A stretch of 64,000 nucleotides of DNA from Methanooceanicella nereidis. GTDB taxonomy: Archaea; Halobacteriota; Methanocellia; Methanocellales; Methanocellaceae. The number at the start of each line of letters is the position of its first letter. Position 1 is the first letter of the stretch. Shown in pieces: positions 1 through 64,000 of the stretch. Under the pieces are notes generated by a model. It made no database searches. It was not told where the DNA came from and saw only the letters and a program-made list of their open reading frames with translations. The position numbers were made by a program, and so were the translations under genes. The DNA lies in assembly GCF_021023085.1 (NCBI RefSeq), contig NZ_PGCK01000011.1:1-64000 (forward strand). The letters are read 5' to 3'.

Positions 1-135
1 ATCGAGTGCATGATGCCCGGATTCGCCACCAAGGGAACCCAGGAACTGGAGATCGACGGCAAAAAGTACGCGTTCAACGTACTCACCGGCGACCGCGCAG
101 AAGGCGGCAAAGGCACACTATACGTGATTGCATAA
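1..135 (+). CDS. C-terminal end of an unidentified protein (5' end outside window)
   Basis: The first reading frame is open from base 1 to TAA at 133-135 and gives the last 44 residues of a protein starting left of the window. The tail reads as compact β-rich sequence with EIDGKKYAFNVLTGDRAEGG followed by KGTLYVIA. It is clearly more GC-rich than the AT-rich spacer that follows, which supports coding. I do not recognise the family from this fragment, and no function is assigned. Confidence 0.6.
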   Translation: MECMMPGFATKGTQELEIDGKKYAFNVLTGDRAEGGKGTLYVIA

Positions 136-257
136 AACTATCGAAATTAAAAAAATTGAACATCTCTATATGGGATGTTCAACCCTTTTATTTTAAAGAA
201 TTTAGAACAATACATCCTATCTGTAGATTTACTAAATTCAGGATAATTAAAAAGTAT

Positions 258-722
258 CTACTTTTTCAGCGGAAGCAGTATAAGTGTTTTCAGATCTTCC
301 AGGCTAACTTCCATAGGACTGTTGTAGTACATCTCGTAGCTGATACCGGTAGGCACTTGCCCTTTTTCGTTCACCAGTCTCATGAGAGCTTCATAGGCTG
401 GCCGCATCTCACTGTACGGGCCTGTGTACATACATGTTGCGACCTTGCCTCCCGGGATCTCTCCAGGCTGGATGTCACCCCTTCCAGGCAGCTTCTTCGA
501 TACGGGGAAGCCGATCTCAACGTCCAGGTCAGACATTTCCAGATTAAAATATGCTACATATAATACACTTTCTGGCTGTTCACCGATCTCGCCCAGGTAT
601 TGGATTATAGCATGGGCGCTCTGGCCTATGACTTCTGGAAGTTTCTCCAGCGACGCCCGGGTGCGGATAGACATGGTCGGCTGTGCAGGCTGCTCTTTTA
701 TCTCACAATTGTATGATGACAT
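258..722 (-). CDS. GyrI-like / effector-binding (SOUL-type) small-molecule-binding protein
   Basis: A 154-residue protein matching the GyrI-like (AraC effector-binding) domain: paired β-α-β units, the early IRTRASLEKLPEVIGQSA segment, the central GFPVSKKLPGRGDIQPGEIP loop and the typical VATCMYTGPYSEMRPAYEAL helix start. No DNA-binding domain is attached, so it is a stand-alone ligand-binding module, in bacteria often acting on small hydrophobic cations or gyrase; here the ligand is unknown. I chose ATG at 722 rather than 734 because a TATA-like box lies only 15-24 nt upstream, which fits a leaderless transcript. A decayed second copy of this gene lies at 3736-3948 with a similar upstream promoter sequence. 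Confidence 0.75.
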   Translation of the reverse strand: MSSYNCEIKEQPAQPTMSIRTRASLEKLPEVIGQSAHAIIQYLGEIGEQPESVLYVAYFNLEMSDLDVEIGFPVSKKLPGRGDIQPGEIPGGKVATCMYTGPYSEMRPAYEALMRLVNEKGQVPTGISYEMYYNSPMEVSLEDLKTLILLPLKK

Positions 723-736
723 GATAATGAACACTC

Positions 737-746
737 TTTTATATGC
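737..746 (-). promoter_or_regulatory. TATA box of the GyrI-like gene
   Basis: On the minus strand GCATATAAAA lies 15-24 nt before the ATG at 722. Archaeal TATA boxes sit about 25 nt before the transcription start, so transcription would begin at or next to the start codon (leaderless). A near copy of this promoter stretch precedes the broken paralogue at about 3960-3972. Confidence 0.5.
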
Positions 747-903
747 ATTAACGAATATTGATTTCTTAAAGGCATATATTATATGAGCAGTGAGGATTTT
801 AAATCTTTGTAAAGTGCTTTATGAAAATATTTTTCTAACAGAGAGTAGAAGTCATTCTTTTATATGATCTATTAATTTTCTAATAATAATGTTAAAATAT
901 TCA

Positions 904-975
904 AGCCGCCGGGGTATTTGAACCATCTGTCTGCTGTTATGGATCAGCCGCTTTGCCGGGCTAAGCCACGGCGAC
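904..975 (-). pseudogene. Decayed tRNA-Thr copy
   Basis: The minus strand matches the intact tRNA-Thr(CGT) of 15337-15410 through the acceptor 5' side and D-arm (GTGGCTTAGCCCGGCAAAGC) and again at the 3' acceptor CGGCGGC. The anticodon arm has lost a base and no longer gives a 5-bp stem with a 7-nt loop, and the T-stem (GATGG against ACCCC) has three mismatches. I read it as a tRNA pseudogene, possibly a scar of an integration that duplicated the target tRNA. Confidence 0.7.
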
Positions 976-1933
976 ATACAGCGGATATTACTTCGCGTTT
1001 GTTGCCAGTATTTTTCGTGTGTATCCCAATTTTTGTATATTGGGGAAAATAAGAATATAACGGACCGGCTCTTAAAATATCGCGGCTAAAACCTATAATA
1101 AGTGATCGGAGCTTGTAAATAAGTGAGATGTAAATAGGTGTTAATTTTTGAAACTGTAAAAAAGTTATTAAACCGTTAATTTATGACGCCGATGATACCT
1201 ATTTATCGGAACTTATATGTTATTAGTTAATAGCTTAAAAATATGCCGGTAGCATGCTTATTTTCCTGAAACAACAAGTTTATATGGCTTAAGCGCCCAT
1301 ATGTTAATTGCTAACATACTGTGATAGCAGTCGAATGCGGTAAAGCAGAAGAACATGCTAAAAACAGTGAAATGTAGAGGTGTTCGGTAAAGCATTACAC
1401 GAAGATCGCAGTAAAGCTATAGAACACAGAACAACCGGTTGGATTCTGGCATCGCTGAAGAACGCTAAATGCAACAACAAAGAAGGTGTTAACCCTATAT
1501 ACACACCATTTAGTTTGTTGGATGCAGAATAGCATCTGCATGTGGTAATGGAAATAGAATACGGGCCTGCGGTGAGCCTTATATCGCCGCACTTTCTATC
1601 TAATGGCTTTTTTATTTTGTGTTTTCTATCGCCAAAGCCGGATGCTATGACTATTGTCGACGAGATAGGTTATAGAAAACCGATGGATATAAAAATATAG
1701 CTTTATCATAAGTAGCCGATAACATCACGCCTGCGGTCAGGAAGCATATTCAGGTCTAAATGCCTGCAATCGTCATCAGGAACGGAAACGATGCCCGGAC
1801 TTTGCTTTTTCGGTCTTGAAATTTAACGAATGCAAGCGTTACCAGCCCGATCATCCCCATGTGGGCTTGGTATTATAGAAGGTCAGGTTCCGGGAGACCA
1901 TGCTAAGGGTACCGGGCCTGCATTCATTTTCTC
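976..1933. other. Intergenic stretch with no supported gene
   Basis: About 960 bases without a convincing gene. Two weak coding-like relics are visible. On the plus strand about 1370-1530 is an open stretch ending in TAG. On the minus strand 1756-1866 is a short frame ending FVKFQDRKSKVRASFPF plus a hydrophobic tail, resembling the end of a membrane protein. Neither has an associated start signal, so I treat the stretch as non-coding with possible gene decay. Confidence 0.4.
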
Positions 1934-2296
1934 ATGACACTAACAGATCTTTGTGGGAAACAAGAGTTGTCAAATAATTGTAGGATCCCGTTTAAGTCTC
2001 TGCCAGAGTATATACCCGCATACGCCAATATTTATAAGAATAAAATGGAGCCTAACGTTTTGACATACATTTCAATTGTGCCTTATAATCGTGAATTATT
2101 GATAATTAAAGACATGGACGTATTCACAACCTTTTTTTGCTATGCGAAAAGACAAAAGAAAGGGCCGGTGCAACCCGATAAATTGATACCGGCAACCGTT
2201 GAAAAACCCGGCAATGACGCATCACTCTTCGAACATGACGAGGTTGTCGAAGACGATGATATACTGCCGATCACAAACATAGGCTTCCGTTATTAA
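1934..2296 (+). CDS. Hypothetical protein (120 aa)
   Basis: An open frame from ATG 1934 to TAA 2296. The protein has no recognised domain. The first ~60 residues are mixed polar/hydrophobic, and the last 25 are acidic with a run HDEVVEDDD. There is no clear ribosome-binding site. It stands alone between the decayed spacer on the left and a terminator-like hairpin at 2349-2375 on the right. Gene status rests mainly on length and plausible composition, so confidence is modest; it may be a relic. Confidence 0.35.
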   Translation: MTLTDLCGKQELSNNCRIPFKSLPEYIPAYANIYKNKMEPNVLTYISIVPYNRELLIIKDMDVFTTFFCYAKRQKKGPVQPDKLIPATVEKPGNDASLFEHDEVVEDDDILPITNIGFRY

Positions 2297-2348
2297 TGAC
2301 ATACAGGTAATATAGAAGCCAGATCATTATCCGGGGTAAAAAATAGGT

Positions 2349-2375
2349 ATACGAAGAATATTCTTTTCTTCGTAT
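2349..2375. terminator. Stem-loop between convergent genes
   Basis: A perfect 10-bp inverted repeat ATACGAAGAA / TTCTTCGTAT with a 7-nt loop lies between the rightward ORF ending at 2296 and the leftward zinc-ribbon gene ending at 2430. Its position suits a bidirectional transcription end. Confidence 0.45.
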
Positions 2376-2429
2376 CACATCAGAACAGATAACATATACG
2401 CTATTTTATAGGTAAATATATTATAGGTG

Positions 2430-2600
2430 CTAATACCTGGGTTTCCTCGCTACCCTATGCTTCGGGAAGCAATCGTTACAATATACAGGCTTGCTGCCGT
2501 TAGGTCTGAAAGGTACCTGACATTCATTACCGCAATCTGAACAAGTCGCTTTATGCATTTCTCTCGGGCCGATGCTACGGCCTAAAAAATTTCCGCTCAT
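2430..2600 (-). CDS. Small CxxC-x17-CxxC zinc-ribbon protein
   Basis: A 56-residue protein, MSGNFLGRSIGPREMHKATC followed by SDCGNECQVPFRPNGSKPVY and CNDCFPKHRVARKPRY. The paired CxxC motifs bracket the conserved V-PF-P...G-KPVYC pattern of the CxxC-x17-CxxC zinc-ribbon family found as tiny proteins in Methanosarcina-type archaea. The four Cys should bind one zinc. Its role is unknown; nucleic-acid or protein binding is usual for such ribbons. The ATG at 2600 is the first in frame. A second, unrelated zinc ribbon is encoded 170 bases upstream on the same strand. Confidence 0.75.
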   Translation of the reverse strand: MSGNFLGRSIGPREMHKATCSDCGNECQVPFRPNGSKPVYCNDCFPKHRVARKPRY

Positions 2601-2772
2601 TTAACACACTCATGCAGAGGATTTCTCTGCAATATTATAATGTGAATATAATATATATACCCGGTATATGTAAGATCGGCTATAAATAGCTAATAAAAAG
2701 TCTAATAGACGGTTATTAAAAGCTCTTATATACAGTCTTCTGATGCCGTGTTTTTATTGAGCCCGGCTTCAG

Positions 2773-2910
2773 TTACCTGCGCTTTTCGAACAATTGTTCA
2801 CATTTCGGACACTTGTACTGGGCATACCTTGTCGAGCTACCGCCCTTACGCTGGCCCACATTCACATATGTTATAAAGATGCTTTCTACATCGCAATCTG
2901 GACACTTCAA
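2773..2910 (-). CDS. Small two-CxxC zinc-ribbon protein, TTG start
   Basis: A 45-residue protein beginning (M)KCPDCDVESIFITYVNVG and ending YKCPKCEQLFEKRR. The CPDC and CPKC pairs form a classic zinc ribbon, with a Gly/Ser-rich basic loop between. The TTG at 2910 is taken as the start because GAGGTGAT stands just upstream at Shine-Dalgarno spacing and no ATG exists in this frame. Function is unknown; the fold suggests a nucleic-acid or protein adaptor. It may be co-expressed with the zinc ribbon at 2430-2600. Confidence 0.7.
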   Translation of the reverse strand: MKCPDCDVESIFITYVNVGQRKGGSSTRYAQYKCPKCEQLFEKRR

Positions 2911-3128
2911 TTTATCACCTCGCTTGTTACAAAATACTCTACGATAATAAGTAACCTTGCATTGTGATTATTAAAAATTGCTACAAAAATAATATGATAG
3001 TGGTCTATTAAGCTGCATAATAGCTTGAGCTTAATTGATTTCTTGCAAATCGCGGTTATGTCCAATGTATCGAAATGATAATAGAGCTTCCACAAATAAA
3101 CATTATATCTTATTTAAAATTAAAAAGA

Positions 3129-3177
3129 GCCGACGGCGTGATTCGAACCCTTTCCTGCTTATCATGAAAAGAGCAGC
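3129..3177 (-). pseudogene. 3'-half tRNA-Thr remnant
   Basis: The minus strand ends GGGTTCGAATCACGCCGTCGGC, which is the T-loop, T-stem 3' side and acceptor 3' side of the tRNA-Thr at 15337-15410 with a few changes. The T-stem 5' side and anticodon arm no longer fit, and there is no 5' half. It is a tRNA fragment, perhaps an old integration junction. Confidence 0.55.
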
Positions 3178-3304
3178 AGTGAAGCGTTTTCATAAAATTA
3201 GCGACGAAGGTCTTTTTATTCTTTCCCAACGTTACAGAGGGAGATATCAACTGTCACTTAATCTTATATATTTGAAGGTGAAGACTTGAATTAGTGGTTG
3301 GCCT

Positions 3305-3733
3305 ATGGCTAAGAAACAGTACGATGACTATTCCGTTAAGTATGCGCTAGCCGCCCCCTGCGGTATGTATTGCGGCTTTTGCAGGGATTACCTGGCCCGT
3401 GAAAAAGGCCTGAAAAAAGGCTGCGAAGGATGCAGGATAAGAAATAAGAATTGCGCGTTCATTAAAAAGGATTGTCCGCCGCTACGGAATGGCACGATAA
3501 AGTTTTGCTACGAATGTGAATCATTCCCGTGCGATAATCTAAAAAGGCTCGATAGCAACTATACTAAAAAATGCGGATATAGCATGATAAAAAGCCTTGA
3601 GAGGATAAGGAGCGTCGGAGTGGATACGTGGCTCGGAGAGCAATGGGACGCAAGGACGTGCCCGGCCTGCGGCGGTCGTATATGCATACATGACGCTAAG
3701 TGCTTTGATTGCGGGGCACCGCTCAAAAAATGA
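3305..3733 (+). CDS. DUF3795-type cysteine-rich protein
   Basis: A 142-residue protein with the DUF3795 pattern: APCGMYCGFCRDYLA near residue 18, then GCEGCRIRNKNC, KDCPP and FCYECESFPCDNLK. A C-terminal CPACGG...KCFDCGAPLKK zinc ribbon is added. At least 15 Cys suggest iron-sulfur or zinc binding. The biochemical role of the family is not established. The ATG at 3305 follows a TATA-like cttatatatttg about 35-40 nt upstream, giving a very short leader. Its stop abuts the decayed GyrI copy on the other strand. Confidence 0.75.
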   Translation: MAKKQYDDYSVKYALAAPCGMYCGFCRDYLAREKGLKKGCEGCRIRNKNCAFIKKDCPPLRNGTIKFCYECESFPCDNLKRLDSNYTKKCGYSMIKSLERIRSVGVDTWLGEQWDARTCPACGGRICIHDAKCFDCGAPLKK

Positions 3734-3735
3734 TC

Positions 3736-3948
3736 GCCGGCTGCATTTCACTGTAGGGGCCTGTATACATACCCGTTGCGACATTGCATCCATGGTCCTC
3801 CCCGGCTGAATGTCCCCTCTTCCCGGTAGCTTTTTCTCCACGGGAAAGCCTATATCAACGTCCGGGTCAGACCAATGTCCTTGTTATAATAAGCTACGTA
3901 AAATACACTTTCCGGCTGCTCATTGTTCTAACAATAGTACGATGACAT
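3736..3948 (-). pseudogene. Broken second copy of the GyrI-like gene
   Basis: Read leftward from ATG 3948 the sequence starts MSSYYC then hits a stop, continues NNEQPESVFYVAYYN, shifts frame, gives DPDVDIGFPVEKKLPGRGD, shifts again and ends VATGMYTGPYSEMQP. Compared with the intact gene at 258-722 about 45 codons are missing after the start, apparently by recombination between the two EQP-encoding sites, and the C-terminal third is gone where the DUF3795 gene ends. Stop, two frameshifts and truncation make it a pseudogene. Confidence 0.8.
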
Positions 3949-4443
3949 GATCATTAACCCTCTTTTATATGAAATATCGATAATTGTCCTGCTTAATGGG
4001 TTTATATATTATCGATATACGGTTATGATTTTAATATGTGCTGACTGAAAAGGTTTTGATGTACCTTTACCAGTAATAAAAAATTTTATACGGAATTTTA
4101 AGAACAAGCATATATGGTCTTAAGGACATGTTTATTATTGATAGCTTCTTACGTAATTTTGAGATAAATATAGCGGGTATTTAAAAATCAGATAAATCAA
4201 CAAAAGCGGACTTGAGACTGTAGCTGGTATATTGGTCATGGTTATAGTATCGTCTATAAGATTATATTCAATGTATTCTGGAAACGGAAAATTAACGGGA
4301 TTACACGCAGGATTCAGTGCAACTGATATCACCCTTACTAACGTCATTTTCCCGGCACCAGTATTCGTGGTTTTAATTTCCGGGGTCACATAGGTGATCT
4401 TTGAAATAAAGAAGTAAACGTAACAATAATGGAGTATGATTAC
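3949..4443. other. Intergenic stretch, no supported gene
   Basis: About 495 AT-rich bases. The left edge holds the relic promoter of the GyrI pseudogene (about 3960-3972). A leftward GTG-started frame at 4135-4389 is open but has no start signal and no recognised domain, and I did not accept it. The promoter of the α/β-hydrolase gene presumably lies in the right part. Confidence 0.4.
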
Positions 4444-5739
4444 ATGAACTCATTAACTATCGAGGATTTAAAACAACATGCAATTGAATTTGTTACGGCG
4501 CTGGTAAAGAATGACTTTGCATCAGCCGTTTCCAGGTTCGATGACGTTCTAAAGAATGCGCTCCCACAAGATAAACTGAAGGATTACTGGAATACTCTGA
4601 ACAGCCAGGCAGGCTCCATTCAACAAATAACCGGTATTAGCACTGCTGAGATGCAAGGGTACCGGATCGTCTTTGTTACCTGCAAATTCGGGTGGGCTAA
4701 TATGGACGTACAGGTCGTATTTAATGATTCGGGGCTGATCAGCGGCATTAATTTCTTGCCGGCAAATGATATTTCTTCAACTACTTCCACTTATAAACCG
4801 CCTGAATATGCGGACCAGTCGGCTTTCCGCGAGTATGAAATAAATGTTGATACCGGTGAATGGACACTGCCCGGCACTATAACTATGCCTGTGGGTGACG
4901 GACCGTTTCCCGGAGTTGTGCTTGTGCATGGCTCAGGCCCAAATGACAGGGATGAGACTCTCGGCCCCAATAAGCCTTTCAAGGACCTGGCATGGGGACT
5001 GGCATCTCAAGGAGTCGCCGTACTAAGATATGAAAAGCGTACAAAGGCTCACCCGGAAAAGTTCAAGGCAGTATACGGGCAAAATTGTACGGTGAAGGAA
5101 GAGGTGATAGATGATGCGTTGTCCTCTATCAGAATATTGCGCGAGTACCCGAATGTAGACCCTGACCGTGTTTTCCTTCTGGGTCATAGCATTGGCGGCT
5201 CGATAGTCCCGCGCATAGGAAAACACGATACCGGTCTTGCCGGATTGATCATCATGGCCGGGAGTACCATTCCTATGGAGGATTCTGCACTAGCACAGGT
5301 CACATACATCTATAGCCTGTCCGGCCAGTTAACGGAACAACAAAAAGCAGACATAGAACTTTTGAAGAAGCAGGTGGAAAAAGCAAAGGACCCCGGTTTG
5401 TCCGCAGATACGCCATCGAGCGAACTGCCGCTTGGTATCCCTGCTATGTACTTAATGGATCTACACCGCTATCATCCGGCTGAAGTCGCGAAGGGGCTAT
5501 CACTTCGAATGCTGATACTTCAGGGCGGACGCGATTACCAGGTTACGCCTGAAGTAGATTTCGAAGGCTGGAAAGCCGCCTTAGCAGGCAAAGAAAATGT
5601 TACATTGAAGCTCTATCCTGAGCTGAACCATCTGTTCTTTGCCGGGGAGGGCAGATCGACCCCGCAGGAATACGATATAGAAGGCCATGTCGATGCAGAA
5701 GTGGTTCATGACATAGCCAGATGGATAATAAAGGGATAA
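4444..5739 (+). CDS. α/β-hydrolase with N-terminal DUF3887-like domain
   Basis: A 431-residue protein. Residues ~1-110 are a DUF3887-like domain (helical start, then IQQITGISTAEMQGYRIVFV), common in front of hydrolases. Residues ~150-430 are a dienelactone-hydrolase-like α/β-hydrolase with GVVLVHGSGPNDRD (oxyanion region), nucleophile elbow LGHSIGGS, a late acid region LILQGGRDYQVTP and catalytic His in PELNHLFF. It likely cleaves an ester or acyl bond; the substrate is unknown. ATG 4444 is preferred over ATG 4429 because GGAG at 4431-4434 is at proper spacing. No signal peptide is visible, and a hairpin terminator follows. Confidence 0.8.
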   Translation: MNSLTIEDLKQHAIEFVTALVKNDFASAVSRFDDVLKNALPQDKLKDYWNTLNSQAGSIQQITGISTAEMQGYRIVFVTCKFGWANMDVQVVFNDSGLISGINFLPANDISSTTSTYKPPEYADQSAFREYEINVDTGEWTLPGTITMPVGDGPFPGVVLVHGSGPNDRDETLGPNKPFKDLAWGLASQGVAVLRYEKRTKAHPEKFKAVYGQNCTVKEEVIDDALSSIRILREYPNVDPDRVFLLGHSIGGSIVPRIGKHDTGLAGLIIMAGSTIPMEDSALAQVTYIYSLSGQLTEQQKADIELLKKQVEKAKDPGLSADTPSSELPLGIPAMYLMDLHRYHPAEVAKGLSLRMLILQGGRDYQVTPEVDFEGWKAALAGKENVTLKLYPELNHLFFAGEGRSTPQEYDIEGHVDAEVVHDIARWIIKG

Positions 5740-5750
5740 TTTCAAACACC

Positions 5751-5796
5751 GGGCCATGTCGTAACCTAAAAGGTTATTTCGATGGCTCTTTTTATT
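5751..5796 (+). terminator. Hairpin terminator after the hydrolase gene
   Basis: TAACCT-AAA-AGGTTA (5762-5776) is nested inside an outer GCCAT/ATGGC pairing and followed by a T-rich run, twelve bases after the hydrolase stop codon. This is a good rho-independent-like transcription end. Confidence 0.55.
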
Positions 5797-5996
5797 ACAA
5801 ATTCAAGTAAATAGATAAGCTGGCTAATTATTTTCTATGTTTTACTGGCTAAGATATGATGACTGTCACTCATTAATGACTACTACGGGCAGCCTTTTAT
5901 TATTTTACAGCTTTTACTGCCATGATCTACGCTTTAATATGCCTGCAGCTTTGCTTTCACTATAAAAAATCGGCAACTGAGGAAATTTCGGTTCTA

Positions 5997-7349
5997 TCAG
6001 GCATCCGAAATATACTTTTCCCGTATATAAACTTCTATCGTATCATGACCCGGCTTATTCGCCACGACTTCCTCCTGAACAATATCGACCTCGTCAAGAC
6101 TGTATCCCGGTAATTCTCTGACTAATATATCGAAGAAGCATTCTACCAGGGTCCTGTATGCCTCGGTACCACAAACGATGGATGTTAATGTCAGTTCGTC
6201 ATTGAATGTGTGCGACCCGAGGACAAAATGCGGCGGATATGTCATAGGTCCCGCAGGTATCATATCCTGTATCTTGATGCCTCCGAAATCGGCTATCATG
6301 GGTTCTACTACGCCGAAATTCGAGAACGATGGCGTAGCAAAGACGGAGGAAAGAAAAGGCTCAAGGATACGCGGTATAATATGTCCCGGAGCAAAAGCCA
6401 GCTCCATTAATAATAGCTGCCCCAGTTCCTCCTGTATCGACTTATTGCTCTCCATAACGGTATGTACTCTGGCCAGCGTCTCTTCGAACGATTCTGTCTT
6501 ATTTCTGATGATCTCCGGGAAGTAACCGGCGGTAAGGCTGCATATTGCTTCGCTGCGGCCGCCGGGAATATATCTTCTAAGGTTAACCGGTACCATCAGC
6601 GGTATCGGTATGTTCTCCGGAGGATCTAAAACCTCAAATAATGCCCGGTAATAAGCCGTAAGCAGTATATCTCCCATCGTTACGCAGTGGTTCTTTGCAT
6701 AGGCTTTAATGTGAGAAAGCCGGCCCCTTCCTATACGCCTGATAAAAAACGAAGGACGTATATTGCCATTGTCAGTATCGGGAAATTCCCAGGAGGATCT
6801 TGATATTGATATACCGGTACATGACGCCAGTATCTTTTTCAGCCCGACGTGCCTTAAAACCTGAAATGAGCTCCTGCTGCCTTTGAGATTGCTGGCAGGC
6901 CTGTATTCCGGCTCTTTTTCCAGGTTGCGGTATATACTGGATAAAAGCTGGATATATTCGATAGAAGCGCCGCCATCTGCGACGATATGGCTCATTTTAA
7001 TATATAGTGTATCGAAGCCCGAGCGGAATAAGCCTACTTTGACCTGTGGTCCTTTGAACGGGTCTAAGGGCGCCAATAAATACTCGTATATACCCTTATT
7101 GTGATCTGAGTGATCGACAATATGGAACTCAAAAGCGCTCTCGAGATCCGTACAGCGCTGCCAGTAAAGGCGTAACGGCCTCTCAATGAGCCTGCAGCCG
7201 GTAACCGGCTCGGCGTCGAACGCCAGCCTTACCGCTTTTCCAAGCCGTTTCTCGTCCAGTATGCCGTTGAATCTGATGATAAAGCGGACCTGCCCGTCGC
7301 TGTATTTATTATCTATATATCCTACCAGATCGGGTGATGAGACAGGCAT
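5997..7349 (-). CDS. Condensation-domain-like acyltransferase
   Basis: A 450-residue protein of the CoA-dependent/condensation acyltransferase fold. The second half of the HHxxxDG motif is kept as MSHIVADGGAS near residue 120, followed by the typical EYIQLLSSIYR helix. The C-terminal half has the expected PLMVPVNLRRYIPGG and SNFGVVEP segments. Related proteins in methanogens and mycobacteria move acyl groups onto alcohols or amines; the substrate here is unknown. It is a single domain without carrier protein or adenylation domain. The ATG at 7349 has no ribosome site, while GGAGG lies 35-50 nt further upstream without a standard start codon in frame, so the true start is uncertain. Confidence 0.65.
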   Translation of the reverse strand: MPVSSPDLVGYIDNKYSDGQVRFIIRFNGILDEKRLGKAVRLAFDAEPVTGCRLIERPLRLYWQRCTDLESAFEFHIVDHSDHNKGIYEYLLAPLDPFKGPQVKVGLFRSGFDTLYIKMSHIVADGGASIEYIQLLSSIYRNLEKEPEYRPASNLKGSRSSFQVLRHVGLKKILASCTGISISRSSWEFPDTDNGNIRPSFFIRRIGRGRLSHIKAYAKNHCVTMGDILLTAYYRALFEVLDPPENIPIPLMVPVNLRRYIPGGRSEAICSLTAGYFPEIIRNKTESFEETLARVHTVMESNKSIQEELGQLLLMELAFAPGHIIPRILEPFLSSVFATPSFSNFGVVEPMIADFGGIKIQDMIPAGPMTYPPHFVLGSHTFNDELTLTSIVCGTEAYRTLVECFFDILVRELPGYSLDEVDIVQEEVVANKPGHDTIEVYIREKYISDA

Positions 7350-7791
7350 CTTTTCTGGTATGATATTTTCGCTTTTAATGATCCTCCAACCTCCGTAAAA
7401 TCAATAGTCTCTATATGGTAGAGACGAAACAAACCCTTGCCCAATTTGCGTATGACCGATTTTTGTATTATCTTATAATAAACATATCTTTGAAATTTTA
7501 GATAAGTGATGGGATATGAAATATATCCTTCTGTTAATCATTCTTTAATGTTAGAAAAACGTAAAAGCCGCCGGCGTACATACCCGATTTTAGATTAAAC
7601 ATCCGGGGAAGACCATGGATGTTTGCAACAAAAATATTCCGATGAGTGTTACATTTCCAGATACTATTTAATTTTGAAAATAACGCATTATTTTGTCTTT
7701 CACTTATTTTAGGCTGTTATTTATTGCATCTTTGTTGATAACTCTGATAAGTCTTTTAAAAATGGTTTAGAAATGATGAATGGTGTGACCA
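7350..7791. other. Divergent promoter region with a tRNA-derived repeat
   Basis: About 440 AT-rich bases between the divergently transcribed acyltransferase and peroxiredoxin genes. GGAGG sequences stand near 7383-7396 on the minus strand. The only other recognisable item is the 15-bp tRNA-Thr-end repeat at 7563-7577. No gene is seen. Confidence 0.5.
7563..7577 (-). repeat. 15-bp copy of the tRNA-Thr 3' end (att-like)
   Basis: AAAAGCCGCCGGCGT is identical to 15334-15348, which covers the last bases of the intact tRNA-Thr gene and four bases beyond it, in the same orientation. Such short exact repeats of a tRNA 3' end mark the far junction of elements that integrate into tRNA genes. No tRNA body is attached here. 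Confidence 0.5.
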
Positions 7792-8469
7792 GTGACAAAA
7801 AGGACCATGATCATAATAATATTCTTCATTATCGCCATAGCCTTACTGTCTATCAATATGTCTGTATCGACAGGCGATGCCACTTCGGAAATATGTATAA
7901 CATGTAAGGGAACAGGGCTGCAAACTCCTGCGCTTAAGATCAACGACCGGATACCTGATCTTGAAGCCGACTCTTACTATAATAATACATTTACCAAGGT
8001 CAGATTCGATGACTACCGGGGTAAATGGATGGTTTTTATCTTCTACCCGGCAGACTTCACCTATGTCTGTCCTACGGAGCTAGATGAAATGGCCTCCCTT
8101 TATAAGAACTTCACGGATCTTGGCGCGGAAGTATTCAGCGTCAGCCGCGACACTGCGTACGTCCACAAGGCATGGCACGACAGCGACCCCAGGATCCAGA
8201 AGATCCAGTACCCTATGATCGCAGACACTACCGGAGATATCTGTCGGGCTTTCGGTACGTATAACGAAAGCAGCGGCCTTTCGCATCGTGCAAGCTTCAT
8301 ATTCGACCCGGACGGCAACCTGAAGTCGATGGAGATATATGACGATAGCTTCGGCAGGAACACAAAAGAATTGCTTCGCAGGCTGGAAGCCGCAAAGTTC
8401 GTCCGCGAGAACCCGGGCAACTTTTGTCCGGTAAGCTGGGAGCCTGGCGAGGAAACCATCAAGGTGTAG
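7792..8469 (+). CDS. Membrane-anchored AhpC-type 2-Cys peroxiredoxin
   Basis: A 225-residue protein. An N-terminal hydrophobic helix (IIIIFFIIAIALLSI) anchors or exports it, followed by CITCKGTG and then a full AhpC/TSA domain with FYPADFTYVCPTEL (peroxidatic Cys), an Arg-containing VSRDTAYVHKAWH segment and resolving Cys in NFCPVSW. It should reduce peroxides outside or at the membrane; usual relatives are cytoplasmic. GTG 7792 is the only start after an in-frame TGA at 7786; ATG 7807 is an alternative. It stands alone. A fragment matching its 3' end occurs at 10392-10466. Confidence 0.85.
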   Translation: MTKRTMIIIIFFIIAIALLSINMSVSTGDATSEICITCKGTGLQTPALKINDRIPDLEADSYYNNTFTKVRFDDYRGKWMVFIFYPADFTYVCPTELDEMASLYKNFTDLGAEVFSVSRDTAYVHKAWHDSDPRIQKIQYPMIADTTGDICRAFGTYNESSGLSHRASFIFDPDGNLKSMEIYDDSFGRNTKELLRRLEAAKFVRENPGNFCPVSWEPGEETIKV

Positions 8470-8798
8470 CCCGATTGTTCAAGAAATATCATTTCATATT
8501 TTCTGGCCGAATCTCGTTTAACGAAATTTTAAGTTCCATGAAGCCAACAAGCGATGAATTAATCGACCTGTAATTCGTACGCCAGAATTTAAATATCCAA
8601 GTAATTACTATACCTGTTGATAGTCCCGGCATTACACAACCTGCCGATGTTTCGGGTTTTTGCATAGTTAAAAATTAATTGAAATCGCAGCAATTAATAT
8701 CTTACAAAGGGATTGCACGATATATAGTTAGTTAAGCAAAAATTATGCGAAGCTAACCAAAAGTAAGTTCTGGATATGTACGCTAAAAAAATAAAAAA
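8470..8798. other. Intergenic region between convergent genes
   Basis: 329 AT-rich bases between the ends of the peroxiredoxin and acyltransferase genes. No gene is visible. Bases ~8701-8760 resemble ~9974-10033 on the other side of the acyltransferase gene, and 8490-8530 resemble the flank of the peroxiredoxin remnant at 10466-10505. Confidence 0.45.
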
Positions 8799-9914
8799 TC
8801 AGTTCTGGAACTTTCCAGAATTGAATTTCTGCTTCAAACTTAGTTTTTTTATGTCGATATTTTTTATGTTTAAAGCTCTGTTTTCGATTAGGTGCCAGGA
8901 CAGCCATGCCAACGGCACTGTTATAAGAAGTGTCGCGATGAGCAGTGTTAATGTATCGAGACTGAAGAAGTTTAATACTGTCTGCTGAACCGGATAATGG
9001 AAAATGTATAGTCCATAACTTATGTCGGCTTTAGTACCTATTCCGTTTATGTAAGGTATGCTCGTAAATGCGATACCCAGTACTATGTATGGTATGCAGA
9101 TGAACGTTGTCAGGAGCAATAGTTCATAGTACCAGAAGGATAGCACCCATGCAATTGAAGCCAAGAGTACCAGGCGCATGTCATACTTTATTTTATCATG
9201 GTTGAGGTAATATATCGACCCGACCATGAAATACAAGGGATAACTTACCATCTGTGAATATTGCTTAAGCTGGTTTATTATATCGTGAGACATGACCGGC
9301 AAAATAATATGTGCTGTATGAACGTTAATATACAAATAGGCTCCAAGTATCGATAAAGTTAAGAGCGTCACCAAGTATTTTTTATTTAATATGCCAAGAA
9401 CTCCCAGGACCAATACGATCAGATACATAGTAGACTCTATAGGCAATGACCATAATGCGGCATTTACCATGTTACTCGGGTTATGTATAAAAACGCCCGG
9501 AAGGTGGTATGATGGGAAGAACACCGTTATAATGCTTAAGTAACCCCATGTTGTCCGGCTGGTAAAATAGTCCCACAGGTTTTGATGAGTGGTTAAAGGA
9601 CCAATTATGAAAATCGTCAATAGTGCCACCCCGGCGAGCGCCGGGACAAGCCTCAAGAATCTTGCCCATAGGAACCTTATGATATTGCGCCTTTTATCCC
9701 AGCTCATAGTTATCAGGTAACCGCTTATTATGAAAAACATTAACACGCCCATGCCACCTGTAGTTATTACGCCATTCGTCAGTCGAAACAAAGGATCCAA
9801 CTTGTATGCGCCCATGACTCCATAAGTTGTGAAGAAGATTACCAGCATTGCGCCAGCGAGCCTCAGTAAATCAAAATTGTTACGATTTCTATTGATCATA
9901 TCAGTCATGCTCAA
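8799..9914 (-). CDS. Acyltransferase-3 (OafA-like) family membrane protein
   Basis: A 371-residue integral membrane protein with about ten hydrophobic helices. It matches acyltransferase family 3 (sugar/surface O-acyl transfer): N-terminal NNFDLLRLAGAMLV, then MFFIISGYLITMSW, FLWARFLRLVPAL, HLPGVFIHNP and LWSLPIEST. The family's catalytic His, eleven residues after the LLRL arginine, is replaced by Thr (IFFTTYG), so activity is doubtful or altered. The start at 9914 gives the normal N-terminus. It probably modifies a surface glycan. It is isolated, with convergent or unrelated neighbours. Confidence 0.8.
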   Translation of the reverse strand: MSMTDMINRNRNNFDLLRLAGAMLVIFFTTYGVMGAYKLDPLFRLTNGVITTGGMGVLMFFIISGYLITMSWDKRRNIIRFLWARFLRLVPALAGVALLTIFIIGPLTTHQNLWDYFTSRTTWGYLSIITVFFPSYHLPGVFIHNPSNMVNAALWSLPIESTMYLIVLVLGVLGILNKKYLVTLLTLSILGAYLYINVHTAHIILPVMSHDIINQLKQYSQMVSYPLYFMVGSIYYLNHDKIKYDMRLVLLASIAWVLSFWYYELLLLTTFICIPYIVLGIAFTSIPYINGIGTKADISYGLYIFHYPVQQTVLNFFSLDTLTLLIATLLITVPLAWLSWHLIENRALNIKNIDIKKLSLKQKFNSGKFQN

Positions 9915-10107
9915 TCACTCAATCTATCATATTTTATGTATTTAAAAATAATTTGAAATAGCTATAGTAATAATTTACTAAAGGAATGTACGATTTATCG
10001 GTGATTAGACATAAAAATGCAAAGCTTACTAATTGTTTATATCCCATAATAAAAGAAAAAAGCAGTATTTTAAGGTTAAACCCTAAATATGAATTGCCGA
10101 TTTATTT

Positions 10108-10392
10108 TTATCCTGCTTCTTCAGATCCTTTTAGGGGGATAATCTTGACATCACTACAGTAGTCGCTCTTTGGAAAAAGCCTGTACATAAAGCTATTCTT
10201 ATTATTATCATCATCCTTATGATTTTCGCTATCTCCTGAAACGGATGCTTGTACTGTCTCATAAAATGAAGAAGTGGTTTGGCCACATGAATAGTAAGTG
10301 AGCAACGTGCTCGTTGCTCTCTTCGGGATATTTACACCGTTCTGCTCATACTTGACTTTGCCATAGTACATCGGCTTCGTTGAGTCGGGCAT
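10108..10392 (-). CDS. Hypothetical protein (94 aa)
   Basis: A small open frame encoding a polar protein with a central acidic stretch (HKDDDNNKNS) and two Cys. No family is recognised and no ribosome site is seen. Its first codon abuts, on the opposite strand, the peroxiredoxin-tail remnant at 10392. It may be real or a chance frame within a rearranged region. Confidence 0.3.
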   Translation of the reverse strand: MPDSTKPMYYGKVKYEQNGVNIPKRATSTLLTYYSCGQTTSSFYETVQASVSGDSENHKDDDNNKNSFMYRLFPKSDYCSDVKIIPLKGSEEAG

Positions 10393-10466
10393 ACAATTAT
10401 CCAGTAAGCTGGGAGTCGGGCGAGGAAATTATCAGTCCAGAAGCCGGATGGTCCGAGAAAGATTGA
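10392..10466 (+). pseudogene. Remnant of a peroxiredoxin gene 3' end
   Basis: The plus frame reads YNYPVSWESGEEIISPEAGW then SEKD and stop. This is the conserved C-terminal resolving-Cys region of AhpC-type peroxiredoxins with the Cys replaced. The DNA matches the end of the intact gene (8428-8469): GTAAGCTGGGAG is shared exactly, and similarity runs past the stop into the flank. No upstream part of the gene remains. Confidence 0.65.
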
Positions 10467-10607
10467 TTCACATTTTCCGGATGCTACTCGTTTAATGTAA
10501 TTTTTTGTGCAGGGTATCTATTATCCACTTTTATATCATTTATATTCATTTAATGTATAGGTTTGGCTAGCTAACTAAATCTAAAGAAAAATATAAAGTC
10601 TTCGAAG

Positions 10608-11129
10608 TTATGGTTTCAGTATTACGTAGCCTGATTCTATTGGAACTAGCGAAGTAGTAACTGCAACGAGTGGAATACTATTGACTTTGTTTAATATGTC
10701 CGCCCGGGATGTTATGGCGAAACGTAGTCCGGGCGTTGTTTCATCCGGATTTTCCTGGAATCCCATTAAAAGTGCAGTTCCTATATCGTTACTGTCAGTA
10801 GAAGCGATTATAATCCCGCCGACGATCACTACATTGCCTTCAACCCTCATGGCCGTTATTAATCCTCTATCGACGAATTTTCTACCTGAGGCGGTGTTGG
10901 TTACGGTATATTTGAATCTTCCTATCGCATTGCCCGATTCATCTATCTGTAATGCCCTTACCTCAAAAGTAGTTTCTTCGTAAGCACCTGTTGCGATCGT
11001 TGCGTCAATTTTAAGTCTATTTAAGTCCGCAGGGTTGACCGCTTTTTTTGCCATTGCCGGAGTTGAGGCTACGAGCGCTATTGCCAATACCAGGATTAAA
11101 CCGATAGTTAATTTCTTTATATGGGTCAC
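10608..11129 (-). CDS. Secreted protein of unknown function
   Basis: A 173-residue protein with a clear signal peptide (MTHIKKLTIGLILVLAIALV...STPAMA, cleavage after about residue 27). The mature part is β-rich with repeated VEGNVVIVGGIIIAS-type strands and no Cys, consistent with a small extracellular β-sandwich. I do not recognise the family. The ATG at 11129 places the signal peptide correctly. It is monocistronic, with a long AT-rich region upstream. Confidence 0.7.
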   Translation of the reverse strand: MTHIKKLTIGLILVLAIALVASTPAMAKKAVNPADLNRLKIDATIATGAYEETTFEVRALQIDESGNAIGRFKYTVTNTASGRKFVDRGLITAMRVEGNVVIVGGIIIASTDSNDIGTALLMGFQENPDETTPGLRFAITSRADILNKVNSIPLVAVTTSLVPIESGYVILKP

Positions 11130-11756
11130 CTTTATTGTCCGGTATATTCACTCCTAAAGAGTCATATTACATACAATAGCATAGTTAGGGGTCATATAAT
11201 TATATAATAATATTACTATTATTATCACATAAAGGATAATTAAGTAAATTTAAAAGCGATACAAGCCAAATTCATTATTATAAAATTACATATGTGATTA
11301 AAATGTATTGTTTCCGGCTGACTAACGATACAAACCAGAGGTTAAAGATTTGGCAGGATCTTAACTGTTAAAGGGGTCGCGGGAAGCCAGAGTTGATATT
11401 ATTTATCAATATATTTTTGTGCGGGGGATTCAAATGGTAAAATTGTTCTATGCGTAATAAGTCCTTATCCTGTCCAGTAGTGTAATAATTTAATTGATGT
11501 TTCCATCAAAGTCACATTATACAAAACTAAGATAGTTATCTGCAAGCTTTTTAAAATCGTATTACAGCTTAACCAGATATACCAAATATTTACTAAGAAT
11601 TATACGACATTATAATATCATATTTATAGCTTTATGACGTATTAATTTAATAAACAAAATAATCATAAATAAATTTAAAATATTTTTTATACGATGGTCT
11701 GATGAACGAGAAGCAGAAAAAAGCCGGTAATAAAAATGAAAATACGGTGGATATGA
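11130..11756. other. Long AT-rich divergent intergenic region
   Basis: About 630 bases between the secreted-protein gene and the corrinoid operon. A ttttttatac sequence near 11685 is a plausible TATA box for the operon, leaving a leader of roughly 45-50 nt. GGGGGAT near 11422 precedes an ATG with only a seven-codon frame, perhaps a gene relic. No tRNA, repeat or convincing RNA gene is seen. Confidence 0.45.
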
Positions 11757-12485
11757 ATGGTACGTGTCAGTGCTCAGGATCAGGATGAACCTGATGATCT
11801 GAAAAGCCGGGATTATGAAATTATCGATAAATTATTCGAATTAGCTAAAAATGGGAACCGCGCTGGAGCGGGAGTTATGATCAAGGCATGGAATGAAGCG
11901 CACAGGGGGGAGAACTTGATCGTATCGATATTGGAGCCGTTCCTTAATCTTGTCGGGGAGAAGTGGCAGCAAGGCGATATGAGCCTTGCACAGGCATATG
12001 TCGCTAATAAGATCGTGGAAGATGCGATCTTAGAATATAAAGTATCTGCCGACAAGGAGGTTAGATCGCACATCAAGCTTAAAGGGCCGATAGTGATCGG
12101 CAACATCGAGGGCGATTTTCATGGGCTCGGCCGCAAGATGGTCGGATTATTCCTGGAGGGAGATGGCTGGGAGGTGATTGACCTGGGTGTTGATGTGCCG
12201 GCGGAGGAATTCGTTGAGACCGCATGCCGGGTCGGGGCCCGGGCGATAGGGGTGTCGGCAATGATGTATGGTACGGCCGAGAATATAATAAAAATACGGC
12301 GTATCCTGGATGAGCGGGGACTGTCGGGCAAGATCAAATTGGCGGTCGGAGGTGCGGTGTTCAGGCTGCAGCCGGAACTTGCATGGAGGGTCGGTGCCGA
12401 CGGGACGTGTGAGAGCGCTATAGAAGCCCCGGCATTATTCGAACGTCTCTGGAAGGAGTCAAAAGAGACGGAGGGGGTATCATAA
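11757..12485 (+). CDS. Corrinoid (B12-binding) methyltransferase-type protein
   Basis: A 242-residue protein with the two-part corrinoid protein architecture of MtbC/MttC/MetH: a helical cap (residues ~20-95, EPFLNLVGEKWQQGDMSLAQ) and a Rossmann B12 domain. The cobalt-ligand motif DxHxxG is present as DFHGLG at 120-125 (axial His122), with the later GVSAMMYGT and AVGGAVF pieces that hold the nucleotide tail. In methanogens such proteins carry a methyl group between two methyltransferases. GGTGG at 11747 sets ATG 11757. It is first gene of a three-gene operon with a UroD-like protein and a histidine kinase. Confidence 0.85.
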   Translation: MVRVSAQDQDEPDDLKSRDYEIIDKLFELAKNGNRAGAGVMIKAWNEAHRGENLIVSILEPFLNLVGEKWQQGDMSLAQAYVANKIVEDAILEYKVSADKEVRSHIKLKGPIVIGNIEGDFHGLGRKMVGLFLEGDGWEVIDLGVDVPAEEFVETACRVGARAIGVSAMMYGTAENIIKIRRILDERGLSGKIKLAVGGAVFRLQPELAWRVGADGTCESAIEAPALFERLWKESKETEGVS

Positions 12486-12502
12486 ACTCAAGAGAAAGGG
12501 TA

Positions 12503-13507
12503 ATGGCTGTATTGAATGGCGAGAAGACTGATCGGCGTGCATTTGTCCCGATCCTGAACCTGTACGGAGCGCGATTGATCGGCGCAACAATGGAAAGGTA
12601 TTACCGGGACCCTGCATTGTACGCATCGGGACAGGCAGCGATCTTAGAGTCCTTTAGACCGGATATTCTATTATCTCCATTGTTTTATGCAGGCGAGGGA
12701 GAAGCCTTTGGGGCCAATCTCAAATTTTTCCCTGACCAGCCTCCGAATATCCGGAAATATCCCGTATCATCGGCTGATGAATTCCTGGAACTAGAATTTC
12801 CAGACATTGATTCCCAACCAACATTACAATATATTCGGGAATCGCTTCGGCTTACTGTGGAAAGGTGCAACAGTGACATCCCTGTTGCCAGTATTCTGCT
12901 AAATCCGATCGATCTTCCTTCTATGGTCCTGGGCATGGATGCATGGCTCGACGCGCTCCTGTTCAAAAGTGATCTTCATGCAAGCGTTTTTAACCGTACG
13001 ATCGACCACTTCGTAGCATATGGAAATGCCCTGCTTGCTGACGGCGCCTCCCTCCTCGTCTCATCGGGCGGTTTCCTGAGCAGCACCGTCGTAACACGCG
13101 ACCTTGTCGAGAAAGTCGTCATGCCCGTACTAAAGAAAGCGTTCGCGCAAATTGACGGGCCTATCGTCATACACAATGGCGGCTCTTCTATCCTCCCATT
13201 CATGGACCTATATAAGGATCTTCCTAATGTGGTCGCGCTTTATGCCAACGCTGGAGACGACCTGGCGAAAGCACGGCGAATGATAGGTGACGATATCGGA
13301 CTGGTGGGAGGAATGGACGGCCCAAGCCTGGATAGGTTCACGCCGGATGAGATATACAGGCGCTATGCCGCCATCTTAGGTGATCGCAGGGAAGACCCCG
13401 GCTTTATGCTCGGTACCACTGGACCGGACATTCCATTTGATACTCCGCCTGAGAATATCCTTGCAATGATACGGGCGATCGATGGAGTGAAATCAGGAAA
13501 TGTATGA
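12503..13507 (+). CDS. Uroporphyrinogen decarboxylase-family (MtaA/MtbA-like) protein lacking zinc Cys ligands
   Basis: A 334-residue TIM-barrel protein of the UroD/MtaA superfamily, which includes methylcobamide:CoM methyltransferases. It has the family's PDILLSPLFYAGEGEAFGA and GLVGGMDGPSL regions and the GPDIPFDTPPENI C-terminal signature. Active methyltransferases bind zinc through H-x-C and a later C; here the sites read IHNGG and TTGPDIP, so the His remains and both Cys appear lost. It starts 18 bases after the corrinoid gene and its last 8 bases overlap the kinase gene, so it is translationally coupled. It may act as a corrinoid-binding partner or sensor subunit rather than a standard methyltransferase (inference). 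Confidence 0.75.
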   Translation: MAVLNGEKTDRRAFVPILNLYGARLIGATMERYYRDPALYASGQAAILESFRPDILLSPLFYAGEGEAFGANLKFFPDQPPNIRKYPVSSADEFLELEFPDIDSQPTLQYIRESLRLTVERCNSDIPVASILLNPIDLPSMVLGMDAWLDALLFKSDLHASVFNRTIDHFVAYGNALLADGASLLVSSGGFLSSTVVTRDLVEKVVMPVLKKAFAQIDGPIVIHNGGSSILPFMDLYKDLPNVVALYANAGDDLAKARRMIGDDIGLVGGMDGPSLDRFTPDEIYRRYAAILGDRREDPGFMLGTTGPDIPFDTPPENILAMIRAIDGVKSGNV

Positions 13508-14765
13508 ACATAAAGGCAGTGCAGATCCTGCATATTCACTGCTGCTTGTGAATGTACTGGAACAAATGCTACAACAGGGAGGACATCCGGACCAGGTAGC
13601 ACATGCCCTGAACGTGCAGATCCGGGAGATAACCGGCGCACGTTTGGTTATCCTTCTACAGGCCGAAGAGAGATGCGAGCAGCCCCGGTTCATAATTCAT
13701 CCGGAAAGCAGGAGAGGGATCGCAGAAAGTATTGAGGCCAGGGAACTATACAAGGTCACGATGCAAACCGATTCTATTATGTTATGGGATAAGAGTTCTC
13801 AGGATCCTGTAGGCAACAGGCTGCTTTCTGCCTGGCAAATGAACAATTGCCTGAGCGTGCCTCTTTTTGTAGGCGCTGTGCGTGTCGGAACTCTTGTCAT
13901 TATGGACTTCAGCTTCACGGGGAACATCGACTCATTGATCAGCACCATGGATCGAATGTCCGGAGTCATAGGGCTCATCATACGGAACGCAGACTTATAC
14001 CGGGAGGTTGAACGGCTTGTGGAGGCGAGGACACAAGAAATAAACGAGCGTAAGAAAATCGAGGAAGAGTTGAAAGATGCAAAGCAACAGGCCGAACTCT
14101 ACCTGGACCTGATGAGCCATGATATTCGCAACATGAACCAGGTTGGCATAGGGTTCCTGGAGCTGGCGTTAGATTCGCCGGATATAATCCAGGCGGATAA
14201 GGAGTTGCTGTCGAAGTCGATGGGTTCGCTGGAGGCCAGTACTCATCTCATCGATAACGTTAAGAAGCTGCAGAAGGTCCGGTCGGGTGAGCTGAGGAAC
14301 TATAAGATCAACGCCTGCCTGGTTATTAAGCGTATTCTCGCACGCTATTCGATGATACCGGATATAAATGTCCGCTTTGAATGCAGGATACCCCCCTCGT
14401 GTCACGTGATGGCTAACGATCTCATTGGTGAAGTTTTCGAGAACATCTTGTGGAACGCGATCAAGTACTGCGGGCCTCAGCCGGTCATTCGCATCGAGTT
14501 CGAGGAAGTCTCGGTCCGCAGCAAGAGCTATGACATGATAAGCATAGAGGATAACGGCCCCGGTATACCTGATAACGTAAAAGACAGGATATTTCGCAGG
14601 CTTCAGCGAGGAGATACGCGAGTCAGAGGCGGTGGCATGGGGCTGTACCTGGTCAAATCGCTCGTGGAGAGCTACGATGGCAGAGTGTGGGTCGAGGACC
14701 GGGTACCGGGCGACTACACGAAGGGTTCCAGATTTATAATTATGCTGCCTTTAGCAGAACAGTAA
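13500..14765 (+). CDS. GAF-domain sensor histidine kinase
   Basis: A 421-residue soluble kinase. Residues ~15-165 are a GAF-type sensor, 165-200 a coiled-coil linker (ERLVEARTQEINERKKIEEE), then an H-box LMSHDIRNMNQ (His207) of the methanogen type, an N-box EVFENILWNAIKYC, G1 DNGPGIPD and G2 GGGMGLYLVKS. There is no membrane segment, so it senses a cytoplasmic signal. Its ATG overlaps the UroD-like gene by 8 bases. No response regulator is nearby. The operon suggests that corrinoid or methyl-transfer state is its input (inference). The GAF has several Cys but no clear heme motif. Confidence 0.85.
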   Translation: MYEHKGSADPAYSLLLVNVLEQMLQQGGHPDQVAHALNVQIREITGARLVILLQAEERCEQPRFIIHPESRRGIAESIEARELYKVTMQTDSIMLWDKSSQDPVGNRLLSAWQMNNCLSVPLFVGAVRVGTLVIMDFSFTGNIDSLISTMDRMSGVIGLIIRNADLYREVERLVEARTQEINERKKIEEELKDAKQQAELYLDLMSHDIRNMNQVGIGFLELALDSPDIIQADKELLSKSMGSLEASTHLIDNVKKLQKVRSGELRNYKINACLVIKRILARYSMIPDINVRFECRIPPSCHVMANDLIGEVFENILWNAIKYCGPQPVIRIEFEEVSVRSKSYDMISIEDNGPGIPDNVKDRIFRRLQRGDTRVRGGGMGLYLVKSLVESYDGRVWVEDRVPGDYTKGSRFIIMLPLAEQ

Positions 14766-15336
14766 TAGTTGTCTTCCGGATCGCTACCTAAAGCCTGTGT
14801 CCATATTTATCGACTTTATCAGTAAGAAGCATTATTGGATGTTTATGATCGATCAGTTGTAGTTCTTTAGAATAGTTATCAAAATATCTATTTAAATGAA
14901 ATAAATACTCATTTTATCTGTTTTTTCAGCCTGCTGCTAAATGAGAGAACGCCAGGAATAATAATATATTTTTTTGCCGGTAGAGAAACTTTCAAGTATA
15001 TGTCGATTCTGAAATATTATTGCTATAATAAGAAAGACTCCTGACCTTGTTTATGTTGTTTTAAGAGGCTGAAATGATTCTATCAGGCCTCAGCCGCTTA
15101 TATAATAATGCTCACCGTTATTTTCTGCATTAAAATGTCACCTCCTGAAAGTATCGACATAATGACTGAGCTTTTTATTGAAGAAAAATCCTTTTACGGT
15201 AAAAAGCTCGTGATATACTAAAAATCGCTGAGTCAGCATGTGATTCCAAATGCCAATAAATTTGGATTAATCTGTCAGTATATGAAAATAAAGCCTATCG
15301 ACTAATACTTGATAAATTTTGTTTTAAAAACAAAAA
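14766..15336. other. Intergenic stretch at the tRNA-Thr 3' side
   Basis: About 570 AT-rich bases. The only coding-like piece is the interrupted frame at 15135-15305. On the minus strand AGGAGGTGA at about 15141-15149 precedes a ten-codon frame, probably chance or a relic. No integrase gene is present. Confidence 0.45.
15135..15305 (+). pseudogene. Possible decayed small gene with one internal stop
   Basis: ATG 15135 opens a frame MSPPESIDIMTELFIEEKSF, continuing YGKKLVIY, TAA, KSLSQHVIPNANKFGLICQY and MKIKPID to TAA at 15305. One base change (TAA for TTA) would rejoin the halves into 56 residues. It lies between the histidine kinase operon and the tRNA-Thr 3' end, where integration debris is expected. 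No family is recognised; the evidence is only the continued open frame. Confidence 0.25.
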
Positions 15337-15410
15337 AGCCGCCGGCGTGATTTGAACACGCGATCTGCTGATTACGAATCAGCCGCTTTGCCGGGCTAAG
15401 CCACGGCGGC
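15337..15410 (-). tRNA. tRNA-Thr(CGT)
   Basis: Minus-strand cloverleaf: acceptor GCCGCCG/CGGCGGC, D-arm with GGCTTAGCCCGGCAAAGC, anticodon stem GCTGA/TCAGC with loop TTCGTAA (anticodon CGT, bases 15374-15376), T-arm GCGTG-TTCAAAT-CACGC. All stems pair. CCA is not encoded. Its 3' end sequence is repeated or partly repeated at 904, 3129 and 7563, marking it as a probable integration target. Confidence 0.95.
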
Positions 15411-15454
15411 ATTTATGAACTGCTCATCAACTATGAGCGAATCTTTTAATATCC

Positions 15455-16459
15455 TTATCTTGTATTTAATTCTTTTCCCACGATGCGTATATCAAGCACT
15501 ATGTTATATTCATGAGGCGAATATGACCTGACTATGCGTTTATCTGCGATCTGTATCAGACATCCGTTCTCAGAGGCCTTTTCCCTTATCATTTTTATAA
15601 TATTATCGAATATATCTTTTTCGTTCCTTATATCATAATAATGTATGATGCCGCCTGTCCTGACTAACCGGAAGGCGACATCCAGGAATTCATGCGCCGA
15701 GTGCGGCAGGTTCATTATTGCCCTGTCGGCTTCTTGCGGTATCTGTACTTCTCTTATATCTGCATTTATCGCCTGTATGTTGGTCACTTTGTTGAGCTCT
15801 ATGTTCTTTTTTAAGTATTCTACCGCAGCAGGGTTTTTATCCACTGCAATGACGTACATGGCCTTTTTTGCTATCGGTATGGCGAAAGGCCCTATGCCCG
15901 CGAACATGTCTATGACGAGCTCTATGTCGTTAACCTGGTCGACCACTCTTTTTCTTTCTGTGGATAATCTCGGGCTAAAATATACTTTGTTAATGTCCAT
16001 CTCATACCTGAAACCGTGCTCTTTATAGGCGGTGGTGGTCCTGTTCTCGCCGCATAAGACTTTGAAATCCCGTGTCCTGAACTCTCCCGTGACCGGCGTT
16101 AAAGGCATCAGGACGGTCTTTACGCTTTTATGGACTTTCATAATAGCCTCGCCTACGCTTTTATCATAGTCTTCGTTGACGACGGCAATATCGCCGATGA
16201 CCTCAAAAGAAGGCGTGAACCCTATAATGTCCTCTATCGTTTTTGCCCTTTCATTTTCTTCGAGTTCACATTCTATGATATTCAGTCCGGGTATGATCTT
16301 ATTTAAAATATCATCTGTCAGATCCTTTAATACCGGGATATAGACAAACTCATCATCAGACCTTATTTTAAATCTCTGGTCGATGATCTCAGCTTCGACA
16401 AGGGATTGCCTTGTGGTTTCACCTTGAGATTTAGGGATTTTGACGCATTTAGACGACAT
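15455..16459 (-). CDS. trm5: tRNA (guanine-37-N1)-methyltransferase, archaeal Trm5 type
   Basis: A 334-residue class I methyltransferase. The N-terminal CVKIPKSQGETTRQSLVEAE and the small D1 domain are followed by FRYEMDINKVYFSPRLSTER, the SAM-binding loop DMFAGIGPFAIPIAKK, acidic AVDKNPAA and the catalytic motif NLPHSAHEF. It methylates N1 of G37 in tRNAs, preventing frameshifting; archaeal relatives may also feed wyosine synthesis. ATG 16459 (MSSKCVKIPK) matches the normal family N-terminus better than ATG 16471. It is transcribed after the helical secreted-protein gene (32-45 bases apart), possibly in one transcript. Confidence 0.85.
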   Translation of the reverse strand: MSSKCVKIPKSQGETTRQSLVEAEIIDQRFKIRSDDEFVYIPVLKDLTDDILNKIIPGLNIIECELEENERAKTIEDIIGFTPSFEVIGDIAVVNEDYDKSVGEAIMKVHKSVKTVLMPLTPVTGEFRTRDFKVLCGENRTTTAYKEHGFRYEMDINKVYFSPRLSTERKRVVDQVNDIELVIDMFAGIGPFAIPIAKKAMYVIAVDKNPAAVEYLKKNIELNKVTNIQAINADIREVQIPQEADRAIMNLPHSAHEFLDVAFRLVRTGGIIHYYDIRNEKDIFDNIIKMIREKASENGCLIQIADKRIVRSYSPHEYNIVLDIRIVGKELNTR

Positions 16460-16503
16460 CGGATATTCCATGTTAAAAAGAGATTTATGATTTATTAAAT
16501 TAT

Positions 16504-17349
16504 CTAAAAAGGCCTGCTTTTACTTATCTGATTTCCATAGACCAGCCTGTATATCTCCTTAAGGTCCGCATATGCATCGTTCATTTTATTCTGCGCCTGT
16601 TTTAATTTCTGCAGGCCAAGCCTGAAACGCAGCTCGGCATTTACTGGATTATTTATCTTATTGAACTCCTCTCTGGCCTCCAGGGTAAATCTTTCCGCCA
16701 TCATGATGTTCTTGTTATAATCCTCAAATTTCTTTTCGATCGCCGAAGTATCTTTACCCTGCGCCTTAAGGTAATTTATCCCGCTGGAGATCCTCCCGGA
16801 CACATTTTTAGCATCATTGATCTGCCCGTCCATCGTATCGCATGATATGATGCCCGATTCTTTTTTAATATCCACTTTTATCTGGTTCCATCTATTGTCC
16901 GCTTCTCTCGCTATGCTTTTTATCTCATTTACATTAGTCGAGGAATCTATGGCTTTTTTCTTTGACTCGAACCAGGTTATGTTAGAATCTATTTGAGTCA
17001 GGATGTTCTCTTTTTTATCAGACGGTAAAACAGAGTCTTCCGTTCTGTCCCTGTAGACGCCTATGGCTTCTATTATCCTCTCCAGGCTTCCAGAAGCGTA
17101 TTGTTTCGCAAACCGTAGCTGGGCGCTATAGATCGTTTTGCCGTTAGTGGCATTCGTCTCGGCCGGATCGGATCCTTTTTTAACTTCGTTCAAAGCGTTA
17201 ATGGAGTTTTTTAGCTTATCACTGAAAGTGTCCTTCTTTTCGCTGGCTGATGTGGCAGGTAATGAAGGACCCTGTGATAGTGCCGGCTCGGCCATGCATA
17301 AGAGCAACATTGCCAGCACTGTTATCGCTATGACATTTTTTAACTCCAT
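16504..17349 (-). CDS. Exported α-helical protein of unknown function
   Basis: A 281-residue protein with a signal peptide (MELKNVIAITVLAMLLLCMA...LSQG). The mature part is almost entirely charged/polar helix, with long stretches such as RLGLQKLKQAQNKMNDAYAD that should form helical bundles or coiled coils. A single Cys remains after the signal. I do not recognise the family; similar exported helical proteins are common in methanogens. ATG 17349 is chosen over GTG 17358. It lies just upstream of trm5 on the same strand and diverges from the winged-helix membrane protein gene. Confidence 0.7.
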   Translation of the reverse strand: MELKNVIAITVLAMLLLCMAEPALSQGPSLPATSASEKKDTFSDKLKNSINALNEVKKGSDPAETNATNGKTIYSAQLRFAKQYASGSLERIIEAIGVYRDRTEDSVLPSDKKENILTQIDSNITWFESKKKAIDSSTNVNEIKSIAREADNRWNQIKVDIKKESGIISCDTMDGQINDAKNVSGRISSGINYLKAQGKDTSAIEKKFEDYNKNIMMAERFTLEAREEFNKINNPVNAELRFRLGLQKLKQAQNKMNDAYADLKEIYRLVYGNQISKSRPF

Positions 17350-17504
17350 GAATACCACTTTAATCTTATCTTATTGTTTATTTAGTAATTCTCTATACTA
17401 TATAAGCATACTTTTTTTAATCTATTCCATATTAATTATTAAAGGCAATATTAAGGGCTATTTTGCTTTACAAAACTTTAATACATCTTGTTTCGCTTTA
17501 AAAA

Positions 17505-17514
17505 AGTATATATC
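17505..17514 (+). promoter_or_regulatory. TATA box of the membrane winged-helix gene
   Basis: AGTATATATC lies about 25-30 nt before ATG 17539, the spacing expected for a leaderless or nearly leaderless archaeal transcript. No ribosome site is seen before that ATG, in agreement. Confidence 0.45.
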
Positions 17515-17538
17515 TTTTTAGGCTTATTTACCAAGTAT

Positions 17539-18408
17539 ATGAGTTGCAAAAAGTTGAGGCTTACAGTAACATCGTTAGCAGTAGCCTTGCTTTTTGTAAT
17601 ATCCCTGTTCTGCGTTCCGTCTGCTCATGCGATGACCACGGTGCACGGCAATATCTACGAATGGTCGTCTTTTGATACTCTCACCAATGTTATAGTGGAA
17701 GTCAATTCAATGCCGCCTCAGACGATGGTCTCAAAGACCGGCAGCTATTCGTTTAACCTGCCAAGCGGCGATTATACCATTATCGCAAAGTGGGGCAGCC
17801 CGGGGTCTAATGCCCTTTACGCTCAGGAAAATATAACTATCACGGGCGACGGGGACTATATAATAGACCTGATACTATTCCCTGCCGGTAGCATAGATGA
17901 TCTTGATATCCTGGATGATAATATAACTGCGATAGTGCCGGATGAGCCGGTGCAGAATGACCAGAACCTTGTATTAGTGGCCGCTATGGTATTTATCATA
18001 TTCATTGTTTTAGGTTTCATCGGCTACGTATTATTCTTCAGAAAAAAACCCGCGCCTAAAAAGGAACAGATCAAAGAGATCAAACATGTAACGGACATTT
18101 TCGAAGAGCAGGTGAAGCGGGAAGATGAGGATGTTCAAATAGTATCCGAACCCCCAAAGATCCAGTTTTCGGTGGCGACACAGGCACAAAAAGAGCTTAC
18201 GCTGCCGGAAGACCTCAGGGAGATAATCCAGATCCTTGAAAAGAACGGCGGAAGGATGACGCAGCTTGACCTAAGGAAAGCCCTGCCATATTCAGAGGCC
18301 AAGGTCAGCCTGATGATAACGGATCTTGAGAACCGGGGCCTGATCAAAAAGATCAAAAAAGGTCGCGGGAACGTTATACTGTTGACCGGTATGGACAAAA
18401 ACAATTAA
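17539..18408 (+). CDS. Membrane-anchored winged-helix regulator with exported carboxypeptidase-like domain
   Basis: A 289-residue protein: signal peptide (to ...VPSAHA), an extracytoplasmic carboxypeptidase regulatory-like β-sandwich (VHGNIYEWSSFDTLTNVIVE ... GSYSFNLPSGDYTIIAKWG), a transmembrane helix near residues 150-172 (LVLVAAMVFIIFIVLGFIGY), a charged linker and a C-terminal MarR/IclR-like winged helix (ILEKNGGRMTQLDLRKALPY, SEAKVSLMITDLENRGLIKK). This architecture is frequent in methanogens and suggests direct signalling from surface to DNA. ATG 17539 fits the TATA box at 17505. The large inverted repeat at 18830 lies downstream. Confidence 0.8.
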   Translation: MSCKKLRLTVTSLAVALLFVISLFCVPSAHAMTTVHGNIYEWSSFDTLTNVIVEVNSMPPQTMVSKTGSYSFNLPSGDYTIIAKWGSPGSNALYAQENITITGDGDYIIDLILFPAGSIDDLDILDDNITAIVPDEPVQNDQNLVLVAAMVFIIFIVLGFIGYVLFFRKKPAPKKEQIKEIKHVTDIFEEQVKREDEDVQIVSEPPKIQFSVATQAQKELTLPEDLREIIQILEKNGGRMTQLDLRKALPYSEAKVSLMITDLENRGLIKKIKKGRGNVILLTGMDKNN

Positions 18409-18829
18409 TGAAAACGATAATGTAGAATGATTTTTTATGTCTATCTACGATCCAGAAGGAACAATTATATTAATTTTATATCTGCGATAAATGTTTTAGT
18501 GTATAGAAACTTTTATCGCAAGATCTTATTCTTTCCTCCTGTTTACGATAAACTTGATAGCGTCTTTTATTCTTAATCCCGTTATTTCTTTAAGGTAAAT
18601 CTCAATTCCCCTGTGATCAAACTTAACGCTAGGGCAACAATGGGACACCAATTTTTTCACCACGAAGCGCTAAAAGGGCTCGAAGGTCCATAATTTTTTT
18701 AAGGATATGATAACCTTCTTAAAATGTCATTTATGTTCCTTGTTCGCTTTTGTGTGCTCCCATGAAAAACTTTTAGATGGTTTCTTTTAAAATGGACATA
18801 TTACATCTGTTCTGTGATTGAGTTCTGGC
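18409..18829. other. Intergenic stretch with words related to the large inverted repeat
   Basis: About 420 bases with no gene. Around 18655-18690 is CACCACGAAGCGCTAAAAGG and then GCTCGAAGG. This is the same kind of short C-n-AAAG word that fills the arms of the adjacent inverted repeat, and a loosely complementary stretch lies at ~19475-19500. It may be a decayed outer part of that element. Confidence 0.4.
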
Positions 18830-19373
18830 GTTGTTCCTGTCGGATGGCAGGTAGGCACGTAACCTCACAGAAACACGGAAACACAAATTTTTTTATATGA
18901 TTTTTTAAGGTCTCTAAATCACAAAAAATGCTCACCAAATCACAAAGGCTCTAGTATCACCGTCAACGCGCTAAAGTCTCAAATGCACGGCTTAATGCTC
19001 AAAGGGCTCTAAGTCACTAACGCTAAAACAAGACCCGAACATTCTCCAAGGGCACGAAAGTTTAATTCACTGTTGACGTTTACATGATTGATATACTCTT
19101 GTTGTTGGATCCGGGGAACACAAACCGGGATATTAAACTTTCGTGTTTTGGAGAATGTTCGGGTCTTGTTTTAGCGTTAGTGACTTAGAGCAGGTTGGTG
19201 CGTTGAGCCGAGCGTTAGAGGTGTTAGAGCGTTGACGGTGATACTGGAGCCCTTTGTGGTTTGGTGAGTAAATTCTTAGTGCTTTTTGATTTCTTAAAAA
19301 ATCATATAAAAAAATTTTGTGTTTCCGTGTTTCTGTGAAATTACGTGCCTACCTGCCATCCGACAGGCACAAC
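18830..19373. repeat. Large non-coding inverted repeat, copy 1 (~544 bp)
   Basis: Left arm 18830-19066 and right arm 19132-19373 are inverted copies of each other around a 65-nt loop. The tips match nearly perfectly (TCGGATGGCAGGTAGGCACG and ACAGAAACACGGAAACAC in both arms), as does the inner block (CACTAACGCTAAAACAAG at 19015-19032 and its complement at 19165-19182, extending into ACCCGAACATTCTCCAA). The middles are more diverged but keep TAGTATCACCGTCAACGC. There is no open frame of note. It follows the membrane winged-helix gene and precedes dphB. A second family member is at 53248-53821. Confidence 0.9.
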
Positions 19374-19596
19374 CATAAAAAACATCATCTCAAAGAACGG
19401 GTAGGTACGACACGTTCTTTCATTCTTAAAACCTGAGCAAGAACCCGCTCATCAAATATTTTGTGTTGAGAGTTAGTTTTCTTTGAGCCCTTTGTTTTTA
19501 ACCAACTTGGTCATCTTGCGTCTTGTATAAAATAGTCTTTTCTATCGTTAAGATTTTATGTCATGATTTACGGATTATGTGTCAGGATTGTTCATC

Positions 19597-20355
19597 ATGC
19601 TCACATTTATCGGTCTGGGCCTCTACGACGAGGAAGACGTATCACTTAAAGGATTAAAAGCCATTCAAGAAGCAGACGTCATATATGCCGAGTTCTATAC
19701 GTCAAGGCTCATGGGCTCCAGCATAGAAAAAATGGAAGGCCTTTACGGAAAGCCTGTAAAAGTACTGGCACGAGAGGACGTAGAACAGCATCCGAAAGAA
19801 AACGTCCTTAAAGATGCCCTGGATAAAAAAGTAGTATTTTTAACAGGCGGCGATGCTATGGTCGCCACGACACACATTGACCTGCGGCTAAGGGCAAAAG
19901 AAATGGGGATAAGTACCTCAATTATACACGGGTCATCTATAGCGTCAGCCGTATGCGGATTGACTGGATTACAGAATTACAGGTTTGGAAAATCAGCTAC
20001 AATAGCGTTCCCGTATAAGAACATAGTGTCGGAAGCTCCTTATGACACTATAAAAATGAATAAGCAGAACGGGCTTCATACCATCATATTCCTCGACATA
20101 GATCGTGAAAAAGGTTACATGACCGTAAATCAGGGTGTAGAACTGCTTCTTAAGGTGGAGGAAAAAAGGATGGAGAATGTGCTCACTGACTCGTTGTGTG
20201 TAGGGATCGCACGGGCCGGTTCGAGCGACCCGTGCGTGAAAGCCGACAGGATAGACAGGCTCAAGTCATACGACTTTGGAGGGCCGCTTCACATCATGGT
20301 GATCCCTGCCGAACTTCATTTTCTTGAGGAAGAAGCTCTAAATGAATTCGCATAA
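19597..20355 (+). CDS. dphB: Diphthine synthase
   Basis: A 252-residue SAM-dependent methylase of the tetrapyrrole-methylase fold, starting MLTFIGLGLYDEEDVSLKGL. It shows the conserved FYTSRLMGSS, FLTGGDAMVATTH, IHGSSIASAVCGLTGLQNY and GIARAGSSDPCVKAD blocks. It methylates the modified histidine of elongation factor 2 on the route to diphthamide. ATG 19597 gives the standard N-terminus; the GTG at 19579 would add six residues. It stands alone between the inverted repeat and the convergent polyglutamine gene. Confidence 0.95.
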   Translation: MLTFIGLGLYDEEDVSLKGLKAIQEADVIYAEFYTSRLMGSSIEKMEGLYGKPVKVLAREDVEQHPKENVLKDALDKKVVFLTGGDAMVATTHIDLRLRAKEMGISTSIIHGSSIASAVCGLTGLQNYRFGKSATIAFPYKNIVSEAPYDTIKMNKQNGLHTIIFLDIDREKGYMTVNQGVELLLKVEEKRMENVLTDSLCVGIARAGSSDPCVKADRIDRLKSYDFGGPLHIMVIPAELHFLEEEALNEFA

Positions 20356-20382
20356 GATAAGACGAATATAAGTCGACTTATC

Positions 20383-21126
<744 letters not shown>

Positions 21127-21372
21127 TCTTTATACCCACCCAAATATATTTACCACTTGACTCTCGGAGTAATAAAATACTATATAAATCAATTTATTAT
21201 TATTTAATATTTATAATTAACTAATAAATGCTTATTATAATTTCATTTAAAAAAACATTAATTAGTTTGGCTCAAGTATCGTTTAGATGTTCATTGTTCG
21301 TCCAGTATAAAAAGTTAAATAAAATGGGCTCGAATTCAGTATGGTATTGAAGGGTAGGGGAAGGCATAGTAA

Positions 21373-22977
21373 ATGAAAGGCTCGGTAGGAATAATTTTCG
21401 GAGAGACCGGGTCCCACGAATTTAAGTTCTTAGTTAGTAACCCGGCCGAGGTTAAGCGAACAGACTATGTAAAGGTCTGGCACGCCACCGACGGATGGGT
21501 ATTGGGACAGGTCTTAACTATGACACATACGTCAGACCTTTATGGTCTGGAGACTGTGGCAAATCCAGGTAACACACGCGTCAGCCGCGGGAATGATAAG
21601 ATAGTGGCTAAGGCCACAGTTATCGGTGTAAGGGACGATCAAGGGCTTTTACGCACTCCTAAGACACCTTTTTGCCCCGGGGATAAGGTGTTCATCGCAG
21701 ATGAGGAGCTGATCATAAATATTCTGGGATTATCCAGCGGAGGTGCCTATCTTGGCTTGCTGGATGGCACCGAGATACCGGTCATGGTCGACCGTAATAA
21801 AATGGTACAAAAACACTGCAGCATACTTGCGATGACAGGAAGCGGTAAGTCTTACACAGCTGCCGTAATAATGGAAGAGATGCTTGAAAAAGGCGTGCCG
21901 CTATTGATAATCGACCCGCACGGGGAATACTCCACGCTTAGATATGCGAATGACGATGCGGATATCGATACGCTGGGCGACAGGTTTGACGTCGACTCAT
22001 ATGGATATGATAATATAACTGTATATACTCCGGGAAATTTAGATCTATGCGAATATGCTGATAAGGTATTGAGGCTTAACGGCAAGAACCTTAAGCCAAA
22101 AGATATCATCGACTACATTCCGGGAGACCTGAATAATACTGAAATAGGGCTCATCTACGAAGCGGTGAACGAGATCGTTAACGACCGTAAAGATTACACT
22201 ATAGCCGATGTGATGAGGGAGATCAGATCTTTAAAGAGCAATACGAAATGGGGCGTCGTGAATAAAATCGAGCCGCTTGCAACTTCCGAGTTTTTATCAG
22301 ACCGGCCGACACCCCTTACAGAGCTATTCGTAAAAGGAAGGGCGAGCATAATCGACATGAAGGGGATACATCCTGATGTCCAGCAGATAATTGTGGCAAA
22401 ATTATTATCCGGCCTGTTTGAAGCGAGAAAACAGGGCCTTGTGCCTCCTGGTATAATCGTTGTAGAGGAGGCGCATAATTTCTGCCCTGAAAAAGGCTTC
22501 CTTAAGACGACGAGCAGCGAAGTGCTAAGGACGATAGCCTCGGAAGGCAGAAAGTTCGGTATCGGCCTCATGATCATTTCACAGAGGCCTGCAAAGGTGG
22601 ATAAGAATGTCCTCTCCCAGTGCAGCACTCAGATAATAATGCGCGTGACCAACCCCAATGACCTGAAGGCAATAACAAAAAGCCTGGAGGGCATGACATC
22701 GGAACTCGAAGAAGAGATCAAGAGACTTCCGCCGGGTGTGGCTCTAATAGTCAGCCCGGACATATCGCGCCCTGTGCTGGTAGAGATAAGGGTCAGGAGA
22801 AGTAAGCATGGCGGCGGCTCCGAGGATGTATCGCCTGACGATGAGCCTGACTTCGAGGTCGAGGATGAACTGGAGCCTGAAGTGAAGGCGCCCATTAATA
22901 TGAGGCGGGAAGAAACGCCGGAAACAAGGAAAGGTTTTACTGAAAGCCTGTTCCAAAAAGTGTTCGGGAGAAGATAA
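21373..22977 (+). CDS. herA: HerA-type bipolar DNA translocase/helicase
   Basis: A 534-residue ATPase: an N-terminal HAS β-barrel (MKGSVGIIFGETGSHEFKFL), a RecA/FtsK core with Walker A AMTGSGKSYTAA, conserved IIDPHGEYS, Walker B IIVVEEAHNFCPEKG, and ISQRPAKVDKNVLSQCSTQI with RVTNPNDLKAI. The C-terminal tail is acidic. HerA works with the NurA nuclease in DNA-end resection, usually beside Mre11/Rad50; none of these partners is in this window. The start ATG 21373 yields the usual N-terminus. The DUF357 gene starts one base after its stop, so they are co-transcribed. Confidence 0.9.
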   Translation: MKGSVGIIFGETGSHEFKFLVSNPAEVKRTDYVKVWHATDGWVLGQVLTMTHTSDLYGLETVANPGNTRVSRGNDKIVAKATVIGVRDDQGLLRTPKTPFCPGDKVFIADEELIINILGLSSGGAYLGLLDGTEIPVMVDRNKMVQKHCSILAMTGSGKSYTAAVIMEEMLEKGVPLLIIDPHGEYSTLRYANDDADIDTLGDRFDVDSYGYDNITVYTPGNLDLCEYADKVLRLNGKNLKPKDIIDYIPGDLNNTEIGLIYEAVNEIVNDRKDYTIADVMREIRSLKSNTKWGVVNKIEPLATSEFLSDRPTPLTELFVKGRASIIDMKGIHPDVQQIIVAKLLSGLFEARKQGLVPPGIIVVEEAHNFCPEKGFLKTTSSEVLRTIASEGRKFGIGLMIISQRPAKVDKNVLSQCSTQIIMRVTNPNDLKAITKSLEGMTSELEEEIKRLPPGVALIVSPDISRPVLVEIRVRRSKHGGGSEDVSPDDEPDFEVEDELEPEVKAPINMRREETPETRKGFTESLFQKVFGRR

Positions 22978-22978
22978 A

Positions 22979-23260
22979 ATGGCTGCAGACCTAAAAGAAA
23001 AGACAGATCGCTATAAGGGGCTATTACGCGCCGCACTGGACGACGTCAGGATATCAGCGTCCGACGGATCGTTCATGGAGAAAGTCGCTAATGACTATCT
23101 TAACCTGGCAAATTGCTATTATGACGACGGTGTCCATTTTATTGAAGACGGCGATCTCGTTAATGCGCTGGTATGCTTTAGCTATGGGCATGCCTGGCTC
23201 GACGCGGGCGTCCGCCTCGGCGTATTCAGCGTAACGAAAAAAGACCTTTTCGCCGCCTAA
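22979..23260 (+). CDS. DUF357 family protein
   Basis: A 93-residue helical protein with the DUF357 signature: VANDYLNLANCYYDDGVHFI, then EDGDLVNALVCFSYGHAWLD and AGVRLGVF. DUF357 is a small archaeal family of helical hairpins without assigned activity. The ATG is one base after the herA stop, implying translational coupling. It is often next to conserved information-processing genes. Confidence 0.85.
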   Translation: MAADLKEKTDRYKGLLRAALDDVRISASDGSFMEKVANDYLNLANCYYDDGVHFIEDGDLVNALVCFSYGHAWLDAGVRLGVFSVTKKDLFAA

Positions 23261-23364
23261 AACGGGTCTTCGCAAAGATTAAATATGACAATGAATATGT
23301 AAGAGTCTCGAAAGTTGCATAGTGGATCAATAAAATTAACGCTAAGAAAAATTTTATACCAATA

Positions 23365-23391
23365 ATGTCGTTTTAGGATATGTAACGACAT
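23365..23391 (+). promoter_or_regulatory. Inverted repeat at the DUF555 gene promoter
   Basis: ATGTCGTT-N11-AACGACAT is a perfect 8-bp inverted repeat about 10 bases after a TATA-like ATTTTATACC (23350-23359). The repeat overlaps the expected transcription start, a typical place for a repressor operator. The DUF555 ATG follows at 23475 with a GGAG site. Confidence 0.4.
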
Positions 23392-23474
23392 ATTAACAGC
23401 GCTTATCTGTTTTCTAGTAGGCGAGACTGGTATTATGCACAGGAATTAGATTCTAAAACAGCGAGGAGATATAA

Positions 23475-23816
23475 ATGGTTGATTATAAGGTTGTCGTAGA
23501 GGCTGCCTGGATCGTCAGGGACGTGGAATCTGTGGACGACGCGATGAGCGTGGCGATATCCGAGGCAGGTAAAAGGCTTAACCCGAAAATGGATTACGTT
23601 GAGGTAGAGGTAGGCGCTACTTTTTGCCCTTTTTGTGGCGAACCGTTCGATAGCGTGTTCGTAGTCGCGAATACAGGCATAGTCGGCTTATTGCTGGAGA
23701 TGAAAGTATTTAACGCTGAAAATAAAGAACATGCTGAGAGAATTGCCAAGAAAGAGATCGGCAAGGCTCTGAAAGATGTTCCGTTAAAGGTCATTGATAT
23801 TACTGAGATAGTATAA
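23475..23816 (+). CDS. DUF555 (UPF0212) family protein
   Basis: A 113-residue protein with the DUF555 pattern [20 protein letters not shown], followed by [20 protein letters not shown] and an Ala/Glu-rich helix. The CPFCGEPF zinc-ribbon half-site has only two Cys, so metal binding would need a dimer or other ligands. It is a conserved archaeal family of unknown role. A GGAG ribosome site precedes ATG 23475. A possible operator lies in its leader, and it is followed by the DUF2070 gene. Confidence 0.85.
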
Positions 23817-23936
23817 CCGAGGAGCGATCCGGCCACGGCTACCGAGAACATACCACGGATACCTATCGGCGACAGGATGTCCATATACCTGGATAAAATG
23901 CCTAGGTTGAGGAGAAGAAAGGGTAAAGGCAGGAAC

Positions 23937-25688
23937 ATGGAGGAACAGCTAGCGAGCTATGCCGACTACCTGTTCGAGGCTCCTGACTTTAAGGTATCCA
24001 TCGCCGCGATAGTACTTTTATCGGTGATCGTGGGAGCTACCGCATTTACGAACGGCCTCAAAGAGGATATTATCGCGGGCATGATCCTGCTGGGCGTTCC
24101 TGCCATGCTGGCCGCACTGTTGACCAGCCCTCTTTCTAATATCTTTGGGAATAATGTTACATTTAACAGGTCAGCTCTGATGGCGCTGTTCTCGCTCGTC
24201 ATAATCTCACTGGTAAGCGAGATAGCCGGCATCATATCTTACTTCACAAACACTCATTACCTGTTCACAGGCTTTATACTGGCGTTATCCCTGGTATTCG
24301 CATTAAGGATGATGATACTCCTGGGCATTTCAGTTAATAGCCTGCCAAAAGTTATAATACCGGCATCGCTTCAGACGTTGTTCGGCGGATTATGCCTGTT
24401 TTATTACATTAAGACCCCGGAGATATACCTGGACCTTATAGTATCCAGCATCATATTCGTTACCGCTGCCTTTGTGTTTGTAAGGTATGTGGACTATCCG
24501 ATGGTAAAATCGTTCGGGGTAAGCAGCTTCGATTTCATACAGGATTTCATAGCTCATCTTACGGACGGCTCTCCGGACATGGAAGAGTTCTTTGAGAAGA
24601 TCGGGGAGTCTATCGATGCGCCTGTTAGCGTTGTCAGCTTTAAAAAGCCGGACGGAAGTATAAAAGCGCTGATTGTGACACCTTATGTTCACCCCGGGCC
24701 GATGGGAGAGATAGGCGGAGGAAATCTGCCTGCGATAGTGTCCCGCGTGTTAAGCTCGTGCCAGGAAGGACTTGTATTCGTGCCTCATGGTACTGCGTAC
24801 CATGATTTTAATCTTGTGACCGCGGAAGAATCTGAAAAGATTATCAGCGCTGCAAAGATAGCGCTTCAAAGGATGGAATATAGCGACAGTGCCACTAAGT
24901 CGTTAAGGGTCGAGTGTGGAAATACTAAGATACTCGGGCAAAGGCTAAATGATTCCGTATTCCTCGTTTCGACACAGGCGCCGACTTCTACGGAAGACAT
25001 CGAGTTCTCCGTGGGCTTTACGGCAATGGCAGAGAGCAGGGTCGCCGGGGCTAAATATGCCACGATCATTGACGCTCATAACTGTACCGAGCCGTTCGCG
25101 ACAGCAATAGAGCCGGGCACTCGCGATTCATACAATATCATAAGGGCTACTGCTAACGCTTCCAAACAGCTATTATCGATGGAGTCCGGGCCGATTAAGC
25201 TCGGAGTAGCCAGCTCGCCACCTATATGCACAAGGCTGGAAGGAATGGGCGATCTCGGCATACGCGTCGCCATAATAGAAGTTCTCGGCCAGAGGACGGC
25301 ATATATTGTCATCGATGGCAATAACATGATAACCGGGCTGAGGGAAAGGATCATAGAAAAGCTTCCCGTCGACGATGCTGAAGTTATGACCACAGATACA
25401 CATGTTGTCAATACTCTTTCAGGCGCGAATTACGTCGGCCAAAAATTGGATTGCGACCATCTTATATCCACTATAGAGAACCTTGTGGACAAAGCCATAA
25501 ACGACCTTGAGCCCGTGAGCGTAGGTATGGACATCGAGATAGCCGAGGACGTCAGGGTATTCGGTTCTCACAAGATCGCAAAGCTGGCCAGCACGGCAAA
25601 TGCAATGGTCGCTATGTCCGGAGCGTTCGCCGCTGCAGTGATAATCGCAGCGTTATCTCTGACATTGCTGGTATTCATCCTCTTTTAA
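23937..25688 (+). CDS. DUF2070 family membrane protein
   Basis: A 583-residue euryarchaeal DUF2070 protein. The first ~185 residues have six to seven membrane helices (SIAAIVLLSVIVGATAFTNG onward). Residues ~215-540 form a large cytosolic domain with conserved VTPYVHPGPMGEIGGGNLP, VPHGTAYHDFNL and IIDAHNC motifs whose His/Asp residues look like a metal or catalytic site. A final membrane helix (AAAVIIAALSLTLLVFILF) follows. Function is unknown. ATG 23937 (MEEQLASYADYLFEAP) is preferred; ATG 23877 would add a basic extension. UDG follows after 29 bases. Confidence 0.8.
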   Translation: MEEQLASYADYLFEAPDFKVSIAAIVLLSVIVGATAFTNGLKEDIIAGMILLGVPAMLAALLTSPLSNIFGNNVTFNRSALMALFSLVIISLVSEIAGIISYFTNTHYLFTGFILALSLVFALRMMILLGISVNSLPKVIIPASLQTLFGGLCLFYYIKTPEIYLDLIVSSIIFVTAAFVFVRYVDYPMVKSFGVSSFDFIQDFIAHLTDGSPDMEEFFEKIGESIDAPVSVVSFKKPDGSIKALIVTPYVHPGPMGEIGGGNLPAIVSRVLSSCQEGLVFVPHGTAYHDFNLVTAEESEKIISAAKIALQRMEYSDSATKSLRVECGNTKILGQRLNDSVFLVSTQAPTSTEDIEFSVGFTAMAESRVAGAKYATIIDAHNCTEPFATAIEPGTRDSYNIIRATANASKQLLSMESGPIKLGVASSPPICTRLEGMGDLGIRVAIIEVLGQRTAYIVIDGNNMITGLRERIIEKLPVDDAEVMTTDTHVVNTLSGANYVGQKLDCDHLISTIENLVDKAINDLEPVSVGMDIEIAEDVRVFGSHKIAKLASTANAMVAMSGAFAAAVIIAALSLTLLVFILF

Positions 25689-25717
25689 TTATCACAGGCA
25701 TCCTGTAGGGTGATAGA

Positions 25718-26281
25718 ATGGATGAGATGGTGGAAATACTGAACAAGATAGACGACGTGCTTAACTGTCAAAGATGCGAACTTGCGAGATCACGCACTAA
25801 CGTCGTCGTCGGAGACGGCCCTATAGATGCCGAGATAATGATCATCGGCGAAGCCCCCGGCAGGAACGAGGATAAGCATGGAAAGCCCTTTGTAGGCTCG
25901 GCAGGTAAGATATTGAACGAAGTCCTTGAAAAGAACGGGATAAAGCGGGAAAAAGTGTATATCACGAATATCGTTAAATGCAGGCCGCCGAAAAACCGCG
26001 CCCCGAAGGCCGGCGAGGTTGAAGCATGTCATCCTTATCTTAAAAAACAAATTGAGATCATATCGCCGAAGCTTATCGTATTGCTGGGAAAAACCGCCGG
26101 GGAGACTTTTCTTGACAGGTCCGTCTCATTGGGCGATGAGCACGGTAAAATATTCGAGCATAACGGCATCCCGGTACTGTTAGCCTATCATCCGGCCGCT
26201 ATAATCTATAACAGGAAACTCAAAGACTCATTGATAGAAGATATGAAAAAGGTCAGCGAACTGATCTGTTCTTCTCTATGA
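25718..26281 (+). CDS. Family 4 uracil-DNA glycosylase (Fe-S)
   Basis: A 187-residue protein with the family 4 UDG marks: N-terminal CQRCELARSRTNVV (Cys17, Cys20), motif 1 GEAPGRNEDKHGKPFVGSAG, two further cluster Cys in NIVKCRPPKNRAP and EACHPYL, and motif 3 AYHPAA. It removes uracil from DNA, the first step of base-excision repair. GGGTGATAGA before the ATG is a good ribosome site. It follows the DUF2070 gene and overlaps the convergent MscS gene tail by 29 bases. Confidence 0.92.
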   Translation: MDEMVEILNKIDDVLNCQRCELARSRTNVVVGDGPIDAEIMIIGEAPGRNEDKHGKPFVGSAGKILNEVLEKNGIKREKVYITNIVKCRPPKNRAPKAGEVEACHPYLKKQIEIISPKLIVLLGKTAGETFLDRSVSLGDEHGKIFEHNGIPVLLAYHPAAIIYNRKLKDSLIEDMKKVSELICSSL

Positions 26282-27434
26282 CCTCGACCGTCAATTCGGT
26301 ATTCTTTTCCGACTGTTTACCCAGCTGTACCGTGGTGATGGGGTATGGTATCTCTATGCCTTCAGTTTCGAATCTTTTTAGGGTTTCCCTATAGATCTTA
26401 TCGGGCACCTCGTAAAGAAGCCGGTAATCATTGACCCATACATGTAATATTATGTTGACGCGGAAATCGCCCAGTCCGGATACATATGCTTTTGGCGGCT
26501 TTTCCTTCAGGACACCCGGGGTCTTGCTTGCGACATCGATAAGTATCCTCGTCGCCTTTTCTACGTCTGCGTCGTAGGATATCCCTACGTTAAGCTTGAA
26601 ACGGATGACAGTGTCGGGCTGTGAATAATTGATTATCCTTGATTTGGATATCATTGAATTCGGGACTATGATTATTTTGTCTTCTAGTGTTTTGACCCTC
26701 GTGCTCCTTAACCCTATTTCTATCACGTCGCCTTCTTCCGTGTCGGTTATTTGTATCCTGTCCCCTACCTTATAGGGCCTGTCCGTAAGTATGGCCAGAG
26801 CCCCGAAAAGGTTTGAAAGGAGTTCCTGTGCCGCTATCGCGACGGCGACACCTGCTACACCCAGGCTGGCTATAAGGGGCGTGATCTCGACGCCGAATTG
26901 TCCGAGCGCCATAAGTCCGGCAATTATGAATATGACCGCACCGGTCACCTTATTCAAGAATGGCATTAATGCGTCGTCCAGGTCCGAATCGGTATGCGGC
27001 GCAACGTCAGTCTTATACCAGTTTATTATAGCGTTTACCAGATTGGCGACAAGATATGCCCCTATGAACAATAACGCTAAAAACAGTAGCGAATCAAGGG
27101 TATTATACAAGGATGGCGTTATTCCGTTCAATGTCTGAATCGCCACATAAGCGCCAAGCACAAAAATGAATAATTGAAGCGGGCCGTTAACGGCTTTGAT
27201 GATCTCGTCGTCGAGTGTTGTATTTGTATGTGATACGACCTTGGGGCCGATGACCGAAACGAACAGTTTGGCTAGTTTGGCAAGACCGTACGATAATATA
27301 ATGATGGTGATAGCAAGAATAATGTCGATTATTGCATGATCCATGCCGGTCATTCCGACCAGGCTGGTCTCTATATTATTGATGAGTTCAGTTTTATTGA
27401 ACCCTAAAAGAGAATCTATGCCGTTAGCGCTCAT
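26253..27434 (-). CDS. MscS-family mechanosensitive channel
   Basis: A 393-residue membrane protein with about five hydrophobic helices. The pore helix region LIASLGVAGVAVAIAAQELL leads into LFGALAILTDRPYKVGDRIQ and the β-domain signature GDVIEIGLRSTRVKTLEDKI then IVPNSMI, followed by the αβ C-terminal domain. It opens under membrane tension and protects against osmotic downshock. Its last 29 bases overlap the end of the UDG gene on the other strand. ATG 27434 has no strong ribosome site. Confidence 0.9.
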   Translation of the reverse strand: MSANGIDSLLGFNKTELINNIETSLVGMTGMDHAIIDIILAITIIILSYGLAKLAKLFVSVIGPKVVSHTNTTLDDEIIKAVNGPLQLFIFVLGAYVAIQTLNGITPSLYNTLDSLLFLALLFIGAYLVANLVNAIINWYKTDVAPHTDSDLDDALMPFLNKVTGAVIFIIAGLMALGQFGVEITPLIASLGVAGVAVAIAAQELLSNLFGALAILTDRPYKVGDRIQITDTEEGDVIEIGLRSTRVKTLEDKIIIVPNSMISKSRIINYSQPDTVIRFKLNVGISYDADVEKATRILIDVASKTPGVLKEKPPKAYVSGLGDFRVNIILHVWVNDYRLLYEVPDKIYRETLKRFETEGIEIPYPITTVQLGKQSEKNTELTVEVIEKNRSVR

Positions 27435-27623
27435 TCTGATTTTTAATGGATATTTATGTATTTAAACTTGATGTAGTCAATAAACCGTTATAAAATCAGT
27501 CTGAATAATATGTTCCTGACTGTATATCATAGATCTATAGTCTTTTATGATTTTTGATAAATTATTCCGGTTCATATTAAAAGAATACCATACGGGAAAA
27601 TATATGTATTCATAATAACAATA

Positions 27624-27649
27624 GTTAGTACTCACTAACATTATATATG
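27624..27649 (+). promoter_or_regulatory. TetR-type operator and TATA box
   Basis: GTTAGT-ACTC-ACTAAC (27624-27639) is a perfect inverted repeat directly upstream of an ATTATATATG TATA-like box (27640-27649). The nearest downstream gene on this strand is a TetR regulator at 27811. TetR proteins commonly bind such TTAGT/ACTAA repeats over their own promoters, so autoregulation is likely. Confidence 0.5.
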
Positions 27650-27810
27650 CCAAAATACCAAAATATGATGTTTTTAGAGAATCCGCATGCAAACAAAGAT
27701 ACGGTCCATTACCGGACTATGTTCTATCCTGATAAAAAATATAAATGGAACTTAAAGAAAATTCTGACTTAGTGAACATATTTAGGAATATTGTTGTCGG
27801 AGTGTTTAGA

Positions 27811-28383
27811 ATGAGTAAAGAAATGACCCGAGAGGGTATATTAGTGGCTGCCCTGGAACTTTTCTCAAACAAGGGCTATTCGAGCGTCACTACCAAAGAC
27901 ATCGCAGAGAGGGCTTGTATTAGTGAGATGACCCTTTTCAGGCATTTTAAGACCAAACGGGATATTTTTAAAACTCTTCTGGAAGGAATGCTGTTTCCTC
28001 CAGCAATAAAAAGATTTGAAATGGATCAATTCACATGGGATCTTAAGAAAGACCTTACGATGATGAGTAATATTCTAAAGGATGTCATATCGAAGAACCG
28101 CAAGATAATCAAGATGAATATGAAGGATATCGACGGCCTTTCTGAGAATGATGACAGCTTTATGAGTTTTCCTGAAAACCTGAGGAATATTCTGATTAAA
28201 TACTTTGATGAATATAACCGGAAGAATAACGGGACAAATGATCCGAAACTACTGGCTGCTACTTTCTTATCGTTCCTTTTCGGCCTCAATATGAACTATT
28301 TCATAGTGAACGCCTTTACGACCGATATCGGCTATGAAGAAGTATCGAGCTTGTTTATTGAGATGTTCATTTCAAAGGTATGA
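27811..28383 (+). CDS. TetR/AcrR-family transcriptional regulator
   Basis: A 190-residue regulator. The N-terminal helix-turn-helix reads MTREGILVAALELFSNKGYS, SVTTKDIAERACISEMTLFR and HFKTKRDIF, the standard TetR pattern; the C-terminal ligand domain is unassigned. GGAGTG before ATG 27811 sets the start, and longer frames upstream are not needed. The inverted repeat at 27624 is its probable operator. It is followed after 117 bases by a co-directional Fe-S protein gene, a likely target. Confidence 0.88.
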   Translation: MSKEMTREGILVAALELFSNKGYSSVTTKDIAERACISEMTLFRHFKTKRDIFKTLLEGMLFPPAIKRFEMDQFTWDLKKDLTMMSNILKDVISKNRKIIKMNMKDIDGLSENDDSFMSFPENLRNILIKYFDEYNRKNNGTNDPKLLAATFLSFLFGLNMNYFIVNAFTTDIGYEEVSSLFIEMFISKV

Positions 28384-28500
28384 GGGCTTAGTTATGATGT
28401 TGATCAAAATTTTTCATATTAGTAAAATTTTAGATGCCTATAATATCCATATTCAGCGGTAAGGTAGACTAAAAGACTTACGAGAAAGTAGGTGATTAAA

Positions 28501-29490
28501 ATGAAGATGAGCAGTATTTTCGGATTAATAAAGAGAATATCCGGGAACAATGATGTAAATGGAATTGACTCGTTGTTAGAGAAATATGATGCTACATTGT
28601 ATGAGAACAGTGCAAATCCTATAGTATCAGGTATTCACTCAAAGAAGCGGCATACATTCATGAATGAAAAAATGATGATGCTGAATATACCCTTATCAAA
28701 ATTAATGAGATTATTGCAGGCATTGATAAAAGTGCAGCTTTCTTTTAGAAAAGCCATCGATTATGCCAGGAGTCAAACGAATTCAAATAAAACAGAGGTA
28801 GATGGATCGTTCCAAAAAACGCTGGAGAATAAGGCAAAGAATTGGGGCGCTCTCGACATTGCATATATCCGCATTCCTGATGAATTTATATTCAAAGGAA
28901 AATCCATTCCCTATAAAAATGCGATAGTCATAACAGGAGAAATGGATAAAGAAAACATATTGACCGCGCCGAGCGTAGATTGCATGATAGAAGTACAGAA
29001 GACATATGGCAATACCGGAGTCATAGTCAATAAGATCACTAAGTTTTTAAGAAGTAACGGCTATAATGCGGTCCCCTGCCATTCACTTGGCGGCGTCGTT
29101 GATTATCCTGCACTGGCTCAAAGAGCGGGCATGGGTGCTCTTGGAAGGCATGGGTTATTAATATCAAAGGCAAACGGCGCATCACAGCGAATAGCTGTTG
29201 TGTTCACAGATATTGAAAACTTCCAGAACACGCCTGGAGAGGATTACTCGTGGGTAGAGGAATATTGCACAACATGCGGAAGATGCATAAAAAACTGTAA
29301 GGTCGGAGCTATCTACGAGAAAAAGGTCATTGATGAGTCCGGGCAATATACGACGACGGACGGCGATAAATGTCTGGAATATTTCAGCACTCATTATGGC
29401 TGCAGCATATGTATCAAAGTCTGCCCGTTCACAAAAGCAGGATACGATAAATTGAAAAAGGCATATCAGAGGGCAAAATACAATACTTAG
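28501..29490 (+). CDS. 4Fe-4S reductase-like protein (reductive dehalogenase/QueG-related)
   Basis: A 329-residue cytoplasmic protein. The C-terminal third has EYCTTCGRCIKNCKVGAIY (one 4Fe-4S motif) and YGCSICIKVCPFTKAGYDKL (second cluster, with earlier KCLEYF), as in the Fe-S part of reductive dehalogenases and epoxyqueuosine reductase. The middle contains PCHSLGGVVDYPALAQRAGM and GALGRHGLLIS, matching the cobalamin-binding family region. No Tat signal is seen. Substrate unknown. AGGTGAT before ATG 28501 is the ribosome site. It is probably controlled by the adjacent TetR regulator. Confidence 0.78.
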   Translation: MKMSSIFGLIKRISGNNDVNGIDSLLEKYDATLYENSANPIVSGIHSKKRHTFMNEKMMMLNIPLSKLMRLLQALIKVQLSFRKAIDYARSQTNSNKTEVDGSFQKTLENKAKNWGALDIAYIRIPDEFIFKGKSIPYKNAIVITGEMDKENILTAPSVDCMIEVQKTYGNTGVIVNKITKFLRSNGYNAVPCHSLGGVVDYPALAQRAGMGALGRHGLLISKANGASQRIAVVFTDIENFQNTPGEDYSWVEEYCTTCGRCIKNCKVGAIYEKKVIDESGQYTTTDGDKCLEYFSTHYGCSICIKVCPFTKAGYDKLKKAYQRAKYNT

Positions 29491-29586
29491 TCGATTGTTC
29501 AGTTCAATGTTGCCTTATCGGAGTACTCGAAAATTTGATTTCACTACTCTTTCTTTTAGCCTGGTATTACTTTAAAATAAATAACA

Positions 29587-29687
29587 TAGTCCCGTCCGGA
29601 TTCGAACCGGAGTCGCCGGATGTCTTCTTCCAGGGTATTACCCTGAAATCCAAAGTCCAGCAGGATTGACCACTACCCCACGGGACT
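29587..29687 (-). tRNA. tRNA-Gln(TTG) with 28-nt intron
   Basis: Minus strand: acceptor AGTCCCG/CGGGACT, T-arm TCCGG-TTCGAAT-CCGGA, anticodon stem CTGGA/TCCGG with loop CTTTGGA (anticodon TTG). A 28-nt intron occupies 29622-29649, at the canonical place one base 3' of the anticodon (between positions 37 and 38). It contains CAGGGTAATACCCTG, which can form the helix of a bulge-helix-bulge substrate for the archaeal splicing endonuclease. Exon sum is 73 nt. Confidence 0.93.
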
Positions 29688-29841
29688 GTCTTGTTCCTGC
29701 TATTATAGATCCTGTTCAACAGGTGACTGGAATCGTTTTATACTAATCCTGCTTATTTATAGTTTTTCCACAAATGGTTATAATAGTATCCAAAGTATCG
29801 ATTGAACGATCGGTTAAAGTTCATAATAAAGAGTCACTGGT

Positions 29842-29914
29842 GGGCCCGATGAGATTCGAACTCATGACCTCCGCCATGTCAAGGCGACGTCATAACCGGC
29901 TAGACCACGGGCCC
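29842..29914 (-). tRNA. tRNA-Val(GAC)
   Basis: Minus strand cloverleaf: acceptor GGGCCCG/CGGGCCC, anticodon stem TCGCC/GGCGG with loop TTGACAT (anticodon GAC), T-arm ATGAG-TTCGAAT-CTCAT. The stems pair with one G-T. No intron and no encoded CCA. It lies 154 bases from the tRNA-Gln gene on the same strand. Confidence 0.95.
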
Positions 29915-30126
29915 AACTTGTTGTGCGCACTATACTATACTGCTATCCAATATTAAGGTTTCCCTCGAAACTACATTTTCGACTCGCCTCTAAGCGGTAT
30001 TATGTATATTTCTTATATTATAGGCATGTCTTTTATTCGCATTGCTGAGACTTGATTCGAATAGATTCAGAACACCCACGGGAAAAAGTTTTAAAACATT
30101 GCACTCTAAAACCACAATGATATCAA

Positions 30127-31218
30127 TTGAAGGACAGGGAAAGGCTGGATGTCATCGCCGGAAGGCTGAGGTCCAGAGAGGACGGCTGGAAAGAGTATGA
30201 TGTACTGCCAGGTGAGGAACAGCCTTCTCTAAAAGAGAATTTCATGCCTTCATGGATATATGACGATGATTACCGCGACGGCATAAGGGTCAAGAAAAAA
30301 TATCTTGAAAAATTTGACGGGATCAAACTCGAAGATGCGATAAGCGGGGAGATCCTCTGTTCAGAGCAAGGTGACTGTTTTATCATTAAAAATCTTTACG
30401 ATTTTAAGCCTTTCAGGATAGATAAAGAACTTGCACGAAAGCGTATCCTGTCGAATCTTCAACTACTACGGGGAATAGGCTTTGAGAATGAGGGAAAGCT
30501 GAAAGCCGGAGGATATTGCAGCATTGAAGATCTGCTGCATCATTCAAAATGGAAAGAGCAGGCAAAAAGATTTATCGAGATGCTGGATTCGGGCGATGCT
30601 CTTGTTATTCAGGAAGAGATGTGCCACTGGCTGCCCAGGTCACATCCTTTGAACCTATACGTATCCGCTTTTACCGGAAAAGACTGCATAAAGGCTTTCG
30701 ATATAGAGACGATGGGTTTGTTCTCAAGGCCCATCATTCTTTTCGGAGCTGCCTGTATCGAAGGCGATCAGCTATGTATCGTACAGTATCTTGCCAGGAA
30801 CATAGAGGAAGAGCCTGCGGCATTAAGCTCTTTCTGCTCGCTCATAGGATCCGACCCGCTCCTGTCCTATAACGGACGTTCATTCGATGTACCTTATATC
30901 AACCAGAGAAGGTGGTATTATGATATTGGGGATGATATCAGGAACACGCATTTCGATATGCTGCCGTTCGCCAGGAGGGCGTTTAAAGGCACGCTTCCCG
31001 ATACATGCTTGAAGACCGTGGAGAAGTATTTATTCGGTCACGAGAGAATGGACGATGTCCCGGGAGCGCTGGTCCCGGAGTTTTACGAGGAATATCTTAA
31101 GACAGGCAACCCCGGTCCGCTGGTCCCCATAATAGAACATAACAAGCAGGACCTGCTAATGCTTATGAAAATATTTTCAAGCTTTTGTGAAGACGAGTGT
31201 AAAGATGAGCGCTGTTGA
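30127..31218 (+). CDS. RNase H-like (DEDD) exonuclease, YprB/MrfB-like
   Basis: A 363-residue protein. Residues ~190-345 form a DnaQ/RNase H-like exonuclease: first acidic pair FDIETMGLFSRPIILFGA, LLSYNGRSFDVPYINQRR with further Asp, and HNKQDLLMLM, the order seen in YprB. The N-terminal half includes a helical HhH-like part (LRGIGFENEGKLKAGGY). Bacillus MrfB is the partner of helicase MrfA in repair of mitomycin lesions. Here the helicase gene overlaps its end by 14 bases, supporting the same pairing. TTG 30127 is the first usable start after an upstream stop; no clear ribosome site. Confidence 0.78.
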   Translation: MKDRERLDVIAGRLRSREDGWKEYDVLPGEEQPSLKENFMPSWIYDDDYRDGIRVKKKYLEKFDGIKLEDAISGEILCSEQGDCFIIKNLYDFKPFRIDKELARKRILSNLQLLRGIGFENEGKLKAGGYCSIEDLLHHSKWKEQAKRFIEMLDSGDALVIQEEMCHWLPRSHPLNLYVSAFTGKDCIKAFDIETMGLFSRPIILFGAACIEGDQLCIVQYLARNIEEEPAALSSFCSLIGSDPLLSYNGRSFDVPYINQRRWYYDIGDDIRNTHFDMLPFARRAFKGTLPDTCLKTVEKYLFGHERMDDVPGALVPEFYEEYLKTGNPGPLVPIIEHNKQDLLMLMKIFSSFCEDECKDERC

Positions 31219-33448
31219 GGAATTTATAAGGGATATCAAGATCTCGGATGACTATGAAGGTCAGATAATCCATATAGAAGAGATCGACCCAAAAGAACCG
31301 CAATTCGATGACGTCAACCATATTTTAAATGAAAGGCTAAGGGAGTATCTTGACTCCCACGGTATAAGGCTCTATTCACACCAGGCTAAAGCGATAGACC
31401 TGGCGCTTGAAGGCAATAACGTCATAATCACGACCCCGACAGCTTCCGGTAAGACGCTAGCGTTCAATGTCCCTGTATTTGAGACATTGTTGAACGATAA
31501 AAAAGCTACGGCATTATATCTCTATCCTATGAAAGCCCTTTCTAACGACCAGCTCAAGACGCTTATTTCCATGGATTCTGAGCTGGGCACTAAGGCAATG
31601 CCGGCAGTCTATGACGGTGATACTCCCCAATCCTCCAGAGCAGGTATCAGGGATACGTCCCGCATTATCATCAGCAACCCTTACGCCATTCATAAATATC
31701 TTCCATGGCATGACCGATGGAGGCGTTTTTTCTCAAACCTAAAATATGTCATTATCGACGAGGCTCATATGTACAGAGGCGTCTTTGGGTCGAACGTCGC
31801 GATGTTACTCAGGAGGCTCAGGCGTATCCTTAAAAGATACGGCTCTGATCCTGTATTCATATTATCCTCGGCGACGATCTCAAATCCAGTGGAGCTTTCT
31901 AATAAATTGACCGGCAAGGATTTTGTAGCGGTCTCAAAAGACGGCTCCGGCAGAGGAAAAAAATATTTCATGCTATGGAACCCGCCGCTGATAGGGGATA
32001 AAAGGGCATCGACACACCAGGAAACAGTTGGGCTCTTCGTCAAGCAGCTCCATCATGGGCTTCATACTTTGTGTTTCGCTCCCTCAAGGCGTATGGCCGA
32101 GCTGATATCCCGGTGGGCGAGAGAGTATGATAACGGGATATACCGGAATTACATAACGCCATACAGGGCAGGATATCTTCCCGAGGACAGGCGAAAGATC
32201 GAGAACGACCTAAAAGAGGAGAGGCTTAAAGGTGTCACGTCGACGAATGCGCTAGAGGTCGGCATAGACATCGGCTCACTTGATTCGGTCATAATATCGG
32301 GCTATCCGGGCACGCGCATATCGACATGGCAGCAGGCAGGAAGGGCGGGAAGAGGCACTTCCGATGCGCTGATCACCATGGTGGCTTTCGAGAACCCTCT
32401 TGACCAATACTATATGAAGCACCCGGATAAATTTTTCAGTGCCCGAAACGAGGAGGCTATCATCGATCTTCATAATCCATACATACTTATGGGACATTTG
32501 ATGTGCGCTTCTGCAGAGATGCCGCTTACGGCAAACGACTCAATGTATTTCGGAGATGTAGGGGAGATACTGGATGCCATGTCCTCAGCAGGAATATTGC
32601 GAAAGACGCCAAGAGGTTTCGTATATGGCGGCTCAAAGAGCCCGTCTGAAATTGTCGATCTACAGAATATTTCCAGCCATTCGGTAAAGGTACTTTGCGA
32701 TGGCCGTCTGATAGAGACTATGGAATTTTCCAGGGCCTGTTCGGATGCGCATACGGGGGCCGTTCTGTTACATCAGGGGGACTCCTATCTCATTGACGAG
32801 CTGGACATCAGGCAGGGCATAGCTAAAGCCGTCAGACAGGAAGTAGATTATTATACTGAGGCATTGAAGCTTTCCGATGTTGCGATCAAGAACGAAAGGC
32901 AAAGTAAGATCGTGAACGGTATTGACGTCCATGTGGGCGAAGTCACGGTGACGGAGCAATATTACGAGTACGCGGTCAAGCGCTATGAAAAATTAGTCGG
33001 ATATTACCCGCTTGACCTGCCGCCGCAGGTATTCGAGTCCGTAGCAATGTGGTTTACATTACCCCATAAGTTACATGATACTCTTTTAAATGAAGGAAAG
33101 GACTTCAACGGCGGTATACATGCAGTAGAGCATGCGATGATCGCGATGACACCTATGTATGCCTTATGCGACAGGTGGGACATTGGAGGTCTTTCAACCC
33201 CGGAGCACGCAGATACAGGTAAGCCTACGATCTTCATCTATGACGCATACGAAGGCGGGATAGGGATAGCTGAAAAATGTTATGAGATATTCCCTGAACT
33301 GACCAACGCTACCATCGATCTGATAAGGGATTGCGAATGCAAGGACGGATGCCCTTCATGCATATATTCTCCAAAATGCGGCAATAAGAACCAGCCCCTT
33401 GATAAAATCGTGGCCATGGAGATATTAAAGGCCATGACCTTGAATTAA
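31205..33448 (+). CDS. DEAD/DEAH-box helicase with C-terminal Cys cluster, YprA/MrfA-like
   Basis: A 747-residue superfamily 2 helicase: Walker A TTPTASGKTLAF, DEAH as IDEAHMYRGVFG, motif III LSSATISNP, motif V TNALEVGIDIG and motif VI QQAGRAGRG. The C-terminal DUF1998-type region ends with CECKDGCPSCIYSPKCGNKN, a four-Cys metal site. This is the YprA/MrfA architecture (mitomycin C repair helicase in Bacillus). ATG 31205 lies inside the end of the exonuclease gene, giving a 14-base overlap and strong coupling. The pair likely forms a DNA-lesion repair unit (inference). Confidence 0.88.
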   Translation: MSAVEEFIRDIKISDDYEGQIIHIEEIDPKEPQFDDVNHILNERLREYLDSHGIRLYSHQAKAIDLALEGNNVIITTPTASGKTLAFNVPVFETLLNDKKATALYLYPMKALSNDQLKTLISMDSELGTKAMPAVYDGDTPQSSRAGIRDTSRIIISNPYAIHKYLPWHDRWRRFFSNLKYVIIDEAHMYRGVFGSNVAMLLRRLRRILKRYGSDPVFILSSATISNPVELSNKLTGKDFVAVSKDGSGRGKKYFMLWNPPLIGDKRASTHQETVGLFVKQLHHGLHTLCFAPSRRMAELISRWAREYDNGIYRNYITPYRAGYLPEDRRKIENDLKEERLKGVTSTNALEVGIDIGSLDSVIISGYPGTRISTWQQAGRAGRGTSDALITMVAFENPLDQYYMKHPDKFFSARNEEAIIDLHNPYILMGHLMCASAEMPLTANDSMYFGDVGEILDAMSSAGILRKTPRGFVYGGSKSPSEIVDLQNISSHSVKVLCDGRLIETMEFSRACSDAHTGAVLLHQGDSYLIDELDIRQGIAKAVRQEVDYYTEALKLSDVAIKNERQSKIVNGIDVHVGEVTVTEQYYEYAVKRYEKLVGYYPLDLPPQVFESVAMWFTLPHKLHDTLLNEGKDFNGGIHAVEHAMIAMTPMYALCDRWDIGGLSTPEHADTGKPTIFIYDAYEGGIGIAEKCYEIFPELTNATIDLIRDCECKDGCPSCIYSPKCGNKNQPLDKIVAMEILKAMTLN

Positions 33449-33519
33449 GGCACATTTGCTACTTAATTAAATACTAACTTTTATTATATATTGATTTATT
33501 ATTATATAATTGTGGTAAT

Positions 33520-34560
33520 ATGCCCGGCAGCGTTGACGAGGAAATAAACGAGTTAAAGAAAATTCTGGAAAGCGATCCGAATAATGTAGATGCACATATC
33601 AGGCTGGCGATCGATTATGGTATAAAAGGCCAGTATGACGATTCCATAAAAGAGTTCTCTGAAGCGATTAGGCTGGATCCCGATAATGCTGATGCTCATT
33701 TTAACCTTGGTCTCACTCTTGACATGAATGACCGGATGGATGAAGCTATAGAAGAATATAAAAAGGCTAAGAGCCTGGATCCTGAACATATCGGGGCAAG
33801 GCTCAACCTCGCGAACGCATATGTGATCAAAGGATTGCTTGATGACGCGTTGCCTGAATTTTCCGAGCTTTTAAAGATAAAGGACGATATTCCCGAGGCA
33901 TATGTGAGCTTTGGTATCGCGCTATATTATGCCGGCTATCCTGACGACTCTATAGAAGTATATAAAAAAGCAATAGAGATAGATCCCGATTTTTATGAGG
34001 CGCATATTCTTCTGGCAGGAATCCATGCCGAAAGAGATGAGCTGGACAATGCGATAAAAGAATATAACCAGGCTATCAGGTGTCAGCCGGAAAGTTATGA
34101 GCCATATTATAACCTTGGCGTTGTCTATGCGCATAAAGGGGAAATGAATGAAGCTATCGAACAGTATCGCCTGGCCATAGATCATGACCCCGGATCACTT
34201 GAAGCCCATTATAATCTCGGCACTCTTCTGCTGGGGAAAAATGAGCTGGAGGATGCGATAAAAGAGTTTAAGACGGCTATCTGGCTTGATAGTGCTTTTC
34301 CGGATGCGCATAATAAGCTCGGCATAGCTTATCACAGGCTCGGCATGCTTGATAAATCGATAGAAGAGTTCAACGAGGCGATAAAGTTAGCGCCTGAATA
34401 TGAGATCGCCTATAATAATCTTGGTATGGTCTATTTTGATATGGGAAGGTATGACAAGGCTATAGTTAATTTTGAAAAAGCACTTGACATAGACTCTAAA
34501 TTTTTAGATGCACAGAATAATCTGAAGATCGCGCTCGATAAGAAAAGACTGGAAGAGTAA
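33520..34560 (+). CDS. Tetratricopeptide-repeat protein
   Basis: A 346-residue protein made of about ten TPR units of 34 residues (for example DNADAHFNLGLTLDMNDRMD and AYHRLGMLDKSIEEFNEAIK). No signal, membrane or enzymatic domain; it should be a cytoplasmic protein-binding superhelix. The WD40 gene follows after 24 bases, so the two scaffold proteins are probably co-expressed. An AT-rich promoter region (33460-33510) precedes it. Confidence 0.9.
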   Translation: MPGSVDEEINELKKILESDPNNVDAHIRLAIDYGIKGQYDDSIKEFSEAIRLDPDNADAHFNLGLTLDMNDRMDEAIEEYKKAKSLDPEHIGARLNLANAYVIKGLLDDALPEFSELLKIKDDIPEAYVSFGIALYYAGYPDDSIEVYKKAIEIDPDFYEAHILLAGIHAERDELDNAIKEYNQAIRCQPESYEPYYNLGVVYAHKGEMNEAIEQYRLAIDHDPGSLEAHYNLGTLLLGKNELEDAIKEFKTAIWLDSAFPDAHNKLGIAYHRLGMLDKSIEEFNEAIKLAPEYEIAYNNLGMVYFDMGRYDKAIVNFEKALDIDSKFLDAQNNLKIALDKKRLEE

Positions 34561-34584
34561 TGATATTTTAGGGAGGTCCTGATC

Positions 34585-35562
34585 ATGAGAAACCTGAACG
34601 ATCATCTCAAAAAAACATTTTGTCCCGGCTTAACTGATACAGATGGTGCCGGCATAGAAAAAAATGGCATGACTCTAAAATGGAGAAAAGACCTTTACGG
34701 CCACACAGATCATATATTTACCGTGGCGATCTCGCCTGATAATAAATTCGCTCTTTCGGCCGGGGAAGACAGGACAGTAAGATACTGGGACCTGGAAAAA
34801 GAAGAAAGTGTAAAGATCTTTGAAGGTCATGGATGGATAGTCAACTCAGTTGTATTTTCCTCTGATGGAAACATTGCAGTATCGGGAAGTGATGACAGGA
34901 CTTTAAGGATATGGGACCTAAAGATGAAAGTAAGGAAACATATCCTGGAAACTGGCGAAGGGCCTATTACAAGTGTCGCATTATCTTCGGATGATAACTT
35001 TACTCTTTGCGGCACAAGGGACCATTTGTTGGACTATCATGATATCAGGACCGGGGAGCTATTACATGTTCTCAAAGGCCATAAGAACACTGTAAGCTCT
35101 GTCGCGTTCACGTCAGACGGTAAGATCGGCCTTTCTGCAAGCTGGGATAAGAGTATACGTATATGGGACCTTGAAAAAGGTAAGTATTTACGCTCTATTG
35201 AGGGGCATGACGGCTATATTTACTGCATGGCACTTTCGAATGACTGTAAACATATCCTTACTGGCAGCGGCGATAAGACTTTAAAATTATGGGACTTTGA
35301 GACAGGTAAATGTTTACGGACATATAACGGCCATGTAGGAAGAATAAAAGGTGTTGCTTTATCTCAGGATGGAAAGCTGGCTTTATCAGCAAGCCAGGAC
35401 TGTACTGTCCGCTTATGGGATGTAGAGACCGGTGAATGCCTGGCCATAACAGAGCTTCATAAAGATGAGGTCAACTGTGTTGCAATATCCCCCGATGGCA
35501 CTTTAGCTATAAGCGGAGGGAATGATAATACGGTAAGGCTCTGGGATATAGTAAAAACCTGA
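34585..35562 (+). CDS. WD40-repeat β-propeller protein
   Basis: A 325-residue protein with seven WD40 blades (repeats ending RYWDLEKEES, RIWDLKMKVR, DYHDIRTGEL, RIWDLEKGKY, KLWDFETGKC, RLWDVETGEC and RLWDIVKT), predicting one complete seven-bladed propeller after a ~35-residue polar leader. There is no enzymatic domain. A strong GGGAGGTCCTGATC ribosome site precedes the ATG. It is preceded by a TPR gene and likely forms a scaffold with it. WD40 proteins are uncommon in archaea. Confidence 0.92.
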   Translation: MRNLNDHLKKTFCPGLTDTDGAGIEKNGMTLKWRKDLYGHTDHIFTVAISPDNKFALSAGEDRTVRYWDLEKEESVKIFEGHGWIVNSVVFSSDGNIAVSGSDDRTLRIWDLKMKVRKHILETGEGPITSVALSSDDNFTLCGTRDHLLDYHDIRTGELLHVLKGHKNTVSSVAFTSDGKIGLSASWDKSIRIWDLEKGKYLRSIEGHDGYIYCMALSNDCKHILTGSGDKTLKLWDFETGKCLRTYNGHVGRIKGVALSQDGKLALSASQDCTVRLWDVETGECLAITELHKDEVNCVAISPDGTLAISGGNDNTVRLWDIVKT

Positions 35563-35681
35563 CCAATAAATATTTCTGTTTTATCAATATTTTCTTGGAC
35601 AGCAATATCAATTAACTATGGTGCTTATTACTTTCAGCCTGCTTGCTAAGGCTTTAATAGTAATATGACAAATTTAAGCTA

Positions 35682-37808
35682 GTGAACGGCGGACTTACGG
35701 AACTACCCGGTATAGGGGAAAAAATATCATCAAAGCTCATCAGTCATTTTGGTTCAGAACAAAAAGCGCTTGAGGTATTAATAAAGCGTGATGTAGCAAG
35801 CCTGGCCGAAGTACCGGGCATCAGCGAAAAATATGCTATCTCTATTATCCATGAGATGATATCGTCCGAAGAAGGAGTATCTCCGGATGATTTTTTAAAG
35901 ACAAATGAAGCAATGAACGTATATGAAAGGCTTATAGGGCTTATAAGGTCCTACTCCCATACTACATATTCGCGTTCAAAGCTGAGCACCTATTTCCCGT
36001 ATCCGTCCAGAAATTCCGATTCCATAAGATCCATACAGTCTGATATAAAAAAATATATTGAGCTAGCGCAAAAGATCTCAAGGTCAAAGAATGACGAGCT
36101 TGATACCTGTTTAAAACGGGTGAGGAATCTAAAAGCGCCATCAAATGTGACAAAATCCCGTGACAGGGTGATAGTAGCAGATAATAAAAAAGATTTTGAG
36201 ACACTCAAAAACAACGATATTGACCATTATCTGGATATTTCCCACGTTGATAATTTTCATGAGCTTATCGATCTTGCAAGAGGCTACTCCCAGACTCTGG
36301 TACTTGGTAATAAATTCACAGCTAACGACCTGCCAGAGGATGTCAGCATAGAGTTCGTCGATGATGCCAAAGATATCTGGTGGCTTGTACCGGAGGTCAC
36401 CATAGGGTTTTTCGCCGCGAACAAAGAGCCTGTAGAATCGGCACTTGAAGTCATAAAGCTGATCAGGTCGAGGTCCGGTTTCGAGCTTTGCACTTATTTA
36501 AACGACCAGGCTATGGCCGAGCTATCCGGAGAGCTTTCAATGATCACGCCTGACGGTGAGCTTGTATTAGGTGTGGACCAGGAGCTTGATCGGCTTAAGG
36601 ATATTTTAAAACGTTTTAACGATGTATTGAAGTCCGTATTAAAAAAGGCCAATAACGACCTTAGCGAGCGTATGGAAAAGAGCACGGTGACTCTGAAAGG
36701 CTCTCAGCTTTTAGGGATGTTCGGTGAAAAGGGCGCAGACAGCGGCTTGAAGAACATGCTTGAAAAAGAAGTGAACAAGGCATACGCGGAAGTTATCGGA
36801 GAATCGAAAGAGACGATAAAAAAAGAGCTTTCGTTAAGATCATTTGAGATGCAGCACGTCGACCTCATGTTTAACGACGAGGTCGTATATCCGATCGAGA
36901 TCAATTACCGGGGCGTAGAAAGCTTCAAGAACGCCATAAATAAACAGCTGGTGAGCCGCAGCCTGGAAATGAAAAGATCAAGCGCTAAAAAGTTATCTAA
37001 ATATGAAAAGACCTGTAAGGATGTCGTCAAAGATATGCTTGAGTTCGATATGTACTATGCTATAGGGCTTTTTTCAGTAGATTATGAATTAAGAATGCCA
37101 AAACTGACGAAAAAAGCTGGTATCAATCTTCAGAATGCCCGAAATATATTCATTGGCGGCCCTTCGGCAAAGAAAGTTGAACCTGTAAATTATAGCGTCG
37201 GAGTAAAGAATCCCGAGACAAAAGCCGAAAAAGTAGTGATATTGAGCGGTGTTAATTCGGGCGGTAAGACTACTATGCTTGATCTTATAGCTCAGGTAAC
37301 GATACTGGCGCACATGGGCTTCCCGGTACCGGCGGAATCAGCTGAAATAGGGCTTGTAGATGAGCTATTGTACTTCAGTAAGTCAAAAGGCACGCTTAGC
37401 GCAGGTGCGTTCGAGACTACCATAAAGGATTTTTCCACAGTAATATCGAAAAACAGCAAGGTAGTGCTCGTTGACGAGCTTGAATCCATTACGGAGCCAG
37501 GCGCATCCGCGAGGATCATTGCGGGAATACTTGAGACCCTTCATGATAATGATAATTGTATGGCTGTTTTCGTAAGCCACCTGGCCGAGCAGATACTTAA
37601 GAACACAAAATACCCGATACGTATAGACGGTATCGAAGCAAAAGGGCTGGATGCGAACCTGAACCTTATAGTGGACAGGACTCCTCGCTATAACTACCTG
37701 GCAAAAAGCACGCCGGAGTTAATAGTCGAGAGACTGACCAAACTATCGGACGGTGAAAAGAAAGAATTCTATACAAGGCTGCTCAACAAATTTAAGCAGA
37801 ATAATTAG
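35682..37808 (+). CDS. MutS-family ATPase with N-terminal helix-hairpin-helix
   Basis: A 708-residue protein. Residues 1-55 hold helix-hairpin-helix motifs (LTELPGIGEKISSKLISHFG and SLAEVPGISEKYAISII). A long helical lever region follows, then a MutS C-terminal ATPase: Walker A LSGVNSGGKTTMLDLI, LSAGAFETTIKDFSTVISKN and Walker B VVLVDELESITEPGASARII, FVSHLAEQIL. There is no mismatch-recognition domain and no Smr nuclease domain, so it is not a standard MutS or full MutS2. Likely DNA-structure binding in recombination or repair. GTG 35682 is the first start. A hairpin follows the stop. Confidence 0.85.
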   Translation: MNGGLTELPGIGEKISSKLISHFGSEQKALEVLIKRDVASLAEVPGISEKYAISIIHEMISSEEGVSPDDFLKTNEAMNVYERLIGLIRSYSHTTYSRSKLSTYFPYPSRNSDSIRSIQSDIKKYIELAQKISRSKNDELDTCLKRVRNLKAPSNVTKSRDRVIVADNKKDFETLKNNDIDHYLDISHVDNFHELIDLARGYSQTLVLGNKFTANDLPEDVSIEFVDDAKDIWWLVPEVTIGFFAANKEPVESALEVIKLIRSRSGFELCTYLNDQAMAELSGELSMITPDGELVLGVDQELDRLKDILKRFNDVLKSVLKKANNDLSERMEKSTVTLKGSQLLGMFGEKGADSGLKNMLEKEVNKAYAEVIGESKETIKKELSLRSFEMQHVDLMFNDEVVYPIEINYRGVESFKNAINKQLVSRSLEMKRSSAKKLSKYEKTCKDVVKDMLEFDMYYAIGLFSVDYELRMPKLTKKAGINLQNARNIFIGGPSAKKVEPVNYSVGVKNPETKAEKVVILSGVNSGGKTTMLDLIAQVTILAHMGFPVPAESAEIGLVDELLYFSKSKGTLSAGAFETTIKDFSTVISKNSKVVLVDELESITEPGASARIIAGILETLHDNDNCMAVFVSHLAEQILKNTKYPIRIDGIEAKGLDANLNLIVDRTPRYNYLAKSTPELIVERLTKLSDGEKKEFYTRLLNKFKQNN

Positions 37809-37839
37809 CATTTTACTACTTTTCATTTAAAATAAAAAA

Positions 37840-37854
37840 GGGAGTTAAACTCCC
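37840..37854. terminator. Hairpin terminator between convergent genes
   Basis: GGGAGTT-A-AACTCCC lies 32 bases after the MutS-family stop and 11 bases after the leftward Gly/Trp peptide gene ends, flanked by A- and T-rich runs. It suits both directions. Confidence 0.6.
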
Positions 37855-37864
37855 TTATATTGTA

Positions 37865-38104
37865 TTACCACCAGAGGCCGCCCCAGCCAAGGCCATATCC
37901 CAGGCCGCATGTGCCAAGGCCGCATCCGCCCCAGCCAAGGCCGCATGATCCGAGGCCGCATCCGAGGCCCCATCCGCCCCAGCCAAGGCCGCCCCAGCCA
38001 AGGCCGCCCCAGCCCAGACCGCCGCCCCACCAGGCTGATGCGGGGAGCATTGTCAATGCGGTACCGACAACCGCTGTTCCTGCTGCTAGTAGTTTTTTAA
38101 ACAT
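37865..38104 (-). CDS. Secreted Gly/Trp/Leu/Cys-rich repeat peptide
   Basis: A 79-residue protein. Residues 1-25 are a signal peptide (MFKKLLAAGTAVVGTALTML PASA). The mature ~54 residues consist of GLGWGG-type repeats, with Trp, Gly, Leu, four Cys, single Ser, Thr and Tyr, and no charged residue, ending GLWW. The AAAGGAGG ribosome site just before ATG 38104 supports real translation. No family is recognised; it could be a surface-adhesive, pore-forming or bacteriocin-like peptide, or a wall component (all inference). It is monocistronic and convergent with the MutS-family gene. The opposite strand shows only a shadow Pro/Arg-rich frame. Confidence 0.75.
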   Translation of the reverse strand: MFKKLLAAGTAVVGTALTMLPASAWWGGGLGWGGLGWGGLGWGGWGLGCGLGSCGLGWGGCGLGTCGLGYGLGWGGLWW

Positions 38105-38342
38105 GTTATTAATCCTCCTTTCGATAATACGATAGTTGAATGTGAATTTCAATATTATTCGTGCATTTAGTGAAATATATATTATTAAGATTATAATTGA
38201 TATAAAAGCTGATAAATGGATATGAATTTTGGTTTATTGAAAAATAATGAGCTTAATTGATTTTTTACGCTTAATTTATCCTTGAATTATCCGGTAAATA
38301 TCTGTTAAGCTAAAAATACTATTGTTTACCTGTTTCAATATC

Positions 38343-39251
38343 TTATTTTTTCTCTGCAATATACATACCTGTGAGCACCAGCAAACCGCCTATACCTGAT
38401 AATACTGTCATTGTCTCATTCAGCACGATCATTGCCATTATTATTGTCGATAACGGCACGAGATAGATGTATAGCGCGACACGTGAAGCACCTATTTTTT
38501 CAAGCGCAGTATTGTATACTATATATGCTACGATCGAACAGAACAGGGCAAGGAAAAGGATAGCCGCAATTGCATCCATCGGTATCTCCATAATATTCAT
38601 ATGGGGCGTCATAAAATAGAATGGGACCAGGCCTATGGTGCCTAATATGAAAGTATAGTTAAGTATGGTCAGCGGGTGATATTTTGAGGATATCTTTTTC
38701 CCGCTTATGGAATATACAGCCCACATGGCTGCACAGATTATAATAAGGATATCACCCAGAAGATGTCCGCCAAGATCAAATGCCATCTCGCCTTTTGAGA
38801 CAAGTAGCGCGACGCCTAAAAAGCCTATTATCGCTCCTGACAATTTTCTTAACGTCATTTTTTCATCAAGTAACATCGTGCTTAATATCATTATGAAAAA
38901 TACAGACGAATTGATCAATAGTGAACAGTTAGTAGCTGTAGTATAGTTTTGAGCCGAGACCTGTAATATATATTGAACGGTAACACCGGTAATGGCCAGT
39001 AAAATGAATGTCATGTAGTCTTTTTTATCTATCTTGAATATCTCTTTACCTTTCAGGAAATAGGAAACGATAGCTAAAACCGGTGCGGCGATAAAAAACC
39101 TTATCGATGCCAGCTCTATAGAGTTTATAGACTTTAATGCTATGGCATTAGCGATAAACGATGCTCCCCAGAAAATGTTAATGGATACGAGCGCGATTAT
39201 CATTAGAACATCATAATTATTATTTTCGTTTTTTATGTCCATACTGAACAT
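38343..39251 (-). CDS. EamA/DMT-superfamily transporter
   Basis: A 302-residue membrane protein with ten predicted helices in two EamA halves (NIFWGASFIANAIALKSINS and ... IICAAMWAVYSISGKKISSK). It belongs to the drug/metabolite transporter superfamily and probably exports small metabolites; the substrate is unknown. The N-terminal start among 39257, 39251 and 39242 is not fixed. It lies downstream of a close paralogue on the same strand, 62 bases away, suggesting tandem duplication. Confidence 0.85.
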   Translation of the reverse strand: MFSMDIKNENNNYDVLMIIALVSINIFWGASFIANAIALKSINSIELASIRFFIAAPVLAIVSYFLKGKEIFKIDKKDYMTFILLAITGVTVQYILQVSAQNYTTATNCSLLINSSVFFIMILSTMLLDEKMTLRKLSGAIIGFLGVALLVSKGEMAFDLGGHLLGDILIIICAAMWAVYSISGKKISSKYHPLTILNYTFILGTIGLVPFYFMTPHMNIMEIPMDAIAAILFLALFCSIVAYIVYNTALEKIGASRVALYIYLVPLSTIIMAMIVLNETMTVLSGIGGLLVLTGMYIAEKK

Positions 39252-39313
39252 ATCCACGTGATAATACGTGTAATGATATTATAGGTTTCTGTCGATAGGC
39301 ATAATTTTGGGTT

Positions 39314-40273
39314 TTATGCTTTATTTTTAAAAATACTTAATAACTTAATATTATTATCAGCCATCGCTATTCCCGCAATTATCATTAGTCCGCCGATCCC
39401 GATAAAGACCGTAAGAGGCTCGCTCAGCAATATTATCGCGAAAATGATCGCGAACAAAGGTTCAAAATACTGGTATATCGCGGTTTTGGACGGGCCGATC
39501 TTTACTATGGCGTTGTTTATGATAAAATATGCAAATATTGAACAAAATATAGAAAGGAAGATTATACATTCCCAGGAAAGTAATGATATTTCCGTCAGGG
39601 CATGATGCGGTGTAAGGAAATATGCCGGTATAAGTCCGATGAACCCTATGATGAATATGTAATTTAGCTGTGTCAGAACTGAATATTTTCCTGCAAGCTT
39701 ATTTCCAGTCAATACATATATCGCCCACAGAACGGCGCATATCAGTATCAATCCGTCGCCTATGATATTAGCCTGGAATATGAACTCGCCCTTAGTGATG
39801 ACAAGGGCTGCGCCGACGAAAGCCAGTATCACTCCTAATATATTATCCGCGTTGATCTTTTCTTTTAAAAATATCGCGGATGGTATTATAATAAAGAATG
39901 TTGCCATGTTTATTAGCAAAGCCGAATTTGTAACGGTCGTGTAATACATGCCTATGAACTGGAAAATGTACTGAAGGGTCACTCCGGTCATGCCAAGAAC
40001 TATCAATACTGGCAGGTCCTTAAGATCGATCTTCAGTGAACCGACACCGTAGGCCATTACTGTGAATAATAATAGGACCGGCGTGGCTATTGCAAACCTT
40101 AAAGCAGCAAGTTCGATTGGATAAAGCTCGCTAAGCCCCACCTTTGAGGCAATAAAAGACCCGCCCCATATTACCATGGCAAGGACGAGCATGACTTTTG
40201 TGAAAGCTATCTCGTCCAGCGATAATAAGGTCTTATAGCTTACCTTTTGTACTTGGAACACCTCGTTTTTCAT
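39314..40273 (-). CDS. EamA/DMT-superfamily transporter
   Basis: A 319-residue protein with ten membrane helices and the EamA double fold (VMLVLAMVIWGGSFIASKVG, then GLILICAVLWAIYVLTGNKL). It aligns through its length with the next gene downstream; the pair looks like a tandem duplication. ATG 40273 would overlap the end of hisB by 41 bases; a shorter start inside the frame is possible. It sits in the his-transporter run and is probably co-transcribed. Substrate unknown. Confidence 0.85.
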   Translation of the reverse strand: MKNEVFQVQKVSYKTLLSLDEIAFTKVMLVLAMVIWGGSFIASKVGLSELYPIELAALRFAIATPVLLLFTVMAYGVGSLKIDLKDLPVLIVLGMTGVTLQYIFQFIGMYYTTVTNSALLINMATFFIIIPSAIFLKEKINADNILGVILAFVGAALVITKGEFIFQANIIGDGLILICAVLWAIYVLTGNKLAGKYSVLTQLNYIFIIGFIGLIPAYFLTPHHALTEISLLSWECIIFLSIFCSIFAYFIINNAIVKIGPSKTAIYQYFEPLFAIIFAIILLSEPLTVFIGIGGLMIIAGIAMADNNIKLLSIFKNKA

Positions 40274-40811
40274 TTTTAGCGGTGGCCTTGTACAGGGCGA
40301 TAGCAAGAGCCTTGAACATGGCCTCTACCATGTGGTGGTCGTCTTCGCCTTCGATCTTCACATTTATGGTTATTCCTGCCGAACGGGCAAATGAGTCTAT
40401 GAAATGGCGTGTCATGCGGGTGGAATAATCCCCGATCTTTTCAGCCTTGAACTCTGCATTAAAGACCGAGTAGCCTCTTCCGCTTATGTCGACAGCTACC
40501 TGTGAAAGCGATTCGTCCATCGGTACGATGGCATGGCCGAATCTTTCTATATTGGATTTATCCTTTAGCGCATCTTTGAAAGCTTCGCCCAGGGCAAGTC
40601 CGACGTCTTCGACCGTGTGGTGGTCGTCCACATCGAGGTCCCCTTTTGCCTTTAGCTTAAGGTCAAAAAGGCCGTGCTTTGTAAAGGACATTAACATATG
40701 ATCAAAAAAGCCGATCCCCGTAGTAATACTTCCTGTCCCGCTCCCGTCTATGTTCAGGTCGACAGTAATATCGGTCTCTTTTGTCTGTCTTTTAACACTG
40801 GCTGTCCTCAT
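40233..40811 (-). CDS. hisB: Imidazoleglycerol-phosphate dehydratase
   Basis: A 192-residue enzyme with the HisB marks: GSGTGSITTGIGFFDHML, DVDDHHTVEDVGLALGEAF, and the second GEDDHHMVEAMFKALAIAL metal-binding motif; the paired HHTVED/HHMVEA His residues bind Mn. It catalyses the sixth step of histidine synthesis. It starts inside the hisA stop (ATGA overlap 40808-40811), so the two his genes form an operon. Confidence 0.97.
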   Translation of the reverse strand: MRTASVKRQTKETDITVDLNIDGSGTGSITTGIGFFDHMLMSFTKHGLFDLKLKAKGDLDVDDHHTVEDVGLALGEAFKDALKDKSNIERFGHAIVPMDESLSQVAVDISGRGYSVFNAEFKAEKIGDYSTRMTRHFIDSFARSAGITINVKIEGEDDHHMVEAMFKALAIALYKATAKNEKRGVPSTKGKL

Positions 40812-41530
40812 GATACCACCTCTATTGCTTCCTTTAAAGTAAATAAATGTTTGTAAAGCGCAGAGCCAATTACGACGCCTGCTGCTCCCGTATTCTTGAT
40901 CTTCACGATGTCTTCCAGCGTCGTGATGCCGCCTGATGCGATGACCGGTATATCGACGCTGGAGACCAGTGATCTTACAGGGTTTTCATCTACGCCTTTT
41001 AATAAACCTTCAACATCGACGTTGGTAAAAAGTATGCTCCCTGCTCCCTTTGTCTCGAACTGTCTTGCCAGGTCCACTGTGCCTTTTCCTGATGATGCGG
41101 TCCATCCGTCAACGAGCACTTCCCCTTTTCTAGAATCAAGCGATACCATGATCTTCTCTTTACCCAGCCTTGAGGAAAGATCGGATATTAACTCGGGGGT
41201 CTTTACAGCAGATGTCCCGAGGATAACGCGGGTGACGCCGATGTCGAGAAGATATTTTGCCGTCTCAAAGTCCCTTACGCCTCCCCCTACCTGTACGTTA
41301 ACGTCGTATTTTTTTATTATCTGCTCGACTATCTTGGCATTTTTTCTTTCACCGCTAAAGGCTCCGTCAAGGTCTATTACATGCAGCGTCCTCGCGCCCT
41401 GGCTCACCCAATCGTCAGCGACTGCCAGCGCATCGTCAAGAGACACCATCTCTGTTCCGGGCACACCCTGTACAAGCTGTACACATTTACCGCCCTTAAG
41501 GTCTATTGCAGGGATAACTTCAAAGTTCAT
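40808..41530 (-). CDS. hisA: Phosphoribosyl-formimino-AICAR ribotide isomerase
   Basis: A 240-residue half-barrel enzyme. It starts MNFEVIPAIDLKGGKCVQLV, with the phosphate-binding VQVGGGVRDFETA and PVIASGGITTLEDI loops and conserved VSLDSRKGEV and LFTNVDVEG regions; catalytic Asp in AIDLKGG and Asp in TNVDVEG fit HisA rather than HisF. ATG 41530 gives the correct N-terminus; upstream ATGs are in-frame extensions. First gene of the leftward his-transporter run; divergent from the AEC transporter. Confidence 0.95.
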   Translation of the reverse strand: MNFEVIPAIDLKGGKCVQLVQGVPGTEMVSLDDALAVADDWVSQGARTLHVIDLDGAFSGERKNAKIVEQIIKKYDVNVQVGGGVRDFETAKYLLDIGVTRVILGTSAVKTPELISDLSSRLGKEKIMVSLDSRKGEVLVDGWTASSGKGTVDLARQFETKGAGSILFTNVDVEGLLKGVDENPVRSLVSSVDIPVIASGGITTLEDIVKIKNTGAAGVVIGSALYKHLFTLKEAIEVVS

Positions 41531-41651
41531 TAAATTGACAATACACGCGATTAACATAAATGTTATGTAACGCATGCCATGTAAACGATACTTACAGGCA
41601 TCATTCCGGCCTGATAAAGTATTTAGTCATCATGCGACTTGATATTTCCTG

Positions 41652-42542
41652 ATGAATATACTTGATGTGATCTTACCGATATTCGGTATGATCATCGCAG
41701 GCTGGCTTTTAAAGCAGACGGGAATACTAAAGGACAGGGTCTTGAAGATCATAAACGATTATGTCTACTATGTTGGCATAACCGTGATCACCTTCGTCAG
41801 CCTTCACAATACCAGTAAGGATCTGTTATTCTATCCCGACCTGTATATCCTGAATACCGTACCGCTTATCATTATTATGCTGATCGCGTATGCCGTCGCG
41901 AAACATTGGGCTCTGGAAAAACGCTTATTCCCCGTGTTCATCATATGTGCGTTTTACGGTAATACCGGGTATATCGGGTTTCCGCTGAACATAATGGTGC
42001 AGGGATACGATTCTCTTGATCTTACCGCATTCATATCCACCATACATACGCTGATAGTGATGACGATAGGCGTACATATATTAAAGAAATATTCCGATGA
42101 CGACGCAAAAAACTTTAAGTTTTATAAATTACCGGTCCTCTGGGCCGCGGTGCTGGGACTCCTGTTATCATGGGTCGAGATCCCCGACCTCTTAATGCTC
42201 CCCATATCACTCATATCTCAGAGCGTATCGCCTCTGGCACTTTTAGCGACAGGCGCTATGGTGGGATGCGCGGGATGCAGGATTCAGCTAAAAGAAATTG
42301 GGGTATTAAGCGTTATCAAGCTGCTGTTGATGCCTGCTATAGTCCTTATCATGGCGACTATGATGGGCGTATCAGGCACCGTTTACAAGACATCTTTGCT
42401 TGAGGCGGCCACCCCTGTGGCTGTCACGAATACGATACTGGCGGCGCAGTTTAAACATGATTATGAGTTCGCTTCTAACGCCGTCGTCATATCCACCGGA
42501 CTATTTGCGATCAGCCTGGCTCTGCTGTTATTTATTATTTAG
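41652..42542 (+). CDS. AEC-family (auxin efflux carrier-like) transporter
   Basis: A 296-residue membrane protein with ten helices and the AEC/BART features: N-terminal NILDVILPIFGMIIAGWLLK, CAFYGNTGYIGFPL with the helix-breaking Gly/Pro crossing, LATGAMVGCAG and the C-terminal TPVAVTNTILAAQFKHDYEF. Such carriers export or exchange organic acids and similar small molecules. It ends in a 4-base overlap with the convergent ecfT gene. Substrate unknown. Confidence 0.87.
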   Translation: MNILDVILPIFGMIIAGWLLKQTGILKDRVLKIINDYVYYVGITVITFVSLHNTSKDLLFYPDLYILNTVPLIIIMLIAYAVAKHWALEKRLFPVFIICAFYGNTGYIGFPLNIMVQGYDSLDLTAFISTIHTLIVMTIGVHILKKYSDDDAKNFKFYKLPVLWAAVLGLLLSWVEIPDLLMLPISLISQSVSPLALLATGAMVGCAGCRIQLKEIGVLSVIKLLLMPAIVLIMATMMGVSGTVYKTSLLEAATPVAVTNTILAAQFKHDYEFASNAVVISTGLFAISLALLLFII

Positions 42543-43303
42543 ATAATGCTAAAGACATAGAATCCATAGGCTAATATTGATATGGCCATTATCGCTATCA
42601 GAGCCATGTCAATGCTTTTAAGGGGTATTTCGGTGAATTTAATTTTAGAGCCTGACCTGTATCCCCTTAATTCTATCACGTGTCCCAGGCTGCCCGCCCT
42701 GCCGATCGAATTGGATAGGAGAGGGGTTATGGTCGGGCCGACACTTCTGGATATATTGGATATTCCCTTTGCGTTGAACCCTCTTACTGCCTGCGCCTCG
42801 CGGATCTTTTTGGCCTCTATCTGTAAAGTAGGTATGAAACGTAAGGTTATCATTAACATTAACGCATAGTCAAGCGGGAAGAACATGCGGCTTACAAGCG
42901 TATTTACGAGGTCGCCCGGCCTCGTGGTCGTGACCAGCAGCATAAACGCGAAGAACATTGCCGCCAGCCTGAGTGAAATTATCATCCCGAGCATTATCCC
43001 GTCATATGTGAAAGCCGGTATTCCTGAGATATAGTACATATCACCCGACCTTACCGTCAGCACCGTTATCAATATCAAGAAAGCGAACACTACCGACAGC
43101 ATCTTGAACTGTCCGGCTATCTCATTTTTCATTCCCGCCGCCATCAATGCGATAATGGGCAATATCAGCAGTATCGTCAGTATTACTGGATCTCCGCACA
43201 TTATTCCCGCGATTATTATGAACGCGCAGAATAACACCTTTGTCAGCGGGTTCAGCAAGTGTAGTACAGTGTTTTTATCAACGTACTGGAATATCTCGCT
43301 CAT
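42539..43303 (-). CDS. ecfT: ECF transporter transmembrane component (EcfT/CbiQ type)
   Basis: A 254-residue membrane protein of the EcfT family: N-terminal NTVLHLLNPLTKVLFCAFII, LVTTTRPGDLVNTLVSRMFF and the coupling-helix signature EAKKIREAQAVRGFNAKG (an A-R-G motif that contacts the ATPase). It joins the EcfA ATPase and an S component for vitamin or metal uptake. Its start overlaps the ecfA stop by 4 bases. No S-component gene is adjacent. Confidence 0.88.
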   Translation of the reverse strand: MSEIFQYVDKNTVLHLLNPLTKVLFCAFIIIAGIMCGDPVILTILLILPIIALMAAGMKNEIAGQFKMLSVVFAFLILITVLTVRSGDMYYISGIPAFTYDGIMLGMIISLRLAAMFFAFMLLVTTTRPGDLVNTLVSRMFFPLDYALMLMITLRFIPTLQIEAKKIREAQAVRGFNAKGISNISRSVGPTITPLLSNSIGRAGSLGHVIELRGYRSGSKIKFTEIPLKSIDMALIAIMAISILAYGFYVFSII

Positions 43304-44946
43304 ATAATGGCCTCCAGGAAGTCCTCAACGGTAAGGTATACACAGCCGCATTCCTTTGACAGCTCAATGATGGGCGGAGATTTTAGCGACGCTGCCTTCA
43401 TAGCATCATTGTCTTTCAGGACATCGGACGGGCTCCCTTCCTTGAATATCCTGCCGTCGGAGAGCACTATTACCTTTTCAGTGTACCTTGCCACAAGGTT
43501 CATGTCATGCGTCACCATGATTATTGCGACTCCTTCGGACTTTAGCTTCAGGACAACTTCCATGAGTTTCCCGCATTCGTTATCGTCAAGCCCGGTCGTC
43601 GGCTCGTCCAGTATAATCAGGCGCGGACCCATGGCAAGGATCGATGCTATGCACAGCCTTAGCTTTTCACCGTTGCTCAGGTACCTCGGGTACTCATTGA
43701 TCCTGTCTATTAGCCCGACTTCTTCTATGGCTTTCATGCTTCTTTCCTTACTGTTTTGAAGTCCAAGATTATCGGGGCCGAACATGACCTCTTCGAGGAC
43801 TGTCTCTGCGAAAAGCATGTTATCCGGGTTCTGGAATAAAAACCCTACAGTCTTTGCGGCATCTTCCACATTAATGTCCTTTACATCCGTACGGTCCAGC
43901 AGCACCATGCCCTTTCCTGACGGCTTAAGAAGCCCGATGATATTTTTTAGAAGCGTGGTCTTACCGCATCCGTTATGGCCAAGTATGGCGAAAACTTCGC
44001 CCGGCATCACGTCAAAAGATATTCCTTTTAGGACATCTACGCCATTATACCCGAATTTCAGATCATTTACCGAAAGTATCGGAGTATTCCTGTCATCCCT
44101 TACAAAAGCCCTTCCATTTGAAGGTTTTAGCTTATAATTATTGGCCTTGAGAAATTCTTTACCCTCATCAAGGCTTAACATCATTTCCTTTGACCTTAGC
44201 TCCACTGATAGCTTTGATACGCAGGGATATGACATTATCCTGTACAGGTCCTCGCATTTTAACGACTCCCTGGGCTTTCCGAACGCAGCCAGGTTACCAT
44301 GGTCAATGACAGCGATCTTGTCTACCTTATCGATAATATCCTCAAGTTTTTGCTCAACGAGGATTATAGTTTTTCCCTGCCCCCTCAACTCCGATAATAT
44401 CTTGAAGATCTCGATGGTGCTCTGGGGATCAAGCTGTGAGGTCGGCTCGTCGAAAACAAGTATTTCCGGGTCATTCGCCATAGCTGCTGCGATGGCAACT
44501 TTCTGTTTTTGCCCTCCGGAAAGCTCATGCGGTGCTCTTTTTATAAGGTGAGCGATGCCGACCCTGTCAAGGACTCTTATGACATCCTTTTCGCTCGAAG
44601 GAAGGTTCCTTGCCTGCAGGCCGAACTTGATCTCATCTTCAACCAGCGGCATAAAAAGCTGCGAGTCCGGGTCATCGAACACAACGCCCATGAACGCTCC
44701 GATGATACCGATATTATATTGCGAAACATCTTTTCCTTTTATCTGGATCGAACCTTTAATGTCGCCTCCGATGTCATGGTGCAGGGCCCCGAACAATGCA
44801 CGGCAGAGTGTTGTTTTTCCCGCGCCGGAACTTCCTGTTACAAGTATGAATTCCCCTTCTTCGATATCGAGATCAATGTTTTTTAATGCCGGCTCGGTCC
44901 CTTTTGGATATGTATATGTGAAGTTTTTAAATGATATGATAGACAT
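43300..44946 (-). CDS. ECF transporter ATPase, two fused ABC domains
   Basis: A 548-residue protein with two complete ABC ATPase domains. Domain 1: Walker A VTGSSGAGKTTL, signature ELSGGQKQKVAIAAAM, Walker B ILVFDEPTSQLDP. Domain 2 (from ~residue 280): GHNGCGKTTL, signature YLSNGEKLRLCIASIL, LIILDEPTTGLDD. The fused EcfA/EcfA' arrangement energises vitamin or metal uptake with EcfT. GAGGT before ATG 44946 supports that start over upstream ATGs. First gene of the ecfA-ecfT pair; the S component must be encoded elsewhere. Confidence 0.9.
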   Translation of the reverse strand: MSIISFKNFTYTYPKGTEPALKNIDLDIEEGEFILVTGSSGAGKTTLCRALFGALHHDIGGDIKGSIQIKGKDVSQYNIGIIGAFMGVVFDDPDSQLFMPLVEDEIKFGLQARNLPSSEKDVIRVLDRVGIAHLIKRAPHELSGGQKQKVAIAAAMANDPEILVFDEPTSQLDPQSTIEIFKILSELRGQGKTIILVEQKLEDIIDKVDKIAVIDHGNLAAFGKPRESLKCEDLYRIMSYPCVSKLSVELRSKEMMLSLDEGKEFLKANNYKLKPSNGRAFVRDDRNTPILSVNDLKFGYNGVDVLKGISFDVMPGEVFAILGHNGCGKTTLLKNIIGLLKPSGKGMVLLDRTDVKDINVEDAAKTVGFLFQNPDNMLFAETVLEEVMFGPDNLGLQNSKERSMKAIEEVGLIDRINEYPRYLSNGEKLRLCIASILAMGPRLIILDEPTTGLDDNECGKLMEVVLKLKSEGVAIIMVTHDMNLVARYTEKVIVLSDGRIFKEGSPSDVLKDNDAMKAASLKSPPIIELSKECGCVYLTVEDFLEAII

Positions 44947-45127
44947 TAAATACCTCTTAAGATACATTACTATTATATGATATACAATAATGTACATATA
45001 TGTTCATTGCTTATAAATGTAGCGAATGACTTATAAAAATAAACCTTTTTCGGTCGTTCATTTTTATAAAATCAATAATTTCATAGCTTACACAAGATAT
45101 TAAACGTATTAAAGTAATTTTATATTG

Positions 45128-47524
45128 ATGAAATTTAGAGGCTGGCTGCTTGATGTAGATTACATTGTCGAAAAGGATAAACCGATAATAAGGATGTGGT
45201 GTATCGATGATGCGGGCAGGAGCTCGGTTATCTTTGACTATCGGTTCGAGCCTTATTTTTATGTAGTGCCTTATGGCGACGTTAAAAAAAGCACGATCGA
45301 GAACCTGACGGCGGAAGTGGGCGGAGAGACTATCAAGCCGGTAAGGGTCGAGCAAGTGGATAAAAAAAATTTCGGCCAGCATATCAAATGTTTTAAGATC
45401 TATACTCAATTGCCTCGCGATGTGCCACACCTGAGGGAACTTGCAGTAAGGTACGGAGATGTGAGAGAGGCGGATATTCTTTTCGGCGTGAGATACATCA
45501 TCGATAAAAGGCTGACACCTATGGGCGGGATAGAGGCCGAAGGCGACCATGTCCCGGTGGAATATGCCGATGTAGGGCTATTATGCCATGATCCGAAGGG
45601 CTTTATGCGAGAGGACGAAGTTAAGCCGAAGATCATGGCTTTTGACTGCGAGATGGCCAATCCCAAAGGAATGCCAACCCCTAAAAATGACCCTATAATC
45701 ATCATATCTATCAAAACAGATAAAGAAGTGAAGTTGTTAAAGTCGGAAGACGGCGATGATAAAAAGATACTTGAAGAGTTCCTGGCCCTCATTAAAAAAT
45801 ATGACCCGGACATTATCGTGGGTTATAATCAGGATTCATTTGACTGGCCTTATATTAACGCCCGCTTAAAACACCATAAGATGAAGCTCGACATTTGCAG
45901 GGACGGGACTACGCCGCTGTTCGGCAAGGGCGGTATCCAGAAAAAAGTAAAGATGACGGGAAGAATGAACGTCGACCTGTATCAAGTCGCTGCAAGGGAC
46001 GTGGACGGCGTAAAGATCAAGACTCTCGATAATGTGGCCGAATACCTGGGGGTCATGAAAAAAGATGAACGCGTCAATATCCCCGGGTCGGAGATATATG
46101 AATACTGGCATGACGAATCACGCAGAGAAGATCTTCTACAGTATTCCATTGACGATGTCGTAAGCACATACGGCCTTGCTAAAGAGCTTTTACCGTTACA
46201 GTATGAGTTCGCCAGGATGGTGCACGAGCCGCTCGATAATGTCTCTAAGATGGGAAGAGGGAGGCAGGTTGAGGCTTACCTTGCTTATATCGCATACGAG
46301 AACGACGAGCTCATACCTTCAAAAGGCGGAGAGATGGAAACATATGTCGGAGGCCTCGTTTTCCCTCCGGAGAAAGGGCTCCACAGGAATGTCGCAGCTC
46401 TTGACTTTTCAGCTATGTACCCTTCCATAATGGTTGCGTATAATATTTCTCCCGATACTGTCTGTTCAAAAACGGATAAGGATTGTTATCCTCCGGCCCC
46501 GGAAGTCGGCTACAGGTTTAAAAAGTCCCCGGAAGGGTTCTTCACGAAAATCTTAAAGGACCTTATCCAGCACAGGTCAGCGCTTAAGAAAAAGCTCGCT
46601 GTCACGAAGAAAAGCGACAGGGACTATAAGATACTTGATATGAGACAAAAATGCATTAAGATACTTACCAATGCGTTTTACGGGTATACAGGATGGGCTC
46701 AGGCCAAGTGGTACCGCAGGGAATGTGCTGAGGCAACATCCGCATGGGGCAGATACTTCATACAGAAAGCTAACGATATCGCAGTGGAAATGGGCTTGAG
46801 AGTGCTCTACGGCGATACGGATTCACTGTTCGTTAAGCTCGAGAGCGGAAAAGACCTGCAAGAGGTCATTAAAGCTTTCATAAAACGCGTCAGCGATGAG
46901 CTTCCCCTGGAAATGGACATCGATAACATTTACCGCGTCATATTTTTCACGGAGTCTAAAAAGAGATACGCAGGGCTTACGGAAAGCGGCGAGATCGTCG
47001 TCAGGGGCCTCGAGGTAAGAAGAGGCGACTGGTGCGAGCTGGCAAAAGAGTTACAGTCCGAGGTCATCAGGATCATACTGGAGGAGGAAAATCCCGAAAA
47101 AGCTGTCAAATTCGTTAAGGATATCATAAGTAAGGTGAAAGAAGGAAAGGCGCCGCTTGACAAGCTTGTCATCAACAAGACGCTCACGAAAAGCTTCGGA
47201 AAATATGAGAGCGCGCAGGCCCATGTACACGCTGCAGAGATCGCAAGGGAGCTCGACATATCCGCCGAGATAGGCAATAAAATAAGCTATGTCATCATAA
47301 AAGGTTCCGGGAACCTCAGCGACAGGGCATATCCCGTAGAGATGTTCCAGAGGTTCGAGAAAGGCAACTTGTATGCCAAAGGCAGGGTATATGAGATAGA
47401 CTCAAACTATTATATAGATAAGCAACTAATACCTGTAGCATTAAGAATGCTCGGGTACTTTGGATATGCTGAAGAAGAGCTTAAGGGAGAAAGTATTCAA
47501 GGCACCCTGGATAAATTCTTTTAG
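45128..47524 (+). CDS. polB: Family B DNA polymerase
   Basis: A 798-residue replicative polymerase. N-terminal domain MKFRGWLLDVDYI; 3'-5' exonuclease motifs MAFDCEMANP, YNQDSFDWPYI and YSIDDVVSTY; polymerase motif A LDFSAMYPSIMVAYN, motif B KILTNAFYGYTGWAQ and motif C YGDTDSLFVK; C-terminus IQGTLDKFF, a canonical PIP box for PCNA. This is the archaeal PolB1-type layout. ATG 45128 directly follows TTG 45125 and gives the usual start. It is followed by a Nudix gene after 13 bases and divergent from ecfA. Confidence 0.97.
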   Translation: MKFRGWLLDVDYIVEKDKPIIRMWCIDDAGRSSVIFDYRFEPYFYVVPYGDVKKSTIENLTAEVGGETIKPVRVEQVDKKNFGQHIKCFKIYTQLPRDVPHLRELAVRYGDVREADILFGVRYIIDKRLTPMGGIEAEGDHVPVEYADVGLLCHDPKGFMREDEVKPKIMAFDCEMANPKGMPTPKNDPIIIISIKTDKEVKLLKSEDGDDKKILEEFLALIKKYDPDIIVGYNQDSFDWPYINARLKHHKMKLDICRDGTTPLFGKGGIQKKVKMTGRMNVDLYQVAARDVDGVKIKTLDNVAEYLGVMKKDERVNIPGSEIYEYWHDESRREDLLQYSIDDVVSTYGLAKELLPLQYEFARMVHEPLDNVSKMGRGRQVEAYLAYIAYENDELIPSKGGEMETYVGGLVFPPEKGLHRNVAALDFSAMYPSIMVAYNISPDTVCSKTDKDCYPPAPEVGYRFKKSPEGFFTKILKDLIQHRSALKKKLAVTKKSDRDYKILDMRQKCIKILTNAFYGYTGWAQAKWYRRECAEATSAWGRYFIQKANDIAVEMGLRVLYGDTDSLFVKLESGKDLQEVIKAFIKRVSDELPLEMDIDNIYRVIFFTESKKRYAGLTESGEIVVRGLEVRRGDWCELAKELQSEVIRIILEEENPEKAVKFVKDIISKVKEGKAPLDKLVINKTLTKSFGKYESAQAHVHAAEIARELDISAEIGNKISYVIIKGSGNLSDRAYPVEMFQRFEKGNLYAKGRVYEIDSNYYIDKQLIPVALRMLGYFGYAEEELKGESIQGTLDKFF

Positions 47525-47537
47525 GGATTGAGGAGAG

Positions 47538-48014
47538 ATGAGGCGTAACAGGATACCGACAAAAAAGCAGGTGGAAGTCTGGACATATGCCCGGGAAAAA
47601 GAAAAGCTCCTCTATCTGATTCTTTTACGTGTGCCCGGGCTTGGCGGTTTCTGGCAGCCTATAACAGGCGGCATAGAAAGGGGCGAGAGCCCGGAAGAAG
47701 CGGCTCTGAGAGAGCTTTCCGAGGAGACCGGAATAGATAAGCCGAAAAAATTTTTCAATCTACAAAGCCCGTATTGTTTCATATGGAAAAATAAGCGCTA
47801 TATAGAGAACGTTTTCGCGGTGGAAGCTCCTTCAACGGACATCTCTTTAAGTCCCGAGCATTCTGCCTATGTATGGGCCGAGGTCGATAATGCCGCTTCC
47901 ATGCTGAGATGGGATTCAAACCGCATGATGCTTTATCAGCTGAATGACATTTTGTCGATGGTAGAAAAAAATCACTGCTTAAACCAATATAGATATAAAA
48001 CAAGCGTACAATAA
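47538..48014 (+). CDS. Nudix hydrolase
   Basis: A 158-residue protein with a complete Nudix box [20 protein letters not shown] followed by TGI, which binds Mg and cleaves a nucleoside diphosphate linked to another moiety. The [20 protein letters not shown] start and FWQPITGG resemble dATP/diadenosine polyphosphate-type pyrophosphatases. GAGGAG before the ATG is the ribosome site. It follows polB by 13 bases and may cleanse damaged nucleotides for replication (inference). Confidence 0.9.
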
Positions 48015-48045
48015 TTAACCTAATGACCAATGGCAGGGGTAGAGA

Positions 48046-48306
48046 ATGGAGTTAGAGCTAATATTCTATTTGATCTTCGGGATAATATTTATCCTGATAT
48101 TGTATGCAATGTTCAAGTTCATACTGAAGACGGCGAAGGACATAATAATCAATGCGGTCGGCGGCCTGGTATTGTTCGTTGCGATAAATTTCATCTTTAA
48201 CATGGGAATGGAATATGACCCGGTCAATCTATTGATCTGCATATTAGGCGGCATCCCTGGGGCGGTATGCCTTATAATACTGAGCCTCCTCGGAGTCACT
48301 CTGTAA
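48046..48306 (+). CDS. BofA-like (pro-sigmaK processing inhibitor family) membrane protein
   Basis: An 86-residue protein with three hydrophobic segments and the BofA pattern KDIIINAVGGLVLFVAINFI and LLICILGGIPGAVCLIILSL. BofA inhibits an intramembrane protease in Bacillus; archaeal homologues have no known target. AGGGGTAGAGA before ATG 48046 is the ribosome site. It is co-directional with the preceding Nudix gene. Confidence 0.8.
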   Translation: MELELIFYLIFGIIFILILYAMFKFILKTAKDIIINAVGGLVLFVAINFIFNMGMEYDPVNLLICILGGIPGAVCLIILSLLGVTL

Positions 48307-48369
48307 TTTTTTATTTTCGGAGAGCTCTCAGTTCTTTATTATATAATCTATCTCCCTAAATAGAAATAG

Positions 48370-49482
48370 ATGGGAGAAAAATATTTTTCGCTTGACGAAA
48401 GAGTGAAAATACTTTCCGAAGGGACAAAATACGATAGCTGTAATCAGGCCGGCGTTTGCCATACGTTCACTCCTGACGGGCGCTGCATACAGCTTTATAA
48501 GACATTGATGACGAACAGGTGTAGCGGAGAATGCCTTTATTGCCCCAACAGATGCGGAAGGGAAGTAACAAGGACGTCCCTGGCACCCGATGAGATAATC
48601 AAGATAACGTGGGACCTTTACAGAAAAAATTCAATAGAGGGATTATTTTTAACATCCGGCGTACTGAAGGACCCTGAATATACTTCGCAAAAACAGCTGG
48701 AGATAATAAGGACACTACGAGAGCAGGGATTCAATGGTTATATCCATGTCCGTCTGATGCCCGGCGTTCCCCGCGACGTCATGAATGAGATATCGCTTTA
48801 TGCTAATAAGTTCGGTGTCAACGCCGAGACTACCTGCGATTCAAGGTACTCGGAGATATGCCCGAACTTTGATTACGGCATCGATGTGCTTAGAAGGATG
48901 GGATGGACCAACGACCTTGTTAAGGAAAGAAGAAGTGAAATGGCATACGGGGAAAGGATCATCGGAGCAAATGATACGCAGTTCGTAGTAGGCGCTTCAT
49001 GCGAGCCTGATAAAGAGATCATTCTGACAATAGACCGGTTCATGGAAAATTACGGCCTTAGACGCCCTTATTTTATGAGTTTCGACCCTGTCCCGGACAC
49101 GCCGCTATCCGACAGGAGCGCCGTCCCGTTATGGAGAGAGATCAGGCTATACCAGGCATCATATTTAATGAAAGACTACGGAATGAAGTCTGCCGATATT
49201 GATCTGGTGCTTGACGATAACGGCAACTTGCTTAATGAAGATCCTAAAATGGTCTATGCGAAACATAACAGGGATATTTTCCCGCTGGACATAAACGAGG
49301 CTGGCTATAACGAGCTTTTATTAGTGCCCGGTATAGGCCCTGTTACCGCACGAAGGATAATAACCTCGCGTCCAATCGAAAATTTTGTTCAGCTCATGAA
49401 CATCGGAGTCGTCTTAAAGAGAGCCAGGCCATTCATCAAAGTCGGGAAAAAATTCCAGTCAAGCCTGGAGGCATTCGTATAA
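48370..49482 (+). CDS. Radical SAM protein of the DNA-modification/repair type
   Basis: A 370-residue protein with the radical SAM motif CSGECLYC (in NRCSGECLYCPNRCGREV) near residue 50, core barrel features (LFLTSGVLKDPEY, HVRLMPGVPRD) and a C-terminal helix-hairpin-helix INEAGYNELLLVPGIGPVTA RRI. This matches the putative DNA modification/repair radical SAM family (linked to UdgX-type glycosylases). The next gene, a DUF4130 protein, overlaps its stop by one base, as in the known gene pairing. Likely acts on DNA bases or crosslinks (inference). Confidence 0.85.
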   Translation: MGEKYFSLDERVKILSEGTKYDSCNQAGVCHTFTPDGRCIQLYKTLMTNRCSGECLYCPNRCGREVTRTSLAPDEIIKITWDLYRKNSIEGLFLTSGVLKDPEYTSQKQLEIIRTLREQGFNGYIHVRLMPGVPRDVMNEISLYANKFGVNAETTCDSRYSEICPNFDYGIDVLRRMGWTNDLVKERRSEMAYGERIIGANDTQFVVGASCEPDKEIILTIDRFMENYGLRRPYFMSFDPVPDTPLSDRSAVPLWREIRLYQASYLMKDYGMKSADIDLVLDDNGNLLNEDPKMVYAKHNRDIFPLDINEAGYNELLLVPGIGPVTARRIITSRPIENFVQLMNIGVVLKRARPFIKVGKKFQSSLEAFV

Positions 49483-50324
49483 TGATCATAGGTTATAAAA
49501 AGGATATGGAAAGCGTAATTAAAGCCGCCATTGCGCTAAGGACGAATCCCGGATCCACTATGGTCTGCGGTAACAATAAAAGGGACCTTGAAAGAGAATT
49601 ATACTGGCATAGAGGGGAGATCGTTGTATATGTCGATGACCTGGTAAAAAATATCCCGTTCCATATCAGATCATCTTTATGGAAACAGGTACCAGGATGT
49701 AATCCTTCGCTCAGGGGCTTATCAACGGGTTCATTTATCACATATGCTTTAAGGCATAGAAAATGCGTGACTAACGAGCTTGTCGGTTTGCTGGCTTCTT
49801 ATTATCCTGATCTTTTTAACGTACTTTCACACAAGGACGAAGTCTCAAAAAAATATTATCATATGTACAGGGAAGTCTTCGGAGAATATCACAGTATGAA
49901 AGGGTTTACCAGGTTTCAGGAGAAAGGTGACGTTTATTATGTTGAGGTATACCCCGAGCATTTGATAATCGACATGTATCTTGACTGGATAGAAAAAAAG
50001 AACACGGACAGGCCTACGGTAGTCAAGAGCCACAGGGACCACTATCTTGTAAATGCAAAATATCTGGGATACAATAAAACGATAGTCGAGATATCGCCCG
50101 AGGAGGCGGGAAGATTAGCCACAGTAACAGATATACCATCTCATGATAGTCTTTGGGAAACGTTCTATGATTCGCAATACATCGATAACCGGCGAAATAA
50201 GGAATATGCGAAAAAGAAAATACCCGCAAAATATGCTTATTTAAGCCCGGATATTAAAAATGAAAGAAAAAAGATAGAACGAGGCATTCAGCGGGATACG
50301 CTGGACGACTTTTTTAATCGTTAG
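49482..50324 (+). CDS. DUF4130-type DNA metabolism protein with PIP-like tail
   Basis: A 280-residue protein matching the DUF4130 family partnered with the radical SAM protein: REVFGEYHSMKGFTRFQEKG then YYVEVYPEHLIIDMYLDWI and SLWETFYDSQYIDNRRN. It ends RDTLDDFFNR, very like the PolB tail QGTLDKFF, so it probably docks on PCNA. The ATG overlaps the radical SAM stop by one base. Its own last 11 bases overlap the convergent cofE gene. Function beyond DNA linkage is unproven. Confidence 0.8.
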   Translation: MIIGYKKDMESVIKAAIALRTNPGSTMVCGNNKRDLERELYWHRGEIVVYVDDLVKNIPFHIRSSLWKQVPGCNPSLRGLSTGSFITYALRHRKCVTNELVGLLASYYPDLFNVLSHKDEVSKKYYHMYREVFGEYHSMKGFTRFQEKGDVYYVEVYPEHLIIDMYLDWIEKKNTDRPTVVKSHRDHYLVNAKYLGYNKTIVEISPEEAGRLATVTDIPSHDSLWETFYDSQYIDNRRNKEYAKKKIPAKYAYLSPDIKNERKKIERGIQRDTLDDFFNR

Positions 50325-51135
50325 TTGTTAATTTTTTGGTTTGTGCCCGGTCCGTCAGAAGAGCCTTTTCATCCCTTTCTAACTTTTCGATCAAAGCTCT
50401 TTTAACAATATCCTCATCATCAGTCCTGAAAGTTGACCTTATGCCTTCATCGCTGACCGGATATTTAAAGCCGCGAATTATGGCTACCGGCGTGCCCTCG
50501 TTTGACTCTCCCATTAACATATTGGCGCAAGCAGCGACTTCATCGGTTATTGCCTGTATGGTTATCTTGAGAGTATGTCCGAACAGGTCTACGTCGCCTC
50601 TTTTATCTATCAGGCCTGCGATACCGGCACATCCGACAGTTACACCTATCTGTCCATTACGGAATGACCTTCCATTCGTATCGGTAATGATAACTGCGAC
50701 CTTTTTACCGGTTATCTCAAATATCCTGTCCCTTAACTCTCTTGCTGACCTGTCCGAGTCTTCTGGCAGTAATAAAATATATCCGGTCTCTGTGTTCGAC
50801 CTGTCTATTCCCGCGTTTATACATACATTGCCCCAGACGGTCTGTACGAGCAGCGGGTGCTTCATCAATATCTTAGTGCTACTATTGAGGACATATTGAA
50901 TGAATTTCGGGTCCTCATTATTAAGTTCTGCAAGCTCGAACGCTTTATCCGAGGGCGTGATGTCGCTTAAAAGGTATCTGCTCCCCTCTGCTTTAGAAAC
51001 GATAGTAGAGGCGAACGCCACTATATCGCCATCCTCGATCTCCGTCGACCCGGTAACTATCGCTGCCAGGTCGTCGCCTTCCTTTATCATGGGGATGTTA
51101 TCAACTGTATATGCTGTTATCTTCACCCACGTCAC
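50314..51135 (-). CDS. cofE: Coenzyme F420-0:L-glutamate ligase
   Basis: A 273-residue protein with CofE features: N-terminal IPMIKEGDDLAAIV, GDIVAFASTIVSKAEGSRYL, LVQTVWGNVCINAGIDRSNT, IITDTNGRSFRNGQIGVTVG and IAGLIDKRGDVDLFG. It adds γ-linked glutamates to F420-0, finishing coenzyme F420, the hydride carrier of methanogens. Conserved Asp/Asn/Gln in those blocks bind GTP, metals and F420. Transcribed alone and convergent with the DUF4130 gene. Confidence 0.96.
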   Translation of the reverse strand: MTWVKITAYTVDNIPMIKEGDDLAAIVTGSTEIEDGDIVAFASTIVSKAEGSRYLLSDITPSDKAFELAELNNEDPKFIQYVLNSSTKILMKHPLLVQTVWGNVCINAGIDRSNTETGYILLLPEDSDRSARELRDRIFEITGKKVAVIITDTNGRSFRNGQIGVTVGCAGIAGLIDKRGDVDLFGHTLKITIQAITDEVAACANMLMGESNEGTPVAIIRGFKYPVSDEGIRSTFRTDDEDIVKRALIEKLERDEKALLTDRAQTKKLTTND

Positions 51136-51195
51136 TCCATAAATATTAGAAATGAAGTGTGCTGTGATTACATAAATCTTGTGTATACTGTCCGA

Positions 51196-51330
51196 TCATT
51201 TGAAGGTTTTTTCACCCGATGGGCCGGTGACAGGCTCTTCGGCAGGCATTATATTCCCCGCTCCCATCCTTTTCTTGCGCTTACGCAGCTTTTCCTTCTC
51301 ATCGTTATCTTCTTTTTTCTCTTTTTCCAT
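51196..51330 (-). CDS. Small highly charged hypothetical protein (44 aa)
   Basis: A 44-residue frame MEKEKKEDNDEKEKLRKRKK then RMGAGNIMPAEEPVTGPSGE, ending KTFK. GGTGG stands just upstream of ATG 51330. A charged Lys/Glu helix is followed by a Gly/Pro tail. It has no known family. It lies between cofE and the 113-residue charged protein, both leftward. The ribosome site and consistent codon use favour a real small protein. Confidence 0.5.
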   Translation of the reverse strand: MEKEKKEDNDEKEKLRKRKKRMGAGNIMPAEEPVTGPSGEKTFK

Positions 51331-51410
51331 GATCCCACCTTTTTAAACTAATTTTAATTAATAGAAAAATCATTTAAATTAATTAAAACAGTGACGGAGA
51401 CGTTAAAATA

Positions 51411-51752
51411 TCAAAGTTCATACTGCGGGGTCTTCTTTGTTTTCTTCTCCCTCTTCTGTCTTTCAAAATATCTGTCTATCTCTTCGTTGATAGATTTTTC
51501 AGAGCGTGCCGCCTCAACCCATGTGACGACTCCGTGCTGCAGGTCCTGCATGTACTCTGGCGTCGTAATATACTGGTGAGCGGCATTAACCCCTTCGAGC
51601 TCCATGTCCCGGTCCTCTGCGTAATAGACCCTGCCGCTGCGAAGGACCTCTTCCGAAGTGCTCAGTTCTTCCCGCGGAGGTACGATATCCATTTTCTTTT
51701 TTTCTTTTTTAGCTTTATCACTGTGCTCATGTAACCTTGATTGCTTTGCCAT
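51411..51752 (-). CDS. Hypothetical charged protein (113 aa)
   Basis: A 113-residue protein, very basic at both ends (SDKAKKEKKKM and RQKREKKTKKTPQYEL), with a central acidic/amphipathic part (LRSGRVYYAEDRDMELEGVN, VTWVEAARSEKSINEEID). No recognised domain. GGAG precedes ATG 51752 at good spacing. Cytoplasmic; the basic ends suggest nucleic-acid or ribosome association (inference only). Confidence 0.6.
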   Translation of the reverse strand: MAKQSRLHEHSDKAKKEKKKMDIVPPREELSTSEEVLRSGRVYYAEDRDMELEGVNAAHQYITTPEYMQDLQHGVVTWVEAARSEKSINEEIDRYFERQKREKKTKKTPQYEL

Positions 51753-51878
51753 TTTTAGTCTCCGAGTTTATTTTTTAGCCGGTATCGCTAAATAAACATC
51801 ATTGTACCTCTTTTTGAATGCTACGGGCAAAAATAGCGGATTTTTTAATAAGAATAAAAAAATATAGCATTGAATTGT

Positions 51879-53117
51879 CTAGCACAGGATCCGGAAAGAT
51901 AATACACAATATTTTTGAGAAATATCTGCATTAATTTCAAAAATGTCGTTTAACGATCCTTCGTATAGCTTTCTCTCATCAGAATATATGACGTTTTCCG
52001 GCCTGAAGTTGAGGAGCGAATTAATATCCGTATCATAGAATTTACCGGCGTCAATCCTTAATGAACGATATGTTTCATGTTTACCCGGATCCATGGATAT
52101 TTTTGATATATGGGAGCTTCCGAATGGAAGGACGATGGTAAGATCGATATTTTTATCGTTCTTTTCTAACTTTATTTCAACGGATAAGTGATACCAGCCA
52201 TTCGCTTCAATATCCCATTCGATGAGGGCGCCTTTACCGCCGCAATATGTATAGCTATTAAATTCCGGCATCGCCTGCGGTCCGCTGCGATGGTATGATC
52301 CCGGCTCATAAATATTCCCGTTGAAGTAAGCTGATGATGAACTGACAGGTGTCTCCTCTTCATTAACCACACTAAGGTCTGTTACTTCTTCTGCGACAGC
52401 CTGGGGGAATAATAAGAACAGGCAGGGAAATATCCTGTATAACGAGCCATATTTTGTCACAGAGTCCATCTGCCATTTTTTCCGGATATCCGCCAGATCG
52501 TTTTTCAGTCCGGGAAAACCTATGACCATATCGATCTTCAGAGTATCCGGCGATAAGACCTTTAGATTAATGTTCCTTATGACCGCGGATATATCAGCCG
52601 ATAGTTCCGGCAGGTATATTTCATCGTAATCCGCTGCCAGATAATTCATGTCAGGGAAACGATTTTTCGACCGTTCTATCTTATCGTATTGCTGCAACAG
52701 TTTAAAAGCGATATCGTTCTCTTTTAAGGCGATCGCCAGCTCAAAAGCATCTTCGATACATTCTATTGCTGCTTCATGCTCGCATAAGCACCTGTACGCC
52801 TCAGACAGTCCTGTCAACGTACCCAGAATATTGTCATTATTATCAAGATTAGACTTTATCTTAAGAGACTCCAGGAATGCGTTCGCCGCATCTTCATATT
52901 TGTTAAGAAGAATGCTCACGAAACCGATATTATTTAATATGCCTGCAATTGCATTATCCCATGACCCGTCCTTATTTTGCTCACAAAAGGCCGATAATGC
53001 GATGTCAAGCTCTTCAAGTGCTTCGGCATAGTAGCCTTTTTCAGATAACCTCTTTGCTTTTTCACCATGAGAGAGCCCTATCTGAATGAGCCTTGTCATC
53101 TTTTTCCGCGCAGACAT
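51879..53117 (-). CDS. TPR-containing protein with C-terminal β-rich domain
   Basis: A 412-residue protein. The first ~155 residues are tetratricopeptide-like (EKGYYAEALEELDIALSAF, LLNKYEDAANAFLESLKIKS, LCEHEAAIECIEDAFELAIA). The remainder is β-rich without known domain (YFNGNIYEPGSYHRSGPQAM, INLKVLSPDTLKIDMVIGFP). No signal peptide. A TATA-like TTATAAC lies just upstream of ATG 53117, suggesting a leaderless transcript. The large inverted repeat copy 2 lies directly upstream. Role unknown. Confidence 0.7.
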   Translation of the reverse strand: MSARKKMTRLIQIGLSHGEKAKRLSEKGYYAEALEELDIALSAFCEQNKDGSWDNAIAGILNNIGFVSILLNKYEDAANAFLESLKIKSNLDNNDNILGTLTGLSEAYRCLCEHEAAIECIEDAFELAIALKENDIAFKLLQQYDKIERSKNRFPDMNYLAADYDEIYLPELSADISAVIRNINLKVLSPDTLKIDMVIGFPGLKNDLADIRKKWQMDSVTKYGSLYRIFPCLFLLFPQAVAEEVTDLSVVNEEETPVSSSSAYFNGNIYEPGSYHRSGPQAMPEFNSYTYCGGKGALIEWDIEANGWYHLSVEIKLEKNDKNIDLTIVLPFGSSHISKISMDPGKHETYRSLRIDAGKFYDTDINSLLNFRPENVIYSDERKLYEGSLNDIFEINADISQKYCVLSFRILC

Positions 53118-53247
53118 CCATTAAATGTAAGTATAAGATGTTATAAAACCATCGGAGATTCACCTTATGGTTATTTAAGATATGTTCGGGTTTTTATGGT
53201 ATCTTTAATAAACCGTATAAAAAATGGTTCTTCTCCGAACTTTGAGG

Positions 53248-53821
53248 GTGATGTTTTTTGTGTTGTTCTTTTCGGATGGCAGGTAGATACGAACCTCACG
53301 AAAACATAGAAACACTAAATTTTTTTTAGAATTTTAAGTTCTCAAAGTCACCAAAAGTTTACTCACTAAAACTCTAAGTCTCTAGCAGTACAGTCAATGC
53401 ATAAACGTCCCAAACTCTCTACTCAATGCTCAAAATGCGCAAAGACACTAACGCTAAAACAAGCCCCGAGCATCTCCAAACCACTAACGTTTAATCGCCC
53501 TGTTTACGTTTAACACGACTAATACATATCTGATATAAGATGATCAATTAGGCGCAACACAAACTGTGCTATTGAACTTTCGTGCTTTGGGGAGGTTCGG
53601 GGTTTGTTTTAGCGTTAGTGAATTGGAGAACTTTGTGCGTTGAGTTGAGCGTTTGAGAAGTTTGAGCGCTGACGGTGATACTAGAGCCTTAGAGGTTTAG
53701 TTAGTTAATCTTTAGAGCTTTCGTGCCCTTAAAAATCATATAAAAATTTTTTTGTGTTTCTGTGTTTTCGTGAGGTTCGTATCTACCTGCCATCCGAAAA
53801 GAACAACACAAAAAACATCAC
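53248..53821. repeat. Large non-coding inverted repeat, copy 2 (~574 bp)
   Basis: Arms 53248-53495 and 53571-53821 are inverted copies around a ~75-nt loop. The outermost 60 bases match almost perfectly (GTGATGTTTTTTGTGTTGTT, then TCGGATGGCAGGTAGATACG and AACCTCACGAAAACA in both arms). CACTAACGCTAAAACAA occurs in both inner arms. Same family as 18830-19373, but the tip sequence differs between copies (GTAGATACG here, GTAGGCACG there) while both arms within each copy agree. No gene inside. It starts 28 bases after the cysS stop and lies upstream of the TPR gene. Confidence 0.92.
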
Positions 53822-53848
53822 ACAAAAAAAGCCGATGAACTGAAAAAA

Positions 53849-55276
53849 TTAACTTTCTATTCGTTTGATCTTTACGCCCTCTTTGCTGTCCTCGAGTAAA
53901 ATGCCAAGTTCCTTTAACCTGTTTCTGATCAGATCAGAGGTCTCGAAATCTTTTTTCTTCCGGACCTCCTCGCGAATATCCACTATGAGTTTTAAAAGCT
54001 CTGTAGTCATAACGTCCTCGCTTACCACTGTCCATCTAATGCCAAGGATCTCAGAGTACGTAGTATACAGGTCTTTTATTTTCTCCCATCTTTCAACGGG
54101 CATATCACCGGAGGATAGCCAGCGATTAACGTCCCTCGTAAAATCGAACATCTCGGCTATAGCTTCGCGGGTATTAAAGTTATCATTCATTGCCGATTCA
54201 AACTTTTCCAGGCTTTCTTTAAGCCTCCCCGAAACTTCATCAGCGCTTATCAATGCCATTTCCGGCCGTGGTTTAGCTATCCTGTTATCGATCTCCGAAA
54301 GCGTGTTCTGTATCCTGTACAGGCTTCTTTTAGCTTCTTCGAGCCCCATATCACTGAAATCAAGAGGGCTCTGGTAATGCGTAAAAAGAACAAAAAACCT
54401 GATCGTCTCAGGCGAAAACTTATTTAGCACTTCTTTGATCGTGAAAAAGTTGCCCAGTGACTTAGACATTTTTTCTTTATTTATCGTTAAAAAACCGTTA
54501 TGTATCCAGTATTTTGCGAACGGCGGCTTATTAGTATAGGCTTCGGACTGCATTATCTCAGACTCATGATGCGGGAATATGAGGTCCATACCTCCGCCAT
54601 GTATGTCGATCTTTTCGCCCAGCAGCTTAATGGCCATAGCAGAACATTCAATGTGCCATCCGGGCCTTCCCTTACCCCACGGGCTATCCCAGGCTATCAT
54701 CTCTCCGGGTTTTGATGCTTTCCAGAGCACGAAATCCATAGGGTTTCTTTTACGCTCGTCCACTTCAAGCCTTGCTCCGACTTTTAGTGCATCGTACGAT
54801 TGATGCGATAAGACCCCTATCTCGCTTTTCATGCTGTCTATGCTGAAATAAACACTGCCATCCGATACATAGGCGTTCCCGTGATCTATCAGCTTCTCTA
54901 TCATCTTTATTATCTCGCCGATATGATCGCTAACCTTCGGATGTTGATCCGCCCTCATCACGTTTAGCTTATCCATATCTTCAAAATATGCCTGTATGAA
55001 TTTTTTTGAAAGATTAAGAGGATCGGCACCCAGTTCATTCGCCCTTTTGATTATCTTATCGTCGATGTCAGTAAAATTCTGGACATATATGACATTGTAG
55101 CCTTTATGCTTCAGGTATCTTCTTATTACGTCAAAAACGATATATGAGCGGGCATGACCCATATGACAGTTATCGTAAACGGTCGGTCCGCAAACATACA
55201 TCTTTACGTTCTTACCATCTAATGGCACGAATTCCTCAACGCTTGAAGTCAGCGTGTTATAAAATCTCAAGGCCAT
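53849..55276 (-). CDS. cysS: Cysteinyl-tRNA synthetase
   Basis: A 475-residue class I synthetase: VCGPTVYDNCHMGHARSYIV (HIGH box), FTDIDDKIIKRANELG, GRPGWHIECSAMA with Cys/His zinc ligands, IDIHGGGMDLIFPHHESEI, KMSKSLGNF, and a helical anticodon-binding tail. It charges tRNA-Cys. GGTGA before ATG 55276 supports this start over 55285. Its transcript runs toward the inverted repeat copy 2, which begins 28 bases after the stop. The tRNA-Cys gene is at 60277. Confidence 0.97.
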   Translation of the reverse strand: MALRFYNTLTSSVEEFVPLDGKNVKMYVCGPTVYDNCHMGHARSYIVFDVIRRYLKHKGYNVIYVQNFTDIDDKIIKRANELGADPLNLSKKFIQAYFEDMDKLNVMRADQHPKVSDHIGEIIKMIEKLIDHGNAYVSDGSVYFSIDSMKSEIGVLSHQSYDALKVGARLEVDERKRNPMDFVLWKASKPGEMIAWDSPWGKGRPGWHIECSAMAIKLLGEKIDIHGGGMDLIFPHHESEIMQSEAYTNKPPFAKYWIHNGFLTINKEKMSKSLGNFFTIKEVLNKFSPETIRFFVLFTHYQSPLDFSDMGLEEAKRSLYRIQNTLSEIDNRIAKPRPEMALISADEVSGRLKESLEKFESAMNDNFNTREAIAEMFDFTRDVNRWLSSGDMPVERWEKIKDLYTTYSEILGIRWTVVSEDVMTTELLKLIVDIREEVRKKKDFETSDLIRNRLKELGILLEDSKEGVKIKRIES

Positions 55277-55508
55277 TTTATTCACCGGTTCGATTAAACT
55301 TTACAAGTTATTATTTATAACAACATAAATTTATAGTCACCCATTTTTGTCAATGACATCAAAGTGGCGATACCATTATTACAGCAGGTTCAAAGATCCT
55401 CGGTTTTTTGGTGATATATACAATAGTGACTCTAAATATTTGATCTAAATGTTGGACTTTAATATGGTTTTTAGTTCGCTAAACAGGAATGATATCTTAT
55501 TGATCTAA

Positions 55509-56174
55509 TCATTCCGGTAATATTTTTTTTATAAATTTCGGAAGCACTATCACGATAATGACAAGGACAATGCTCATATAAAAAGTGGCTGACCCCATGT
55601 TCGTAAGGCTGCTCCCGAGCATCGTCAATGCGAAAGCACCCGGAAATGCGCCTATTATACTGCCTTTTACATAATGGTCGATTTTAACGCTTGACGCTCC
55701 CGCAAGATAGCCGACCACATCATATGGGATTACAGGTATGATCCTCATTATTGCGACATAATATACGCTATTTTTTTCAAAGCTGTTGCGTAAGCCGATA
55801 AATCTTTCTTTTATACGCCCTTTCACATAATCCCGGAAAATATATCGTGATATGATATAGGTCAAAGTAGCGCTCAATAAAAGCCCTAGCATAGAATAGA
55901 ACAGGCCGTAGAACATGCCAAATAAGAAACCTCCGGCGACAGTGAACGGCGTGACAGGCAAAAATAAGAAAGGCCTGATGATGTGGATAAGGATATACAC
56001 GGCTATGGCGAATATGCCAAAAGCCAGGACAAATTGTTTTATACCTTCGGGAGTTATATTTTTGTATGCGCTTATGATGTGTTCCGGGCCTAAAAATAAT
56101 GCCAGTATTAAAAGCGTCAGGGCCCAGGCAGCTATAAGTGCCGCTCTCATGCTATACAACGTCCTGAAATCCAC
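55509..56174 (-). CDS. TVP38/TMEM64 (VTT-domain) family membrane protein
   Basis: A 221-residue membrane protein with about five helices and the VTT/DedA-like signature FTVAGGFLFGMFYGLFYSML and AIMRIIPVIPYDVVGYLAGA. This fold is linked to lipid scrambling or transport of lipid carriers in bacteria and eukaryotes; its archaeal role is not known. ATG 56174. It stands alone between cysS and the rightward gene at 56296. Confidence 0.85.
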   Translation of the reverse strand: MDFRTLYSMRAALIAAWALTLLILALFLGPEHIISAYKNITPEGIKQFVLAFGIFAIAVYILIHIIRPFLFLPVTPFTVAGGFLFGMFYGLFYSMLGLLLSATLTYIISRYIFRDYVKGRIKERFIGLRNSFEKNSVYYVAIMRIIPVIPYDVVGYLAGASSVKIDHYVKGSIIGAFPGAFALTMLGSSLTNMGSATFYMSIVLVIIVIVLPKFIKKILPE

Positions 56175-56295
56175 GAAATGTAGTTGTATAAAATATTATA
56201 TATATGAGTCGGTCGTTAACTAAATGTCTTTATAAAAAATATGGCTCACTAGAAACTATTTAGGAGATTAAACCGATTTATTTTTGGAGGTAGCC

Positions 56296-56808
56296 TTGTC
56301 GCATCCGCTGGAAGCATATTTTTGCGAGACCAAGAACGGGAACATACCTGATGAAAAGGCAAAGGATACTTTAAAAAGCCTGGTGAACGATGACAGGCTT
56401 ATAAAAGATGTTTGCTCTATTTTTAACGAATACAATAACGTGGATACTGTATGCTATGCGGTCGGAAAGCTATACGATGTTAATGGCGAATCCTACGGGT
56501 GCATCACCATATTATCCGAGGACGTCTTCGCGCTGATAGGAAAGGAAGATCTTGAGCAGTCCCAGGAGAGATTTAACCATATACTTATCGGCTCCTATCT
56601 TGAGTACAAAAAGTATGGCAAAGACCTCGGACAGGAAGTCTTCGAGACATGGGATGAGTATGTGGATATTATTATGTCTAAGAACTTTTTATCGCTATAT
56701 GAAAACGGCGTAAGAGCTAAACTCATACATAATACGAGCATAGCGAATACCAGCATGCCAGTGGTCGTATTTATATTATACCAAAATTATGATGTTATAT
56801 ACGGATAG
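56296..56808 (+). CDS. Hypothetical protein (170 aa)
   Basis: A 170-residue soluble protein of unknown family (LEAYFCETKNGNIPDEKAKD, LIGSYLEYKKYGKDLGQEVF). TTG 56296 is taken as start because GGAGG lies five bases before it; a TTG four codons earlier would place the ribosome site inside the gene. The Nudix gene follows 15 bases after its stop, so they are likely co-transcribed. No catalytic motif is visible. Confidence 0.65.
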   Translation: MSHPLEAYFCETKNGNIPDEKAKDTLKSLVNDDRLIKDVCSIFNEYNNVDTVCYAVGKLYDVNGESYGCITILSEDVFALIGKEDLEQSQERFNHILIGSYLEYKKYGKDLGQEVFETWDEYVDIIMSKNFLSLYENGVRAKLIHNTSIANTSMPVVVFILYQNYDVIYG

Positions 56809-56823
56809 TTCAGCGGTTTTAAT

Positions 56824-57240
56824 ATGATCCCGGGAAAAGATTTTGTCGGCGTCGGTGTCGGCGCAGTGATAGTTCGTGATGATAAAGTCCTGATGCTGTT
56901 GAGATCGGACAAATGCAGGAATAACGTCAACAAATGGACCATACCCGGAGGAATGGTCGAGCCGTTTGAGAAGCTGGAGGACGCGATCGTGCGCGAGATA
57001 GCCGAGGAGACCGGATTGCTCATCGAGTCTCTGTACCCTTTAATAGTATCCGATAGGGTATTTGACGAACAGCATTGGGTCAGCATATTATACGAGGCAT
57101 GCGCGAATGGCGAGCCGGTAAATAAAGAGGCTGAAAAACATATACGCATAGAGTGGCTGAGCCTGAACGATCTTCCTGAAAATATTACCCGCCCAAGTAA
57201 AGACGCCATCCTGGCTTATTTAAACAGGCACAAGTTATAA
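56824..57240 (+). CDS. Nudix hydrolase
   Basis: A 138-residue protein with a full Nudix box GGMVEPFEKLEDAIVREIAE followed by ETGLL, and the usual VGVGVGAVIVRDDKVLML strand start. It hydrolyses a nucleoside diphosphate derivative with Mg; the exact substrate is not clear. A short gap links it to the preceding 170-residue protein gene. It is distinct from the Nudix protein after polB. Confidence 0.9.
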   Translation: MIPGKDFVGVGVGAVIVRDDKVLMLLRSDKCRNNVNKWTIPGGMVEPFEKLEDAIVREIAEETGLLIESLYPLIVSDRVFDEQHWVSILYEACANGEPVNKEAEKHIRIEWLSLNDLPENITRPSKDAILAYLNRHKL

Positions 57241-57329
57241 AGTATCTTTTTATTACTTTTGCTTAATTTACATTTAAATCGCGATTTTTTGTATTATTTG
57301 ATTTATAAATCGAATCCATATTCATATTC

Positions 57330-58145
57330 ATGAAGTGGATGGCGATTGGGTGCATACTATTATTGATGAGTGCCGGTGTGGCTACAGGTGCTTCTAGCGG
57401 CAAGGCTCATTTCTCTATTTCTTACAAGGGCAGCTGGCAAAACTTTAATCCGGTGAATCTCGGCAGCGTGCTTGAAAGGTCATATAATGAGATCGATTAT
57501 TATCTCGGTACATGTCCCGAGGATATAAAGGTCGTGATAATCAAGAAAAAAGAGATGGATAAGCTGGGCGAATACGTGGAGGCATTTTCTGCATGGAATA
57601 AAAAATCGAGTGCGATCGTAATAAGAGAGGAGACCCTGGATGACCCCGATTCGCTCGAGGTCGTGGTAAAACATGAGCTATGCCATCTTGGCCTTAATAA
57701 TATTTTGGCGTCGAAGGAAGGCAAAGGGTTCGAATGGATGGAAGAGGGCATTTGCATGCTGCTGTCAAAGGAGCCGCTCGATGATGGTAAGGTCTCAAGG
57801 TCTATCATGAAAAACGGGTTCCTGACATATCGCGAGATAGCGAAATCGGTCGACAGTGATGAATATAGCGTGACAAAGAATGGATACATACAGTCTTACA
57901 GCCTGTGCAAATATATCGCGACAAAATTCGGGGTTAAAACGCTTATCGATATCTTTAAGCATCCGGGTCCTGACTTTGAGGATGCGTTTAAAGATAGTAC
58001 AGGTGTCGATTTTTCGCGAACCTATAAAGAGTGGCAATACAATGTCATGGCGAGTTCTGCCAGGGATAGCAGAAGCGGCGTTAATTTCCAGCGTTCAATC
58101 GACCTGAATCTTTTAGGTGAATGGGATGAGATAATGGCCCGGTAA
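57330..58145 (+). CDS. Secreted peptidase MA-like metalloprotease
   Basis: A 271-residue protein: signal peptide (MKWMAIGCILLLMSAGVATG), then a peptidase-MA-type gluzincin domain. The zinc motif is HELCH at residues 115-119, with the third-ligand region FEWMEEGICML about 20 residues later, followed by a helical C-terminal part (SLCKYIATKFGVKTLIDIFK). It probably acts on peptides outside the cell. ATG 57330 puts the signal correctly. Only 47 bases separate it from the next gene. Confidence 0.85.
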   Translation: MKWMAIGCILLLMSAGVATGASSGKAHFSISYKGSWQNFNPVNLGSVLERSYNEIDYYLGTCPEDIKVVIIKKKEMDKLGEYVEAFSAWNKKSSAIVIREETLDDPDSLEVVVKHELCHLGLNNILASKEGKGFEWMEEGICMLLSKEPLDDGKVSRSIMKNGFLTYREIAKSVDSDEYSVTKNGYIQSYSLCKYIATKFGVKTLIDIFKHPGPDFEDAFKDSTGVDFSRTYKEWQYNVMASSARDSRSGVNFQRSIDLNLLGEWDEIMAR

Positions 58146-58192
58146 ATTTTAAGTCCTAATAAGTCCTTGCATTAACTTGAAACCGGACGGAT

Positions 58193-58855
58193 ATGATGAT
58201 AAAGATAGAATTCCCCCATAAGACCTACTCGGAAAATAAGATCAAGATAAAGCAGATCATAAAAAAATACGGTATGTCATGGGACGATAAAAAGAGCGGA
58301 TGGGTCAATGAAGCCACCGGTGATGGCGTATACATAGATAAAAGCGTTATTGAGATGATACTGAACGACTCATTCTCGGATAAAATGCCTATGACCCTGT
58401 TTATCAGGTCGGATAACTCTGATTTTATTAAGGAAATGGAAGCAAAATGTAATGCGATCGGCGGAATATTCGTTCCGGATCAGTCCTCTTATGAAGCTCC
58501 TGAAAAACCAGTAGAGCAAGAAAGACATGTTGAAAGCTTGAATGATGACCTTAAAACATGTGATGTTTTTGTAAAGCTAAATATGCGGGATCATCGAGAC
58601 TGTAACCATCCGGCATTTCTTGAAAAGGCATATACCGACCTTCAGGACATAAGCGGAAGGTGGGACCGGCGCAAAGAACAACTGGTGTGGGAATGTTCGC
58701 GTCTGGGCATGGATAGGTCTGTGATGAATGAACATTTACAGAGAGAAGAGATCATTTTTAGAAAGAATAACGCGTGCTGGATAACAGGAGAGTTCCCTTC
58801 CGATAAAAAATCCGCGAACATTGACGTGATAGTGACAGATGAGCAGGCTGAATAA
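58193..58855 (+). CDS. Hypothetical protein (220 aa)
   Basis: A 220-residue soluble, charged protein with no domain I recognise. Residues 1-60 resemble a small α/β unit (MSWDDKKSGWVNEATGDGVY), and residues 120-220 hold KLNMRDHRDCNHPAFLEKAY with scattered His/Cys but no clear metal motif. It follows the secreted metalloprotease by 47 bases. The start is the first of two adjacent ATGs. Confidence 0.65.
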   Translation: MMIKIEFPHKTYSENKIKIKQIIKKYGMSWDDKKSGWVNEATGDGVYIDKSVIEMILNDSFSDKMPMTLFIRSDNSDFIKEMEAKCNAIGGIFVPDQSSYEAPEKPVEQERHVESLNDDLKTCDVFVKLNMRDHRDCNHPAFLEKAYTDLQDISGRWDRRKEQLVWECSRLGMDRSVMNEHLQREEIIFRKNNACWITGEFPSDKKSANIDVIVTDEQAE

Positions 58856-59077
58856 TCATCATCCGAAAATCGTTGTACATCACTTTTTTAGCTAAAAAAA
58901 CGGCATATAGAAATATCTTCGTATTTTTAGAAACAAAACATTATTATACAGAATAATTTATATTTTAAACAAAAAAGTGCATCGGCACTATTTTTTAAGA
59001 AAACAAGCATGGAAAATAAATTAAAGAAAATGGTTATATATAAGTCAGTTTTATAGTAATAAAAAGGGGAGAAAGAT
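58856..59077. other. Promoter region of the MC1 gene
   Basis: A strongly AT-rich 222-base spacer. GGTTATATATAAGTC at 59031-59045 contains the TATA box, and AAAAGGGGAGAAAG at 59061-59074 holds the ribosome site of the MC1-like gene. Nothing else is seen. Confidence 0.5.
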
Positions 59078-59461
59078 ATGAAAAGAAAAGCAACTAAGAA
59101 GACACAGACTAGAGAGAAGAAGAACTTCGGCCTTATAAGCGATAAGGGCGATGAGATAGGGACGTTCAGCGGTGCACAACCCAGGGATGCCGCTTTAAAG
59201 GCGGCAAACAGGGGATACACTAACATCGTTCTCAGAGAGAAGGGCACTAAAAAGCTTCACTATTTCACCGGCAAAAAAGAGCTGGTGCCGGTGCCCAAGA
59301 GCGCGCCTTCGTGGATAAAGGAATCCGCTAAAAAGAAAGGCGGTAAGATCAGCAAAGCCAATGTCTCTAAGGTCGGTATAGCGAACCTGGAGTACAGCGA
59401 ACTGGCAAGGAACCCAAAGGAGCTTTTTAAGGTACCTAAGGTCAAGGCATCCAAGAAATGA
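59078..59461 (+). CDS. MC1-family chromatin protein
   Basis: A 127-residue basic protein. The MC1 core is present: KKNFGLISDKGDEIGTFSGA, QPRDAALKAANRGYTNIVLR and EKGTKKLHYFTG. MC1 bends DNA and packs the chromosome in methanogens and haloarchaea. Methanosarcina MC1 is ~93 residues; this one has a short basic N-terminal tail and a Lys-rich C-terminal extension of ~40 residues (KKKGGKISKANVSKVGI). GGGGAG precedes ATG 59078; a TATA box is at about 59034. Expected to be highly expressed. Confidence 0.92.
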   Translation: MKRKATKKTQTREKKNFGLISDKGDEIGTFSGAQPRDAALKAANRGYTNIVLREKGTKKLHYFTGKKELVPVPKSAPSWIKESAKKKGGKISKANVSKVGIANLEYSELARNPKELFKVPKVKASKK

Positions 59462-59718
59462 ACTAAAAATCACACAATTCTCAGATACTTTTTTCTTTTT
59501 CTCTAGTTTTTTTTGGCATACAGTTATAAACTACTGGGTAGATTTTGTTTCATTGAAGTATGTGACATAAAACAGGGCGCTCTATGCTTTATATATTGTC
59601 ATGTCACTTTTTTGATAATTGATAGATCTATTGTTTTCAAAAGCCATTACATGATTTTCGTTTGTTCGGTTATAACTATGCTATTTCGTGATTAATTCGG
59701 CATAGATTGATTAATAAG

Positions 59719-59729
59719 TAATATATATG
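59719..59729 (+). promoter_or_regulatory. TATA box of the KGG-motif gene
   Basis: TAATATATATG lies about 20-29 nt before ATG 59748, so transcription would begin at or next to the start codon. No ribosome site is present, in agreement with a leaderless transcript. Confidence 0.45.
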
Positions 59730-59747
59730 GCTTTATTAGTGATGTTT

Positions 59748-59915
59748 ATGGCAAAAAAGGAATCGAAAGGAGAAATCAGTGTAAGAGAAGCGGGAAGACG
59801 TGGTGGCACAACTACCAAGGAAAGGCATGGACCAGAATTCTATAAGCAGATCGGCCACAAAGGCGGCCAAAAAGTCAAGGAGCTTATAGAAAGAGGCAAA
59901 GCTGCCGAGAAGTAA
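59748..59915 (+). CDS. KGG/Em-type stress-related small protein
   Basis: A 55-residue hydrophilic protein MAKKESKGEISVREAGRRGG then TTTKERHGPEFYKQIGHKGG and QKVKELIERG. The paired RRGGTTTKERHG and HKGGQKVKELIERG blocks are the KGG (Em/LEA-like) repeat known from bacterial stress proteins and plant Em proteins. It is probably intrinsically disordered and desiccation- or stress-linked (inference). ATG 59748 rather than 59727 is used because of the TATA box spacing. Confidence 0.82.
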   Translation: MAKKESKGEISVREAGRRGGTTTKERHGPEFYKQIGHKGGQKVKELIERGKAAEK

Positions 59916-60276
59916 GTGCCATAACACAGGCTTGACCTATCAGCGCATATTACGCTGAATAAATGTAGGGGATGATTTTTTTCTTTTATTAAAATTTTTG
60001 TAAGTAGGGTCTTATAACTACAAATGACTAATTATTAAACGTAATATTTAATATAAAGAATAGATTTGGATAATTTCTTTGTATCGAATCACAAAGGTTA
60101 AGTACTAATACGAATATTATTGGTTTGTTCCATAGCATACTAAAAGCCTATTGAAAAATGGCTTAAACACGATGCGGCGGGAAATATCCAGCATGCCCGC
60201 CGCATAAGTGGTTTGAAAGGAACAAGACATGTTTTTATTATCATACGATCAAGCACATTGACCGGTCATTGAAAAG
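59916..60276. other. Intergenic stretch with a GC-rich stem-loop
   Basis: About 360 AT-rich bases without an open frame of note. The one striking feature is the GC-rich stem-loop at 60155-60215, described separately. The tRNA-Cys gene follows. Confidence 0.5.
60155..60215. ncRNA. Candidate structured RNA (GC-rich stem-loop)
   Basis: A perfect 10-bp stem ATGCGGCGGG / CCCGCCGCAT (60172-60181, 60196-60205) closes a 14-nt loop, with flanking AAACAC/GTGGTTT able to extend it. It stands out as a GC island in very AT-rich surroundings, as seen for non-coding RNAs in AT-rich archaea. The strand of transcription is not known, and a terminator-type element is possible. Confidence 0.35.
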
Positions 60277-60349
60277 TGCAGGGAGGGTGAGTTGAACACC
60301 CACAAAACAGATCTGCAGTCTGCCGCATTAGCCGCTCTGCCATCCCTGC
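60277..60349 (-). tRNA. tRNA-Cys(GCA)
   Basis: Minus strand cloverleaf: acceptor GCAGGGA/TCCCTGC, anticodon stem GCAGA/TCTGT with loop CTGCAGA (anticodon GCA), T-arm GGGTG-TTCAACT-CACCC. All stems pair, no intron, CCA not encoded. The cognate synthetase gene cysS is also in the window. Confidence 0.94.
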
Positions 60350-60630
60350 ATGTGTAATATAAAGAATAAAGTACTGATATACTGCATTTTATTTATATTT
60401 GTCGATTGATATAAATTTTATTATTCGTTTAATAATACTACCTATTATCTCTGACAATATAATAGCTTACCATAATAACTTATTATATTTTATAAAATTC
60501 ATCGCTATTTTAATGATAGCTGAGTGGAACGAAATATAATTACACATACATTTGGATTATAATTCATTAAATAGACAAATATAAAAACATTTATTATATA
60601 TATAACCCTTTATTTTTATGGGGTGGTTTA
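60350..60630. other. Promoter region of sppA
   Basis: About 280 very AT-rich bases between tRNA-Cys and sppA. TTATTATATATATAACC near 60591-60607 contains the likely TATA box for sppA and upstream sequence for tRNA-Cys lies to its left. No gene is visible. Confidence 0.4.
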
Positions 60631-61521
60631 TTGAGCCTGAAGGATTTATTATTTTCATCCGATGAGAGACATAAGCTGGCTTTTCCGGCGATCATTCTCT
60701 TTAGCATAGTAATACTGATCGCACTGGCATTGATAGCTTTTAACGGTTTTAGTCAGTCGGATACGTTAAAAGATGCTATAAAGAGCAGTAAGATAATGGG
60801 TAAAATTGGGCTTGTAAAACAAAACAAGATAGCGGTCATATATATTGATGGCACTATGGTCTCTGATAAGTCATCCAGCGGCGGTGCAGCGTGTTACTCA
60901 AGCGATGTGGTGCGCAATCTGATTAAAGCTTCCGAGGACCCGGAAGTAAAGGCGATCGTTTTAAGGGTCAACTCACCCGGAGGGACACCTGTGGCTGCTG
61001 AAGAGATCATATTCCAGATGCAGAAAACAAAAAAGAAAAAGCCAATCGTAGTTTCGATGGGGGACATAGCCACTTCAGCGGCGTACTATGTATCATCGCA
61101 GGCTGACAAAATAGTGGCAAACCCGGACACTTTCACAGGAAGCATTGGCGTTATCTGGGTGTTCAAGAATAAAACAAAATACTATGATGAGGAAGGCATC
61201 AATTTCTACATAGCAAAATCCGGGGACTATAAAGATGTAGGCTCCGACTGGAGAGGATTGTCCGAAGAGGAAAAAAATTATGTCCAGGACATCATCGACG
61301 AAAGCTATGAACGGTTCGTATGTAATGTGGCCTACGGCAGGAATCTGTCAGTGGATGATATAAAAGCGATAGCGGACGGCAGGGTCATTACCGGATCCAA
61401 GGCCAAAAAAGTCGGACTTGTGGATGAGATCGGCGGCCTGTATGACGCTGTGTACCTTGCAAAAGAACTGGCTAAAGTGGACGGTAAGATAACAGTCCTT
61501 TTTATGAATGAGCCGGACTAA
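60631..61521 (+). CDS. sppA: Signal peptide peptidase SppA (membrane serine protease)
   Basis: A 296-residue ClpP-fold protease. An N-terminal membrane helix (FPAIILFSIVILIALALIAF) is followed by IAVIYIDGTMV, LRVNSPGGTPVAAEEI, the catalytic Ser in SMGDIATSAAYYVSSQADKI and VANPDTFTGSIGVI, and a later Lys (SGDYKDVGSDW) of the Ser/Lys dyad. It degrades cleaved signal peptides at the membrane. The single-domain form is the archaeal/Gram-positive length. TTG 60631 with GGGGTGG upstream is the start. A strong hairpin follows. Confidence 0.93.
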   Translation: MSLKDLLFSSDERHKLAFPAIILFSIVILIALALIAFNGFSQSDTLKDAIKSSKIMGKIGLVKQNKIAVIYIDGTMVSDKSSSGGAACYSSDVVRNLIKASEDPEVKAIVLRVNSPGGTPVAAEEIIFQMQKTKKKKPIVVSMGDIATSAAYYVSSQADKIVANPDTFTGSIGVIWVFKNKTKYYDEEGINFYIAKSGDYKDVGSDWRGLSEEEKNYVQDIIDESYERFVCNVAYGRNLSVDDIKAIADGRVITGSKAKKVGLVDEIGGLYDAVYLAKELAKVDGKITVLFMNEPD

Positions 61522-61528
61522 AACAGGC

Positions 61529-61590
61529 ATATGGGAGAATTAACGCCGGTATCCCGGGATATCGGCTATATTCCCATATACGATTAATTT
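61529..61590 (+). terminator. Hairpin terminator after sppA
   Basis: GCCGGTATCCCGGGATATCG with GC (61545-61566) is a near-perfect palindrome nested in ATATGGGA / TCCCATAT (61529-61536, 61572-61579), followed by AATTTTTTATAA. This is a strong transcription end right after the sppA stop. Confidence 0.65.
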
Positions 61591-61673
61591 TTTATAATGT
61601 TGTCAAAAATCTTTATGTGCTGTTAAATAGCTTAAGATTAAATACTCTATATCCTATTTATGGTTGAGATAAC

Positions 61674-62324
61674 ATGACGATAGTTCCTGATTCAAGACTT
61701 ATCATCGCCCTGGACGTCACAGACAGAGAAGAAGCGCTTCAGATCTCCAGGAAAATAGGCGGTCTCGTCGATGCGATAAAAGTAAATTACCCATTGATAT
61801 TATCCTGCGGCCTCGGCATCGTGCCGGAGATCAAAAAATATGCGAATGTCATAGCAGACTTTAAAGTGGCTGATATCCCTAACACGAACCGGCTCATATG
61901 CGAGGAGACTTTCAAGGCCGGCGCCGATGCCATCATATGCCAGGGCTTTGTAGGGAACGATAGTGTTAAAGCGTGTGTCGATGTTGCGGCACAATTCGGC
62001 AAGGAAGTATATGTTGTGACCGAGATGAGCCATCCCGGCGCTATTGATTTTATACAAAAGCATGCTATGGATCTTGTGGACGTCGCGATAAAAAACGGGG
62101 CGTCAGGCATAATTGCGCCCGCGACCAGGCCTGAGAGGTTATCCGAGATAAAAAGGAGATCAAAGGACTTAAAGATACTTTCTCCGGGAGTCGGTGCACA
62201 GGGGGGCGATGCCCGTACCACTTTAGACGCAGGGGCCGATTTTATCATAGTGGGAAGAAGTATATATAATGCAAAAGACCCATATCAAGCAGCGATAGAC
62301 CTGATAGGACAACTGCGCCGATGA
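61674..62324 (+). CDS. pyrF: Orotidine-5'-phosphate decarboxylase
   Basis: A 216-residue TIM-barrel enzyme with LIIALDVTDREEALQISRKI, the catalytic D-x-K-x2-D motif in DFKVADIPNTNRLICEETF, TEMSHPGAIDFI, and GAQGGDARTTLDAGADFIIV with GRSIY for phosphate binding. It makes UMP, the last step of pyrimidine synthesis. ATG 61674 gives the normal length. It stands alone after the sppA terminator. Confidence 0.97.
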   Translation: MTIVPDSRLIIALDVTDREEALQISRKIGGLVDAIKVNYPLILSCGLGIVPEIKKYANVIADFKVADIPNTNRLICEETFKAGADAIICQGFVGNDSVKACVDVAAQFGKEVYVVTEMSHPGAIDFIQKHAMDLVDVAIKNGASGIIAPATRPERLSEIKRRSKDLKILSPGVGAQGGDARTTLDAGADFIIVGRSIYNAKDPYQAAIDLIGQLRR

Positions 62325-62458
62325 TGACAAAAATATCCTGATCAATGATGATCCCTATGAGTACTGAGGCTATGCAGTTTCATTAATACTGTCAGTACTT
62401 TGATCGTTATCGGCCGGATCAAATATTTTTTTTATTTTTCCATACCGTCGGATAGTCA

Positions 62459-62788
62459 TCACGCATTAAGGTTAATAAAATACTTAAGATACAGATAACC
62501 CAGGAATATGATAATGCTGATAATCAACAAAAAAGCGTCCAGATATCCTCTATCCTTTTTGGACATCCGGTATTTAGGCTTATATAATTCCCCGCGGATA
62601 GTGAGACCGCTGTATGTTATCAATACAAGGGCAGTGGGCACATCGATCCACGAGTGAATGGCCTGGACCAATACCTGTTCAATAATACCGCTAGAGCCCA
62701 GATTGCTGACCATTAATTCAACGGTCACATAGATGACCAGTAACACGCCGGATATCTTTCTTACATAGTCAAGGCTGCGCCTGGCCAT
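62459..62788 (-). CDS. Small membrane protein of unknown function
   Basis: A 109-residue protein with three hydrophobic segments (ISGVLLVIYVTVELMV, VPTALVLITYSGLTI, FLLIISIIIFLGYLYL) separated by a basic loop (ELYKPKYRMSKKDRG). No family is recognised. AGGTGAT lies upstream of ATG 62788 at fair spacing, so that start is preferred over ATG 62812. It is convergent with pyrF and divergent from the lipoprotein gene. Confidence 0.65.
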   Translation of the reverse strand: MARRSLDYVRKISGVLLVIYVTVELMVSNLGSSGIIEQVLVQAIHSWIDVPTALVLITYSGLTIRGELYKPKYRMSKKDRGYLDAFLLIISIIIFLGYLYLKYFINLNA

Positions 62789-62964
62789 ATTTATATTATC
62801 ACCTATATACAATTAGTACCTTAAGGCTTTAAAACTTATTGGCTTAGATAATATGGGATAATATCAGTTTAATCAATTATTTGAAAAAACTTTTTTAAAA
62901 AGTCAAAGATTGCGTTTAATATTTTGATTAAATATATCGGCATTCTACGCCTATTATTACCGGG

Positions 62965-63603
62965 ATGGATAACTTGAAAAAAAGCGTGAATTTCCTCATT
63001 ATCTTATTATTGACGGGCTCGTTCATGCTAAGTTCATGCGCTCTTTCAGTTAATATGCAGATCATACAGGAAGAGAGATATCAAGGCATCATCGAACCGG
63101 CACCGGTTTATGCCGTAGAGACCCTGGACAATTCCAAAATAATATTTTTGGAGCATAATTTACTTGCCAATGGTACGGTGGTTAAAGGAGATGCATATTT
63201 CAGGACCGTCGATTTCCCGAATTACTGGTTCAACGAAAACACGAGACAGCTAAATGGAAACATAGACTTTCCGATCAACGATTCATTAACGCTTGTATTC
63301 GGGGATATACTGACACTGACTGGCAATTTTGGCGCCGGCACCGGAAACAAATTATACGGGATCTATTCATTGCCCGTTAAAGCAAATGAAGCGACAGTTT
63401 ATTCGGTCGACCTGTTCGGAAGGATAACCCTCAGCATAAATAACAGGATGATAATTTTAGCTCCAGGGCAATCATATTCCTATACCCGGAACGAGACTTT
63501 AAAAGACAGGAACGCCACAATAGATATTTCCTATACGCACACTTATATAAACAAAGGCATACTGGATAAAAATAACATCAGGACGAGCATGGTCGCGATA
63601 TGA
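62965..63603 (+). CDS. Lipoprotein-type exported protein of unknown function
   Basis: A 212-residue protein with a signal sequence ending in a lipobox-like MLSSCALS (Cys26), so it may be lipid-anchored at the cell surface. The mature part is β-rich (VYAVETLDNSKIIFLEHNLL, TVYSVDLFGRITLSINNRMI) without recognised domain. ATG 62965 is used; TTG 62974 preceded by GGATGGATAAC is an alternative. It converges on the partial universal stress protein gene. Confidence 0.65.
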   Translation: MDNLKKSVNFLIILLLTGSFMLSSCALSVNMQIIQEERYQGIIEPAPVYAVETLDNSKIIFLEHNLLANGTVVKGDAYFRTVDFPNYWFNENTRQLNGNIDFPINDSLTLVFGDILTLTGNFGAGTGNKLYGIYSLPVKANEATVYSVDLFGRITLSINNRMIILAPGQSYSYTRNETLKDRNATIDISYTHTYINKGILDKNNIRTSMVAI

Positions 63604-63618
63604 CCATATAAGATAATA

Positions 63619-64000
63619 TTATGCTGCCTGCTGCGATTCAATTTTACCCGAGAAAGCGTTCCTGACTATCAGTATGGGCACATCAATGTTCTTGCGTATC
63701 TCGTCAACGGTCGGGGAAGGTTTACCTTCGAGCTTACCAAGGATCACGACCTTGACATTATGAGTCTCTATATAGCGTATTATGCCCGATGCAGCTTCTC
63801 TTGCGGCCTTAAACTCTACATGGACGTCTATGCCGCTTCCTTTGAACCATTCTTCGAACGTCTCGATCTCCTTTTTCTTTTGAAGGACCATCTCCTCCGG
63901 CAGGTCTTCCCAGAGAGGTACCAGAGTAGGTGTCTCGACGATGTTTAATATAGTGACGCTGCACTTGTATTCTTTTGCAAGGTTGGTGGCGATGTCGATA
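63619..64000 (-). CDS. Universal stress protein (UspA family), 5' end outside window
   Basis: The minus frame is open from the window edge to the stop at 63619 and reads IATNLAKEYKCSVTILNIVE, PTLVPLWEDLPEEMVLQKKK, then HNVKVVILGKLEGKPSP and VPILIVRNAFSG. These are the second half of a UspA fold, with the G-x2-G-x8-G-type ATP loop degenerate (LGKLEGKPSPTVDEI). The ATG at 63889-63891 is internal. The first part of the gene lies right of the window. Confidence 0.75.
   Translation of the reverse strand, partial: IDIATNLAKEYKCSVTILNIVETPTLVPLWEDLPEEMVLQKKKEIETFEEWFKGSGIDVHVEFKAAREAASGIIRYIETHNVKVVILGKLEGKPSPTVDEIRKNIDVPILIVRNAFSGKIESQQAA

Follow-up and report, generated by a model that had tools for sequence, protein, structure and literature searches.

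A corrinoid protein, a UroD-fold protein and a histidine kinase in one archaeal operon: a candidate sensor assembled from methyl-transfer parts

What is the role of an operon in which a corrinoid protein and a protein of the UroD/MtaA fold, both familiar as parts of methyl-transfer systems, are followed by a histidine kinase? Such an operon is present in a stretch of 64,000 nucleotides from Methanooceanicella nereidis (positions 1 to 64,000 of contig NZ_PGCK01000011.1; hereafter, the window), and its features are listed in Table 1 together with those of its closest relatives. The results presented here suggest that the corrinoid protein and the UroD-fold protein probably serve as the sensory input of the kinase in a three-protein sensor, a possibility raised in the initial annotation of the locus. 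This proposal gains support from the occurrence of the module across phyla without a recurring methyltransferase, from the swapping of its outputs, and from the retention of the GAF domain next to a native kinase core in the window. A signaling role of the module is well supported by gene order; beyond that, we infer physical contact between the proteins, a ligand, a corrinoid state that is read and a target of the kinase.

The tight three-gene operon described initially was confirmed, with three intact open reading frames on the plus strand that encode the Pfam domains as named. The overlap of 8 bases between the UroD and kinase genes agrees with the earlier description, whereas the gap between the corrinoid and UroD genes measures 17 bases, not 18. 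Upstream, the operon is flanked by a gene for a hypothetical protein, and downstream by tRNA-Thr, a gene for a Trm5-like tRNA methyltransferase and unrelated genes (the protein identities were read from the sequence). The flanking genes also bear out the statement that neither a small-donor methyltransferase nor a response regulator adjoins the operon. The GC content of the operon genes is 51-52% compared to 43% for the window, and their third-position GC is near or somewhat above that of the other window ORFs; this comparison yields no clear signal of transfer. Upstream of the first ATG, at position 12503, the UroD frame remains open (window positions 12479-12502), and homology to the UroD proteins of relatives begins about 8 codons before this ATG, such that a rare codon may be the true start.

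Table 1. Features of the window operon and gene content of the related loci in two Desulfobacterota genomes (G600 and G625)
Feature	Position	Strand	Description
Corrinoid-binding protein	11757..12485	+	242 aa; B12 cap (PF02607) and B12-binding (PF02310) domains
UroD/MtaA-fold protein	12503..13507	+	334 aa; URO-D (Pfam, 2.1e-41)
Kinase, whole ORF	13500-14765	+	421 aa; HATPase_c (1.2e-20), GAF sub-threshold (Pfam)
Kinase, N-terminal GAF-type input, residues 1-178	13500..14033	+	Related to the GAF domains in the module outputs of G600 and G625
Kinase, DHp (SHDIRN, H207) and ATPase core	14034..14765	+	Native core; 45-60% identity with dozens of kinases from genomes of this order
G625 locus			Corrinoid protein, UroD, DUF1638-GAF-PAS-PAS-HD-GYP protein
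G600, first locus			UroD, DUF1638, GAF-PAS kinase
G600, second locus			UroD, short DUF1638 ORF, GAF-PAS kinase

The initial annotation had proposed to look for the same gene order in other genomes, and this order indeed recurs. When the window UroD was compared to 294 genomes of the same phylum, 21 of these, including that of the window, had one match each below the threshold of 1e-20; the corrinoid gene adjoins the UroD gene in all 21 genomes, and a kinase gene follows in all 20 relatives. A profile of the same-phylum UroD proteins detected relatives in named genomes, 301 in total; the best 80 of them, a sample that favors close relatives, represent at least 13 named phyla, with 65 bacterial and 14 archaeal loci. 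Because the 105 loci studied were picked by UroD similarity alone, the corrinoid and output genes in them can be treated as independent observations. As in the window, the corrinoid gene lies beside the UroD gene, directly upstream of it, in 103 of the 105 loci, the remaining two being cut by contig ends, and a signaling output is part of the cluster in 90, with most of the others stopping at a contig edge. The outputs contain a kinase ATPase domain (82 loci), GGDEF (9 loci) or HD-GYP (1 locus), two loci having both kinase and GGDEF; the output type thus swaps between HK, HK-REC, GGDEF and HD-GYP, with REC either present or absent. The three-gene order is far beyond chance, and a local oddity of a single genome is ruled out by the relatives in at least 13 phyla. 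It had also been argued that homologous operons that always contain a cognate methyltransferase would speak against a sensory pair; among the clusters of flanking genes found in at least 4 loci, there is no methyltransferase. The neighbors that do recur reflect synteny among Methanolobus-type genomes and, in bacteria, are receiver-domain proteins.

The window corrinoid protein is of the methyltransferase type according to Pfam, and its corrinoid motifs are complete. The B12-binding domain (2.5e-22) and the B12 cap domain both score above the Pfam cut-offs, and the D-x-H-x-x-G motif, which is present in 103 of the 104 module corrinoid proteins, reads DFHGLG at residues 120-125 (D120, H122, G125), with His122 as the base-off histidine; S167 and GG at 198-199 complete the set of motif residues. 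The protein is 47% identical to the module corrinoid protein of G625 and, at 101.6 bits, falls under the curated cut-off of 215.3 for TIGR02370. Its PDB matches include a methyltransferase corrinoid protein (1e-20) as well as CarH and other cobalamin-binding regulators (1e-7 to 1e-9). Given that CarH has the same two B12 domains, a light sensor based on B12, similar to CarH or the photocobilins, had to be considered as the source of the kinase's signal. However, the W-x9-E-H signature of CarH is absent: the EH pair is found in none of the 104 module corrinoid proteins, nearly all of which have Tyr in the place of His, and the window protein reads W70...A80-Y81 at this site. CarH-type light sensing was therefore rejected. 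Many of the carriers are, presumably, strict anaerobes, and we know of no role of a UroD-fold partner in light sensing. Thus, although the module resembles CarH and the photocobilins in the use of the B12 cap and B12-binding domains in signaling, it differs from them in the lack of EH, in the separate UroD partner and in the location of the output on another protein, and a light sensor appears very unlikely.

The second protein of the pair shares with the methylcobamide:CoM methyltransferases MtaA and MtbA the fold, the pairing with a corrinoid protein and one conserved histidine of the zinc site. The AlphaFold model of the window UroD (pLDDT 86.6) finds its best PDB match in MtaA (4ay7; Z 37.0, rmsd 2.1, 321 aligned residues), in agreement with the fold assigned initially, and the zinc-site histidine is kept in 103 of the 106 UroD sequences (His224 in the window). 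Unlike in MtaA and MtbA, both zinc cysteines are missing. The first is found in none of the 106 sequences, the position being occupied by Ala in 100 and Gly in 4 (Gly226 in the window), and the same holds for the second, where 101 sequences have His and others Gly, Ala or Ser (Gly307 in the window); two residues past the latter position, all 106 sequences carry a carboxylate, Glu in 100 and Asp in 6 (Asp309 in the window). Furthermore, the window UroD scores far under the cut-offs of the respective families (80.9 bits against a cut-off of 235.4 for TIGR01463, and 48.4 against 400 for MtaA). With both zinc cysteines gone, the simple label of an MtaA-like protein does not hold, and methyl transfer to CoM of the MtaA type is ruled out. 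In the UroD superfamily, the His-Cys-Cys triad marks S- and Se-methyltransferases, whereas in O-methyltransferases carboxylates or non-coordinating residues replace the cysteines (PMC10418091). On this basis, our guess is that the ligand of the module UroD could be an oxygen-bound methyl compound. In a Methanosarcinaceae-like genome (G084, L043:9468-10508), the UroD gene is interrupted by an in-frame TAG; the gene is intact in a near relative (L042).

These features also bear on the reading under which the operon encodes a small metabolic methyltransferase unit, with the UroD-fold protein as a substrate:corrinoid methyltransferase and the co-operonic kinase sensing by other means, through its GAF or PAS domains, and regulating other genes. 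Methyltransferase activity is known for UroD-fold proteins, some of which are themselves substrate-specific, such as the O-demethylases OdmB and VdmB (PMC10418091), so the initial statement that the operon lacks a substrate-specific methyltransferase does not follow. MtaA as the best structural match of the UroD model points in the same direction, as does the 55-65% identity of the main-clade UroD proteins across the domains of life, which is expected of a conserved ligand site or active site. The window genome, which is rated 100% complete, argues against a metabolic unit: it encodes no acceptor methyltransferase, no second UroD/MtaA-like protein, no RACo/RamA activase (PF14574) and no other corrinoid methyl carrier, the two other B12-binding proteins both being radical SAM proteins. 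In the absence of MtaA, another corrinoid carrier and RamA from this genome, ordinary methylotrophy is excluded. Moreover, no methyltransferase recurs near the relatives, and the linkage to signaling holds across phyla while the type of output changes. On balance, we consider a metabolic unit unlikely. A similar distinction applies to the type 1 mlp clusters described by Kountz and Balskus (PMC10418091), which likewise combine UroD and corrinoid proteins and are widespread in archaea and bacteria. Those clusters comprise multiple UroD proteins carrying His-Cys-Cys along with a RACo activase and sulfur or selenium genes, whereas the window operon has a single UroD without Cys ligands, no RACo and a signaling output.

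Most module outputs start with an N-terminal DUF1638 domain (PF07796), which the family HMM detects in 91 of the 105 related loci. The domain is part of the same protein as a kinase, hybrid kinase or diguanylate cyclase, or else has a small gene of its own; it is usual but not universal, and there are main-clade loci in which the kinase has no detectable copy (L042, L043, L079 and L123). In Phaeobacter, genetic evidence shows that corrinoid-dependent synthesis of methionine by a split methionine synthase requires a DUF1638 protein whose gene adjoins a corrinoid gene, and this protein has been proposed to act in B12 reactivation (PMC5764234); a DUF1638 protein of split methionine synthase is described in Ruegeria as well (PMC12478193). 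The strongest hint that the outputs likely read the corrinoid protein is that this corrinoid-linked domain is their usual input end. The Phaeobacter and Ruegeria proteins similarly work with a corrinoid protein but stand alone and serve an enzyme, whereas in the module DUF1638 is the N-terminal part of kinases, diguanylate cyclases and an HD-GYP protein. The structural model of DUF1638 is confident (pLDDT 93), its PDB matches are weak (best Z 7.7), and Foldseek yields scores of 4e-4 to 1e-3 to two-lobe Rossmann proteins of the LacI type and PrpR; these matches are too weak for us to claim kinship of fold, and no solved structure related to DUF1638 by sequence was found. Neither the window kinase (Pfam) nor the whole window genome contains DUF1638. 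For this reason, the reader in the window would be the GAF domain; either it does read the corrinoid protein, or the mechanism of the window copy is different or its function is being lost.

Several loci depart from the common layout. On the plasmid pTs417 of Candidatus Thiodictyon syntrophicum (L003:7278-12275), genes for a corrinoid protein, UroD, a RACo activase and a GAF-GAF-GGDEF protein lie in a row, possibly a further variant of the module with its own activase. In six Desulfobacterota loci (L063, L067, L078, L080, L095 and L113), the gene after UroD encodes a protein of 230-260 aa with no clear Pfam domain, and in four of these (L063, L067, L080 and L113), a hybrid kinase gene ends a few bases from the start of the corrinoid gene; perhaps, the former protein is a divergent DUF1638 and the kinase has moved upstream. 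On a plasmid of Azoarcus sp. KH32C (L002:9351-14500), a module that includes a DUF1638 kinase and a REC-HK-REC protein has formylmethanofuran/C1 genes on one side and PQQ methanol dehydrogenase genes on the other. This neighborhood hints at methanol as a possible signal and is compatible with an oxygen-bound methyl ligand.

The window kinase has all the expected boxes (SHDIRN at 206, with H207; N box at 313, G1 at 351, F box at 364 and G2 at 377) and, by sequence criteria, qualifies as a two-component histidine kinase, with autophosphorylation predicted. The lack of an adjoining regulator is common in methanogens, where orphan kinases are usual; in Methanosarcina acetivorans, only 7 of the 53 kinases are in an operon with a regulator (PMC11784639). 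The initial annotation had drawn a parallel to MsmS and RdmS of Methanosarcina, which likewise are methanogen kinases with GAF domains and whose genes lie close to those of corrinoid methyltransferases. This parallel is weak. MsmS and RdmS are implicated in heme and thiol sensing and have no H-box, RdmS being reported not to be an autokinase, which is likely true of MsmS as well (PMC11784639), whereas the window kinase has an intact H-box and shares an operon with the corrinoid pair itself.

Comparison of its two halves shows the kinase to be a mosaic. For residues 1-178, matches were obtained to the outputs of G600 and G625, in their GAF domains (8.5e-22, 2e-17 and 1.5e-7), and to none of the 11 native kinases compared; because the comparison set consisted of the module loci and these 11 kinases, GAF relatives might exist elsewhere. 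Residues 175-421, on the other hand, are 45-60% identical to dozens of kinases across the four genomes of the order, and the window's own genome alone accounts for 39 matches. Judging from these similarities, the GAF domain is kin to bacterial outputs and the core is native, so the input parts, namely the corrinoid protein, UroD and GAF, stayed together and were joined to a local kinase core. The catalytic end beside the GAF domain differs between carriers: the archaeon has this local core, G600 a bacterial kinase and G625 HD-GYP. Such persistence of the trio next to a varying catalytic end is expected if the trio forms the input.

Genome after genome, the best matches of the window UroD are module UroD proteins, including those of the two Desulfobacterota genomes (42 and 41% identity in G600, 33-34% in G625), with which it forms one clade (support 100/99). 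In the tree, this clade falls with the module proteins rather than with MtaA and UROD (98/91), although its placement with the main clade, apart from MtaA, is less certain because of the long branches; identity between the window UroD and the main-clade proteins is only about 24%, and their NHGE motif is missing from it. The window clade is rare, with three carriers and four loci among about 1,000 genomes searched; both G600 contigs begin inside the UroD gene, so that the corrinoid gene lies outside the view. The UroD gene is present in none of the three other genomes of the window's order, and the operon likely arrived laterally from a bacterium. One could then argue that the window copy was acquired laterally and is now a remnant, its parts still intact but its input uncoupled from the kinase for lack of DUF1638, as might be suggested by the absence of UroD from the three related genomes, by the divergence of the window UroD and by the absence from this genome of DUF1638, which the nearest relatives possess. 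The intact frames with their tight spacing, the complete corrinoid and kinase motifs, and the retention of GAF when the kinase core was replaced all speak against a remnant, as do the main-clade kinases that have no detectable DUF1638. We regard this reading as improbable, more so than a metabolic unit.

Under the model of a three-protein sensor, the UroD-fold protein would bind a small ligand, possibly an O-methyl compound, and would act on the corrinoid protein in one of two ways, as a methyltransferase that is slow or limited to a single turnover, or as a receptor. The third protein, through its input domain, likely DUF1638 in most relatives and GAF in the window, would then read the state of the corrinoid protein, be it methylated, Co(I), Co(II) or a conformation, and this reading would set the activity of the histidine kinase. 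More broadly, and with a confidence that falls somewhat short of even, we propose that corrinoid proteins paired with UroD proteins devoid of the zinc cysteines constitute a widespread sensory class, in which the pair is a receptor rather than a set of metabolic enzymes, and ligand-dependent methylation or redox change of the cobalt is read by DUF1638 (or GAF) and relayed to kinases, diguanylate cyclases and c-di-GMP phosphodiesterases. The outputs are ordinary two-component and c-di-GMP parts. To our knowledge, a sensory input of the corrinoid-UroD type has no precedent, and no description of the corrinoid-UroD-output module was found in the open-access literature searched. The module is, apparently, a widespread, undescribed sensor built from methyl-transfer parts, and there is a serious chance that it represents a new sensory class.

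Should this interpretation be right, methyl-corrinoid chemistry is put to use in sensing, not only in metabolism, among archaea and roughly a dozen phyla of bacteria, amounting to a sense for methyl groups or O-methyl compounds that relies on organometallic chemistry. DUF1638 would then be a reader of the corrinoid state, many proteins annotated as 'UroD family' or 'cobalamin-dependent protein', currently taken to indicate methylotrophy, would be explained, and there would be a testable route for anaerobes to detect methylated compounds. The window operon, as a minimal version free of DUF1638 in a genome without a competing methyltransferase, offers a clean test case.

Elsewhere in the window, an ORF on the minus strand (20383-21126) encodes a predicted secreted protein of 247 aa with an uninterrupted run of 27 Gln. 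The protein contains 43 Gln in total, encoded by mixed CAA and CAG codons in a tandem repeat, which is unusual for an archaeon.

Follow-up and report, generated by a model that had tools for sequence, protein, structure and literature searches.

INTRODUCTION

Among the described prokaryotic systems, the 23S rRNA IVSs, hairpins that carry an ORF in their loop, come closest to the sequences analysed here. The IVS of Coxiella has a 28-bp terminal stem; its mobility has been proposed, not shown, and the origin of such a hairpin with a loop ORF was left open (PMC4990558). Prokaryotic MITEs are short, multi-copy, non-coding sequences with terminal inverted repeats that are derived from a longer coding element (PMC10969869), and in the REPIN/RAYT system many gene-less extragenic hairpins coexist with a few copies that have an enzyme gene beside the same repeats (PMC3116915). 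In one of the papers that name it, the protein family GxxExxY (TIGR04256, PF13366) appears only as a gene beside a reverse transcriptase. In the mostly open-access literature that we searched, we found no description of a link between this family and inverted ladder repeats.

Here we analyse two long palindromes in a 64,000-nt stretch of the genome of the archaeon Methanooceanicella nereidis (NZ_PGCK01000011.1, positions 1 to 64,000; hereafter the window), which resemble each of these systems in part. Like the 23S rRNA IVSs, their family has hairpins with terminal inverted repeats whose loop can hold an ORF, in a transcribed location from which removal would be harmless. However, the present elements are intergenic whereas the IVS sits in an rRNA gene; their loop ORF is a clear member of GxxExxY, predicted to be of the PD-(D/E)XK type, whereas that of the IVS is an S23/four-helix ORF; and their arms are ~250 bp long, built from ladders of 8–10 nt, and occur in ~70 gene-less copies. 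Unlike MITEs, they show no transposase of a known class among the tip matches listed and no clear target-site duplication, and they consist nearly entirely of inverted repeat. Unlike REPINs, which are short REP units served by a tyrosine transposase (RAYT), they have long arms and an enzyme of the predicted PD-(D/E)XK type. REPINs and MITEs are functional analogues, and in the features compared the present family does not fully fit either class.

RESULTS

Two palindromes at the 3' ends of genes

The window contains two non-coding palindromes of ~550–620 bp, both far beyond chance expectation. Element A spans approximately positions 53226–53842, with the outer ends GGTTCTTC...GATGAACT, and is thus slightly wider than the stretch 53248–53821 of the original prediction; its ends were placed by means of other copies of the same subtype (type II, see below) and of deletion derivatives. 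The left arm (53254–53505, forward strand) is built as a ladder from near-repeats of ~8 nt (p=0.018 for a lag-8 autocorrelation of 0.36), and the inverted right arm (53556–53815, reverse strand) follows after a non-coding loop (53506–53555), at the position where three other copies carry a GxxExxY gene. Near the outer ends lie the tips (53274–53299, GGATGGCAGGTAGATACGAACCTCAC, forward; 53770–53795, reverse), segments in which variants match between the two arms of one copy. Element B, a type I copy, occupies 18830–19382 (arms 18830–19075 and 19116–19382, loop 19076–19115; lag-8 autocorrelation 0.40, p<0.001) and is carried by an outer unit of up to ~870 bp, whose P flank (18641–18841) and K flank (19362–19466) recur beside other type I copies. 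The loops are indeed short, as had been expected (~50 nt in A, ~40 nt in B). Over ~300 aligned columns the two arms are identical at 0.755 (A) and 0.807 (B) of the positions, and copy A folds with -286 kcal/mol, compared to -140 ± 6 kcal/mol for shuffled sequences (z = -22.9).

Each element lies 3' of a gene that points at it, as predicted. For A this is cysS (53849–55285, reverse strand; TIGR00435, 553.9 bits), whose stop codon at 53849 is ~7 nt from the element's end; on the other side, a 412-aa ORF without NCBIfam match (51879–53117, reverse strand) turns its 5' end toward the element. Element B is approached by a 306-aa ORF with weak HTH-type matches (17488–18408, forward strand) and faces the 5' end of dph5, encoding diphthine synthase (19579–20355, forward strand). 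At the Rfam gathering score the window yields tRNAs and the C/D-box RNA sR41 (62317–62369) only, and the palindromes have no match.

A dispersed family of about 73 copies

Searching the whole 3.19 Mb genome, we found 71 paired copies, whose loops measure 38–62 nt with few exceptions, and at least two more full copies (about 73 in total), besides several that are truncated or cut by a contig edge. The prediction of a large intergenic inverted-repeat family, often situated 3' of genes, is borne out. Nineteen copies, A included, form type II, which ends ~48 bp past the tip in sequences like GGTTCTTC; ~48 copies, B included, form type I and lie inside the larger unit mentioned above, the ends of which are themselves a CACAAAG/CTTTGTG ladder, so that one hairpin is nested within another. 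The nearest copies are up to 99.1% identical and occupy different sites with differing outer flanks, which points to dispersal of the family. Both window copies are intergenic, and the other copies lie between predicted ORFs, the neighbouring genes being mechanical, uncurated ORF calls. Often the hairpin follows closely on a stop codon. Type II tips are a median of 54 bp away from 3'-facing genes versus 181 bp from 5'-facing ones, and the spacers that hold type I copies are convergent in 22, tandem in 19 and divergent in 4 cases (window spacers: 5, 23 and 10).

One locus (C15:38058–38272) has the outer unit with both flanks but without the hairpin. It was considered as a pre-insertion (empty) site and rejected, as part of the tip is retained and the junction GTTGTGCCTG-CCATCCGACAAGCACAAC reads as a deletion between CCTG repeats. 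At C3:123242–123427 and two further loci the hairpin is truncated or has lost internal sequence, while at least one of its outer ends is retained. Copy A is flanked by AAAAAAT on both sides; this lies in an A/T-rich context and is not general among the copies, and no convincing target-site duplication was found across them. The family is absent from the sister genomes G001 and G003, which have no gene-less hairpins of this kind. The third sister genome, G002, has ~40 gene-less hairpins of its own (~520 bp) with only patchy similarity to the present family.

Within-copy matching is strongest at the tip

According to the original prediction, sequence variants are shared by the two arms of one copy and differ between copies, as would result if pairing constrained the sequence, or if one arm homogenised the other, over their ~240 nt. 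The tip variants on which this was based had been read correctly. We aligned both arms of 67 copies and shuffled the partners 2,000 times. Over the whole arm, identity is 0.82 within copies, 0.831 between copies on the same side and 0.816 between copies across sides; arms of unrelated copies are thus as alike as the two arms of one copy, an outcome that the original prediction had named as refuting it. In fact, the true partner of a left arm ranks 34th of 67 in the median, and in type I the own arms match slightly more poorly than random ones. The tip (columns 26–52) behaves differently: in type I the within-copy identity is 0.938 where 0.911 would be expected, and in type II it is 0.928 where 0.851 would be (p≤0.0005 for both). 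This 26-column segment alone shows an excess at that level in both subtypes; in type II a weaker excess is also seen in the outer 26 and the middle columns. Both variable bases of GTAG[AG][CT]AC, together with the one that follows AC, give rise to the tip signal, and counting G-U pairs leaves the outcome of the arm matching unchanged. Apart from the weak excess in type II, re-paired arms match about equally well outside the ~26-bp outer tip, and covariation along entire arms is rejected by the permutation. As the strongest within-copy matching is found there, the tip would be the likeliest recognition or end-pairing site.

Three copies carry a GxxExxY gene

Three copies have loops of more than 500 nt, and each of these contains a GxxExxY gene: an intact one of ~134 aa (C5:178609–179654), a frameshifted one (C2:45432–46459) and a decayed one (C5:170981–172032). 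A coding form of the family thus exists, a finding that the original prediction had named as speaking against it, and the remaining copies look like gene-less derivatives of the gene-bearing element. The intact ORF scores 123.7 bits with TIGR04256 (curated cut-off 35) and 118.6 bits with PF13366. It has the GxxExxY motif and the D..ExK nuclease residues, with G34, E37, Y40, D78, E88 and K90 invariant in the alignment. No relatives in the PDB were found by sequence. The best PDB matches of the predicted structure (pLDDT 94) are SSO0001 (4ic1), a Cas4-like protein, and lambda exonuclease; Foldseek gives E-values of 1e-3 at best and a poor rmsd, so the assignment is limited to the broad superfamily. 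The loop protein is predicted to be a PD-(D/E)XK nuclease whose fold resembles those of Cas4 and lambda exonuclease. GxxExxY is a small gene for an uncharacterised putative nuclease from a common orphan protein family.

Inverted ladder repeats surround GxxExxY genes in other genomes

GxxExxY genes above the cut-off occur in the genomes G000–G003 of the same archaeal family and in none of 37 other genomes searched from the phylum. For bacteria, one scan of genome contigs gave 16 loci from several phyla, the host genomes of which contributed ~60 genes. We scored the best inverted repeat between the 500-bp flanks, with a threshold of 34 corresponding to the 99th percentile of swapped flanks. Flanking inverted repeats were found for 13 of 15 GxxExxY genes of the archaeal family and for 37 of 55 bacterial ones from 16 genomes, compared to 8/231 mechanical ORFs at the same loci, 0/54 ORFs of the window and 0/26 PIN-domain genes. 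The Fisher values for the bacterial genes (3.5e-25 against mechanical ORFs and 9.8e-10 against PIN genes) overstate the evidence because paralogues, which are not independent, were counted; the count per genome is free of this problem, and all 16 bacterial genomes have at least one GxxExxY gene flanked by an inverted repeat. When the upstream flank was cut more strictly, 24/65 genes passed, as many arms extend close to the start codon. The association of GxxExxY genes with inverted ladder repeats is well supported. In this sample, the strongest bacterial case is a gene from Spirosoma (G042:C8) with an inverted repeat of 186 bp and 84% identity.

Across phyla the arms are ladders of near-repeats, e.g. 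AACCACAGAGGGCACAGAGATCACAGAG or ACCGCGGAGGACGCGGAGG. Periodicity is significant (p<0.05) in 14/37 bacterial and 8/13 archaeal GxxExxY cases, mostly with periods of 8–10 nt (8 nt in window copies A and B). The same inverted-ladder layout surrounds four-helix genes of TIGR02436, which is presumably the family of the 23S rRNA IVS ORF: 15 of 25 such genes in bacteria lie between inverted ladder repeats, and 12/16 of their arms are periodic, with significant periods of 7 (or 14) nt and units like AAGTCGG or AGTTCGG. The distinct ladder periods of the two families suggest a match between protein and arm. TIGR02436 has no match in the genome of the present elements. As to genomic placement, bacterial GxxExxY genes have a co-directional ORF upstream in 42/51 cases and downstream in 41/51; for PIN genes the figures are 12/19 and 7/19. 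In Sphingomonas parapaucimobilis (NZ_CP155749.1) the GxxExxY gene lies between fabD and fabG, in a fatty-acid gene cluster.

Carriers and transposases

By tblastn, none of 50,697 phage records contained a GxxExxY relative, and among 72,556 plasmid records six did, and a scan of viral contigs for such relatives was likewise negative; a lone 18-mer match in a viral contig proved to be a chance match within a gene. The plasmids gave no direct presence/absence pairs. Neither plasmids nor phages are the main carriers. The tip matches listed cover 100 places; those examined that lie outside complete hairpins belong to truncated, internally deleted or divergent copies, and no transposase was found at them. 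A conventional transposase acting at the tips was accordingly dropped as a candidate, remnants being all that was seen among these matches. They likewise include no autonomous partner that encodes a transposase and has the same ends; the partners found bear GxxExxY only.

DISCUSSION

The palindromes are probably gene-less copies of an IVS- and MITE-like hairpin element that is mobilised by, or depends on, the GxxExxY nuclease. Its complete form would be a ~250-bp ladder arm, the GxxExxY gene and the inverted ladder arm. The protein may recognise the arm ladder or the tip in a folded strand and cut there, and the cut would lead to the element being spread or fixed. If GxxExxY indeed recognises and cuts arms or tip, copies without the gene could have moved in trans, like MITEs. 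Insertion past a stop codon would be harmless to the host, and once the transcript folds the element, the hairpin could be cut out as with 23S rRNA IVSs. Several observations count against mobilisation by GxxExxY: a clean pre-insertion site was not found in the genome, the C15 locus being the sole candidate; no convincing target-site duplication was seen; the gene-less hairpins of G002 have no detectable similarity to the gene-bearing elements of that genome; and for a third of the bacterial GxxExxY genes an inverted repeat is not detectable.

Several properties would fit ordinary MITEs, moved via their tips by a conventional transposase located elsewhere, with GxxExxY a passenger in three copies: terminal inverted repeats, numerous copies, non-coding bodies and a matching between the ends that centres on the tip. 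We consider such an origin unlikely, given that the off-hairpin tips examined enclose no transposase among the matches listed and are remnants or divergent copies, that a clear target-site duplication is not seen, and that a passenger role leaves the arms around GxxExxY genes in 16/16 bacterial genomes unexplained. The occurrence of two unrelated small protein families in the same kind of loop, and of tandemly expanded arms in two further GxxExxY elements, could instead mean that ladder hairpins propagate by themselves or arise by slippage and that GxxExxY and four-helix genes are cargo, captured repeatedly between the arms and playing no part in mobility. This is rather improbable, as an arbitrary small accessory family does not show the layout (PIN, 0/26) and as each family has a distinct period (8–10 nt versus 7 nt). 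The view from which the analysis started, a hairpin in RNA (or a cruciform) that is constrained by pairing and acts in mRNA 3' ends such as that of cysS, has the position 3' of genes, the very stable fold and the covariation of the tip in its favour. With little or no within-copy pairing excess over most of the arm length, whether or not G-U pairs are counted, the family absent from two of the sister genomes, gene-bearing relatives in existence and no Rfam match, we regard it as highly improbable; for the arms it is largely refuted.

Mobilisation by the GxxExxY nuclease thus being the reading we prefer, a more general one can be offered tentatively. GxxExxY or four-helix, IVS-type proteins, each specific to its own ladder arms (8–10 or 7 nt), could define a class of hairpin mobile elements that spans phyla and has so far gone unrecognised; the proteins would mobilise these elements without a known transposase, and the elements would insert into transcribed spacers and seed gene-less palindromes. 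If true, this would provide a context and a direct test for the orphan family GxxExxY, for the ladder repeats beside GxxExxY genes in many genomes, and for the origin and spread of hairpins with ORFs like those of 23S rRNA IVSs. Finally, two further GxxExxY genes of the M. nereidis genome have arms made up of in-phase tandem repeats, with a 40-nt unit in 7.9 and 4.9 copies in the C12:110745 region and a 43-nt unit in 4.3 and 3.5 copies in the C2:41073 region; in both regions, unit length and phase are equal in the two arms despite ~15–20% divergence.
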